This document shows, in pieces, positions 1 to 64,000 of a DNA stretch of 64,000 nt (positions within the stretch are counted from its first letter, which is position 1; each line of letters opens with the position of its first letter). A program made the translations under genes and the position numbers. A model generated the notes under the pieces. That model worked only from the letters and a program-made list of their open reading frames with translations, made no database searches and was not told the DNA's origin. The stretch comes from Pelecanus crispus (Eukaryota > Chordata > Aves > Pelecaniformes > Pelecanidae): contig NC_134643.1 of the NCBI RefSeq assembly GCF_030463565.1, positions 7,920,657 through 7,984,656 on the forward strand, given 5' to 3'.

Positions 1-1341
1 AATTTAGACAGCAACATTTTAATTTCTGATCATGATTTTCAGGCTGACTGTCATATAAGCCAAATGACTTTCTGTTTGGAATGCTTTAGTTCTACTTCAA
101 TTTTTTTTTCTGTTTTTTGTTTAGAAATAGCATGAAAAAAATTTCCTCTGACAGAAAGACTAATTTGAGTCTAATTACTTTCACCTCTGTGTTTTACTGT
201 TAACTGAGATAGACTATAGCCTATTGCTACCATTAAGTGACATCTCTGTTTCACTCAAAGTAAATCACAGATGTATTGTGTTGTCTCCCTTAGTGATAAA
301 CCAGCACTCATAGGAGGGTTTCTCTCAAAACTGTACCTCTGTTAGCACAGGTTGCTGTAAAGCTCTCTGTTCACTGGAGCTGACTCTTAATTGCATCCTC
401 CTACAGCTTAAGCACAAAATCGGAGACAGCAGCAAGTCAGGTGGCTAGGGTGTTACTGCAGGATGACAGGCACTGTCAGCATAGCAAGAGTTTGGAGATT
501 TGGCATGAATGATTAGAATGTAGTTCAGACTCCAGGAATTGTCCAGAATTTACATTGATGGTATGTGGTATAATAAGGTGTTACCAGGAGGTGGAAGGCT
601 CGGATTACAAAATGACAAAGAAACGAACTCACAGGGAAAGTTTCATAATGGGGAGAGGCACCTAAAGGAGAGAAAAAAATGAGGCTTCCTGGTTGTGTAG
701 AGGCTTCAGAGAGGGTTTTGAGGATCCTGGGGAATGGGAAGAGGCAGAAAGTGAAGGAGACAGTCATGAATGGACAGAGAGATAAAGTTTGGGAAGAATC
801 TCTGAGGGACAGAGGCTTTGTGGAAGGGAAGGGATATAGGGAGAGATTTATACATGGAGATGGGGTACAGAGAAGTTGTATGGTGGAGGAAGGCTGAAAA
901 CAGGGTGTGTGGAAAAGCTCTCTGCCCACTGGTCTTCTCTCCCTAGAATCTTAGGTAGATTTGGGAAAAGAGGAATAAGGATATGGGTGAAAAAATGAAA
1001 TAATTCTGGACAATAATTCTGTAGGTTGGCTGAGACCCTACCTGGTAGTGAGAGGCATAGATTCAGGGAAAGATTTACATCCTAATTATCTGTGCATTCA
1101 GAGAACCAAGCCTGTGTTTTCCTGAAGCATGACACTCATTGTTTGATTAACTTGGTTTCACAGTTTAGACTTTTTGCTGTCTAGTGGACCAAAGCATAGT
1201 TCAGGGATCTGTACACTGGGTTTTTCCAGGCAAACCTAAACAGAGAAGAAGGGATGTGGGACACCGTTGTTATGTTCAGGCTCTGTGCTCCTTGGCTGGT
1301 GTTTCCTTTTGGTTGGCTAATGCAGGGTTTGTTTATCTCAG
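1..1341 (+). other. OPTN: OPTN intron (upstream exons outside window)
   Basis: This stretch precedes the first recognisable OPTN exon and ends in the acceptor TTTATCTCAG. I looked for the N-terminal coiled-coil exons of optineurin here and saw none. The open frames are short and unlike any known protein. It is best read as intron. Confidence 0.75.
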
Positions 1342-4300
1342 GAGGGATGCATGGCTCCTGAGAAGGAAGTGAGGCAGCTGAAATCCCAGGTGCAGCGGCT
1401 CCAGGCTGAGAAGGCAGATCTGTTAGCCATCATTTCAGAACTGCAGGTCAAGCTGAACATCTCCTCAGCAGAGGATTCCTTTGTGGAGATTGGGATGAAC
1501 GTAAGTGAGGGGAATAAAGAACACAATGGCCTGCAGCCAGAAACTTTGGTTCCAGCTTGGTCCTCCTCTTTTTGCAAACTGAATTTTCTTCTCGTACCAG
1601 GCTAAATGATGAGGAAGTCGGGTCTGAGTGTAATTACGGTGACAATGTTTACTTGATGACATTCTACAGTGAGGTATTTAGCACCCTGTTTTCCTTTAGT
1701 AGAAAGAGTGAATCTATACCTCTGTCGGTGACAAGTCTTGTGCCTCTTTGAGAGGGAACAGCAAACTGCCAGCAACAGCAGTAACACAAGATATAGGCAC
1801 GGAATATTTGGGAGAAGAGTTGCATGGTTGGACTTGATGATCTTAAAGGTCTTTTCCAAACTAAATGATTCTATGGTTCTGTGGTCTCTTAGATTACCTG
1901 ACATGGAGCATTTGTGTGTTACAAGATGTAGTGGTAAAGGACTTGGAATTTATTTTTGTCCTTCCACTTTCATGCTCAGAGTAAATTAATTTCATAGGTA
2001 GCCTCCATCACACTAAAAATACTCTCTGGAAAAAACAACATGGTCCAGCAGGTGACTTCAGACAAGTTCAAAATTATAAGAGTCTTATCTTAGTTGGAAC
2101 TCCTGGGAAGATCTGTACTATGTTTTGTTAAGGGGCAACACCTATGCACAGAGGAGGGCATTTTCTTTTGAGAATGGGGCTCACTTTCTACTGACAGATA
2201 TGTAAAGATGTAGGCAAACAAAACTTAAGTGCAAAGCTGTAGAGTGTTCCCTAGAGGCACAAAATTCTACTTTTTCTATTGTTCTTGTATCTGAAAAGTC
2301 TTCACAGGTGAAATGTGAAAATGTGGGTCTCTGCTATCCCCATAATAGCAGATCCCTCTCTGGAAAGTACAAGTGCAACAAGAAATTAAGAGAATTTAAT
2401 TAAAATTTGTTTGGAGTTGTTGAAGAAAACTTCAAACTACAGGAAACCTTCAAGGATGCATTCTCCTTTTTTTGCTACAAAGATTTGCGTTTGTGCTGTG
2501 AAGAACAAGGAGTGAGTTTTGTAGTGGGAAAGAAGCGTGGTTCTTTTGGCAGGCAGGAGGGTGGTTTTTAGGCTTATATTGAGTCACCTGCAGCGATGTT
2601 GGCTGCTGCTGTGTGGTGCCCAGTTGTCTTCAGAGGGGAGAGTGGCCGTGGAAGTTGATGATGAAAGGAGAAGGCCAAATCTCGTTGTTCCTCTTCTCTG
2701 ATAAGTCTGGAAGAGATACAGGGAAAGGCATGTGAAGTATTTAAGTTAAGAATTTCCAAACATGAAACCGATCTGTAGGAGTTTTGTGTTTCATTTATTT
2801 TTATTGCCACGATAGTTTTCCCTGGTTTTCTTCCTTCCTTAACTCAGGTAAATAAAACTGTGTCCTGCTTAGTCCAAATACCAAGGTAATAGTGTTTTTT
2901 CTTTTCTAGGAAGGAGAAATAACTAGAACTGCAAAGGAACATCAAGAGAATGGTGGTGAAATGACCAGTAACGTTGCTATATATATGTATGTAGGCTCTT
3001 GTGTGATGTGTGTGATTCAGACTTCTGCAATGTGTTTTGTTTTCAATGTGAGGGAAGTTTTTTCTATGAGGAATGCACTAGAAAATCCTGCTTTTTCTGT
3101 GGCCTTGCATCCCTCCGCTGCAGTAGCTCTACCTTCCTACCATGTCAGAAAGACCCTCAGTGCTCTGGCATTTTTCCTGCCAATTTTCACTAGCTGACAA
3201 GAGGGAGTGCATATTCTGGCCAGTTGGCCAGGCGTTTATGTACATGCTGACTTGCCAACTTTTCAGGCTTTTAAGGGAGGCCAAAAAGAAAAGGTAGAGG
3301 CTGCGGGGACTCCCTCCCTTCTAGTCATTGGAGACCATGTGATAGAGTAGCTGTCCTCTACCCAATTATAATGATGTTGGTAAGAATCAGAGATCTTGTA
3401 GTCTTGCAGAACTGAATGCTGTCTGTTCTGTTTGTGTGTGGTTGGTATAAAGTGTATCACGGCGGGGTAGACAGAGAGTGCAATAACGTAGTCCTTACTT
3501 TTCAGGTTACTAGGCTTAAGATACCAGCATTCTGTTTAGGTTACTTCTCAAAATTTGATCTTTACATCAGTTCAAGGGCATAAGGGACTTTCTTGCCCCT
3601 AGCTGAACCTGTACTCCTCATGGACACAGACAGCTGATACTATTAAACTTTCCATTTTGGATACTGCCCAATTGAGCAGCTAGATGGTTGTGTTTGAACT
3701 CTCTTTCTTACTTTGTGGCCTTTGCTTTTGGAAGGAAAGGATATAGAACATGCTAAGGGCATAGCAGGCCAGAAAGCTGTGCTCTGTGTACAGGTTTTCC
3801 CTTAAACCCCTGTCACCTGCTACGTCACTGCAAGGGAGAACAGCATTTTAATGTAATGACATAGAAAACTTGTCCCTCAGCATGCAGTTAAGAAGGGGGG
3901 GAAAAAGAAAGTTACGGTCATGGATGAAACTGAGAGTTGCTGACCACAGACTGGGCTGCGAGTATTCAGCTTGTTGTTAGCGGTGACTCATGAGAACACT
4001 TGGATTACGAGAAGACGTTCTCTGTGGGACTTGCTTACCATTTGATGAGTATCTGGGCCACATCTACAAGAACAGGGGGTATATATACCTCTTAAAATAT
4101 TTCCTGTGTCACCATGTGTCTTTGTCCAGCATTGAAACTTTAGACTGGTGCTGTTAACAGGTTCAGAGAAATGTGATCCACTCAGGACAGGTTTATTTCT
4201 GTAAGAGTAGAACGGTGTACTAAAAATCCCCTGATAAAAGTTATTTACTTAAAATATCCTGGCAGAACACTGTCTTTGGGGTATTGAATTTTGCTCACCA

Positions 4301-7300
4301 AAGATTTCTAGCTCTCAGGAGCACATAGAGGACTATGCTTTACTTTCTGTTCTTAACTGCAAAAGCAAAATAAAAACCACGTGCTGAGCTTCTGAAGTGT
4401 ACAGTGTATATAACCTGCCTGTCTTACCATATAGTCAGGGGATTTTGACTTTCTCTCTAGATGGACGTAAAAATGGAGGGAATAGAATACAGTATTTTAT
4501 CACCAGGAAATTAACTTACCTTATTTTTCAGAGAGTTTTGTGTTTGTTTCAGTTCATTTCTACAGTAGCATAATGCGATTTTCAAAAGAACTATAGAACA
4601 TGATTGAAGAGATTTTTTTCTGAAAAAGAAAGCAATTTCTGATGACTATTTTTGGTGGAACTTGCCTTCTTTTCCTGGAATGGAATGACACAGAGATAAG
4701 AAATGTTGCATGTTTCATTGGAAAAAAAAAAAAAATTTTGGGAACAGACAGCAGCACTTTACAGAAGGGGCTGCAAAGTAGGTCAGAATAAATGCACTGT
4801 GTTTTGTATTGTCTTGACTGCTTTTGTTTTCCTTGCTTAACTACTGAATTGTTCCCCCAGCTTGTTGGGGACTGTCTGAGCACTGCGCAAAGCAAGGACT
4901 GCATTTGCACACACTGGGACTGTGGCTAGCAGCTTGTGGGCAGGTCTCGGTTCTTGGGAATGAGCCCTTTGCTCAGAATGTTGGTTTTCAGCATGGTGTG
5001 TAACGGTGGCCTCTCAGACTGGGTCCCAGAACTGGAGATAAGAGAGTGCTCTAGTACAATCATAGCTGTTGTTACTTACTTCTGGTTTGGTTTGAAGCAG
5101 GAGCAAACCTGCAGATGAATTGAAGAATTTGGAGTCTGAGGAGCTAACTGTGAGCCAGCTGCTCTGCTGCCTTAGAAATGAAACTCAGAGGAGGGAAAAA
5201 CTTGAGAAGGAGCTGCAGGATCACAAAGAGAGGTATGAAGTAGGTGCACTGTAACATTTGGGGTGTCTTCTTTCAGGGCTGCTGCAGTTACCAAGTCTGT
5301 GGCTGATCAGAGACAAGCTGAAATATCAGTGTGACCCGGATGGTGAATTTCCCAAGCACTCCATAGTAATAATTTATTTTTGTGGTAGTCCTTATAGGGA
5401 TAAACCACAGGTTCTCTTCCATGAGCAAAAGAGTTTCCATGTTTTATTATTATTTCCTATAGCACCACAGATCAAGACAAATTATCCATTTCCTCTTGGG
5501 TTCGAACTTTCCCCAGATTATGTCAGAATGATATGATGACTAGTTGAGGATGTTCTCTGCACTCACTGCTCCATAGTTATTTGGTTGTGTATGAATCATC
5601 TGCGTGTGGGGCCTTGAGCAAATCACTATGTATAAAACGGGGATCACAGTCATCTTCGTGATATTGGCAGGCTGCATTTAGCCATGTGTGAACTTGGAAA
5701 AGCTTCTTAGAAATGTCTAAAATAAGTTTAATTGCAAACTTGTCTAAGAGAGTTTTTCCAGTGAGACCTGCATGAGGGTCCATCTCAGCTCAGTTATATT
5801 GGTATAAATCAGCATGACATTCAGGCGTGGAAAATTGCCTAAGCAGTAGCTGTTGCAAATCCCCACTTTGCAGAGACGGAGTAAGACTTCTGGACGCTCT
5901 CGGCTACGAAAGGTTGGTGTCATGGTCATTGCTTCTATGTGGTCTTCTTAGAAGAGGTAATGAGCCATAGCCAAATGATTCTTGGAAATCTCAGCATCTG
6001 AAAATATCAAAGGAAAATAGAGGCAATATTAATTACTGGATTCAGTGAACAGACTGACCCATTTCCAAAGGGTTAGCAGTTTTGGACTGTACCGAAGGTT
6101 GATCAGTGTAGACTGAATGTCACTGTCATTCACCACACCTGCAGACCTATACATCCATTTTAATTAAATATACATGCTGGGTGTTCTGTGTTCTTCAGGA
6201 AACCCCATGATTGTGCAGGCTTTCCTGCATGTCTGTGCTTTCAATTCTGCCTCTCGTTTGTGGCTGTGATGTTAGAAAGAGAGTACATCACTTGCATGAA
6301 ATCCTTGAATAGTCACAATCTCACTTTAAATATAGGCCAAATCCATCATTGTTGGATCCTTCTGTTTTCCAGACTGTCAAAGCTGGAGAAGGAAACCTGC
6401 CTGGAGAGTGGGACACAAACTGAACAGGAAGAAGAGGAGAGTTCAGAGGCTGTAAGTACCTGTCCTCCTGAGCTGAGATTTAACAACATACAGCTTGCTT
6501 GTTGAGGCCAACAACCTCAGGGCCTAGATTTCCACTTGCACTCAGGGAGCAAGGGGCAAATACCCCACACAGGGCATGGAATTGAATTTTGAACTCTCCA
6601 ATCCTTATCTTAGAGGTGGTTCCAAATTACACCAGCCACCAAAAAGGGGTGAGATCGGTGGCCAAGAATTAGGGAAGCATGGCATAACTGCAGGTATACC
6701 TTATTGCCCTGGCCATGCTCACTAAACAGAGAGAGACGCAGTCATTTCTAGCTCCAGAATGCCTTCTAGACTGGGTGAGTTTCCTCACTGCTGGCTAGGA
6801 CAGCTTTTGGATCAGAATCTAATGAGAGCATCCTGTAAAACATACTTTAAATGTGGAGCTTATATGGCACCTAGTTTGGCTTTTTTATGTGGTTTTGGTG
6901 AGATGTACTACAATGGTGGCACATAACTATCTTGGACTGAGACACAGTTGCAGGCAAACTCAGTCCTGTTGTTTCCAATTAAGGGTTTGAATGGATGTTG
7001 GGGTTGGGAATCAGCTCCAGATTCAGACACCTAAATTCATGTGCCTGCTGTTGTAGGTGTCTCTATGTGAGGTAAGCATGTAAGCTCCCATAGCAGTGGA
7101 GATCCATTCAGATTCACTGCAACTGCATAATACAGGCAACTAAGAATGCCTGTATGTGATGCAGCGTGGGTTATCTGAGGTGCTGCATGGGGCTAGCAAA
7201 TATGCTATGGGATCTGCTGGAGACGTGTGCCCTTCTGAAGGCCAGGACAAGTATTTTAGGGCAGGGCTGGCTTAGTTAAACAACAACAGTTTGTGGTCAG

Positions 7301-10300
7301 GCCAAGAGATGTCCTTTCTAAGGAAAGCAGATGATGTCTCAGTTAATTCTTTCCAGTATTTTTATCTCAACTTTGCCTGAGTTACAGCTTGAGTCAGATG
7401 CTCCTCATCTAAGTACTGATACTGAGATCAGCGTAGTGAGATCCTTGTGATAGCACTCGTTTTTCCATTTATATGCTGCTGGGTTTCTTCAGAGGGCTCT
7501 TGTAGGGGGAATCATATGATCTGCTCCTATTGCAAAATGTAGATCTGTAATGAAACAACGTGGGGGTGCAGCGTGGACCGTTTGAGGGCTCGGCATTTGA
7601 AGACATCCTGGGAGAGAAGGAAAAGTTTTTCAAACCTGCTTCAGCTGTGTTTGGAGAGTGAGGAGTGGATGGGGGAGAAGAGGCTAGAGCACATCCTCTG
7701 TCAAGCAGCAGCTGGACACTAACCTCAACCAGGTCTCCTGAGACAAGTCTTAAAGCACCACTGCAGTTATTGCTCTGCCTTCCATGTGAGGCTGCTTTCA
7801 AGCTTCCCAGAAGCAGAGATCTAGGAGGCTATGATTTAGGTGTTGCTCCTTTCCTGGGCAGGCTAAGAAATAGGTGTTGGGAAGAGACTGTCTGTACTGT
7901 GTGATGGGATTTTTTGTGTCAGGTTAGCCTTTTCTTTCAGCAAGGCTGCCAGACTTGCTTCCCAGAAGCATGGATTGATTGTGTTCCTGTTAAGTAAAAT
8001 ATCTTGAATTACGATGGTTTTCACCAGGGACTGAGAACTCACAGTGCAGCTTTATTAGAAGTCAGACTTTTGCTAGTGATATGTGGTTTCATTTGTGGAC
8101 ATGTTTTCTGTAAGGCAGTTTCTACTGATGCCTAGTTTTCTGCAAATTGAAATGCCATCACCTTACAAAAATCAGTGCTTTCATCTGTGAGTGTGATTGG
8201 ATTAGTTGGATTGCTGCATAAAATAATTTTGTGGCTTGTTTGCAGCTATGATGGTAGAAGAACTATGGTTTTTTGCTTCTGAGATAGAAAAAGCATAGTG
8301 CAATGTGCTTTGTGACTGTTTACACCATTATATTCTGTCCCTTTTGCTCAGTACGACTGGTGAATGATAGTAGCTTGGGCAGCTTGTGGAGGGTGTCCTC
8401 AGCAACATCTGTCAGTTGACAATTGTGTTCTGTCTGCCCCTCTGTCACATTGGCTGTGTTGCACACTTCTGCTCTGAGATGAAAGCTGGAAGTGTTCACA
8501 GGTCATCATGGATGAACAACTTCTATTGCTTCGGTTGCGTGGGGAAGTGGTGGACTTTCCCTGCTAGAAAAACGGAGCTTTTCAAGGAAATAGGACAGCA
8601 GCGTGCTCTTGACACACCTGGTATCTTGTTAGCCACAGCCACCCAGCTCATTCCCAAGCTGGACTGGAGAGTTTCCCTGCACTTGATAAGACATTATCAA
8701 TGAAAATTACAGTACTAGGGACAATTAAACTGATGCTAGCATGATGATGAGATTCAGATGTTTCTTTAGGAAAGCTCCAGGATGTACTTCCACAGACTAC
8801 AAACCAGAAGGAGTCAAAGGTTTCACATCTTCTAGAGTGTGGGGATATATTTTAAGAATTGAAACTCTTGCATGTCCTTTGTGTCTTGGACTGGAGGAAA
8901 ACACAGCTGCTGTTTCTTTCCTCCTCCTGCTTTTTGCCTGTCTTTAGGATCCTTCATTGATCTTCCTGTGAGCTAAAACCCAAATGAGAGGGCCACTGAC
9001 GTGCAACAAAACTGATTACGTTTCTTCTTGGTTTGCAAAGTTGATTCATGAATGAATGGTAATGGAGTTACCATATGGGGTTGTATTTTCTCCTTCAAAA
9101 AGTCAAGAGATGAAGCCTTCCAGTCCTGTGGTACCCATGCGTGTGGCATGGGAGAGGCTGATGTGTGTAGGGAGAGAGCCATTTGGCTGGGGGGCTTTCA
9201 TACATAATTGAAATAAATAACAATGCATAAAACCTTCTGTGTTCTCTGCTTTCTGCGCAAAACAAGAATGGAGGGAACTAGAATGGAAAGGGTAATCCCA
9301 GTGCAGGATATAACTGGGACGAGAAAGTCTACGTTTTAGTCTGCCTCCTCTACTTCTCTACTTCCAAACTGCTTCTGTTCTACATCTGCTGTCACACCTC
9401 TCCCAAAAGAGCTCGCTGATGCTAGCAGGCTGGAAGCCTACCTAAGGGTAGATCATTTGTTTATGTTTCTTTGACAAACTATAACCATTGCTTAGAGGAG
9501 TAGCAGTAATCACTACGTCTGCTTGCTTTGCTCATGTGTATTTTAAATTGTGAACTCTGAGAAAGAAAATGTAGATTTGTTTCCCATCTGCATGAGTTGT
9601 ATTCTAGCCAATGTTGGAAAGTCAGTAATAGCATTGTCTTTTGAGTCACCTGGATTTTCTGAAAGTGTTAAGTCAAAATGGCGTTCTGCCATATTTAAGA
9701 ATAATTGGTAATTGTGAAGCCTTGTGGATGGGGCCTTATTACTGAGTATAGAGTGTAACAGTGCGTACTGACTTATGCTGTTTCCTTTAGAGAAAGAATG
9801 ATACCTCCTGGTTAGATCTCTCAGCCTGTAACTTTCCTATCTTGAATTGTCCATGTGTAAATTTTCTTTATTTTTTCCTCTAAAAGGTTGGCAGTGAAGT
9901 AGAAACCCTGAATTTGCAAGTTTGTGCTCTGTTCAAAGAGCTTCAGGAAGCCCATGAGAAGTTAAAAGAAGCAGAATTGATTCAGAAGAAGCTTCAAGAA
10001 AAGTAAGGTTCAGAAGAACAAAGGTTCTGCTGTGACACCCAGTGTGTATTTGTATGACAGCTCACACTTTGGGAAATTCTCCAGCTCTGCCAATATCAAC
10101 TTAAATATCTCTTTCATAGAAATGCTGTAAAAGATCGTTCCTTCTTTGTAAGTGGAGATGAAAGTACAGAAATACAGTAATTGTCAGAAAATCTGAGCTG
10201 CCAACCTAGTTCTACAAATAGAACCCCAGTGCCTTGAATTTTAAGATTTGGGTTTTAACCCTTCCTGATGTAAAGGCAAATCTTTCCTGTTTTCTGCTTC

Positions 10301-13300
10301 ACATAATCAACCCCTGTTGTAGTCTTAGGGGAAGAAGCTAAGGGACCTAGTTATGAACCTTTTCATGTGAACTGTGTGTGCTTTTGAAGACCAGTTGTGT
10401 AGGTTATAAAAAGTGGTTACAAGACCCTCACTTTAGTTGCTTAGTTTTCTGTTAAATTCCAGTTCTTTGAGATTCGTAATAGTAAGAAAGTAAGTATTGG
10501 TTTCAGTAGCTTTGTTTTCTGATGGTTGTGTATAGATACATTTTTGTCTTTCCTTGTTCTTCATCAAAATAAGCCTTTAAAGTGAACAACAGAAAGATTC
10601 TTTTTGTATTATGCCTAGTGTGCCAAATCCGTCAGGAAAAGGTGAACAGGAGAGAGATCAACCTTTTTTCCTTGTTCTGTCAGGTGCCAAGTACTGGAAA
10701 GAAAAAGCTCGGCTGCTGCATCAGAATTGGAGGAGAAGCAGCAGCTAATATACACCATCAAGAAGCTGGAACTTCAGGTGGAGAGCATGCAGGCAGAGCT
10801 CAAGCTGGAACAAGCCAAGACACATGAAGAAAAGTGAGTATGACTTGTTTTTTTATTTCAGGGAGGTATTGTCAGTGAGGAAGGGAAGTCCAAGGAAACC
10901 TGGCCAAAGGGGAATTGAACCTGAAATATGAGTTTTGTGTTCTGCACGCTTTGAAACCTTGTTATGTTTGTAGAGTCTGAACTAGAAACCTGCATTCACC
11001 TCAGTGTCTGTGTCACTTTGAATCTGGAGTCTCCACATTAGGCCCAAATTGTATCCTTTCGTCTAGTGAACCCCTCACTTAGGAAAATTTGAGCTGTAAG
11101 CTCTGACTGGTTTTGACTTTTGTCAAAAAGTCAAAGATGGAATAGGGTCAGGTATAATATACAAGCAGAGAAAGCAGAAGAGTGACAACAGCTGCCCTCT
11201 TGACTAGCAGGGGTAAATGCCTCCACAGCTTGGAGGGTAGGGACAGGTCAGGTGGTTACAGTGATGAGACAGTGGTGTTAATGAAGAGATCTACAGTCTC
11301 TACAATACATGTGCAACTAAGAGAGGTAACTATGCAGTGAAGCTGAGGTAAAGAGACTCGCTGTTTGCTCTGGCCCCCTGCTCCCTTTCATGTGCAATCC
11401 ACGTAAGGAGCATGAAAATGTCAGTCCAAGCTGTACAGAGAGGCTGAACTGCCTGAAGGACCTGTCTTCAGCTGCTGGAGAAGTCGCTTATTATATTTGG
11501 AGTCTGTGTCTGGTTCTTCTTGCAGAGGCGATCAGCTCCAGTGCAGGCACGTTCTGCAGCAGAGCGGGGGATCGCGGTGTACAGGGTGGAAGCCCCAGGG
11601 GAGCGCAGACACCTGCCTGCCATAGGGCGCAAGCAACCAGGAGCGCTGCAAACAGGATGTGGCGCGTCAGCCAGGGCATGGCGTGGCAGTTTGTGCTGGA
11701 GGGCGTGCAGGGAGGGCACCTCCTTGAAGGAGGAGCATTCCGAGTGGGAGACTTGAAGTACACATAACCGAGCAACTGGGCACCGTTCTGTGACCATCTG
11801 CACAGGTCAAGGGCACTCGTCCTATCTGACCCTCAAGGAAGAACGGTGGGCACTCGTCTGAGAGCAAAGGCTGCAGCTCTGGCTGGGGGGGTCTGCACCA
11901 TCTACCCCAGCGGCCAATGCCTCCGCCCAGACGGAGCTGCTGAAGGGAGAGGCTGCAGCGCAGACCTCAGACTGCAGGAAGCGGCTGGATCTTTCTCCTG
12001 GGGCAGAGACAGGCGGCAGACCTGCCTGTGCCCGGGTAGAGGACCTCCTGCAGCAGGAGGCTGCAGTGAGAAGGCTGCGTAATATCAGGGAGGCTGAGAA
12101 GGAGTTAGATAGCTGGTTCCAAGCACACTCTGCAGTGGACCCACAGCTCACAGCCCAACAGCCAAAAACTCCCCCACCAGCACACACAGAAGTGAGGGGG
12201 GCCAATAATGCAGAGAATGGATGGTTGCAACAGCGAGGATGAGCAGGAGGAAGAGACTTCCCCCAAAGCCTGAGGTGCCCTTGCAGAACTGCTGCACTGC
12301 TCTGCAGACTGACGAGCTTCACGTTCACAAGCTCTGGTCCTCATGGGGGACTTCAACCACCCCGATATCTGTTGGAGGGACAATACAGCAGGGCATAAGC
12401 AATCCGGGAGGTTCCTGGAATGCGTTGATGATAACTTCCAAGTGATAGATGAGCCAACGAGGAGAGGTGCTATGCTGGACCTTCTTCTCACCAGCAAGGA
12501 AGGGCTGGTGGGGAATGTGAAGCTTAAGGACAGCCTTGGCTGCAGTGACCATGAAATGGTGGGGTTCAAGATCCTTAGGGCACTGAGGCCAGTCAGTCTC
12601 ACCTCTGTGCCCAGCAAGATCATGGAGCAGATCCTCGTGGAAACTATGCTAAGGCACATGGAAAATAAGGAGGTGATTGGTGACAGCTAACATGGCTTCA
12701 CTAAGGGAAAATCGTGCCTGACAAATTTGGTGGCCTTCTACGATGGGGTTACAACATTGGTGGATAAGGGAAGAGCAACTGACATCATCTACCTGGCCTT
12801 GTGCAAAGCATGTGACACTATCCCACACAACATCCTTGTCTCTAAGTTGGGGAGACATGGATTTGACGGATGGAGCACTCGGTGGATAAGGAATTGGCTG
12901 GATGGTCGCACTCAAAGAGTTGCAGTCAACAGCTTGATCAAGTGGAGGCCAGTGACAAGTGGTATTCCTCAGGGGTCAGTATTGGGACCGGTGCTGTTTA
13001 ACATTTTTGTCAGCAACATGGACAGTGGGATTGAGTGCACCCTCAGCAAGTTTGCCGATGACACCAAGCTGAGTGGTGCAGTTGACGCGCTGGAGGGAAG
13101 GGATGCCATCCAGAGGGACCTGGACAAGCTGGAGAGGTGGGCCCGTGCAAACCTCATGAAATTCAACAAGGCCAAGTGCAAGGTCCTGCACCTGGGTCAG
13201 GGCAATCCCAAGCACAAATACAGGCTGGGCAGAGAATGGATTGAGAGCAGCCCTGAGGAGAAGGACTTGGGGGTGTTGGTTGATGAGAAGCTCAGCATGA

Positions 13301-16300
13301 CCCGGCAGTGTACGCTTGCAGCCCAGAAGACCAACTGTATCCTGGGCGGCATCACAAAAAGCATGGCCAGCAGGTCAAGGGCAGTGATTCTCCCCCTCTA
13401 CTCCGCTCTCATGATACCCCACCTGGAGCACTGCGTCCAGCTCTGGGGCCCCCAACATAAGAAGGACATGGACCTGTTGGATCGAGTCCAGAGGAGGGCC
13501 ACGAAGATGATCAGAGAGCTGGAGCACCTCTCCTATGAAGACAGCCTGAGAGAGTTGCAGTTGTTTAGCCTGGAGAAGTGAAGGCTCCAGGGAGACCATA
13601 TTGCAGCCCCCCCTTAAAGGGGGCCTATAAGAAAGATGGAGACAAACTTTTTAGCAGGGCCTGTTGCGATAGGACAAGGGGTAATGGTTTTAAACTAAAA
13701 GAGGGTAGATTTAGACTACGTATAAGGAAGAAATTTTTTATGCTGAGGGTGGTGAATCACTGGAACAGGTTGCCCAGAGAGGTGGTAGATGCCCCACCCC
13801 TGGAAACATTCAAGGTCAGGTTGGACAGGGCTCTGAGCAACCTGGTCTAGTTGAAGATGTCCCTGCCCATGGGAGGGGGGATTGAACTAGATGATCTTCA
13901 AGGTCCTTTCCAACCCAAACTATTCTATGAGTCTCCTCAAGAATTCTCCTTCAGTTGAAGTCTCTGAGTCAAGACTTGGATGTCTTCCTAAGAGAGGTAT
14001 TAAATTTTGAACAGAATTTGTGAGCTTGATATAAAAATATTGGGTGATGGATTCTTCAATCTGAAATGCAGATGATCAGTAGGAACATTTGTTTGGTCTC
14101 AGTCCATGGATAGAGCAGCACACAACTCATTGGAAGAGAGATGTTGAGATATGGAACATGATTTTTTTTCTCATCAGAAACGGAGATTAATTTTCAAGGA
14201 GCTGGTGGTGGTTTTTTCTAAATTCTAACAGATTATTTAGATTTCAAAGAATTTTTAAGTGTTTCAAACTTTCACCTCTTTTCTTTTTACAAACAGGGCA
14301 AGATTTAGTAGCTTGCAGGATGCATACAACAAACTCCTTCCTGAACTCACCGAGGCAATGAAAACAATTGATGAAATGAAACTCAAAGAGGTAAACTCAT
14401 CACAAGAAGAAATCATAACTAATTAGGGGGGAGCAGGAAGGGATGGGAGAATGTATCTAGGAACAAATTCAGTTAGGAAACAACTGTCATCCCTTCCACA
14501 TGATACAGCATGCAACATAGCAGCATTGCTCTGATAAACACACATCCTGTGCTGTCAATTATAGAAAACTTTATCCACACATCAGTACTTCCATGGTGTC
14601 TTCTAGATAAGGTCTAATCTGCAGTGCAGTAGGGAGTCCAGTCCTTAAAGATCAGTGATAGCAAAGGCATATAGGTGTTCCTGCAGCATAATTTGTAAAT
14701 ATGGGAAGGCAGACCTCTAAACATTTTTGTAATCTTAAACAGAATGCCTGCCACAGTGAGATCTTGTTCATAACTGAGGCTCCATGGAAGTCCCAGATTC
14801 TTCTGTATCATTTTAGAAAGTGGGAAAACATCCTTTGCAGTGTCTGTTAAGGAGTTCTCTTTTACCTTGATGCAATGTAGTTTGAAAGCTCAAAACTAAT
14901 GTTTAAATTAAAATACCAATCACCATTGCTGTCTTAGTCCAAGTTCCTTTGATGACCAAAACTGGAAGCTTTTCCAAGGGCAGGAGGAGTAAGAAGCAAA
15001 CTATCACTTCAAGCAGTGTCATATTCATCTCATAATCATAGTTCTTCCTTGCAGCTGGACAGAGTGGATAAAGTTGTGGTGGAACAACTGAATGCAAAGG
15101 TGGAGTTGGCAGAACAAGCCCTTGCTGCAAAGCAGCTCCACATAGATGAAATGAAACAGATAATTGCTAAGCAAGAGGAGGACCTTGAAACCATGGCTGT
15201 GCTCCGTGCTCAGGTATCAGCTCTTCTTCAGAAATTGGCTAGTTCCCCCACCCAGTATTCAGACACCAGTAGGAGCTACTTAATGGCTCATCTGGAACAC
15301 TGAATATCTGTTTCCTCAATTCCAGAGCATAATTCCCTTACTCATCCTGCCTTGCAGATCCCTGTAGAGCCTTCACACCATATCCTATGGTTCTGTAGGA
15401 GGAACTGTGTATGCTGGAGTCTGGCACAACAAACAAAAGCTGGGAATAGATGTGTTTGTGTATTTAAAACCACTGTCTTAAGAATCACTGCATATGTTTT
15501 AGGGATGATTCTACTCAAACCAGTATGTGTAAGCAGTGACAAGAAAGGGTCTACCTCACATTTAAGGCACAGAACTTGACATCTTGGCCCGGTTCCACTG
15601 TCTGTGCCACAGATTTGTCTGTGTCATCAATCAAGTCACCTCCTCACTGCTTGTTCATACCTCATTTCTGCCTCTGTACAGCAGAGGGCAATAGCACTGT
15701 CCCAGATAAGACACTTGAAGTATCTTACACAGAATCCAGAAACTACTGAGTCTTCTTCACCTTGTAAGTAGTGCAGATCTTCCCTTTGCAGTGTGTAGAT
15801 GCTGTGGGACTGTTTTAAGTAGATGCAGGCTATCATACAGATTTGCTATTTTCGCGTATAATATATGACTATGGTTCAGTCTAAGTGACAAATCCTCAGC
15901 ATGATTTAATTTCTCTGATCAGATGGAGGTTTATTGTTCTGACTTCCATGCTGAGAGGGCAGCAAGAGAGAAGATCCATGAGGAGAAGGAGCAGTTGGCT
16001 GTCCAGCTGGCATACCTGCTAAAAGAGCAGCAAAACCTTGAAGATCTTGGCCGGTGAGAATAGACTTCAGCTGAGCTGCCTTTGGACTGCCTTGTTACTC
16101 TGTGTGCTGGAGTTGACCAACATTGTCTTGCTAACATCTCAGTAGAAAGGCAAACAACTTTGCAGACATTTATTTCTTGGTTAATTTGAATTTTAAAAGA
16201 GAAAAAAAAATTAGTTGGCTGACTTCTCTTTTTAATTTTGTGATAGAATCTCTGTAAGGTGCATTAGTTCTTACTTGGGTGCCTTAGCAAGATTTCACTT

Positions 16301-17425
16301 TGGATGATTCACACTTGGTAAATTTTCCCTGCTGGTTTATTTGAGTTTCTTTGGGTACTGGCCTCAATTTTAGTGGTGAATCTGCAGCTAAGCTTGCTAC
16401 ATGTGTGCCAGGGATATCTGCTGCTTCTCCAGGTGGCAGTGGTAATGAGTACCTGTAGTTTCAAGTACTGCGATACCCTGGAATTGCACCATTTTAGCAC
16501 TCTCAGCTGTAAAGGAGGAAAAAAGAAATATTAACCATGTGTCCTCCACTCATCTTGTGGAAGCCATGGGTACAAGAAGAGTGCCCAGAATTTGAAGAAT
16601 CAAGTTACATGTCACATTAACTGTGCACTGAACCCTTCTTCTGGTATAATTTGCTTTTCTACTTTAATCAAATTTGCAGTTTGCCCTAAATAGCTGAGAG
16701 TTCTTGGGAGTTTTCCAGAGGAGTATGCCCCAGATCCCTAGGTGTGTAGCTGCCCAAGTCCTGCTGGTGTCAGTTGTGTGACCCTGATTTCAGCAGGACC
16801 CTGGCACAGTCTCACAAAGCAGCAATGTTGCTAGGTCCTGCTCCTGAGCAGCAGTTGTGAACTAAATGCATGACCAGTTGACATGATTTACTGGCAAATC
16901 CTTTATTTTGAAACCGCTTACATTTTCTGGGGACAAAGGGAAGATACCTTTTGCTCAGTCTTTTTTCAGAGCCCTTGACTTATTTTTTTGTTCTCAGAAA
17001 CTCTTTGGCGGAGATGCAGAATCGCCACGGAGCCAGGGCGCCAGATCGGGAACACTCACCTCGCCTTGTCCAAAGAGGTACTGTAAGCTCATGGGGCCAG
17101 GCCCTGCTGTCTTCAGTTTCAAACAGCTGTGTTTGGCTGCAAGCAGCTCCCCAGCTCCCCTGTGGCTATTCTGGCAACTGGGTGGTTGCAGAGAGCGTGA
17201 TTCTCTGGCTGTTAGGAGCAAGCCGCCAATCCTCTTTCCACCGCTCCACAAAAAGAGCGGAAAAATCAAATAATACAACAGGTAATCATTTCTCTGCTTG
17301 CAGGAACCGGTAGTCAAGACTGGCCAGAGCAGCGGAATATCTCCATGTATTCATGTCCCAAATGTGAAGAAATTCTACCTGATTTGGATACACTGCAGAT
17401 TCACGTTATGGACTGCATTAATTGA
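1342..17425 (+). CDS. OPTN: Optineurin, 3' part (11 coding exons, 5' end outside window)
   Basis: Optineurin is a cytosolic NEMO-related adaptor that binds polyubiquitin and LC3/GABARAP in selective autophagy, NF-kB control and Golgi trafficking. Exons: 1342-1500, 2910-2986, 5101-5232, 6373-6451, 9887-10002, 10684-10833, 14297-14390, 15055-15213, 15923-16053, 16998-17077, 17304-17425. All junctions are GT/AG and phases agree, giving 432 residues up to a TGA. Visible parts, numbered within this fragment: LIR core EDSFVEI near 44-50, with the serine (46) equivalent to the TBK1 target before the core; a long coiled coil; a UBAN segment near 270-340 with [11 protein letters not shown], keeping the residues equivalent to human D474 and E478; and a C-terminal zinc finger C410-x2-C413...H426-x3-C430. 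Human OPTN has 577 residues, so about a quarter is missing on the left. The donor at 2986 is the least certain boundary (TA-rich context) but is the only good one in phase. Identification rests on remembered human OPTN and is very secure. Confidence 0.97.
1834..1883 (+). mobile_element. CR1 LINE 3'-end fragment
   Basis: The sequence TTGGACTTGATGATCTTAAA followed by GGTCTTTTCC and the terminal octamers ATTCTATG/GTTCTGTG is the conserved 3' end of a CR1 retrotransposon in + orientation. Only about 50 bases are recognisable; the 5' limit is unclear. It lies in an OPTN intron. Confidence 0.8.
6452..9886 (+). other. OPTN: OPTN intron without recognised features
   Basis: The 3.4-kb intron separates the exon ending SSEA from the exon starting VGSEVETL. 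It begins GTAAGT and ends in a pyrimidine-rich run with TAAAAG. I see no coding exon, RNA gene or clear repeat in it. Confidence 0.7.
11520..13930 (+). mobile_element. CR1 LINE, internally deleted (ORF1, EN and RT remnants)
   Basis: A non-LTR retrotransposon inserted in the OPTN intron between exons 10684-10833 and 14297-14390. From left to right: a GC-rich 5' part with an ORF1-like stretch near 12060-12130 ([16 protein letters not shown]); an endonuclease tail from 12343 ([11 protein letters not shown], later [12 protein letters not shown]); then an abrupt join to reverse transcriptase near 12580 ([15 protein letters not shown]). An RT frame runs at 12727-13580 with [13 protein letters not shown] and the catalytic box FADD, followed by a CR1 C-terminal piece to about 13850. 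The 3' end GATGATCTTCAAGGTCCTTT...ATTCTATGA closes at 13930. A stop at 12688-12690 and at least one deletion between EN and RT make it non-autonomous. The left boundary is set only by the change in base composition. Confidence 0.9.
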
Positions 17426-18250
17426 GTGATGCCCTCCAGTTCTTCATCTTCTGGGATTTCACCTGCCAAACACATTTTTTCTTCTTCCTGCTCAACTCTA
17501 CATCCCATGAAGGAGGTTTTCAGGGGTTTTCTCATTAATTCAATGGGAAAAGGGTAAAACTCCTACCCTGTCCTGTACTTACTAATCCTGTTTTAATCTG
17601 CTTTAGGAAAATAATTTGTATAGGTTAACAACATGGATGCATTAAAGAACTCCCAGTGTGTCTGCTGCTAAGAAATCTTGAAGGAACATTCCCCAATGTG
17701 CTCTGCTCTTATGGCTAGCCTGCAGAATGGGGCTGAATCACTGAAGTCAGCAGAGAGATGGGATATATGCTGATCAATTAAAGTACTGTGAGGCTGTAAA
17801 TACTTCATCTCTCGTATACTATGTATCAGGAAACTAATACATTAAAAAGCTGTTTGAGAAGCTTCCAGCAAAATGGAGTAGTGCTGTATTCATCGAGCAT
17901 TTGAAACAAACCCTGCTCTTTCTCCAGATGGCATTTTATTGCTGCCCTTGTGACCGTACTAATCTGATGTTAAATTTTTGATGGCTTACATAACTTCTTG
18001 CTTTAGCCAGATGTGGGTAAGGTTTAAAACAGATCATTTAGGTCTGATATATGTAGCTCCCAGTGTACCTAAGTCACTTGGTTTTATAGAACTGTTCATT
18101 TTTAAGGTGTGTTGATTCTTCTTTATTATAACAAATTCATTTGAACCTGTACAGTATTGTGCTAGAAAGAGCTGAGATGGGTGTAACCTAATTTAAAGAG
18201 AAGAGTATAATGGATTTTAACATCTCAGAATAAATCTATTGCACGTATAA
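17426..18250 (+). other. OPTN: OPTN 3' UTR with candidate poly(A) signal
   Basis: The sequence after the OPTN stop is AT-rich and non-coding. A canonical AATAAA lies at 18229-18234, so cleavage near 18250 is likely. ATTAAA-type variants occur earlier (for example near 17640 and 17840) and could give shorter UTRs. Confidence 0.55.
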
Positions 18251-18900
18251 AATTATCCATGCCTGTGAATATTTTGGAGGCTGAAACAGGATTGCAAATA
18301 CCTGTGGCTGAAAAGCTCATGTAGAAAGAACTGTAGTGTATTAGATTTGTTCTTGTCCTCGCTGGTGTTTTTATCTCAACAAAAACAAGTTCTTAACTTG
18401 CCATTGTATAAGAGAGGAAAACACACAACTCTTAACAAAATATGAGTTGGCACGAACAGCAGGAAACAACTCGAGCAAATTGCTGGGATCCATGCAAATG
18501 AGGAGTTTCATGTCTTTTGCAAATAGCTAACATTTGCACTGTTGGGAGCTGGCAGGGAAGGGAAGAGAGAGATGCACATTTACTGTGTCCCATTGCAGGA
18601 GTTACGGAGAATAGCATTAGATGTAGTAAATCGGGTGAGGGACGAAGGAGGTGGGACAGAGTAAGGGGAGTTCAGGATTTAACAGATCTCCATCAATGCA
18701 ATCTTTTTCATTTGAAAAGAACGGATACTTCCATACCTGTTATGCAGATAATCACATAATACAGTTGAGTTAGAAAATATCTTGAAAGGTCTTAAATGTC
18801 AGGACAAATTATGATATGACTACAATTCGCAATGGTTTTAGTCCTAAAATCTGGGGTTTCTGTTTCCACATACACCAGAAATGGAGAAAGCAGTTCATTA
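18251..18900. other. Intergenic, no feature recognised
   Basis: Between the probable OPTN poly(A) site and the SINE. The open frames are short and look random. Confidence 0.6.
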
Positions 18901-19034
18901 GAATCATAGAATGCTTTAGGTTGGAAGGGACCTTGAGAGATCATCGAGCCCAACCCCCCCTGCAGTAAGCAGGGATTGAACCTGTGAACTTGGTGTTATT
19001 AGCACCATGTTCTAACCAACTGCGCTAACCCGGC
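18901..19034 (-). mobile_element. tRNA-Ile-derived SINE with CR1 tail (TguSINE1-like)
   Basis: Read on the - strand, 19034-18971 resembles tRNA-Ile(AAU). It has an A-box-like TTAGCGCAGTTGG, an anticodon region GTGCTAATAACACC, and a B box GGTTCAATCCC. This is fused, through a short G-rich linker, to a CR1 3' end (GGGCTCGATGATCTCTCAAG, then GTCCCTTCCAACC) finishing ATTCTATGATTC. A Pol III tRNA head joined to a CR1 3' tail is the architecture described for passerine TguSINE1-type SINEs, which use CR1 machinery. The acceptor stem is incomplete and a tail follows where a tRNA would end, so this is not a tRNA gene. I found no clear target-site duplication. Confidence 0.8.
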
Positions 19035-22000
19035 TGTCACTGCTGAGCTAGAAAAGGCCAGTCCCATCCCCACAAGCACTGCACCAGGGAGGTAAGATGT
19101 TCCAACATGTCTCCTCACACATCTGACACCCTCACTGGAGTGTTGCCTATGAGAAGGAGTCACGTGCTCTCCCTCCATGACGTGGCTTACGAGCTGTGTC
19201 ATCCGTCCGTAAACAAGTACGAGACTATGCTCTACAACCAACAGCAACTGGTCTATGGCCTTTGCTGCTGACGTATTTCATGGAGGGGTTTCACTTCCAG
19301 AAACACTGGATTCCAATTCTAAGAGAGAATAGCTAAAAGAAGCATCCATTTTTGTCATTGCTTGTCCTCTCTCCACTGCACTCACAGGGTCTATGAGAAG
19401 ATCCCAGCTCAGTGCTTCGGTGAGGAGAAAGGGCACATTCATGCACCTGGAAGAGGGGTTCTGGTTTGGGGGTGGCTGTTCTAGCATAAGAGGGTACATG
19501 GAAAACTCCACTGGGAGCCCAGGTGCAGACAAGGTAATGCAGACCATTCTCAAGGAAAGGAAGTCAAGCCGTGGTACAATGTCCAAGCGCTACTGCTGTC
19601 CATCAGCCATGGCTAACGGAGAGCAGCACGGCTTTTCAGGTATGGGGGCAGAAATGCTTTTCTTCCAAATGAAGGTAAAGATCAGGTCACATGTGGCTGT
19701 ACTCTGAAGTTCTGAACGTACAACCTGCAAGAGAGATGCTTGTGCAGTAAAATCTATATATAGCTTATGTCATCTTGTGATGTTTTGCTAAGTAGAATGG
19801 AGCAACTCTATAGGCGAAAGCCTTAGGGATGCTGGATACCACAACTGAATGGGCAGAGTTACAGCAGATATTTTATACTTGTAGGTGACAAATTCTCCTG
19901 TCAACCTACTTCCATAAATAAGTGCTTCTCCAAATTGTCCTGTGGATAAAGATCCAAACCACAGAGGAGAAAATACACTGAACAGATCAATAGTGGAATT
20001 AGAAATAAAAAGTTTGGTGACTAGTATTTTACTCAATATTTTGCTTCAAACCTGAAATAGAAACTAGTCTAGAGCTGATTAATTCAAAACAAAGGCCTCA
20101 GTAGTGTAAGATTTATGTTTCACTCTCAGCAGATGAATATTCTTAAACTATACAAAAGAAAAATACCTGCAGATGTTTCTTGGGCCAAAGCAAATATTCC
20201 TTCAGTGTATTTTTCATGTCATGCCATCAGTGAACGCTCAGCTACCAACACCAGGAAAAACAATCCCTTTTTTACCCTGGTAATTAAAGTGAGGAGTTGC
20301 TTTTGCTTTGCTGGTTGTCACTGTTGTTCTAATTATCTCTTGTAGACTCTGGATTCTTGTTTTCTGTTAGCTATAGCTCATGTTCTCACACAGCTTCACC
20401 CATAATTCCAGGTAATACAAGAACAGACTGACATCTGTTGTGAAGAGGCATTCATCAGCTTGGTTGCAACCTTCATCAATTACAAGCACTCCCAGCAGAT
20501 GCAATCTCTTACTGGCTTTTAATTGGTTCCTTCCGACAGTAGGATTTATGGGCTTTTTTCCCCTGAATCCGATTTTATTACAGGAGCTTTGTGATAGTTA
20601 CAGATTCTGCAATGATCAAAATCTGATGGAAATGTTACTAGGCCAAAATCAAACTAATTGAATGATAACAGAGCTGATTTCATCTGAGGAGCATTAACCT
20701 TAATGAAAACACATAAAATCAATGTGAAAGGCCAAAGGAGGAATTACTTATGCATCTGTCAAGTCAAAATTAATCATTTTAAGAGGTGTCAGAAAGAGAA
20801 GGGATCTTAGCACAGGAATACTAACAGGAAGACCTAGGGATTAGCTGAAGTAGGTTTTTATAGAAAAATAAGATACTGGGTCTAATAGTGCAAATCAGAA
20901 GGGACAAAGAACTTCAAAGAATAAAACCACAATACACTGAAACCTGTTCATACAACAGGGAGGATTATTTCTCTGTTGTTGTCATCATTACCTGCAGTCC
21001 AGAGGCCAGACGAGCTATTGTGACAGGTGGCCACAGCCAGCAGACGCTCATTAGCACAGGTTTCAGAGTACATCCCCTTTGTTTTCCCTTAGATGAAAGA
21101 GAAGACAAAATGTATTTGTGCTTTAAAGTGGCTAGATGCTACATGTCCATGAAATACTACCTGTCCACATATCCCTGCTTTTAACAAAAGAGGTTCCTGG
21201 TGTAGCAGTGTGTCCCACAATCAGTACCCTGGCTTGATACAGAACAGGAGCCAGAAGCATTTCATTCCACTTCAGATTTAAAATCCAGACTGGGAAGGGG
21301 CCACAACAGTCCTGTGGGGCAGGCTTGAGATTTGTTAGCAGGAAGGTATCTCTGGATTTGCAAACTTCAAGTCACAGGAGCACACAAGCCACCGTTACTC
21401 CAGTTAGATGGCGAGTAGGGGGACTTGGTGATGCTCTGTGATTAGCCTGGGTCACACCGGCAATTAGCAGCCAGAAGGAGGGAAAATATGAAAAACACAG
21501 CATCCCAATGCCTGCCCATGGATCTGCACCCATGCCAAGATGGGGCACGAACTGTTTCCCCGCTTCCATGGTGGATGAGCAGGAATACGGAGGAGCCGGC
21601 AGTGCTCACAGGCCCCTCCCCAGCTCCTGTCGTCGCCCATTGCTCCAGCTCCCCTCAAGCACCTTTGCACCAGCACCACGCAGGCGGCTGTGTCCAGAAC
21701 GGGTTGGCCCAGCACGCCCGCGCGAGGCGTCTGGGTTTCAGGAGAAAACCTGAGAAGGAGACTCTAACATGGCACCGGACAGCTTGGTTGACAACTGCTT
21801 GGTGGAGCGTTTCAACTGCTCAGCAGAGCATTTCTCTCTTTTTTTTTCCTGCCACCTGCTGGAACTTCTTGATTCCTTCATCTACCACGGAATTTGTGTC
21901 CTGAATTTGTCTTTCCTAAGCTGGTACTGGTACCGCTGGCCTTTAGATACCAGAGACATCATCTCTTTCTTTGTATGTTGTCTTGCAGGGTGGATTTAGT

Positions 22001-22254
22001 GCAAGAGCCTTGGGATCTGAGCCCAAATCCTTGTTTGGGGGGCAGCCTGGGGGCAATTTCTGCATATAATTGATGCAAGGGGAAAGGGACTAGAGCAGTG
22101 AGCTTGTACATACTCAGAAATATTTTCCACAGAATCATGGTTGGTTGTACCAAAGAAATACTGAACCAGACTCCAAAGCCCTGCCAACTGCACGTGACAA
22201 TACCTGGGTTTGCCTGCGCTGGTGTCACACCAGCGCCGAGATCATTTAGGTTGT
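19035..22254. other. Intergenic OPTN-MCM10, no gene recognised
   Basis: About 3.2 kb with scattered short open frames (the longest, near 21488-21904, is 138 codons and resembles nothing I know). Base composition rises toward the CpG island at the right. No RNA gene or mobile element was recognised. Confidence 0.6.
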
Positions 22255-23010
22255 TCAGACGACGAGGGTGCCTGCTGCAGCCGCCGCCGCAGGCCACCCT
22301 GCCCAGACGCGGCCAACTCCTGGCAGCTGAAGCGGGCTCACCGGGGCTACCCCAGAGGACAGGCCGCGACACCCCGCGCAGCTCCACCGAGCCGGATAAC
22401 AACGGCATGACGTCGTCACCCTCACACCCGTGACCTCACTCAGCGCAGCAGCTCCCCCCCTCCCTTGGCCCAAACCCCAGCGGCCGCCCCATGGCCGCCC
22501 GCCGACAATCAAGATGGCGCCGGGCCGCCCCCCAGCCTGCTGCCAGGACTAACGATGGCGCGGGCGCGCGCCGCCGCCGCGCGCACCCCGGAGCTGCGCC
22601 CGCGCATGCGCGGGGAGGGGGCGGGGCCCGGTTGGGTTTTTGGCGGGTGGCGGCGAGCGCGCGGCCGGCGGTGAGCGGGGCCGTGTGAGGGGGGGACCGG
22701 GGGCGCCGGGGGCCCAGCGAGCGGTTCCCGGGGGGCAGAGGCGGGGTGAGGGGTCGGAGACCCCCGGGGTGCCTCTGGGTTTGGTCGGGGTGCCTCTGGG
22801 TGAGGGCGGCGGCCGAGCGGGGAGGGGAGCCGTGAGGGGCAGGAGGGTCCCCGGGAGGGGCGGGGGGATCCCGGGCAGCGCTGTAGGAAATCGGGGATCC
22901 TCTGGGGGCAGGGATGGGGATCCCGCGGCTGCTCCGCCGGGCCTTGGGAGCCCGGGGCTGGCCGGCGGGGGGGAGGCAGGGGGAGATCCCGGCCAGCGGG
23001 ACCCGGGGGG
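22255..23010 (+). promoter_or_regulatory. MCM10: CpG-island promoter of MCM10
   Basis: A very GC- and CpG-rich block flanked by AT-rich DNA, just upstream of MCM10. Motifs seen: a CRE-like TGACGTCG at 22408-22415; YY1-like AAGATGGCGC at 22511-22520 and ACGATGGCG at 22552-22560; an NRF1-type palindrome GCGCATGCGC at 22602-22611; and an E2F-like TTTTTGGCGGG at 22637-22647. An E2F site fits the known S-phase expression of MCM10. A strong donor GGCG|GTGAGC at 22670/22671 suggests a non-coding first exon ending at 22670. No TATA box is seen, as usual for CpG-island promoters. Confidence 0.8.
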
Positions 23011-23776
23011 GTACGCGCTTGAGTTTTGTTTTGGTCTTTGCTGAAAATTAATATTCTGGAGCAAGAGAAAAGGGAGAACTATTAGAAGTGGAGTTCGTGG
23101 GCGAAACAAAAGTCTCTGCAGCAGGAAGACCTGTAAGCGCAGAGTTAGGGTTTGGGTTTGTGAGTTACCCATCCCCAGTGGATTTCTCCTGTGTTATCCA
23201 GTCTTCCCTTGGCCATTTATGTCTGCCTATGCTGATTATTTTTCATGGCCATAGGTCCGGGAAATGGAGGAGCTGTGAGAAATGCAGAACGTGTGCTTTT
23301 AAGAATAAGAACTGTGTTGTGAGGAGAGAGCAAAACCCTGCTGCCTTCTTCCATTTTCAAATGAAGACTGAATCCGTTTCGGAAAATGTGCCCTAGTTAA
23401 ATGCTAATTTTGATTATAACACAGGACTGATGAGGTGGAAATGGTTATTACTAGGAGAACACGGTATGCATTTCTTAGAATCTGTGTCTGTTATGGGCTT
23501 TTTTCTCAAAGTAATGCCCTTGCGCTACAGTGAGTTCAGCAGAGGTCAGACTTTAGATGTAGAAAATGTACAAGAGATATTTTAAATTTAGTGGAGCCCT
23601 CGTCTGCAGCTGTAAATAAAAAACAAGCTGGTGGTTTGCAAATTATCGAATAAGGAGCCTGAACACAACGTGTATTTCTAGTTGAGCTATATCCATTTTA
23701 ACAGTACCAATGTTGTTCTCCCTGTAACAGAGAATATTTTTCCTCGAGGGGCTCTTGAAGAAATCCTGGTGAAATC

Positions 23777-26700
23777 ATGGACGGTAAGGGGGAGAGTACT
23801 CTTTGACTTTCAGTAAGAAAGTTGTCTTCTGACCAATACGTTAGTTAATAAGTGCAAGTGTTCAGAAAGCTTGGTAAACATTTTAGCAAGGGAAATAATG
23901 TTGTACTGACTTCACTTGAGGAGGTGTTTGAGGTTGCCCCTCACCTTCATTGTTGTCACCTTTGCTCTGTCTGTCCCATTCCTCTCTCTGTACTTGATTT
24001 TTCTTTTTTCCATTATTTATACCTTTGATCCATGTTTCTTTGCTCTATTCTCTTCCTTGAGCAAAGCATATGTGAGAATATGCTTTCTTGCCTGCCTTGT
24101 ATCTTCCTCTTCAGCTTCTGTTGGGAGAACCTATGTGGATGTCTCTGTAGAGCTCCTGGCTACACCTTTACAGGTCTCAAGGCTTTTCTTTGTAACAGCA
24201 GCTATTGTACAAGCAGCTACATAGGAGGAAAAGTCAGCACTAAATTCCCTGCAAGTTTTCTGCCTGCCAGCCAGCCCAGATCGCAAGCTGAGAGTGTCTG
24301 CAAGCACATTTCCATCCAGCCAGACAGCAGGAAGCTGCTTTACCTTCCTTTAGGCAAAGTAGTTTTTTTAAGAATGCCACTTGCTGCTCTGATTTAGTTT
24401 CAGTTGTCATTAGCCTGTGATTAGAGCATTGTGGATGTTTTTATTCTGTGGCAGCCTTCCTCTAACTGGATGGAAATAACACCGAGTTTAATTTTTGCCT
24501 TAGCTGATGATGACTTGGATCTCTTGGCCTCCCTCCTGGAAGAAGGCGAGGCAACTGAGGAGGAAGATGCCCCAGAGGATGAGGGCGGAAAACCAGATGA
24601 ATACGATGAGCTCTTTGATGCAGAAGATGATGCGTCCTACACTGAGGAGGTTGATGCTGAGGACAGCGTGATTGATGAGCAGAAGGAGAACCTGGCTACG
24701 TTGTTTGGAGATGTAGATGACCTGCTGGAAGAGGAGGCAGCAGAAGAAACTGTCCCTGCTTCAGCTCCCAGTCAGGCAAAAGAGAAAACCAACCAAGAAC
24801 TGCAAGGTTTCTGTAACAGCATCTTTTATCTGATTTGTGATATCTTGTCTCTAGAGAGCTAATGGGCAGAAGGCAGGGCCTGCTGCTTCTCACTTTAGGA
24901 TGGTGCCCAGAGGGGGCATACAGAAAGTCCTTGTGAAAGTTTCTAAGTCCAGTTTTCAGTGCTCAGTGGCCAAACTCACCGAACCTGTTTTTCGGAAAGA
25001 AAGACAGAAGACTGAAGTAAGCCAGGTAGACTGAACTAGCTGTGATGAGCAGGACAGGGAAGGTTGCCTGTGTACCCGTGCCTTGTCTGATGAAGAGCTG
25101 TCTTCATTCAGAAGATGACAGTCTTCAGGGCTGTCATCCTGGCATCCTTCACCAGCACAGCAATCCCTTCCCCCTCAGGATCTGTCAGCAGGAGGTTCTG
25201 CTGTACCAGTCAGTGTGGAAGCAGAGCTGGCCACTGAGCCTTCCTCTGTCCAGGACATATATTTGATTATATTGGAATCATTTCTTTATATTAAGGAGTG
25301 CAATCATCAGCCATTTAAATTGTCTTATGTTCAGTAGGAAAGATATATGCAACATGGCAAGGAACATACCACGGTCTGGTAAAATATTTATATAAGAGAA
25401 GTCAATTCCAGGATGTATGGAAAAGTGTCCCTTCACTGTGAGATATGCAGACTCAAGTAAATCTGTATTGTGACTGGAGTCTTTGTTTTCTATGTTCCTA
25501 TGATGTAGTAAAACTGCCAGACTTCCAGGGATTTCATAAATCCCTGTTTGCAATGGCTTCCTGCTGTTTTCATTATTATCCTTTTTCTTCTCTCTTTCCT
25601 AGCTGAGCTGAGAAAATTGCAAGAACAGATGAAGATGTTACAGGAGCAGTTGCAAAAGACTGCTATTGGGCAGCAATCCAGTTCAGGCCCTGCGAAGAAA
25701 ACCCTTGGTAATGAGACTGATTAAATGGGTTTATGAAATCGTTGGCCTACCAACACGCAATTTATAGGCAAGACTCCAGATAATCCTGCAGTGGTCACTG
25801 AATAGCAAGGAGGAATGATGGTCTGGTGTATTCCCACACAGGTTGTTTCCTGCAGCTACAGACTAAATTAATGAGCTGCAGTTTTGGTGTTGCATCATGG
25901 GTTGATTCTACATGGGACAGCTTTCATGACTGAAGTGCTCTAGGGTCTTCTGCTGGAAGTGTCCCTTCTTACTGGCAGACATTGGTACGCCCAGAAAACA
26001 CAACTATGTTTGTTGTTGTAGCACATTGGGTGTAGTAATGAAACTACATGGGCAAATTGGAAAGCAAGGGGATGTTCCTACTTTCCACAGATTTGTGGTT
26101 TCAGTGACATCCAGAATTTCAGGTCCTCATGAGGAAGAGGCATTGGGGCTTTTCCAGCTGTTGCATTTCAGATGCTGGCAACTTAGCTGAAGGGCTTCTA
26201 TGTGGACTTGTTATTCAGAGAATTACTTAATTTGGAGCAGTTCTTAGTGTTTGAGTCCAGATCCTGAGATCTCATAAATATTTTTTTGTTTCCTTGGCCA
26301 GGTAAGTCTCCCTGTCAACCTTTAAAGGAAAGGAAAGTTCAGAAGCTGCAAGAGTCGCCATGTTTCTCAGCCCAGTTGGGCAGTCCTTTACTGCCAGCCA
26401 AGCGAGGAATCCAGAAATCAAAAGCATTCTCAGCAGGTACCATTCTCAGTCTGCCTTTCACTGAAACACGCTGGACTTTTGTTGAAAGCCTGTCTAGTTC
26501 ACAGCAGTGGTGTAGACACATCCAGGGTAGTTTTACACTAGTCAGCACACCAGTAGCAGTCTGATCACAGTGGAACAGAGCTCACTACGGAGTTAATTGT
26601 TGTGTTTTTTGCAGTGGGTGCTATTCTCTGTACTGCTACGGTTAACCTGGACACTGACAGCAGTCTAGCTTGCATCTGTGTGTCCTACAGTTTAGCTTGC

Positions 26701-29700
26701 CTGGAAAATGAGAGCTGCTCTGGGAAGTTCCTCACCAGGCAGAACTCATTGCTTGAGTTACACATGACTGATCTGGAGCTGTCTGTTAGTTCCCAGCTGA
26801 CTGGGAGACCAGTTTGGTTCAAATAAGACAGTTTTACACCTTTTTCTTAAGTGTGTTATATTAGACTCCTGTCTCTGTTCAGGTGTAAGTTAACGTTATT
26901 TTAGAAGTTTTCTTTCATTATCAAGATTTTTTTTTCTTGCTTTTTTTCCTGCTAAAGAGAACAAGACTCCTCCTCCACGGCAAGTCGTCAGTCTGGCGTT
27001 CCAGCCTCTCAAGTCTGCCACAGGGAACACACCCAGTAAGGTGACCAGAGAGAAGACTTCTCACATGCCTACATGCTCCAGTGCAACAACTCAGCCAGTG
27101 TCTGTGGAAACCTTCTCGGGGCTGAGATTAAGGTCAGCAGCCCAGCACTGAGCTCTGTCTGGGGACATCACGCTCCCATAATGGGAGAGAAAATGCCATC
27201 AGTCCAATGTCCTGTGATGCTAGTCACACAGGCGGCGTGCAGAGGACTGGATTTCTTATTTGCTGTATAGACATTGTTTAACCATGTCAGATTAGTCAGT
27301 TGTCATTAGGGGATGTAACACAAAGCCACAGCATTGTCTGGTTGGTCAGTAAATAAGTAACATTGACTTTTGGCTTCTTACCATATTTCTGTTTTCACGT
27401 TTGCTCTTTTCTAACGAAAAAAGCTATCATTTCATTAGCGCTGCCTTCCCTGGGATGTCCTCAGTGGTGGAGGAGGGAAGCAGTGGGCATGTGCAAAGCC
27501 CAACTCTGCTCCAGTTCAGCAGATTTTGCACCGCGCTGAGAAGCCTCAGGAGCCACTCATGATCCCTGTACTTGGTGTGGCCACAAGAGGTCTCTGAATA
27601 CTCACGGTGTCTTTCCTCACCAGAAGCCATGCTGGATTTCCAAACCTTGCTCAGACAGTCATGATACTCACTCCTTCCTGAAATGAGCAGAGTTAACGCA
27701 GGCTTGGGGCTAAGTTGCAGTGCAGCTTTTTGGACAAAACCCAGCATGATCAGTAGCTTTCTGATATTTGTACAGTGTCCTGAACTGAGGGGTTTTGTTT
27801 CAAGTGAACTCAGGGTGAAATAAGGCACAGAGGCGAATTCAGGGTGAAGTAAGGCACAGAGGCATTTTGCAGCAAGACATAGTCTCCCCAGGAGAATGCT
27901 GGATGGTTTTGATCGTCTCTGTCCATTTATGCCAATGGATGTGTTCTCTTCACATGTTCTCGCTTGATCTAGAAAACCCCGGGTTTCATCAGCTGAAATG
28001 GACAGGAAAATGGCTAACCGGAAGCTCATCCGACTGTCCCAGCTGAAGAGCAAACTTGCTGCAGAAAATCTGGAGGAAATAGACTGGGTAACGTTTGGAG
28101 TCATAGTGAAGAAGCTCACTCCTCAGAGCGCAAATAATGTAAGTAACTTTGGTTTATCCCCTGCTCAGTTCAAGTGAAATGCTGGTCGTCTTTCCTGATA
28201 AATTAATTAGGTCTTCAACTTAATCAGCTAATTCCATGTAGTTAATGAGAAGCTTCTGTATTAAAGATCTTGGCTCATCTGGTTTCATGCAGTAATGCTG
28301 GTTTTAGTCCTCAGGGTAAGTCCCTAGATTATCTGGTGCAACTGTCCCAGACAGTAGCATTGGCTAACGTAACCATGGCATAAATATGTCTTAAATCTGT
28401 TCATCCACTGTTATATGTTAAATGCGAGTGCGAAATAAAGGACTATAACTCTCAGTCTTTCTAGACAGCCCTCTTGTTTTAAATGTGCCAATGCATTCTG
28501 CTTCCATAGTTTCCCTAGAGGCCATACTGTCCTAGATTGTGTACGTGTCCTATAGAAAGTCATTGATGAAACAGAGATCTGGATATGCCTTGGTTTTTTT
28601 GTTCAGTGGGGTAAAAACCTCTTTATTCAGCAAGCAAGAGTGCTGTCTACATAGGTGTAATGAAAGATTGACAGATCAGTTTGGAAGATTGGTGGTAGCA
28701 CTATTATCGTGCCATTTTGGCCTTTAAGAATCCCAGAACTGGCTGTGTGGCATGGCTGGAAATATTGTATCTAACTTCTACTGAGGTTACAAATTGTGCT
28801 TTCCTAAATCAGGAAAAGGCTGGGGGCGGGGGCGGAAATCAGAATAACTTTAAAAGCAACAGCAAGAGGGGATGCAGTCAGTGTCCCGGTACTGAGAACT
28901 GAAAGGAAAGCGAATGTCTGTTCCAGGGCAGAACCTTCAGTATCTGGCGGCTGAATGACCTGCGGGATCTCAATCAGTGTGTCTCACTCTTCTTGTTCGG
29001 TGATGTCCACAAAGAGCACTGGAAGACGGACCAAGGCACAGTCATCGGGCTGCTCAATGCTAATCCTATGAAACCTAAAGAAGGCTCAGATGAGGTGAGA
29101 GGGTTTTTCACTGGCCCATCAGCTGTTGATAAAAACCCGTAGCTGAACTTTTTCATATCTGCTTGAGATTTAGCTTTATAACACATGTTAAGGCTGAAAT
29201 TACAGCAGTCTGCCTAAACATTTTGAATTGCATTCAGATATTTGCGTGGTGTGTATTTGCTCCTGGCCTTCTGGAAGACTGAACTTCAAGAAGTCCTATT
29301 AAGCATCTAAAACCAGAGTTTATTCAAGTGTTTAATCTGCTCTTGGTAGCAGCTGGCTCTTCCACAGGTGTAGGGAATGTATTTTCATTTCGGTTTTTTC
29401 AGCTACTTCAGTGCAATGCCTGTTCAGCTTAGAGGTCTCTCAAAGCTGAAAAAGGTGGGGAAGCTCATTTCTCTCTTCTAATTTAAGCATGAGATGTGAT
29501 TGCAAAATGTTTCCTGGTTCCAAAATCATGACTGAGAAGAAGCAATATTTGATTTATTAAACAAATGATGTATTATGTATAGTAAGTTGATATATAGTAG
29601 TTTGCTTGTTTAATCAATTACTTACAAATGCAGAACATGATGAATTACTTTTCTGTATGTGTCAAAACATTTTAGGTGGCTTCATTTTGCTAATAAATTA

Positions 29701-32700
29701 ATTTTTTTAATATCTTTCTAATTGCACTGGAATGGAAACCGTTTTTACTGACTTCTGTCAAGGGGAATTTCAATCTAGTAGCTGGTGATGTAGTGCTTTG
29801 CATTTTAAATTCTTCAAATGGAAAAATTAAGAATCTCATTAATTGTCTATTAAGCTATATAATTGCTTGAATTAACATGAATAAGCAGTAGAAGGTCCTG
29901 TTGGTGAGTAGAAAGGCATACCAGATGTAATGTAAGGGTTGTATTTAACTGTTAAGAATGGCTCTTAGCTAAAATGTACACATTTAGAACTACATTAAAA
30001 CTGACTTCTCAAAGTGTTTCTTACCTACAGACACAATCCCTAGTATCTTTGGTTGTGTGAAGTAGACACTCTTCTTGCACAGGAGTCAGTTTTGATTGGG
30101 CCTAGACACATGGAGAGGGACAGAGACCTCTAGTACCTCTCCTCTTCCCATCCACTGCCAAATGTGGTTGCTGTGATGGCGTCAGAGCCAAGCGGTTGTG
30201 AAGGACCATCATTTACAGCACAGCTAGATCTGCCTTTGCTGGTTCTTGGTTTCCTGAGGCTCTGAGCATAGAAATCCAACGTCTTTCATCTCTTTGTGAG
30301 AAAGAAATTAACTTCTTTTCTTTTTAACTGAGCCTTTTCTCAATCTGAACAGGACATGTGGCTTGCTTAAACTAGGCCTGCCTTTTAAAACTGCACTGTT
30401 AATACCAGAGGTACGAAACTGGACCAGAGTGAAATCAATGACATCTAGAGAGAAGCCCATCCAGTCCTCCTCAAGGCGTGTTCTGATTTCTTTCTAGGTG
30501 TGTTTGTCTGTAGACCATCCCCAGAAGATCCTCCTCATGGGTGAAGCTCTGGACATGGGCACCTGCAAAGCCAGGAAGAAGAATGGTGATCCTTGTGCAC
30601 AGATTGTGAACCTGGTCTGTATCCCAGTAGTTAGGACATCCTTAAGCTGTTGGTAAAAATCTGGCTGCTGATTTTGTACAGATGCTCTGACTCTTTGACT
30701 TGTTTCTGGATCTTGAATTGTAACTAACTGAAGTGGGTGGAGAAACTGAGTAATGAAACCCAGAGGAGCTGCCTCTGTGATGGCACTGTAGCAGCAGCAC
30801 GGTAGTTCCCTAAATGCAGAGCTGGTGCTGCAGTGAAAAGGGATGGTCTTGACCCATGACTGCCACCGCCTCCACACCCTTTCACTGTCCTTTGCGCTGG
30901 TGCAAGCTTCCATGCACTGCACTAGAGAACTCATCCAAGGTAAAACAATAAGAGGTTTTTCTTGGGAATGGTTGTGTTTTCCAGAGATGTTTTTAACCCA
31001 ATGAGTTCCCTGGTCCAGTGTGCCTGCAAGCTGCCAGAATATTTATACCTGAATGTGGGGCACTGGAGATGAGAGGAAAAAGGTGCTGGGATTCTTCTTT
31101 TAGGGACAATGCTGACTTGTGCTAGTTTAAAGGACTTGTGGACTATGTCACTTCATGGCTATGGTGATGTTAGGATACCCAAAAGGAACCCTGTCTGAGT
31201 CAGAAGGGTTATAGTTAGTAGGGTAGCACCTAGAAGGAGGAGAGAAAATGAAGGAATGAAGAACTGGGGAGGAACTCAAAGTGTGTGGAGTGAGAGGAAG
31301 ACAAATACAGAAGGTACTTGTAGCAAAACAAGGCTGTGATTGCAGACTCACTCCAGGAGGTGGCTGCGCACAGGGCTGTCAACGGCAGTGAGACGTTCCA
31401 GCGCCACCTGGAGCAAACCATAGATGAAGGCTGTCTGACAGAAAAACCTCATGAAGGAATTGTCTGTCTGTTTAATTAGTGACAAAAAAACCTTTGATTG
31501 TGGGGTAATTGTAGTTATACAAATCTGGGGCAGATGAATATCAATGAGAATGGAGGGGTGTTTGGTAAAGAGTTAAAGAACACCCTGAGTGAGTGTGCTT
31601 ATGGCACTGCTGTATTTGACTGGCAGGCTCACTATCTTCCGTTCTAAACTCCCTCAGATTGACGCTGAAAACTGATGAATTAATTTGAAATGAGTGCATG
31701 AAATATCTTGCTCCAGTGTTAGCTTTCCTTTGCGTTCATACCAGTAAGAAAACTGCATACAGTTCAGAGTCAAGAGTACAGAATCTGGGCAAGAGGACCT
31801 GGGACATCAGTTGACTTGAGCCAAGGAATAGCCTTAAAATTCCTTGACACACAGGTTTTTTTCCAGTGATTAGTATGGGCAATTTTAGTTTTGTTTTTCA
31901 TTGCTGGAGTGTGGGCATATGTTTGCTGAGTTGGTCAAATGCTGGAATACTGCAATAGAGATGTTACTTCAGTGTAGCCGTAGAAGGATGCATGTGGGTG
32001 AGAGGAATGAAGTAATTGCTAGTGTTCTGCAACAGGCTTCTCCCATTTCTTTTCAGAACGACTGTGAATATTGTCAGTATCACATACAATCCCAGTACAA
32101 GAAGCTCAGCTCGAAGCGAGCAGATCTGCAGTCCACCTTCTCTGGTGGCCGCATTCCCAAAAAAGTTGGTCGGAAAAATCCCAGTTTGAAGGAGAGGCTG
32201 TGTCAGGATGGGTTTTACTATGGAGGTGTCTCTTCAGCAGCATATGCAGCCTCAGTGTAAGATAAACCACTTTTTTCCCTTGCTTTTGAGCAGAATTTCC
32301 CTCCCACATTCAAGTGAGCCTGAAGCTATCTCTAAGGGGGTCTATTTAGTTAGAGATCCTTTTGACTTAACTACATTCACCAAATAGGAATAAACGCCCC
32401 ACGTTTGGTGTAATCCTCCTGACCCCATGGGTAACAGAGCTGCTATTTGGTAGGAAAATTTTAACAGTCGGCGCTAAGATGTGGTAAGGGGTGTTTTTAC
32501 CTCTAAATTAATGCTGTGTTGTAAAGCCAGATGACATTGTGTTTCAGTAGATGAAATTAACTTTGTCATGAGATCCCAAGCATTCAAGTCTCTGAGTATT
32601 TTTCTGGTCCGTTCCCTTGCCATGTTTTGTTACAGAGCATTGCATTTAATCCCAGACTCAGTGTATTCTGTATTTCCTCCTCCTGTCCTCCTTGACTTAA

Positions 32701-35700
32701 ATAACACAGTATCGCTATGTGTTAATGAAGAGACAGTAGTACACTCTGCGTCTTAAGTGACCAGGATCAGTAGATCAGCATGCATCTCACAACTAGCATG
32801 GTGGCACCAGGTCCTTCATCCAAATCCCCCTGAAGACAGCTGTGGAAAGATGAGTCACAGCTGGATCAAGCCCTGTGTTTGCACATGGCTTACCACTGCC
32901 CTCTGATAACTGGTGTGACTCCACAGTAATGAAGCAATTCCAGCCTCCTCTCCATCCCTGGAACTAACTGTGAGCAAAGCATAGCCATTACCTATGTTTA
33001 GTTTTCTCTCAGTGCATAGGAAGTACATATCTCTACCCAGGGAGAAATGCAAGATCCTAAACATTGTGCTAGAATTCGGATTTAGATCCACATCCTTCCC
33101 AAAGACAGACAGATTGACAGTAGAGAGGCACCCTTTAGGGTGGCTGGAGTTTTGTTGAAGCACTGGACTAGTGTTCGAGGTCCTGTCCTTGCTCTAAGCA
33201 TGGGAAAACTCTGATGTTCTGATTTTGTTTCCTCTTTCTAGTGCAGCAGCTGCAGTACCGAGAAGGAAGATTCAAACCACTCTATCCAATCTTGTCGTGA
33301 GAGGAGTTGATGCAATTGTCCAGGAAACCAGGCAGAAAATTGGTACCTAACTACCCATGTAGTCTCCTCACCCTCCAGATACTGCCAGCTTGATGTGTAG
33401 CTGTGTCCCAGGACCCTGATACTCACTGAATGAATCTGGCAATTGGTTTGCTACAGAGATAGCCGTTTGCAGGCTGCTTTCTCAATTGATCAAAGCTCCT
33501 CTTCCCTCTGAGATCGCAGCTGCAAGGCAAATGTAACTAAGCAACTGTGTAGCTCCATGCATCTTTTTTTCATCAGTGCCCCTGAATTAAGTCTCCTGTT
33601 CTGTCTTTGGACAGTGACAGAAGATCTTTGCCAGATTAATGGGAATTGGAAGTTTTAAGCACTTTGGACCAGATAATTTATTTTATTTGATTAAAATAAA
33701 TGACTTCTGTCAGTCTTGAAAGCTTCCAAGGAATACTAAGTATAAATCAGAGTCAGGTCTGCAATGCAGGGGACCTCCTGAGTACCCAGCCTGTTCCCTG
33801 TGCTTTTCTTTTGCGATCTTCAAAGTATGTTCCTTCCATAGCCTTTGGGATATCACCGATCTTCTCTGCCTCCATTTCGTTTCTGTAAGGCTTTTAATAT
33901 TACACGTCTTCATGCTCAGTGGAGGGCAGATGTCAGGTTATTCAAACTATGTGCTCTAGATGCTACTTAGATGTCTTCTTCACATCTTTCCGTTCCCTCA
34001 GTTGCCTCCATTTCAGACAACATAGTGTGTGTCCTGTCTCTAGCTTTTAGCTGCTCTTAATTCTCCACAGATAAGATGTGGTGGCTTCAGGGCTTTCAAG
34101 CGTTCTAAAATGGGAACGGTGGGAGCACAACCAAGACTGACTGATGAAATTGCTGAACAGGTAGAAACATCTTCATGATGCATTCTGTGAGGACAAGGCC
34201 TTGGTCAATCAAATATAACATAGAAGTTGGCCTTGCTTTGGTGGGGTGCTCACTCAGGTGACCCACAGGGGTTTCTTCCAACCTAGCCTACTCTACATCT
34301 CTGAAGCCAAGCCTGCTTCCCTTCCAACTCTGTTGTATTTCTGCCTCTTCCACTCCAGGTGCAGCAAAGAGACCCATGCAGTGTTCTGAGGAGTTCAAGG
34401 AACTGCTGGCACAGCCAACTTTTGGAGCACGAAACCTCTGCAAACACTGGACCAAAGCAGGTATTGTCCTTTTGCCTGAAGGAAAACCCACTCCTGAAAT
34501 CACTTAACCTCCTTCTGAGAAAACATTACTGGCTTTTCTTGGTTTGGTTTGGGTTTTTTTCCCCAGATGCTGAAAAGAAGCAAGGGACCAATTTCCATTC
34601 TATCTCTGCTTCAGCACTGCTCAAGCAACAGAAACAGAAATTGCTGGAGGCCAGAAAAAAGCGATCTGAAGAGATTCAGAGGCGGTAATACATACTGACT
34701 TTAACAGGAAGGGTTCTGTTATTGTGACCCTAAGTATAACTGTGGGAGGTGTTACAGTGCCTAGCAACTGGAAGGCATGGTGGGAAGAGGCTGATTAGAG
34801 TAGGAAACTCGGGTCAGGAGTCCTGGTTCTGTTCATTGCTGGCTTGTAAAGGTCTTCTGAACCTTAAGATTTGCCAAATGTTTTGTGTGTATCTTGTTAA
34901 CAAACCTAAGAACCACCTCCGAAGAGCCATGCTGAGGTTGAGGTGAGACTGAGGTTGATGAGGCTACTTGGCTACAAAAGGCTTAACAGGAGCCTTTTGA
35001 GAATAGTAAGGAGCCTAAGGAGAAAAATAAGAGTAGGCACAATCATGATGATATTTCCCCAAAATACTCTCCCAGCCTACAACACTATGTATTTCAGGGA
35101 TTTTCCAAGCTAGAGGTGGTGTCTGTCACAATATCTCTGAAGGTTTTGGTTTTTTTTTTTTTCACATGAACCTGTCCAACCTCTCACCATGACCTATGTA
35201 AATCTAAGCTTTTTTGTGACTCCTGTGACAAGGAGTCCCACTGCATAACTTCCTGTTCTGCAAAGAAGCCCATTTTTGTGCTTTCAGCTCCTACCTCCCA
35301 GCTTCATTTGATGCTTCTCTCTGGTTTTAGTTTTCGAAAGCAATTAGTCATTCACTCCTTGTTGTGACTTCAAGTCACTCTTGATTTCAGCGACCCAGTG
35401 AGTTCCTTACCAGTCTTGTTTTCCTCTCCTGAATACCTGAATTGCTGCATGATTTTCCAGCAATAAAAGGGACAATTAGTGAAAAATTGGTCTGCATCCC
35501 TTCCACTCCTATCTGTTTCTTAAACATGTGTGTCTTTGACTTGTGTCCCTATTTCAATGGATTATTCTTGTCTTACAAGGTTTCTCCAGAACACAAGTAA
35601 AGCTGGCAGCCCTGCTTTGCCATCCTCCTCCAGACAGTCCTCGCTCCATTCCACAATACCTGGGGCAGAGTTTCCCAAAGCCGCAAAAATGTCAACTCCT

Positions 35701-38700
35701 CAAAGGCCCAGACTGGGCACAGGCTTCTCAGAAGGAGAAGATATCCTCTTCTTTGACAGGTCTCCACCTCCAACACCAAAGCTAGACAGCTTGGCAGAAG
35801 CCAAAAAGGTAACATCTCTTTTGAATCTTTTGAGTATTAAGAAGGGGAGGTTAAGGGAAGTTTGGTTTGTGGTAGTAGAGGAATCTTTGATCAGATACAG
35901 GACAGCTCAGTGCTGATACTGGTGAAGTTCCTGGTTTGTGGGATCAGACTGGTCTGTATTACAGTACACAAGAAACTCTGCGGTTCCTGACAGCTGTTAG
36001 TACCAAGGTTCATACTACCATCTTGCCTGAGGTCAACCTCCAGAGCAGTGGAACTGCTGCTAAAGAGGGGGCTGCATCTGTTGTGTTTGGCCACAGGGTC
36101 TGGTGTCTCTTGCTGATTCAAAATTCACCTGAATTAGTCAGCAGCAGGTTGTTACGATCTGTCTCGTGTGTGATGCTCATGAGCTTGCTCTTGATCTTCT
36201 CCAAAGACAAGCATCACTGAAGCTACTGATACAATGGCAATTTCGCAAATGCCAGTTGGGCGTGGACAGGGGACAGAGGAGCCTCTTGGGATGGGACTGG
36301 GGAAAAAGAGAAGGGGAGATAAGGCATCTCATTTAAGTCATGAGCCTGATGCTAAGCTTTCTGCTGAAGAAACACCTCTTTATACAAGCTAGCAGCTTCT
36401 GTGAGTAGAAGTGACTGTTCTTCATGACCTGACATAGTCTGTCACCTCTTGGGGACATTACCATTGGAGAGCAGTTTGGAGTAGCTGTGTTGCTCTGCTT
36501 GCACTCTGTTCATGCAGACAGGACAGAGCTTCTCTGTCCACCAGTGGCTGCTCTTTTGCTCTTGTGTTTTGGGGCTTTGGGACACCTTAAAGCATCAGGT
36601 TCTGGATAGGTCCTGGACCAGGATGGGAGGTGCTGAAGTGATTTTTTACAGAAGAAAGGAGAGCAAGGCCTGTCACTATTGATTGTTTTACAAGCATGAA
36701 AACACTTAAGTGCTAGGAAGGAGCAGGGGATTTGTGCTGAAAATCCCTGAAGTGCTAAACTGCATATTTGTTCTTTGGCATTGCTAGTGCTGTGTATTGT
36801 GGGTGTTTTCTGTCTGCCAGGTAAGCAACAGGGAACTAAACTGGTTTAGCTATATTATGCCACGAGTTTGGACAAGTTTGGCCTCTAGCCAGAAGAGACT
36901 GTGTCTTTCCTTGGCACAAATCTGTTCACATGTTTGTCAAAGAAACCCTTCTCTTCCGGCAAGGAAGGAGTCTTAACATTTTGGGAGTATGGAAGGGAAT
37001 AGTTGTATGCAATTTTCTATTAGTTCCCAATTATTACTAATTTATGTTGAAATCTCAAGTGATTTGATTCTTCTGGAAAATGTACTGATTTGTGAAGCAA
37101 TTAAAGCACAGCTGCAGAGATATCAAGCCTGGTAACACCCTTGGAGGAGTGATTTTGTGGTTTGGGAAGTCAAGAGATGTTGGGTGATGTGATGAATTAG
37201 TTGCACAGCAGAGCTGGGAATTTTATTGGGCCTCTCTTCGGCCAGCTCTGTGCTCAGGCCAGTGGATCTTGTCTCCTCCATTTGACAGACTCCCTCTGCT
37301 ATTTCTGGAAGTAGGAACGTGGGAGCTAGAGTGATCACCAACATATTCACTGCTCTTTCCTGTTTTCTAGCTGGCTGCGATACGCCGACTACGAGCAAAA
37401 GGCCAGATCCTTGCTAAAACTGACCCTAACAGTGTCAAGAGGAAACGAGCTGATGTTGATGATGTCCTAGAAATTGTTGAAAGAGTTGAGAAAAATGTTG
37501 CTCAGCCACAAGGTACAGAAGCAGAGAATGGTATGTAATGTTAGCTTCTAGTGTGGCAAAAATATAATTATGTCCTGCTGAATGGAGCACTAGTTGTTGG
37601 GTTAAGGACTTAATTACTGCACCAAACAGAGGCCAAGTTAGGTCTGTTTAGAACTTAAAGGGTTTGTTGCAAAGGCTAAACAATCTCTAACCCTGTGGAG
37701 AGAGTGAGATGTAATCTGATAGCTCCCTGTCCTCATATTTGTTCCCTTTCCTCCAGCACTTGAGCATCTGCAATGCACAGCTGACTTAACCAAGGGAAAC
37801 CAAGAAATAGTCCCACCTGTGACGGTGTCTGAATTTTCTGTGGGAACTTGAGTTTGCCTGCTGGTGATTTACTGTGTGGTCTTGGATGAATTGCTTAATT
37901 CCCTTCAAAGCTTCTCCATCAGTCAGGAAGGCAACACTGCTCTCCCCTGGGAGTGATGTGAAAATTCATAGTACAGTACTTAGAGAAGATGCAATGTTAT
38001 TTTAAAAAACACTTTTATTTTTTCTGAAGCTATATTTGAACTTGGCTTGATGTTCTCCTGAACAGGCTGCTGTTTGACCTGAACATCTGCCTGAGAGACC
38101 TGAGACTTCCAAAATCTCCTACAGTGGTCATGCTTAGAGATCACAATCTTGTTTTAAACTTGGCTTCTGTAGGACTTGAACCCTTTTGTCTCCCTAGATA
38201 TGGATGAACTGGAGCCTGCCCAAAAGAAACAGCGTGAGCAGCTGGCCTATCTGGAGTCAGAAGAATTCCAGAAAATCCTGAATGCCAAGTCCAAGCACAC
38301 AGATGTCCTGAAAGAGGTATGGCCTCAATCCAGCCATGACTGAGGGCTCAGAACTAGGAAGCTGTCTGGACTCCTCATAATGATTTTGGCAAGAAGCAGG
38401 CACCCAAACATGTCATAGGCACTGAATCATCCTGATGAATAGGGTCTCTGAGCACACAGGGCACAATGCCTGCAGGTCAGCATTATTGCCATAACCATAG
38501 TAAGGTCAAGTTGCCATCGTCTTTATTTTGCTGTGTTTGCAAGAATCGGTGAAGTTTCCTGGTTAGTGGATGATCAAAGAAATCCTTCTACCTTAAAACC
38601 AAATTAGCCACGTGCCTATTTTGTCCCTCATTTCTTGACATCTTTGCCACATAGAGACAGCTGCCACCTTCATCTGGGACTCACGTGAGTTGCAGAGCCT

Positions 38701-40932
38701 GTGAAATGCTAGCAGTTGCCCTGAAGAGCTAAGAGGTTGGGTTTCTCCCGTCCAGGTCTTTGCTTAGCCTGTTCCCAGGGATACAGCATCTCCAGTGGCA
38801 CAGGGCTCTCGTCTTGGACATGTTGTATTGGTATGAAGTCCTGGTAGTTTCAGGGTCTTCTGAAGAGTAATATTTTGGCTAAGAACCTATTCCATTCATT
38901 ACATCTACCTACATGACCTCTCCCTGCACTGTCCTCGTAGGTATATGCTTATTTCAGTAGTACATGCTGTTGTTAAACCCTCCCACTGATACATCTCGGA
39001 GGTGGCTCATTTCGGTGTTGGTGAAGCACAACATGTGCACTGTATGGATTTTTTGAAGCAAGAGATATTCGGTGTTTCTCTCGCTCCCAGGCTGCAGTCT
39101 ACTTCAAGTAGGCCCGGTAGTAATTTGCCCTAAGGCCATTTATGGAGTGGTTTCTCCCATCTTTGTCTCCTCACAACCCTTTTTGTGTGCCCCTGCAGGC
39201 TGAGGCTGAACTGCAGGAGCAATACTTTCAGCCGCTGGTAAAAAAGGAAGAGATGGAAGAGAAGATGAGGAGCATTAAAGAAGTGAAATGTAGAGTTGTG
39301 ACGTGTAAAACGGTGAGTGAAGGGGAGCTTGGGTGACAGCAGGGGAGTGGGACATGGACTGTACAAAATAATGCTGGACCATCCTGTGGACTCCCCATTA
39401 GTCACTCTCTTGGCCATAACCCAGCGCAGGGATGAAATGGAGATGGTTTCATTCCTTATAACTTGCTGAGAGCAGCCTGTGCACTGAGTGACATGAAGAC
39501 ACTGGCAAGGCAGGCTTTAGTGCTGTGCTGAACATCTCAACTTGATGATTATGCCAGTGTGCTTCTTGGGTGTTGGTGTCCTGAAAATATTTATCAGTTT
39601 CTTCCCTGAAGTGCTTTGTACCAGGACCCTCAGTTCCCTATATTAGATGACAAAATAAGCGAAGTGCCTTGAAAACGTAACACTGGGTGGGATTCCTCTA
39701 TCTGCATTTCCAGGGACTTTGCCGTCAGGAAGAGGGGTGGAGCTTTGTTACTATGCTAAATGTGCTGAGAGGAAGGGAGCAGTTATCTCCCATTCCCAGA
39801 GTTTCAGCCCCTGCTGGACTGTCCCCCTTGCTGCCTTTCCTGTCTGTTTTGGGGCTGCACAGAGGGCCGCAGTGTGCCCCATGAGGTGCTGGGAGCACCC
39901 AGCACAAGGTGGTGGCAAAGAGGGGAGGATGGCATTAGAAGGAGCAGTGACAAAGCCTGGGGCGCTGATCTCAGACTGGTGGGAGAAGACAGAGGTGCTT
40001 TCCTGCAGATGTTCAGCTGTCACCAGTCTCGCACGCTGGCGAAGCACTCACAGCTCGCTCTCTCCTCCCTGACAGTGTAATTACACCTATTTCAAGCCTC
40101 TGGAGACGTGTGTGCAGGATAACCACGACTACCACTGGCATGATGCCATCAAACGATTTTTCAAATGTCCATGTGGAAACCGAGCTATTTCCCTTGACAG
40201 GCTCCCAAAAAAGCCCTGCAGGTAAGAAATGAGCCTCGTGAAATAGTGAATGGGGCTTTTCTACTGTCCATTCACAATAATGTGATGGGAGTCACATAAC
40301 CACATGCTAAACTGGGAACATTAGCCCTTGTGCTAAGCTGTGTGGGGCTGGTTTTGGGCCCCCTCATACTGTGCAGCAAACATGCGCCACAGTGGCCCTC
40401 ACCTGCCATCTTTATCTTTCAGTACATGTGGCCTCTTCAAGTGGGAGCGAGATGGGATGCTTAAGGTAAGTGTGAGCCAGCAGTTTCTGAGCGCCTCAGC
40501 ACTCTGCCTGCTTCTCTTGGTACTTCCATCCCACACTTTGCTTTAGTGCCCTTACAGCTGCCAACAAAGCCAAGCAGCTCTCCATTTTGTCAGGTACACA
40601 CAGGTACCTGCAGGCTGTGTTTTAGTGGACTTTCTCCTCTTGCTTTCTGTTCTTGAAGCGTTATTTTATTTAACCGTGGGGAATTTGCTTTTGACCAAAA
40701 TTGTAAGAATTCAGAGCGTCAAGGTTCCTAGAGTGTCTGTCAATATTTAATCAGATAATTTAGCGCTATCATAACTTCTGTCAAAGAAATGTTTGAGACA
40801 CATCTTACCACACGTTTAACTCCTTTTCTCCATGGTTCATATTTCTAGGAGAAGAAAGGTCCGGAGATTGGTGGAGAAACCCTTTTACCAAGAGGGGAGG
40901 AACACCCAAAATTTCTCGGTAGTCTCAAGTGA
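23777..40932 (+). CDS. MCM10: Minichromosome maintenance protein 10 (complete, 19 coding exons)
   Basis: MCM10 is a nuclear replication factor that binds ssDNA/dsDNA, activates the CMG helicase and links it to polymerase alpha. Coding exons: 23777-23783 (ATG, in an exon starting 23731), 24504-24806, 25603-25707, 26302-26436, 26958-27132, 27973-28138, 28927-29094, 30498-30614, 32057-32256, 33242-33342, 34359-34460, 34567-34684, 35580-35808, 37371-37530, 38198-38316, 39199-39312, 40076-40221, 40423-40465, 40849-40932 (TGA). All are AG/GT with consistent phase and total 863 residues (human 875). Domains: acidic N terminus (1-100); N-terminal coiled coil (about 104-130, LRKLQEQMKMLQEQLQ); OB-fold (about 245-365, from KLIRLSQLKSK through NANPMKP); CCCH-type zinc motif (about 370-405, TCKARKKNGDPC...DCEYCQYH); basic linker; C-terminal zinc ribbons (about 765-836, CKTCNYTYF...CPCGNRAISLDRLPKKPC...CGLFKWERDG). 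Nothing looks broken. Identity is very secure. Confidence 0.98.
27811..27864 (+). repeat. Two-copy 29-bp tandem duplication
   Basis: The unit CAGGGTGAAATAAGGCACAG plus AGGCGAATT starts at 27811 and repeats from 27840 with one or two differences (CAGGGTGAAGTAAGGCACAG). It lies in an MCM10 intron upstream of the exon at 27973. Confidence 0.8.
29095..30497 (+). other. MCM10: MCM10 intron without recognised features
   Basis: A 1.4-kb AT-rich intron between the two OB-fold/zinc-motif exons. No repeat or exon was recognised. Confidence 0.65.
34071..34160 (+). other. MCM10: Candidate cryptic or poison exon in MCM10 intron
   Basis: This 90-nt segment is bounded by a good acceptor (TTAATTCTCCACAG) and a good donor (CAG|GTAGAA). 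It lies between exons 33242-33342 and 34359-34460, which join in phase 1. In that phase the segment reads to an in-frame TAA after about a dozen codons, so inclusion would truncate MCM10; a different phase stays open throughout. No human MCM10 residues correspond to it. It may be a chance splice-site pair. Confidence 0.25.
34225..34300 (+). mobile_element. Degenerate CR1 3'-end fragment
   Basis: The run AGTTGGCCTTGCTTTGGTGG ... CTCAGGTGACC ... TTCTTCCAACCTAGCCTACTCT resembles an old, diverged CR1 3' end. The terminal octamers have decayed. It lies in the MCM10 intron just before the exon at 34359. Confidence 0.5.
35809..37370 (+). other. MCM10: MCM10 intron without recognised features
   Basis: A 1.6-kb intron between the exon ending LAEAKK and the exon starting LAAIRRLRAKGQ. 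The open frames in it are short. No repeats were recognised. Confidence 0.65.
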
Positions 40933-42385
40933 CCTGGAGTTGATTTTTTCATAACATAAGGATGGATTTCTGTGTCTAAAACACACATTTCTTTACTGGA
41001 ATGCTGAGAGGATTCTGGTTTTTAGGGATGAATGAGCAGGGGAGTGAATTCCTGATGAGAAGGGCACCCACAAAGTCTCCACCAGGCCACTGCATGGATA
41101 TTCAGTTTTGATCTTTTTACAATTGACTGAATAAGGCTGCATGTGAAGTACACATTCATGCCTGCTCTTTTTTTACTAATAACTTGTTTACAACAAGATT
41201 TAACCTAGAAAAGAGACAGCTAGAGAAGAATTTGTACCAAGAAATCCCTGGGCATCCCACAATTTATGTTGAATGGCTGGTGTAGAGTGACCTCACCAGA
41301 ATTTTAAGTGACAAATCATCATGAACTGGGGTGGACTCTATACTCCATAAGTACTTGTGAAGTTAATAGTGCGGTGTGTAAATGCCAGCCTGTCAAGGTT
41401 TTTCAGCTGTTGGCCAAAAAGGGGTGTGAGAGGGTTGTAGCCGCAGAGCAGTCTTCACTGGCTCCAAAATTGCTCACTTTTAGCCTTTAAGAACAGATGT
41501 CAAATGGTTCCTGCATTGTCTCCTTGGCTTATGTGTTAAAAAAAACAGCGGTGTTTACACTGCAGACTGTCGGGAGCTCTTTTGAAAGCTCTTTCCCTAT
41601 CACGCAGCCCATACTGGGTTCCCAGCACCGTCCACACTACACCACCTTTACGGCTACAAACCTCCAGCTCCCCCTTTGAAAAGGATTTTAATGAATCTGG
41701 GACTGGTTTGTGAGTGGTTTTAAAGAGCTGAACGATACATTTAATACCTTTTACCCTTTTTCTGGCATTTTAAATTTTCCTGGAATCTTTCCCAGTCATC
41801 ACCATGTCAACCTTGGCTGCTGGCACAGCTACATGGTGACAGTAGCTGTCTCGGACCAAGCGGGATGAGGTCTCCAAGGGGTGGCTCCTGAGAAGGGCTG
41901 TCTTCATACAGGTGTTTTTCTGAAAGCACATCTCTGTAGGGATACTTAGGGCATTTGGCCAGCTTTTCCTGGACCTGATCCTTCTGCTGCCCCTAGGTCA
42001 TGCCCAGCAGGACCACAGGGTATTTTTTCAGTGCCTAAAACCACTAGTACCTCAGTGATTTGGTGAAACTGCCACCAACAGTCTCACATGTCCAGTGGCC
42101 TTGTCGATACCTCTTTTGTTTGCTTGCACAGGGGCTGGGAGAGCAGTAAGTTACTTCATATGAAGCAACTGGGCAGATCTACCATGTAATTCTGCAGCCC
42201 TCATCTCCTACAGGTGCTTTTGCTGGGCATATTGCATTCATTTCAGTCTCATGTCGATACCATTTGATGGGTGGGGTGTCATTGGTACATGGCTAAATAT
42301 GTAACTGTGACATTGCTTGGCAATGTCTCCTGCTGATTCCTCATTGTGAATAAATAAGGCGCACAATAAAATGCTCCCTGGGTCT
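40933..42385 (+). other. MCM10: Probable MCM10 3' UTR with distal poly(A) signals
   Basis: No canonical AATAAA was found close to the MCM10 stop (an AATAAG lies near 41129). Two AATAAA hexamers occur at 42349-42354 and 42365-42370, so a 3' UTR of about 1.4 kb is plausible. The UTR end is inferred, not shown. Confidence 0.35.
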
Positions 42386-45300
42386 GTATGGTATCATTTC
42401 TCTGAGGAAGAGGATAAGTTGCTTGCTCGACATCTTCATTAGCCCAAGAGCTTGGTGCTGAATCACCAAAAGGAATTGGTTTGTGGTCCATAACTCCGTC
42501 TGCCATGCAGTTTTATTATTCAGACCAGCAGGAGTTTCTCACCCAGAGTCCACAAAACCAGCATGAAATTCCACATTCACTATCAGCCTGTAGCTGGCAT
42601 GTTGAAAGCTTCAGGCTTTTTCCAGTTCCTGTCTCTTTGGCCAATGAAAAGGAGATTGCAGAAATTAAACCGTCAAAGGTGGAGTAATGCTTTATCTTCA
42701 TAAATGCCCACAGGACTGTGATATGTAGGAAAGTTACATTCCTCATTGGGAGACAAGGGATGAAAGCAATACTCTGAATTCACCCTTGTATGCAAAAATA
42801 GGATGAAGAAACCAAGGCCCATTGCTTTGCTTCAACCCCAGCAGTAAACGAGGAGTGAGGGAGATCGATGTAATGGATTTTATGTGCCTCAGTCTATTTT
42901 TGGAGATACTTTTCTTCTGCCAGACATGGCTCCAGCCCAGCAGAAGTAGGCAGGAGGGGAGCTACCCGCTGGAGCATGCTGCCACGTGGGCGCACAGCCC
43001 CAGCACCATGCCAGAGGAGCCGCGGGGTCTCTGGTCTGCACCGAGCCGATACGTTTCTGCCAGTACCTGGGAGCAAGAGCAGAGGCAGAGGCCCAAGAGA
43101 GGCAGCTCAGGTGTGACTTGACAAGCCCAGCTGGATCCACGCTGTCACCGAAGCTGTCCCAGTTTTGGGAACATGATACAGAGACCTCCAACCTCACAGT
43201 GAAGAAGTCCGACTGTGCCAGGCTGTGTTAGCAAGAGAGCAGCCAGCAGGTCGAGGGATGCGAGTGCCCTAACACTACCAGTGGGTATAAGGCGTTAAAC
43301 TGGGTTAGCGTTACGGAAACCGCCGCTGTTAGCATCGCTGGTGAGTCAGGACAGTGGTGTTGCTGAAGCTGCCCCGTCCCCTACATTGTTAAGCAAAATC
43401 ACTCTGGAAATACAATTGCTGAGCGTGCAGTCTCAGAGCCATTATTAAGATTTGCAGGGTAGGAAGCTGATAAATCAGCCCTTTCCCCAGCCAAATTTTC
43501 ACCTGTCTGCAAGGTTGTTTCTCCAGCTACAAAATGCCCTGTGGGTATGTGAAAATGGGCAAGAAGATACCCAGCTTTTCTTGTAATGACCTCCTACAAC
43601 ATCAGTCTAGGTTTTTAGATAAGTTAAGCATCTTGCCTCTCCTCAGCCCTCAGCTACTGCTGAAATGCTAATTTAGAACACCTCACCCTGCTGCCACAAA
43701 TTATCTTTCCTTGGATTTTTACAAACACTTTGAAGAAAAAGTAAACCTTTAGCATTTTCTTCCTCTGCATGAACCAGTTTAGGCTTACTAACTCTTGAGT
43801 AGAATCAGCTTAATGAAAACTTAGTCCCCTTTCACAATAAATACACTGCTGAAGGACCTTCTGTTTTGGCCGTCAGTTTTTCATGGCAGAGCCAGTGCAG
43901 TGGTCCCTTGGGGCATCACGTGCAGCTCCCCCGGCAAGCTGGGCTCACCCAGCCATTTCACATCGTTTTGTTTTTCCCAACCCACTTGCTGCCTGGCTTT
44001 TGCTTCCCAAAATTGAGTATGCGTGGGGCAAGAGTACAGCAAACCTTTTCTCCTTTTGTTCTCATTTCCCATGCAAAGCTGTGTTGCAGATCTTGTTTCA
44101 TTTTGCCCCGAAAACAGCCCTGTGATGCCCACGTGGGAGAGCCTCGGGGTGCAACTGGGGTCCTCCACTGCTGGCTGAAAAACCAGCCTGAGCGATCAGT
44201 GCTCTTTTCTATTTACATGACTAACAGTGACTCAAAAATGACAAAATAACCTTTGTCCGTGGGCCCTTAGACCAAACCTCAAAACCTGACTTTTAGAATG
44301 ACAGGCAAACGCAGAGGGAAGGGAAATCCCTAGTGTCTCTGGGGACCTGGCTTCTCCAGGACAATTATTTTCACTGTTACGTTTGCACCTTGCTGTTCGA
44401 TTTCTTCCAGACTTTCCTACCTGCCCTGGTGTTTGCTTGTGCCTTCTGTTGGCTGACAGCTCTCAGCACAGGCGGACGGACTGGCTGCCGTTATCAACGT
44501 GTCGTGCCGCTTCCTCTCCAGCACAGCTGCTTATATTGCATTTTTCTGTTCTCCCTTCATAGTCGTAGAGCCAAGAGAGAAGGAGCTCTGGCTTCAGGGT
44601 ACCCACACTGCTTGCACAGACAATCAGCAGGGGAGTAATCAGAGCGCGGAGAGGGGGATATTTTGCGTACGAAAAGGTAATTGCTCCCTCTTTCTCCCCA
44701 CAGCAGCTAAGGGCTGGTGAACAGACACGTCCGGGCTGGTTATCCGGGCACGGATAGGGGCTGGGAAGGGCGCAGGGGAACGGGTACATGTGCAAACGTG
44801 AAAATAAGTGACCTTGGGGCAGGCTGCCGTCCCGACAGGGAGCTCTCACCGGGTGAGTGCCTGCCTTGTATCCCCCGATAACTCGGCACGTGTTGGATGT
44901 GCTGATTTTAGAAGCGGACATGTGACACTGAACATGAATGAGCATAAAATTAGCAGGTTCCTCCTTCCCTTGCAGAGCTGGAGTAAACAGGGTGACTTAG
45001 AGGAGGTCAAGGGCTGGATGGGAGCCCCTCAATCACGGCACCCGGGGCTCCTGTATCTGAGCCCATCCCATACACCAGCAGCATGGCATGTGCCACAAGA
45101 AGGAATTACATGGGGCCTTAATTACTTTCCTAAATTAAGGCCTCAGTCACTTGCTAGCACGTGCCAGGACTTGTATGCACTGTGCGTTAAACCTGCCTAA
45201 CGCTGTCAGTCTGGTTTCATTCAGGCCTGTGGCGATCCTGGTGATGAAGTACTTGAACACCCTGGTTAGAGCTGGCGAGTTATGTAAATCCCTCCCAAAA

Positions 45301-48236
45301 AATCTCAGTGCTCTTTCATCTAAGAGAAGATGCTATGAGAAAGCTGCAGTTGAACATGCGGTCTCTTAGCCTAGAAATTGCTTGGGAACAGTGGCAATAA
45401 ATGCCTTCTCATGCCTTTTTTTTTTTTTTTCTTTTCTGTCGCTCCTTTTGAGAAGTACTTTTTGGGGGTGAAATTTCCCATGCCAGGTCTTAGCCTGGAA
45501 GAGAGATTTCTTAGAAAGGTTGGGCTGAAATTTTTCCTTTAGTTTTGAGACTAAGAGTGGAATAACTCTTAGAGAAAATCCTTTTTCACACAGCAATAGA
45601 AACAATTGCTGAAGACGGAAGCTGAACATCCGGAAAGTTCCCAAGCCAAACCACAAACCGAGGTGTGAGAGTGCGTATGCTTTTTATTAATAAAGCTGGC
45701 CAGCAGCAGCTTTGTCAAGTGTTGAAAATTATGAATGGACCTTATCACATCAATGAAACCAGCTTAAAGAATCATAAGGGCTAAAACTACAATGAAATGG
45801 GATTTTTCTTTGTGGTTTTTGAAGCACTGGGGGTGGGAAGAAGAGTTCTGCTTCCCATTTTTCTCTTATTCTTGAAATCCTCGTGTGGACCAGAGAATTT
45901 CTGGAACTGAATCTTTGAGAAAAAGAAGACCATATCTCAGATACTAACAAACATGTAATCAAAAATCACAAGAGGGGTCAATGGGGTCAACACACTTAGG
46001 ACAACTTGTGAATTAGCATAATCATCAGGGCCAAAAATGCAACCAAGGCCTATGGACACATGTGGCCCTGGCAAAACCTCTGCCCTCAGCCCAAACTGGT
46101 CTGTGGGAAGTGCTGGAGGTCTGGTTGCCCTCCACCAGCCCTTGGGTTCACCAGTGATCCTGCAGGTAGAGGGGGACCACAGAGCTCTGGGGTTGCAGAC
46201 GTGGGGTGAACCGGGGCAGGAGGGCACCTGCTGCAACGGGAACGGCCGTGACCCCCCTTCGGTGGAGAACTGGGGCTTTGCCTTTAAGCGCGTGTGTCCC
46301 TGCAGGCTTTTGGGTGTCTGTCACTCCCAGGGGAAATGCAGCTTTGGTGTTCCGGAGATGTGCAAATTTAGCGAGTCTTGAAACAATAGGGGAGGCAAAA
46401 TATATAATGGAAACACTTTTTTTAGTTAAAAAAAAAAAAGATAAGATGATGCTTAGAGGCTAAATGCATGAGGGAAAAAGAAACAGAAAAGGAGACTGGG
46501 AAAGAGAAAGGGAGAACGAGAATGAATGAAAGGAAGAAAGAAGAAAAAAGGAAGGTAAAGGTACATGATAAAGAAGAAGATAGAGAGCAAGAGGAAAGAG
46601 AAAGGAAAAGGAAAGGAAAGGAAGGACTGCATGCATCAGGTGAAAGGTGGTCTAAAAACGACTTGAACAACATTTTAGCTGTTGTGCAAATCAGGCCATT
46701 CAGGATATTACTTTGATGGAAAAAACCCTTCCTCAAAATTGTTTTGTGGAAAACGTCTCTCCAGCTCAAGTCACTGCCAACCCCCTGAAGAGAGCATTTC
46801 CCCTGCGTTTCAGGGAAGGTGTGTGTCCCAGGAGAGCAGCACCCTGAGCCCCGGCAGGAGGGGAGCTGGGCACGGGTGCAGAGCGGAGATCCGCCCACCG
46901 CCTTGGAGCCAGGACCATCTCTCTGCCAAACCTTTCTCAGCTCTGTGTTCCCCTCCCTTGTCAGCTTTGAACTATGATCAGGAGGGCAGACACCCGATGG
47001 GAGGATGCAGCAACGACAAAATCAGGGCCAGGTCTGTTTGTATCGTGCGCTCGATGCTCAGGTCCTGAATTTTCCTGCTCACCCTCACACAGCACAACGA
47101 GGCAAAGCAACGTGGGGAAGACCAGGCCACCAAACCATGGACACCTTAAGCCTCGTAGCGTCACTCACAGCCCTGAAACCAAGCACCCTGCCTGATGGTG
47201 CAGGTGAGCAGACGTTTGCAAGGAGACGATGGGCTTGAAACTTTCTAGTTCAATGCAGGTGCCTCACACCCCCTGGACAAGCTGTCTGTCAGCTCCACAT
47301 GCATGTGTGTAAACTGATTGCACGAAACCTTGCTTCATGCTTGTCGCTCAACAAAAGCCCTTATTGAAAATAAACAAAACCTTCCCATAATAGCATGCGT
47401 GCCATTTTTCCTTACAGAAGCTGGTCTTAGGCCTTTAGGTGCAGCTTGTTTTATATTTCACATAATAATTCCATAGGACAGTTGGCTTTTAATCACAGAC
47501 ACGGCATAACTCAGCTACTGCTGCACTGATACCCTGATTTCTGAAAATTTGGCTATAACAGCGTGGAAGCCAGGACATCAGCTGGGACCAGGCTGGTCAC
47601 GCAGTGAGGAGATGAACAGATACTGGCAGGTGGTTTGCCCAAAGCTGTCTCAAACACGGTTTTGGCATTGCCGTATCTGTGAGCAAAGGCTGTAATATAG
47701 AGTCATGAAGTGTCTGCTAGGTTTTAAAAGTAGAAAAAATGGCCTTAGCTCACAACAAGGAGATTGACTTTAATGTTAGCAAAAAGACTCATAAGTGCAC
47801 TGAAATGTGGTGCCGAGGAGGCACCTAACAGCTCTGGACTCGTTAACTGATGATTTTTGGAGAGAGTAACGGTGGTACGGCCAAACTGGGCAGGAAGCCT
47901 TCGGGAGAGGGTGTCCAGCCCCGCACACCACGACTCCACCCCAGCGTGCCGGAGCTCCGAGCTGAGCTGAGGCAGATTTCCTGGCACAAAGCAGAGCCAG
48001 CGCTGAACTGCTGCCCACTCCTGCGAACCACACCGGCAGGGCTCAGCAGCGGGAGCACCGGTGCGGCTCTCAGCTGCCCTCGCCTGCGTCCGGTCGCCCA
48101 AACATCCCGCAAGACAGGCAGGACACAGGCAGTTATCTGGTTTTTTGGTGACTCTCAGCTGCAGTGTCCTGACGTTTTTCTCAGACCAGACACCTACCTT
48201 TCCAGGGTTCACTTCTTTGGTTATTCAGCCACGCAC
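42386..48236. other. Intergenic MCM10-PHYH; no protein gene recognised
   Basis: In human, UCMA lies in this interval. I searched both strands by eye for its conserved C terminus (WRQWHYDGL-like) and basic RRGKRS-like segment and saw neither, although short exons could be missed. The longer open frames (up to about 170 codons) lack recognisable motifs and overlap each other on both strands. GC content is raised near 43000-43300, 44450-44850 and 47850-48110, without an identified exon. Confidence 0.5.
46471..46626 (+). repeat. Polypurine (A/G-rich) tract
   Basis: About 155 bases of almost uninterrupted A and G (GAAA, GGAAAG and AAGAAG words), preceded by an A-run at 46429-46439. The tract creates long but spurious Lys/Glu/Arg-rich frames on + and Ser/Phe-rich frames on -. 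A triplex-forming or slippage-prone tract is possible. Confidence 0.85.
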
Positions 48237-48296
48237 CCATCGGCAGAATTTCTGAACCATAGAAATAATACAACACAGTTTTGCTCTAATTTAATC

Positions 48297-48849
48297 TTTA
48301 TTTCAAAAGTAAAAATCAAATCCATGTCTTCATCAGCTGTACTAATGACTTCCCATGTGAGCTCATACTGAAACTTGCATGAAACTCTCATTCACTGTGT
48401 TTACTTTGCATGGAAAAAGGATGTTAGAAACTTTAAAAACATAATCATGCATAGAATCTTATATAAATAACATTAATTTCATCTAACTATAATAATTATT
48501 ATAATTCTATTAAGATTATTAATACCCTTACACTAATAGAGCATCAGCCCAGAAGTATATCAAGAGAGAGATTAGAAAAAAATAATCAAGAAGTAAAGCA
48601 CATCTCTCATCGTCATTTTTCTTTGATTACCCAAAATAACTACAGCAAATCTGGTTTTGTAGGTCAGGTTTTCTTTGAAGTATGTCAGCTGTTCAACGTC
48701 AGTTCAACTCTTTTGTATTAGCATAAAGTGATTTTGTAATGCAGTATTTGGGTAAGTTTCTTGCATGGAGGGCCAAAAGCACATAAATCTGTCTACTCAG
48801 AAGCTGATGCTCAGGCACAGGTTTTCCATCCTGGTCCTCAGAGGCCACT
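48297..48849 (-). other. 3' UTR-like region of the PHYH pseudogene
   Basis: Downstream of the TAA, this part aligns with the 3' UTR of the neighbouring PHYH copy and ends in a canonical AATAAA (48302-48297 on -), with an ATTAAA beside it. Its retention shows the copy arose by DNA duplication rather than retroposition. Retained introns say the same. Confidence 0.6.
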
Positions 48850-48916
48850 TTAAAAATTAATTCTTTTTCCTTGCACGACCTTTGCTCGCTTCTTCCAAAC
48901 ACCCTGCATTAAATAA

Positions 48917-48950
48917 AAAACAAACAAACAAACAAAAAACCAAACAAAAA
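48917..48950 (+). repeat. (CAAA)n simple repeat
   Basis: A short AAAC/CAAA microsatellite just upstream (in - sense) of the last exon of the PHYH pseudogene, within its acceptor region. Confidence 0.85.
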
Positions 48951-50300
48951 ATACTTAGAAGCCACCATCTTTGGATACAGTGTTTTCTGCTTATTCCTGG
49001 CATGAGCTTATCTCTTTGGCCATGTATTCAAAAAAATATCCATCAACTCATTCATTGTCTCTTCAAAGTCTCCGGTAGAAAAGTACAGACAGCACTAAAT
49101 GAAATAAAAAGCTACAAATCCCAATGCACAAAAGCACACTTGAAATAAGCCAAAAGGCTCATTGGATCGCTGTGGTATGCAGAGAAGACAGCACAGCTGG
49201 GTCCTGAATCAGCTGCGTCCTCCTATTCTTGCCCATCCAGTGAGGGTCACCTGCACAGCTGCTGGCCCACGTTTGCCCTGGCTGGGCTGGTTTGCACTGA
49301 ACGATACCAAGGTGCGTGGATGAAATCAATTTTGGCAGCTCAGAGGTGGGAATGGCGATGAGCAGAGCTGGAGGAGCAACCTACAGAGCTCCTCCGCTGC
49401 TTTCCAGAGACGTGAAGGGGCTGCCTGGAGAGAAAGGGCGCTTCTCCAGCACAGGCAGCAAGAAGCAGCCTTATCAGCTAAAAGGCCAAAAATTCTTGCT
49501 AGTTACAAGATATAGTCAAGATTTAAGACTACCACAAGGTCCGAGGCCGAAGTCACTTTATATTTTGCATGTCCTGATGTCTCGTTTGCTCCAGAGCTAT
49601 GATGAAGCAGGGGATGGAGGAACACCGTGTCTCCCTTCTCCATGACGACATGGACCCCAGGACTCTTCTCATCGTAATCCAGCGGCCCATGGAAAAAACT
49701 GATTGGCAGACCCTAGAAAACAAGACCGGAAATAGTTCAGTAAAATTAGAACACCACCTGTCTCTCAGTGTAGAAGAAGAGAGGCAAAGGCAGTTATTAC
49801 CTTTCTTGAAGGTAGGACATTCATACACCTGATGAAGAGTCCGCATGTTCGCCTACAAGCCTCTGGCAGAGTACAGTTTCTGAACAACCCTTCATCTTCC
49901 CAGAAATCATGCACTTTATTAACTGTTTCTTCAGACTGAACAACGTTGGGTCTGTGGATCTCGTCTCTCATTATCAGAACTCCCGGTGGATTCATCTCCT
50001 TGTTACAGATCCTCACAAACTTCTTCCTGCACAGCAGAGGGAAGCGGAGAAGCCAGAGCACATTTTAGCCATGTGCAGCCAGATTACTCTCCTCAAAGAC
50101 ACTGTTGCTCCAGAGGAAGGTATCCAGCAACACCACGCACATCCATGTTGGGAGAGTCCAGCTTCATCCAGCTTCCCAGAGCTCCCTCGGGATGCTGCTG
50201 CACACAGGAGCCCCAGCACCTTTGGCAAGTGCCCTGTACCTGAAGCGCTCAATGTCTTCGTCAGAAATGAGCTTCTTAATGAGCAGATACCCGTTGTCTT

Positions 50301-50669
50301 CATAGAATCATAGAATCATAGAATCGTTTAGGTTGGAAAAGACCTTTAAGATCATCCAGTCCAACCATTAACCTACACTACCGAGTCTACTCTAAGCCAG
50401 TCAAGGGTAGACTAGACTAAACCATGTCCCAAAGTGCCACATCTACCCGTTTTTTGAACACTTCCAGGGATGGGGATTCCACCACCTCTCTGGGCAGCCT
50501 GTTCCAATGCTTGACCACCCTTTCCGTAAAGAAATTTTTCCTAATTTCCAACCTAAACCTCCCCTGGCGCAGCTTAAGCCCATTTCCTCTTGTCCTATCG
50601 CTAACTACATGGGAGAAGAGACCAACACCCACCTCACTACACCCTCCTTTCAGGTAGTTGTAGAGAGCG
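50301..50669 (-). mobile_element. CR1 LINE, 5'-truncated, inserted in a PHYH pseudogene exon
   Basis: On the - strand the element starts about CGCTCTCTACAACTACCTG and carries the CR1 C-terminal coding tail ([12 protein letters not shown]...[16 protein letters not shown]). It ends TTTAAGGTCTTTTCCAACC (read + as GGTTGGAAAAGACCTTTAA) followed by three ATTCTATG units. The octamer array runs directly into the exon sequence AAGACAACGGGTATC. The 5' junction also falls at TTCTAT of the exon, so TTCTAT flanks both ends. Sequence is close to the CR1 at 56139-56440, indicating the same subfamily. Confidence 0.95.
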
Positions 50670-50718
50670 ATAGAACTGTCTTTGCTTTGTGGTGAGGACA
50701 TCGTTGTCCAGGGTATAG

Positions 50719-50900
50719 CTGAGACACAGAGGAGGAGCACGTTAGTAGGGCCGGGCAGAGCACCGGGAGCGGCGTCGGCGAGAGCCGGCAGGAGGACGGT
50801 GCCGAGCCGGGGATCGGTGGCTGCCGGGGAGAGGCGGGTGGCTCCAGCCGGCATCCGGGGGAGAATCCGCGAGAAACCCTCCCCACAGCCGACATCAAGG
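50719..50900 (-). other. GC-rich block upstream of PHYH pseudogene exon; possible 5' exon remnant
   Basis: This is a GC-rich island within AT-rich DNA. On - it starts after a good acceptor-like TTATTTTCTTCCAG and is followed by a perfect branch-point-like TACTAAC and CTCCTCTGTGTCTCAG before the YTLDN exon. One - frame has an ATG with [10 protein letters not shown], faintly like the PTS2 peroxisomal signal region of PHYH (RLx5HL), with the histidine position replaced. The match is weak and no donor fits well. It could be a remnant first exon or its CpG promoter. Confidence 0.3.
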
Positions 50901-53900
50901 GCACCTGGAAGAAAATAATTAAAATTAGGTAGGAATTGAAATTCAATGTTTGATTTTTGATTTTTGTATGAACAAAGATACAATTTACCGAAACATCTGT
51001 GGCTGAGCAGCAGCATGAGCTGCTGTTGGAGCAGGAGCAGTTATCTGGGATATCAATTAAGGAATATACACTCAGGCACAACAGAGTACGCAAACGTTAC
51101 TGCAGAGATATGAGACCCCTCCCAATGCCTCACAGGGAAAGCACACAGAAAGGAAACCTCCAATTCATTTTAATGAGTTTAAACAAACACGACTGCGTTC
51201 TGCTAGGCAGAGAGAGCACAGTCTCACCCACAGGACAGTCACCCCCCCTTGCTAATGAGGCCTCACAACAGCTTTGTGCATGGTATTGAAGCTTCACCCA
51301 AAGAAAGTTTAAACCTTACCTGGTGAAGTCACACGAGGTGTGAGCGTGGACACAGCCCATGCACACAAATGCAGCCGGTAGTGGCGAGTCAGAGGAAAGC
51401 GAAGGGGGTGAGAGGAGCAGCCGAGGCGGGGAGATGTAAGAAGGGAAAAGCTCAGGGGAGAGCGAGGAGGACAAGGCACGTGCAGGGTGGAAGCCCTCAG
51501 TGAGAGCAGGGTGGGAAGCACCGCAGCAGGTCTCGGAGCTGGGGATGCCCGTACGGAGGGCACTGCTGTGCCAGGCTCAGTGGGAGGTAAATGCTTCACC
51601 CCATGCTTCAGGTCCCAGTTTTAGTGGAAATGGGACTCACAGCGGCTCAGGTTCTCCAGATGTCCAGGGCGCTGCTCCTACCCGCAAAATCTCCATGAGG
51701 GTCTTTCCCCTTCTCTTCAGGCATCACAGCACTGGTGGAGACACAGGCGCTGGTTGAACCCCAGCTCTGCTGCCCTCCTCAGCGCACCCCCACCTCCCAG
51801 AATGGGGGGATGATGGACAAGTCCACCTAGAGCTGGACCCTGTTTTAATACCTTCCTCCTGGGCTTTGCAGCGCCTCTTCCTCTCACTGCTCTCACTGGT
51901 TTTGCTCTTGCCACCTTGCAACGCTCAAAGGACAAGTTTGGGTTGCTTGGACAACTGAAACAAGAGGTACACAGGCTGGGAAGGAGCTGCCACCTCCAGC
52001 TGCTCATTTTGGTGAAGATGTGGAGTATTTAAACTTTTCCCTTCCCCTCACACACACCCTTTTGAGAATAAGGTATTCACAGGCATGTTAGCGAACCAAG
52101 CAGGCAATATAATACTTGGGTAGACTCAGAAGCAAACAAACGCTTTTGGAGAGACTGGCACAGCAAGGTTCAAGATTCAAATAACTTCATTTATTGTTTG
52201 CAGGACGCGGGGGAACATTGTTAAATTTTTTTTTAAAAAAAGGCCTTTGTTCTAACAAGCCATTTTCAGTTTCCCAAATCCATCTCTCTCCCCCTGGTTC
52301 CTGTGCTCTTCAGGAGAAACTCCTTCAACAGAAACCTGCAAAGGAGCCAGGAAATCCAGACTTCTCCATACAACCTCCTCACCCCAGCCATCCAAGAAAA
52401 AGACAGACGTCAACCTGGGAAAGTCAAACTCTCAAATAACACAGCAAGTAAGCTTCCTTGTGTGCTTGCAGTTTGAGGCAAGCCGCCAAGTGCAAATGCT
52501 GCTTTTCCTCCCAGCTCAGTCCAGAGCTGCAGATGAATTCACAGGTGTTAAGAGCAAAGGCCTTGCAAAGCCAACTGTGAATGTGGCTTTTTCTCCATTA
52601 ACACCTTTTCATTGGTGAGAGAGGAGGCTGGGGATACCAAGTGCAGCACTCTTTGCTTTCTGACATCAAGCATCCAAGAAACATCTCCAGGATCCTCCAT
52701 GCCCCATTTCAGGCTGTGGGAGAAGACCGTGCCTTGTGCTATCCAGGTCACAACATGGCCAATGGGGAGACCACTGCTGCTTTCCGCTCACCCCCCTCCT
52801 CCCTTTCCAACCCTACCCCAGATCAGAAAGGATACAGGAGCACGGGCCGCACCCAGCCATAGGGATAAGCACCACAGGACAGCGTCCAGCCAAGTGGTTG
52901 GGTTTGGCTTTTCCATGATGACTTTGATGGTGAGGAGACAGCACCAAGAGCCCAGCTTGCCACCCAGCACCTATAAGGTCTGCACAGCGCTTGGGGCAGA
53001 GCTCAACCGCGGCACGTGCAGTGTCGGGATGATGGTCCCCAGGTGCCGTCTGCTCCTCTTCACCTCCCCGGCACATGGGCTGGCACCTGTGCATGCCCAG
53101 GAGCCTCTCAAGAAGCTGTGGGTCTCACCACCCTGGCTGGGTGAGGGGCAGGAGTGAAGGAACAGGAAGGTTTGGAACAGGAAGGCTTGTTGCTAGAGGC
53201 TGGGAAGTTGGTGGGGAAAGTTCAAGCATGCTTCTACATGCTTCCTCTCCTGTACTCTGCTCATTCACAGCTGCCAGCAGATGCCGTGATGGCTGTGAGG
53301 ACACAGCCAACAAGCATGCAGAACCCAGCGCCTGGCGTGCTCAGTCACGCACCACATCTGTGCTGGCACGGGTGGTTTGCTAAGTTAAACAACATGATGG
53401 CTCCCGTCCTCCAAGAGTGCCCTGATGGGAAAGAAAAAGCCTGAAGGGGAAATCCTGGAGTAAGGAGAGAAGGAAAGTCAAGCTAGCTTAAAAATGGGGA
53501 GCTGCAAACAGAGGTTGCAAAGGCCTTGTATTCCTCTCAAGTTGGGACATGCTTAAAAATTATATATTCAACGTACACTGTCCTTAGCAGTGCACTTAGT
53601 ACTCTCATCTGCCTCCATTAACTCCATGAGTGATGTCTGAGAGGACATAAATACTGACATTGAATATGGATCCATAACAGACCTGCAACACAGTTCAGAA
53701 AATGATTTTTCATGTCTTTGCATATGTCCCCTATTGCCACTGCACTGTAGAGCCTCACCACTTCTGCAAAGTGGACTTCAGCCCCACCATGTCACGGTTC
53801 AGACTAGCTTGCACCATCAGTGTGCCAGTCAGTTCATCCTCACTTTTCCCTCAAGCTCTATGTTGTGATGCTACCGAAAGGCAGGGTTTGTCCTGCTGGA

Positions 53901-54169
53901 ATTTGTGGTCCCTGTGTCTTTCCTCTCTCCCTGGGCTGCCTTCACAGCCCACGGGTGAAGGCACTTGCTGCAGGAGGGAAGGTGGAGGTACGGCTCTTGC
54001 TGCAAGGACCAGGAGTGGATTGAATGCAGCACATCCTCATTATGAACTGGGGTCAGCTTTCCTTCAGTCTCTTCCGACTCCAGAAAAGGTGGAGGCCACA
54101 GGCTGAACTCTGTCCTTCTTTTGGCAGGGCTCTTCCTTTTTTTTCACATGACCTTTTCACAGGTTAACC

Positions 54170-54191
54170 AAAAAAAAAAAAAAAAAAAAAA
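54170..54191 (+). repeat. Poly(A) run
   Basis: Twenty-two consecutive A. No retroposed cDNA was recognised beside it and no target-site duplication was identified, so it is recorded only as a homopolymer. Confidence 0.9.
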
Positions 54192-54319
54192 TCCCCTTTC
54201 TGATGGAAATACCTTGACACTTTGGGATTACAAAAATCATTGAGGGATGGGCAGTGTGTTTGGGAACAGCACTCAGGTTCCTGCACTTGTTCTTCATAGG
54301 GCCACGGCACACTGGGCAG

Positions 54320-55330
54320 GTTTCCTTCTGAAAAAAAATAAGCTTGTGGCAGCAGGTGCCTTGGTTAATTATTGCTTTTCCTCTCCTCCTCCCTTTCCTG
54401 CTGCCGTGGTGGTAATTCAAAGGAGAAGAGTGAGTTTGGACCTGAAGGCTGATAAGGTAAGACCTTGCAGCTCTCCTGTGGCCGCAGCTCCCTCTGCAGT
54501 CACCTCCCTGACATGCCCAAATCAGCTGCACTGTACTGCCAGGAAACCAAACCTTAAGAAATACATGGTTTTTGTGGTTTTGGTTTTAATCCAAAAAGTG
54601 CAGTTTTGGAGAGTGAGGTGAATTTCTGGTGCTGAATTTCCACTGGTGGGGCACGTGCTTTGGAAACCTGTGATTGCAGAATCTCTGCTGGCTGGGATGG
54701 GTGGGAAGAGGAACAAGAAAGCACTTACCAGGCAGGTCCCTCACACAGGAGGTCACATTCACATGAACCGATGAAGCAGCATTTGGACTCCAGCCCTTGC
54801 TCAAATATCCTGTGAGGAAGTGCTTGTAGATCCTTACTCTGCCAGGGACATGGTCCTGCACCCATGAGCGTGTAGCTTTGCTGAGAAGGAGCCAAGAAGC
54901 GCTGCTGGATCCGGCTCTGCCCAGGGTCATTTCAGGGGCAAGGATCAGACTCCTTGGCATTGCTAGGATGCAGCTGAGCTGGCCTTGCACACGGTCGAGG
55001 GGAGCTTGCCTAATCTTAGCCCTCCCCAGGCTCTGCAGTATCCTCAACCTGTTGTAGGAAGGAGCGAGGGCATGAGTCTCTCATCTGGTGGGAAAACTGC
55101 TGAGTTTAGATGGTCTGCGAGGTCTTTGATGGGTTTGTTCTTCTGAAAGAGGAAATTTAAGCCTAGACCCATAGGCAGAGATGTGCGAATTTTGAAAAAC
55201 AAAGCCAAAGTTCTTCCTTTCCTCCTCCCTCCCAGCCATAGTAAGAGAAATTCAGAGACTGGAAACTCTGGGAATCTGATGGACACCTGTAGCTCTTCCC
55301 TGTGGTCACAGCTCCCTCTGCAGTCAACTC
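54320..55330 (+). repeat. Possible diverged local duplication (54320-54510 and 55130-55330)
   Basis: Two roughly 200-bp blocks share collinear words: TTCTGAAA; TTTCCTCTCCTCCTCCCTTT versus CTTTCCTCCTCCCTCCC; and most clearly CTCTCCTGTGGCCGCAGCTC versus CTTCCCTGTGGTCACAGCTC, each followed by CCTCTGCAGTCA. Similarity between these words is low. It may be an old direct duplication or two copies of an unrecognised repeat. Confidence 0.4.
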
Positions 55331-56138
55331 AGCTACACCAATAATGCCAGACAGTGAAGTCTCTCCACGAATCCTGTGTCATGAACCAGATGGGATACTC
55401 TAAGTCCTCACAAAAATCCCAAGGAGAACACCAGCTAGGGTATGAGCCAGAGCTCAGCAAAGTCAACAGAGGAGCCTCCAAGTCACTGGAAATCATTCAC
55501 TTGTGCCCATGCAGCAAGCAAAGACCAGGCTACGAAGGTCCAAGTCTAGAGAGGCGTCATGGCAGGTCTCCCCAAGAGCAGGACCAGTGCCAGGGTTATA
55601 TAGAGGGCATGGGAAGAGAGGCAGGAACCAGGATACTCAAAATCACCCACTGAGCTGGGCTGGAAGTCTGTCCTAAAGTCTCCCCCTTGTCAGTCTTCTT
55701 GGTGTTGTGGTCAAACCAGAGGCTACTGAGAGGATATGTCTGTCTCCAGGTAGGAACCACAGCCCGGACACGTCACCATACCATCAATGTTTAGCACCAA
55801 TGCAATAACTGTGCTCAAACCTTACCTCGTTTATAAAGCATAGAAACAAACGAGAAAACCCATGGATGCTGCAGGAAAAGGAAGAAACACAAACCCCTCC
55901 TCTGCATTTCGTTGTCATGTATGAAACGACTGCATCAGCTTCGACTTGCAGACGCTTGTCTAGGCAGTCCACCGTTGAGCCTTGTGGGCTGAGGACAGGA
56001 CTGCGTCTGATCTCCTGTCTCGCTGAGTGACCTCCCGAGCTGCAGGAAAGCAGAGCAGAAGGAGCCACAAGAGCCCCCCAGTGCAGCCTTTGGTGCTGTT
56101 TTGGCACCTTCTTTGGGAGGAAGGGAGGAGTGGAAAAG

Positions 56139-56440
56139 AATCATAGAATCATAGAATTGTTTAGGTTGGAAAAAGACCTTTAAGATCATCCAGTCCAACC
56201 ATTAACCTACACTACCGAGTCTACTCTAAGCCAATCAAGGGTAGACTAGACTAAACCATGTCCCCAAGTGCCACGTCTACCCGTTTTTTGAACACTTCCA
56301 GGGATGGTGACTCCACCACCTCTCTGGGCAGCCTGGTCCAATTCTTGACCACCCTTTCCGTAAAGAAATTTTTCCTAATTTCCAACCTAAACCTCCCCTG
56401 GCGCAGCTTAAGCCCATTTCCTATCATCCTACGAGAGGAC
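56139..56440 (-). mobile_element. CR1 LINE 3' fragment, 5'-truncated
   Basis: On + it begins AATCATAGAATCATAGAATT and continues GTTTAGGTTGGAAAAAGACC, which is the reverse complement of a CR1 3' end. It carries the same subfamily-specific internal segment (CTACTCTAAGCCAATCAAGG, then GTAGACTAGACTAAACCATG) as the element at 50301-50669. It lies about 60 bp beyond the duplication boundary downstream of PHYH. No target-site duplication is evident. Confidence 0.95.
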
Positions 56441-56496
56441 TGAGGAGAGCTGAGAGAGAGCTGAGGATCGCACTGGGGTATGCAATGACTACCCAC

Positions 56497-59400
56497 TGCC
56501 AGAATTTCTGAGCGGCAGAAATAATACAACACAGCCTTCAAACACAGTTTTGTTCTAATTTAATCTGTATTCAAAAAAATAAATTCTGAAAGCAAAAGAA
56601 TCTTTCAGAAAGCAAGAAAAAACATTGTGAAAGGCGGGAGGATCATTTCAGTGCACATCGCTCCACCCTGCCACCAGTGCATCCTGAGTAGCACCCAACG
56701 GGGCACCCAGCCGCATCCCTGACCTGGCAGCACCAAAAGGCACCTTTTCCCAGACCCACCAGCCACAAAGGAAGGCTCCCTCATTTCACACAGCCTTGGA
56801 TCAGTTTTGCAAGGCCAACAGGAGGCTGGTTTGCTGGCCCAATAGCTCCCAACCCTGTCAGCCACATATTTCACTTGTGCCAGCACTGCTCAGTAAGCTA
56901 TGATGCCACACCAGGCCATGTTTGAGGAACTCTACTAGCAATTATGTTCCAGCCCACCAGTCCCATTTTTTTATGTGAGTGGTTGCTGCTTCCCCTTTAT
57001 CCAGTTCCTTACGCTGTTGATTCTGCTGGTACCAATAGCCCCATCTTCATCAGCTGTACTAATGACTTCCCATGTGAGCTCATACTGAGGGCTTGTGTGA
57101 AACTGCTTCTTTTTATTTCTTTTGCGTAGAAAAGGAAGTTGGAAACATTAAAAAACATACCCTTGCATAACTTCTTTCATAAAATCTTGTGTTAGTATAG
57201 CATCATTCCAAAGGTATGTCATGTGAGAAACTTTTAAAAAATGAGAATGAAAACATCAAGAAAATCAATGTGTTCTTTCAAGACCTTAATTCTTCAATTG
57301 TCTAAGATAACCACAGCAAATCTCTGGTTTTCTAGGTTAGGTTTTCTTTGGCGTACATCAGCTGTTCAACCTCAGTGCAATTATTTTGTATTAGCATAAA
57401 ATGATTTTGCGATGCAGCATTTGGCTAAGTTACCAATACAGAGGTCAACAAAGCACATATAATTCTGTCTGCCGAGGCAGAGTCTGCGCTCTCTGATCAG
57501 AGAAGCTCATTCTCAGGCATGTGTTTTCCATCCTGCTCTTCAGAGGTTGTTCTACAGGTTAATTCTTTCCCCTTGCACAAGCCGTGCTCGGAAGTTCCAA
57601 ATATCCTTCAAAACAAAAAGGAGACAAAGGAAAATCCTCAAGGGCCAGCAAAAAGAGTGACCAGGATTCCACTTTACAGAGATGGAAATAGATACAGCAT
57701 TCTCAGCTTAGCTACCGACCCATAAAAACATACCAAAACACTTACTGGATATCCTTTCTATATCAAGAACCAAAATGCAGCCCTGACTAAGAAGGAGGTA
57801 CAACCTCCACCCCAGGAGACAGGTTGTTTGCAGGTGTGACACGGACTGCAAGATGCCCATGGTTCAATTCTGGAAGGTGGCAGAAGAGGAAACACGAGCA
57901 GCACAGAGAACATTACCCTTGCAGAAGCCACCCTCGCCTGCTTGTGCACACAGTGCCTGCCTTGTGCACCTTTGGGTGGTCAAAAAAGCTCGGCAACTGA
58001 CCACACCGTGCATACTACTGCTGATGAGCAAGTGATATTCCTTGTGCAGCAGAAAGCAGCAGGAAATAACGGATACGACTGCAAGCCCTTAGCCAGAAAT
58101 TAGGTGCTGGGCAGGCATCGCTGCAGACTGTAAAGCAGAGAAGACCACTGCTGTTTGCTTCACGGAGGTAAGTCTTGGGCAAGCTCCTACCTCTGTTTCC
58201 CTGTGTGAGGATTACTTAGTTCTTATCATTAGTCTTGTGAAGGTCAAATATAAGAGCTGGGCACTCCTCTGGGAAGAAGCTCCAACTCTGGTTAGAAAAA
58301 GCTTAAAGCTACATGAAAACACACAGACTCATCTGAGGCTTGTATGGGCACACACTCATTTCCACTGATGAGAAGGACAGAGCCCCACTAACGCATCGCT
58401 TCAGATTTCAGTGTCCCCCTAAGTAACTCCAGGAATCAAAAGTCCAGCAAGCTGTAACTTTACAGACAGCATGTAAGATCAGGCTTGCAAAACACAGCTG
58501 GACATCCCACCGTACCCAGGCACACTGTGGGAAAAAACCAAACCAAAACAAAAACCTCAAAGGTGAAAAAGAAGGTCCTCTCCTCCAGAATGCCCTAGAT
58601 ATTGTAGTATCTGTAAAATACATAAATGTTAAAAGAAAATCACTCTGCCCATTACATGTAGACTTTACTGCCTTGATACTGGCTGTGTACATGTTTGGGA
58701 ACTGCTGCAGATTAAGAAGTTCAGAACATTTCCAACCCAGTAACAAAGTGTATTTTTCTTTCAGTGGCTAAACCCCTGAAGAATTTAGATTTGCTTTCTG
58801 TCTGACACAATGGTTTCAGTTTTTCAGCAAGAGTCCATTACCCCCATTTTTTATGTTTTTGGAGGAAGATGTGTATCGCTGCTGACATACCTGCTGTAGC
58901 CTCAAGTCTAAACAACTGATGTAGGATTATATTTAACCAAAAAAACTCAGTCTACTATGCAGTCAGATGTGGCTACTTGTTTTAAAAGGCAAATCCATCT
59001 GCCATGATGAGGGGAAACCGTAAGAACTGTGGACATACAAACTGTGGACAGTTTGCACTGAATTTATTGCACCTTCTTATACTTGCAAATTCAGGGCAAG
59101 AGATGATCACATCTATTTACATCATGCAGTCCAAACATAACTGCAAATTGCTCTGGTTTAGACACATTCTGCACAACAAACCGTGCACCAGGAGATGCAG
59201 TGAAGGGCAAAGGTTGCATAGACTTCACCGTATTCCTGCCTTGCCATGCTAGCCCTCCCCAGTGGGGCGAAGTCCAGACCCCCTCAAACAGCGTGAGCAG
59301 CCTCAGAGCTGAGCCATCGCGACAGCAGAGCCTGCGGCTCCCCCTCCCTTAGGCTACAGCATCAGTCGCAGTCGCATAACGAAGTGCTGATCTAATCTCT

Positions 59401-59570
59401 ACCAACTCAGCCGGCACTGGAAGGGATCAAGGCGTGCTCACAAAACCCATTTTGACAAGCAGAGCTGGAGGAGGAACTTCTAAAGCTCAAGGGATGTGAA
59501 GGGGCTGCCCAGAGAGCAAGGCCGCTTCTCCAGCATAGCAAGAAGCAGCCTTATGAGCAAAAAGGCCCCC
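56497..59570 (-). repeat. Segmental duplication, copy B (PHYH 3' region)
   Basis: The partner of 48237-49490, containing the PHYH 3' UTR, last exon and adjoining intron. Copy B carries about 450 bp (roughly 56590-57040) with no counterpart in copy A, where flanking words TCAAAAGTAAAAATC and TCTTCATCAGCTG lie close together. It also has about 1.3 kb more intron between the last exon and 59455. Deletion in copy A is the simpler reading for the intron. The 450-bp block could be an insertion in B or a deletion in A. Confidence 0.8.
56540..57551 (-). other. PHYH: PHYH 3' UTR
   Basis: On the - strand after the PHYH stop there is AATAAA at 57117-57112 and a distal ATTAAA (56564-56559) beside AATACA (56571-56566). 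The distal position corresponds to the canonical AATAAA of the pseudogene copy, so B appears to have lost the canonical distal hexamer and may use the proximal one or ATTAAA. Confidence 0.5.
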
Positions 59571-62500
59571 AAAAAGCCTGCCAGTCAGCCTCTGAACATC
59601 AGGTCTTTCATTCCACTAAGCACCTCTGCTTGGCACAGCTTGATCTGCCAAACTGGGCATAGCAAAAAGCACAAATCTGTCACACAAGAGAGACTTAGGA
59701 AAGGGAGCTGACCTGGATTGTAACAAAGGGCATATAGCCAAGTCTTACCCTGAGTTCCACAGAAGTCATGTTGTATTTCTTGCGAACCATTTCTACCATT
59801 TCTTTCTCCAGGCCCTCCTGGGTCGTGTTCTTGACATCAATGTAGTAGCACTCTGAACTGGCGAAGTGACAGCTTATACTCTGCGTGAGGAAATCGGGCA
59901 TCACTCACTACCACATCAATTACAAATGACTGGTGGAAAAAAAAAAATCTCATGCATCCCAGATTGTGGACACCCCACTCCTTCCTTAGAGATCATGTCA
60001 GCAAAGTCCTTCCTCCTTTCTGAGCACTCCTGCTCTCCTGAGAGTGTCCCCTTGGAGAAATACTCTTGCTTGCTGACACGTTCTCTTCCTTCCCTCCTCT
60101 CCCAAACACTCCCCCAGCATGAACTGTACTACTTGATCTCAGAATATCAGCAACTAGAGTCGGAAGAGAGAAAGTCAGGGTTGGAGCAGACCTGTGTGTT
60201 CAGCAAGGGTTCTTACTTTCTGCACCCAGACAGTCACATCAACGCACTTAGTTTGTAGTCAGTTCTTGCTTAAGCAGAGTCTAGAGGAAATAAATAGATA
60301 TGCCCCAGCAGAAAAACTTGTTCTCTCATTACACAAGCTACGCCAGCTGCAAGCGAGATCATGCCAGACCTCAAAGGGTGCTGGACCATAACCTGACTCA
60401 GAGAGCTCCAGGATACTCACTGATTTACCCCAAAGGCAGACAGATTTGGGGATTTGGCACAGTATGAGGAAGTTCTTGTGTTTCTGTGGGATGCTGAACA
60501 GGACTATTGCTCTACTAGCCAGAAAAGAGCCAGCAAATGAGACTCTCAGTGCCTGATGTCCTCTCTTATTTCAGGATTGCAGGAGGAAGGAATTCCACAC
60601 CAGTAAACTGCTACTGGGGCTGAAAAAACGGGCCATATAGTAGTTGATGCAGGAAAAACAAAATAAAAATAGAGCAGCCTGTGTTGCAGTGCCTGAGAGG
60701 AAACATCTGCATTGCTACTAGTGGCTACACTAGAGGCTACAGTTCCCTTACATGCCTGGATGAATCCACTTCCAAGAAAGGATCAGGCCTCCAAAGGAGG
60801 GCACTTTTGCCTGTTTCAGTTAAATAATCATGATGCAAAACAAATAGATGATGTGTAATCAAATATTTAATAGAAAAATGGGTTGTGTTACAATATAAAT
60901 AAATAAATACTATTTATTGGATGATGGAAGCTCTTGCTATCCAGAGATGAGATACCATGAAGGCACGGGGAAGAAAGTTAGAGAAGCTTCTGATATTTGG
61001 GACAGGTGAAAGGGAACTATTGGAAAAGCAAGTACAGCCAGCCAGGCATCAAACACAGGTTCAACATCTAATTTCTACTCCTGCTCTGTTCTTCTCAAGC
61101 AGCCCCACAGCATGCTCTTCTCCCAAAAGACAGAGATGTTTAAAAATAAAAAAGAGAGTGTAAAAGTATGCTAGAAAGCTAAAAACTCATTAAAAAGTTC
61201 ATCCACGTATTCAGGAGCTTGGAAAGTGGGAGGGGATAGTTTGATCAATTTAAAAAAAAAATCAAAAATATCAAAAGGTGTATCAAGAGATGGTTTCCTA
61301 CCTTTCGGAAACCTGATGTCTTGTTTATCCCGGAGCCATGAATGAGCAGGGGATGGAAGAACACTGTGTCTCCCTTCTCCATGACAATGTGAACCCTGGG
61401 ACTCTTCTCATCCTCATCAAGCAGCCCATGGAAAAGTTTGTTGGCTTTACCCTAGAAAAAAAAATGCTGAGCTGAAATCACTGGGTTAAAATTAGAGCAA
61501 GTGCCGATTCCCAGTGCAAGGGACAGCAGGGATAGTTACTGCTCTGCTTTCCGCTGGGCAGTGTATTTGGTATGCCCAACTAAGAGCCTGCCCACTTGCC
61601 TATAAGTCTCGTACTTCAAGCCTGAGGTACAGCAAAATAATACTTCTTCTGAAGCTGGATTCAGACAATTAAGAACATTTCTTGGCTAGAGAGAACAGAG
61701 AAGAGCACTGGAGAATCCCACAAGTGACGGGGATCAGGGTGGCCTAGTGCCACCACTGGGGTCCAGCCTTCTGCTCCCAGTATAATCATCACCAATGCCA
61801 GGCCAGGCCAGGAAACATCTGTTCTTAAGAACAAGATACCACTTGATATTTAATTGCATCCATTTTCTCCTCTTTGGGACAGTATACACGCTCACCAGGC
61901 AGGAACAAATTCACAGGAGGAGAAAGAGTCCTCAGACTTGGCAAGGGCAGTGCAAAATGGTTGCACGTGTTTATGCCGTTATGCCATGACATGCTGGACA
62001 ATTTCTAGGGGAAGGTGGGAACAGAGGCAAATCTACCCAAGTTACATGGAGTGAGGCCAACCAAGCAACTCTCTCCCGAAGCAACAAGCCAGTGTTTGCT
62101 GTGCTGGTTTTGGCTGGGATAGAGTTAATTTTCTTCACAGTAGCTAGTATGGGGCTATGGTTTGGATTTGTGCTGAAAGCAGCGTTGATAACGCAGGGAT
62201 GTTTCAGTCACTGCTGAGCAGTGCTTGCACAGAGCCGAGGCCTTTTCTGCCTCTCACCCCACCCCAGCAGCGAGCAGGCTGGGGGCACAAGGAGCTGGGA
62301 GGGGACACAGCTGGGACAGCTGACCCCAACTGACCCAAGGGGTATCCCACACCGTATGACGTCATGCTCAGCATATAAAGCTGGGGGAAGAAGAAGGAAG
62401 AGGGGGATGTTCAGAGTGATGGCGTTTGTCTTCCCAAGTCACCGTTACACGTGATGGAGCCCTGCTTTCCTGGAGATGGCTGAACACCTGCCTGCTGCTG

Positions 62501-63000
62501 GGAAGTAGTGAATGAATTCCTTGTTTTGCTTTGCTTGTGTGCACAGCTTTTGCTTTACCTATTAAACTGTCTTTATCTCAGCCCATGAGTTTTCTCACTT
62601 TTACTCTTCTGATTTTCTCCCCAATCCCACCCAGGGGGAGTGAGTGAGCAGATGTGTGGTGCTTAGTTGCCAGCTGGGGTTAAACCATGACAGTTTGCAT
62701 GAACAGAAAAAACATCGCTGAAAACCTCCGCTTTGACCTATGCATCATCCCTCCACAGTGAGCTCTCTCCTGCCAAAGTGTGGTCCCCTCATGCACGCCC
62801 TTCCCAAGCCCCCCATGGTGCTCTACCTCCCACTTCGGATAGCCATGAGGCTTCAGGGTCTCCTTGTGAGTCCCTGGCTGCACAATCAGGCAGCCGTTCT
62901 CCTGGTTGGCCGCCTCCATGGCGGTCCAGGAACACACGATGCGATCCGCAGGCCGGAAGGGGAAATAGTGCAAGTCCTGATGCATGGGGTGGAGAAAAGT
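57552..63000 (-). CDS. PHYH: Phytanoyl-CoA 2-hydroxylase, 3' part (5' exons beyond window)
   Basis: PHYH is the peroxisomal Fe(II)/2-oxoglutarate dioxygenase that hydroxylates phytanoyl-CoA in alpha-oxidation. Exons in transcript order: 63000-62827 ([15 protein letters not shown] to PHGYPKWE), 61451-61302 ([11 protein letters not shown] to GFRK), 59880-59749 ([15 protein letters not shown] to SVELR), 57605-57552 ([20 protein letters not shown]). All junctions are phase 0 with GT/AG sites, giving 169 residues, equal to about the second half of the 338-residue human protein. The HxD pair (HQD, human H175/D177), the distal histidine in LLIHGSG (human H264) and the 2-oxoglutarate arginine in GFRK (human R275) are all present. 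No exon was recognised in 63001-64000, so the gene continues right. It appears functional, in contrast to the neighbouring pseudogene. A solo LTR sits antisense in the intron between the first two of these exons. Confidence 0.97.
62100..62692 (+). mobile_element. Solo LTR of an endogenous retrovirus, 6-bp TSD
   Basis: A 593-bp element starting TGTGCTGGTTTTGG and ending CCATGACA (TG...CA ends), flanked by the direct repeat GTTTGC at 62094-62099 and 62693-62698. It has a CRE palindrome TGACGTCA (62357-62364), a TATA box TATAAA (62374-62379) and a poly(A) signal ATTAAA (62561-62566), the U3-R-U5 order expected on +. A 6-bp duplication fits class II (ERVK-like) avian elements. No internal viral genes are present. 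It lies in a PHYH intron, antisense to the gene. Confidence 0.93.
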
Positions 63001-64000
63001 CTGTATATCTGCAACACAAGTTCAAAACCTTCAACCTCATGAAACGTGACACAGCCTTTTCCTTCCCATTAAACCATGGCACTTGTAACATGTCTTAAGA
63101 AGCTGCTGCTTGCTACTGGAGAGACTTTGCAGACTCAGTGTCCGCTCCAGCCCACCACTGACTTGGAAACCAAATGGGTTAGCTTACACCCCGCCCCAAG
63201 ATGGACCAAGAGCACAGTGGTGGCTCTCGGGTCAGCAATGGCACGAGGATACAGTGAATGCCAGGAGGCTGCCTGGCTGTGCAATCCCTCACAAGACTCC
63301 TTTTGGTGGCCTTCACCAACAACACCCTGCCAAGTTTTCACCATTCACTTTGGCTGCTCTCCAGTTTCCTGAACTTTAACCAGCCCACTGTTGCACAAAC
63401 CTTTCACAATACAAAGACTTTCAAACAGCCACGCTGTCCGTAGTCACTTGATCTACCACTGTGTTGTCAGCAGAATCAACCCTGTCTGTGCTGCACTCAA
63501 CACATGTTTATTTAACCTTCTTTTTAAAAAAAGAGAAAAAGAATTCTCAATTTATGGACTGTGGTCTCCCCAGACAGTCTACCCAGCACTCTATTAGCCT
63601 TCGCCCTAGAGGCTTTTTTCCATGAAGTCTAAACAAAAATAAATACTTCCGAAGTTTTTTTTTTGTTACTTCTTTTCCTACTGTGGAAATGGAAACATAT
63701 CATCCATGCCAAAACAGCCTTTTATATATTATTTATATATTTATTTTGTCATTGAATTTGCTCCTCAGATAGATACAGTTAGGATGTTTCCACTTGTCTC
63801 ATTTGCCATATTACTTAGACTTTGGGCAGCCTCAAAAACTCTCCCGAGACCTGCACCTCTCCTAAAGTACTCCTCAAAGACATTGAATGGAGATCTTGCA
63901 AATATGGAGCAGCTTCCCATTTCTTGTCTGGTATTGTGTTGCTTTTACTTTAAAAATGTATGGTCTCCTGTTGAATTTCCAAACCAAAATGACACAGCTT
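63001..64000 (-). other. PHYH: PHYH intron (continues beyond window)
   Basis: DNA upstream (in gene sense) of the exon at 63000-62827. I looked on - for the next PHYH exon (YVECFTGPNIMAMHTML-like) and did not find it. AT-rich toward the right end, with T-runs near 63652-63664. Confidence 0.7.

Follow-up and report, generated by a model that had tools for sequence, protein, structure and literature searches.

A CR1 element in a tandem PHYH-like copy

We analysed a 64,000-nucleotide stretch of the Pelecanus crispus genome (C1:7920657-7984656, hereafter the window); the genome searched comprised 1.31 Gb in 310 contigs. The window carries a PHYH-like copy, and the parental PHYH gene lies upstream of it on the same strand, with its exons 2-4 past the window end in locus L005. 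Exon 2 of the tandem copy is interrupted by a 5'-truncated CR1 element (50301-50675, minus strand; net insert 368 bp) in the same orientation as the copy. Exon numbers were assigned in this analysis by comparison with the relatives found, and parental coordinates above 64000 extend the window numbering beyond its end. The following features were annotated:

49563..49700, minus strand: later-exon remnant of the PHYH-like copy, 36 residues
49861..50028, minus strand: exon 3 of the PHYH-like copy, then GC where the donor GT is expected (GAG-GCTTGT versus parental GAG-GTAAAA)
50147..50836, minus strand: probable gene-conversion tract with the parental PHYH, split by the CR1 (difference counts versus exon 3; parental side L005:1724-2046)
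50239..50307, minus strand: 3' part of exon 2 of the PHYH-like copy, FYEDNGYLLIKKLISDEDIERFR (translation)
50300..50307, minus strand: 3' junction with the target TTCTATGA, the same as the third octamer unit to the letter (octamer run and empty parental site)
50308..50669, minus strand: CR1-only bases, the 3' part of the 5'-truncated element (at least 39 relatives at other genome positions, 96-98% identical along almost the full query)
50309..50324, minus strand: two CR1 octamers ATTCTATG preceding the ambiguous unit (sequence reading)
50670..50675, minus strand: 5' copy of the target duplication TTCTAT (flank alignments share 6 bp on the parental PHYH)
50670..50720, minus strand: 5' part of exon 2 of the PHYH-like copy, 17 residues (translation)
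57555..63003, minus strand: later exons of the parental PHYH (comparison with relatives); exons 2-4 in L005

Read on the minus strand, the site runs CAG-TTCTAT-CGCTCTC...(CR1)...AACG-ATTCTATG-ATTCTATG-ATTCTATG-AAGACAACGG, and the exon is translated as ...TTKQRQFY upstream of the element and FYEDNGYLLIKK... downstream. A preliminary description of the locus had proposed that a 5'-truncated CR1 splits a PHYH-like exon, that TTCTAT is present at both junctions and that a stop follows about 11 codons into the element. These proposals were borne out, with the uninterrupted parental exon 2 as a control at the DNA level. TTCTAT occurs at 50670-50675 and, at the 3' junction, at 50302-50307, and readthrough after KQRQFY into the CR1 gives ten residues before a stop at the 11th codon.

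The insert has the hallmarks of an avian CR1, for which ATTCTRTG octamer repeats at the 3' terminus are described in the relevant passages of PMC8665684. Its 3' end consists of such a run of 3.12 units, the unit shared with the target included. Moreover, at least 40 matches at 96-100% identity (self included) are dispersed with varied 5' break points, and a short target duplication is present. The reading frame for reverse transcriptase and endonuclease is missing owing to the 5' truncation. At the 5' junction the last three bases of TTCTAT (TAT, 50670-50672) double as the first bases of the element, which gives a 3-nt overlap between target and element. GACCT precedes TAT in six other CR1 copies (L005, L012, L013, L015, L018 and L030), and the target at this position is CAGTTC-TATGAA; therefore, CAGTTC belongs to the target and TAT is common to target and element. 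The target duplication is 6 bp at most, or 3 bp if TAT is assigned to the element. At the 3' junction the eight bases TTCTATGA are common to target and octamer.

The interrupted exon had been described as a coding exon, which has to be corrected to a pseudogene exon. The exons between exon 3 and the remnant, including the HPMHQD exon, had no match in the copy, and in the window the HPMHQD exon was found only in the parental gene. The HxD motif in this exon is presumably the iron-binding site of the dioxygenase family. Exons 2, 3 and a later exon of the copy stand apart with their introns kept and essential exons are lost, as in an unprocessed duplicated PHYH pseudogene. The loss of the catalytic exon and the mutated exon 3 donor led us to judge the exon of the copy non-functional; on the same grounds insertion into a working gene was ruled out. 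Very probably the exon was non-functional when the CR1 inserted, so the event is not a tolerated hit in a working coding exon.

The copy was probably already broken before the CR1 arrived. Hamerkop protein P0015 has an exon 3 of the copy type; its exon 2 site is uninterrupted at the protein level and the model ends in CTLPEA. Its last residue is A, and V stands at that codon in nine other short models (P0007, P0009, P0011, P0012, P0013, P0019, P0020, P0022 and P0028). The terminal A implies a GC donor as in the pelican copy and, together with the uninterrupted exon 2, suggests that the decay is likely older than the CR1 insertion.

The tandem PHYH-like copy (window 49563-50720; proteins P0002-P0028) occurs in several bird orders with differing decay, and its database entries are for the most part partial models of about 93-106 residues. 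When the genome was searched with PF05721, the highest score fell on another contig (C9:37751210-37751344, L001), perhaps in another PhyH-family gene. Literature on tandem duplication of PHYH in birds and on phytanoyl-CoA yielded, among the matches listed, none that was relevant by title and start of the abstract.

The empty site in the parental PHYH

The product assembled from the parental exons is 91% identical to an Aptenodytes patagonicus protein over the full length, the query being approximate at seven residues. Parental exon 2 (L005:1817-1951, minus strand) is uninterrupted, reads AAAGCAAAGACAGTTCTATGAAGACAACGGG and keeps the intact site CAGTTCTATGAAGAC. The flanks of the insertion in the copy are 98.8% (167 bp) and 96.3% (162 columns) identical to the parental gene. 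With blastn, the copy pieces 50147-50307 and 50670-50836 aligned to parental positions 65724-65885 and 65880-66046, overlapping by exactly 6 bp, TTCTAT; this overlap of both flank alignments reveals a 6-bp target duplication. Furthermore, the empty site in parental DNA means that the pre-insertion sequence TTCTATGA is read from DNA, which supersedes a target inferred from the reading frame alone. Accordingly, the earlier claim that a pre-existing TTCTATG(A) matched the 3' octamer of the CR1 itself held true. This empty site with octamer sequence is that of a paralogue and not of an orthologue, the orthologous one being represented by the hamerkop protein alone.

The close resemblance of the flanks is restricted to a tract around exon 2. 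There, exon and introns are about 97.6% identical between parent and copy (8 differences in 329 columns), whereas exon 3 reaches 82.6% (32 differences in 184 columns; Fisher P = 3.5e-9). Elsewhere the identity is 80.9% in the later exon and 74.8% in two matched non-coding stretches. Such a bounded tract, far closer than its surroundings, is what defines interlocus gene conversion. Since the high-identity tract takes in the introns flanking exon 2, it points to gene conversion and not to protein selection, and on these sequence comparisons the exon 2 region of parent and copy was probably homogenised in this way. In the pelican parent, the pelican copy and the hamerkop copy a K precedes QRQFY; among 29 avian PHYH relatives examined, 23 were readable at this residue, with E in 22 and Q in one. 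The K common to parent and copy fits conversion.

Mode of insertion and targets of other CR1 copies

Taking the evidence together, we consider it highly probable that the CR1 entered the decayed tandem PHYH copy by target-primed insertion at an octamer-matching site. The transcript of a young CR1, with ATTCTATG repeats at its end, would have been copied by reverse transcription into the bottom strand of the interrupted exon, where the CATAGAA 3' end of the target could pair with the UUCUAUG end of the RNA and thereby prime the first strand. Reverse transcription would have stopped early, leaving the 5' truncation that is seen. The cDNA end may then have been joined to the top strand at a cut some 6 bases further downstream, via the 3-base TAT overlap observed at the junction. 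The likely order of events would be tandem duplication, exon loss together with the donor mutation at exon 3, gene conversion involving parent and copy at exon 2 and finally the CR1 insertion. The preliminary description had considered the insertion as guided by 3' microhomology. The junctions are compatible with such guidance; pairing could select the site, or it could do no more than stabilise priming at a nick that arose from another cause.

Alternatively, CR1 nicked the DNA here for other reasons and the target TTCTATGA was present by chance. The genome is so rich in CR1 (1451 first-look candidates for the insert query) that some chance 8-nt matches are bound to arise, and in 21 of 29 surveyed copies the octamer match at the 5' junction is 3 nt or less. 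However, an 8-nt match to any octamer phase occurs at a random junction at about 1.2e-4 per insertion (8/4^8), and this one was noticed in a window with only five CR1 elements by the insert query. Besides, a TTCT preference has been published (PMC2612034). Coincidence is therefore an unlikely explanation.

A survey of the targets of other CR1 copies, as had been suggested earlier, bears on the same question. We entered 33 copies and used 29; the four excluded had 5' ends outside the stretch examined (L042, L043, L046 and L063), and L031 and L034 represent loci already listed as L042 and L049. The 29 copies are a non-random set comprising 24 copies found in searching for the closest 3' relatives, one copy from the insert-relative search, three that lie in or near the window and one taken from stretches at even spacing. 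Seen but left out were L012 and L030 (nested insertions), L013 (the reference), L011, L018, L019, L020, L033 and L035, as well as the three other CR1 pieces of the window (near 1824, 13666 and 18955) and weaker pieces.

The junction matches were analysed at two levels. Matches of at least 6 nt between the 5' and 3' junctions were found in 5 of the 29 copies, the exon insert included, versus 4.3% of 812 mismatched pairs, and the permutation P for the mean junction match was 0.0005. Short duplications are real in this set. The algorithm detected no duplication of at least 3 nt in 10 of the 29 copies; in L049 and L051 it seems to have missed duplications suggested by visual inspection (TGATCT and ATTAC), which were not added to the survey. 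As a test of octamer targets this first algorithm was rejected, in that it also counts matches wholly inside the octamer run and gave L>=5 in 23% of mismatched pairs versus 11 of 29 copies. Therefore, we compared the 5' flank with the octamer separately. At least 5 nt at the flank end matched in six of the 29 copies (the exon insert, L041, L044, B56k, L039 and L056) at a chance level of 2.3%, and the exon insert had the longest match of all. Without the exon insert, five of 28 remained (P = 0.0004), but only two of 25 (P = 0.11) when the three copies whose 5' ends we judged untidy (B56k, L039 and L056) were dropped as well. For matches of at least 4 nt the counts were 8/29 (chance 9.4%), 7/28 (P = 0.013) and 4/25 (P = 0.21), respectively. 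When random 5' flanks were joined to the body of the exon insert, 2.5% gave at least 6 nt, because the body itself begins with TAT. Thus, the survey lends some support to octamer-like targets and does not prove them, and most insertions do without. In L012:4721-5197 and L030:3739-4197, CR1 3' ends are apparently nested in one another; such nests could yield empty sites with which to survey more targets.

A further explanation dispenses with the endonuclease, with CR1 cDNA patching a double-strand break at TTCTATG through microhomology at both ends. The element does overlap the target at both junctions, by 8 nt and 3 nt. Nevertheless, the site carries a 6-bp target duplication instead of a deletion, and its 3' end is complete and bears octamers. 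Both features agree with target-primed insertion of the ordinary kind and render a break repair very improbable.

The Pelecanus crispus protein P0006 (78 aa, 100% identical), from another contig (27,598 bases), starts exactly at FYEDNGY, just past the last in-frame stop of the element, where the frame reopens. P0006, known here as a protein only, suggests that the CR1 is also present in a second P. crispus assembly. The short or partial models of other birds start at YTLDN or earlier in twelve cases (P0003, P0007, P0009, P0011, P0012, P0013, P0015, P0017, P0019, P0020, P0021 and P0022), at LDNDV in P0028 and further downstream in P0010 and P0025. With this start of P0006 and a short duplication of the expected kind at the junction, an assembly error or contamination that placed the CR1 in the exon is hardly credible, and no points in its favour were found.

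Relation to known CR1 insertions and age of the element

Homology of CR1 targets to the octamer is already published and the phenomenon is not new (PMC2612034). For chicken CR1, Silva and Burch (1989), as far as their work is related in PMC2612034, described a pre-integration site in which six bases were identical to the final six of the octamer NATTCTRT; TTCTAT at the pelican site matches this TTCTRT. The pelican site differs in being a pseudogene exon, with the empty site preserved in a converted paralogue of that genome. St John and Quinn (2008) reported a TTCT preference beside young CR1s (PMC2612034). The Coscoroba CR1 subfamily I resembles our case in that its CR1s are young, end in octamers and favour TTCT next to them; however, it has the octamer TTCTGTGA and its bias was determined from 3' flanks, whereas the pelican case offers a 5' junction and an empty site (PMC2612034).

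Similar features were described for related elements. According to Yamaguchi et al. (2014), target duplications of the L2 clade peak at 3-5 bp, with CR1 called 'very similar', and 5'-truncated L1 and ZfL2-1 inserts are often joined by microhomology (PMC4245944). ZfL2-1 in DT40 cells, like the pelican element, shows a short duplication near 5 bp and microhomology at the 5' junction, but these are de novo L2-clade inserts in culture and the pelican insert is a natural avian CR1. The CR1 passages of PMC3747384 contain nothing on target choice, the main text of PMC8665684 has no words beginning with pelican or pelecan, and we found no literature joining Pelecanus, CR1, retroposon and Scopus.

The pelican case fits the published CR1 and LINE descriptions in each respect tested, and the mechanism is the known one; our understanding of CR1 integration is unchanged by it. 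What is new is the gene-conversion tract supplying the empty site. The locus provides a clean natural CR1 junction with both flanks, the sequence of the source element and a DNA-level empty site in one genome. Moreover, a paralogue whose likeness gene conversion has maintained can replace a missing orthologue in target-site reconstruction.

The exon CR1 has one private substitution in 348 bases compared with 35 relatives (13 to 35 deep per column), which were picked by likeness, so that changes can be hidden; its six other departures from the commonest base occur in other copies too. The single private change indicates a young insertion. At an assumed rate of 2e-9 per site per year, it corresponds roughly to 1.4 My, with a Poisson upper bound near 8 My, and the 8 differences in 329 columns of the conversion tract correspond to about 6 My, again a rough value. 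The substitution count suggests that the CR1 inserted within the last few million years, with a wide error, and it hints at recent CR1 activity in the pelican lineage. A more speculative idea, which we put forward tentatively and hold to be rather doubtful, is that a young and possibly active pelican CR1 subfamily picks part of its targets by octamer pairing with the nicked strand, and that the insert disrupted the homology of PHYH and its pseudogene and so put an end to their conversion. If true, the insertion and the last gene conversion could be dated on one locus.

Two further copies lie close by. Another young CR1 of this subfamily (96%) is located at 56137-56431, between the parental gene and the copy, and its 5' junction is unclear. 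At the parental PHYH locus, a CR1 with 97.4% identity to the exon insert occupies L005:4363-4720 in the opposite orientation; a small part of the element sequence is duplicated at the 5' end of this CR1.
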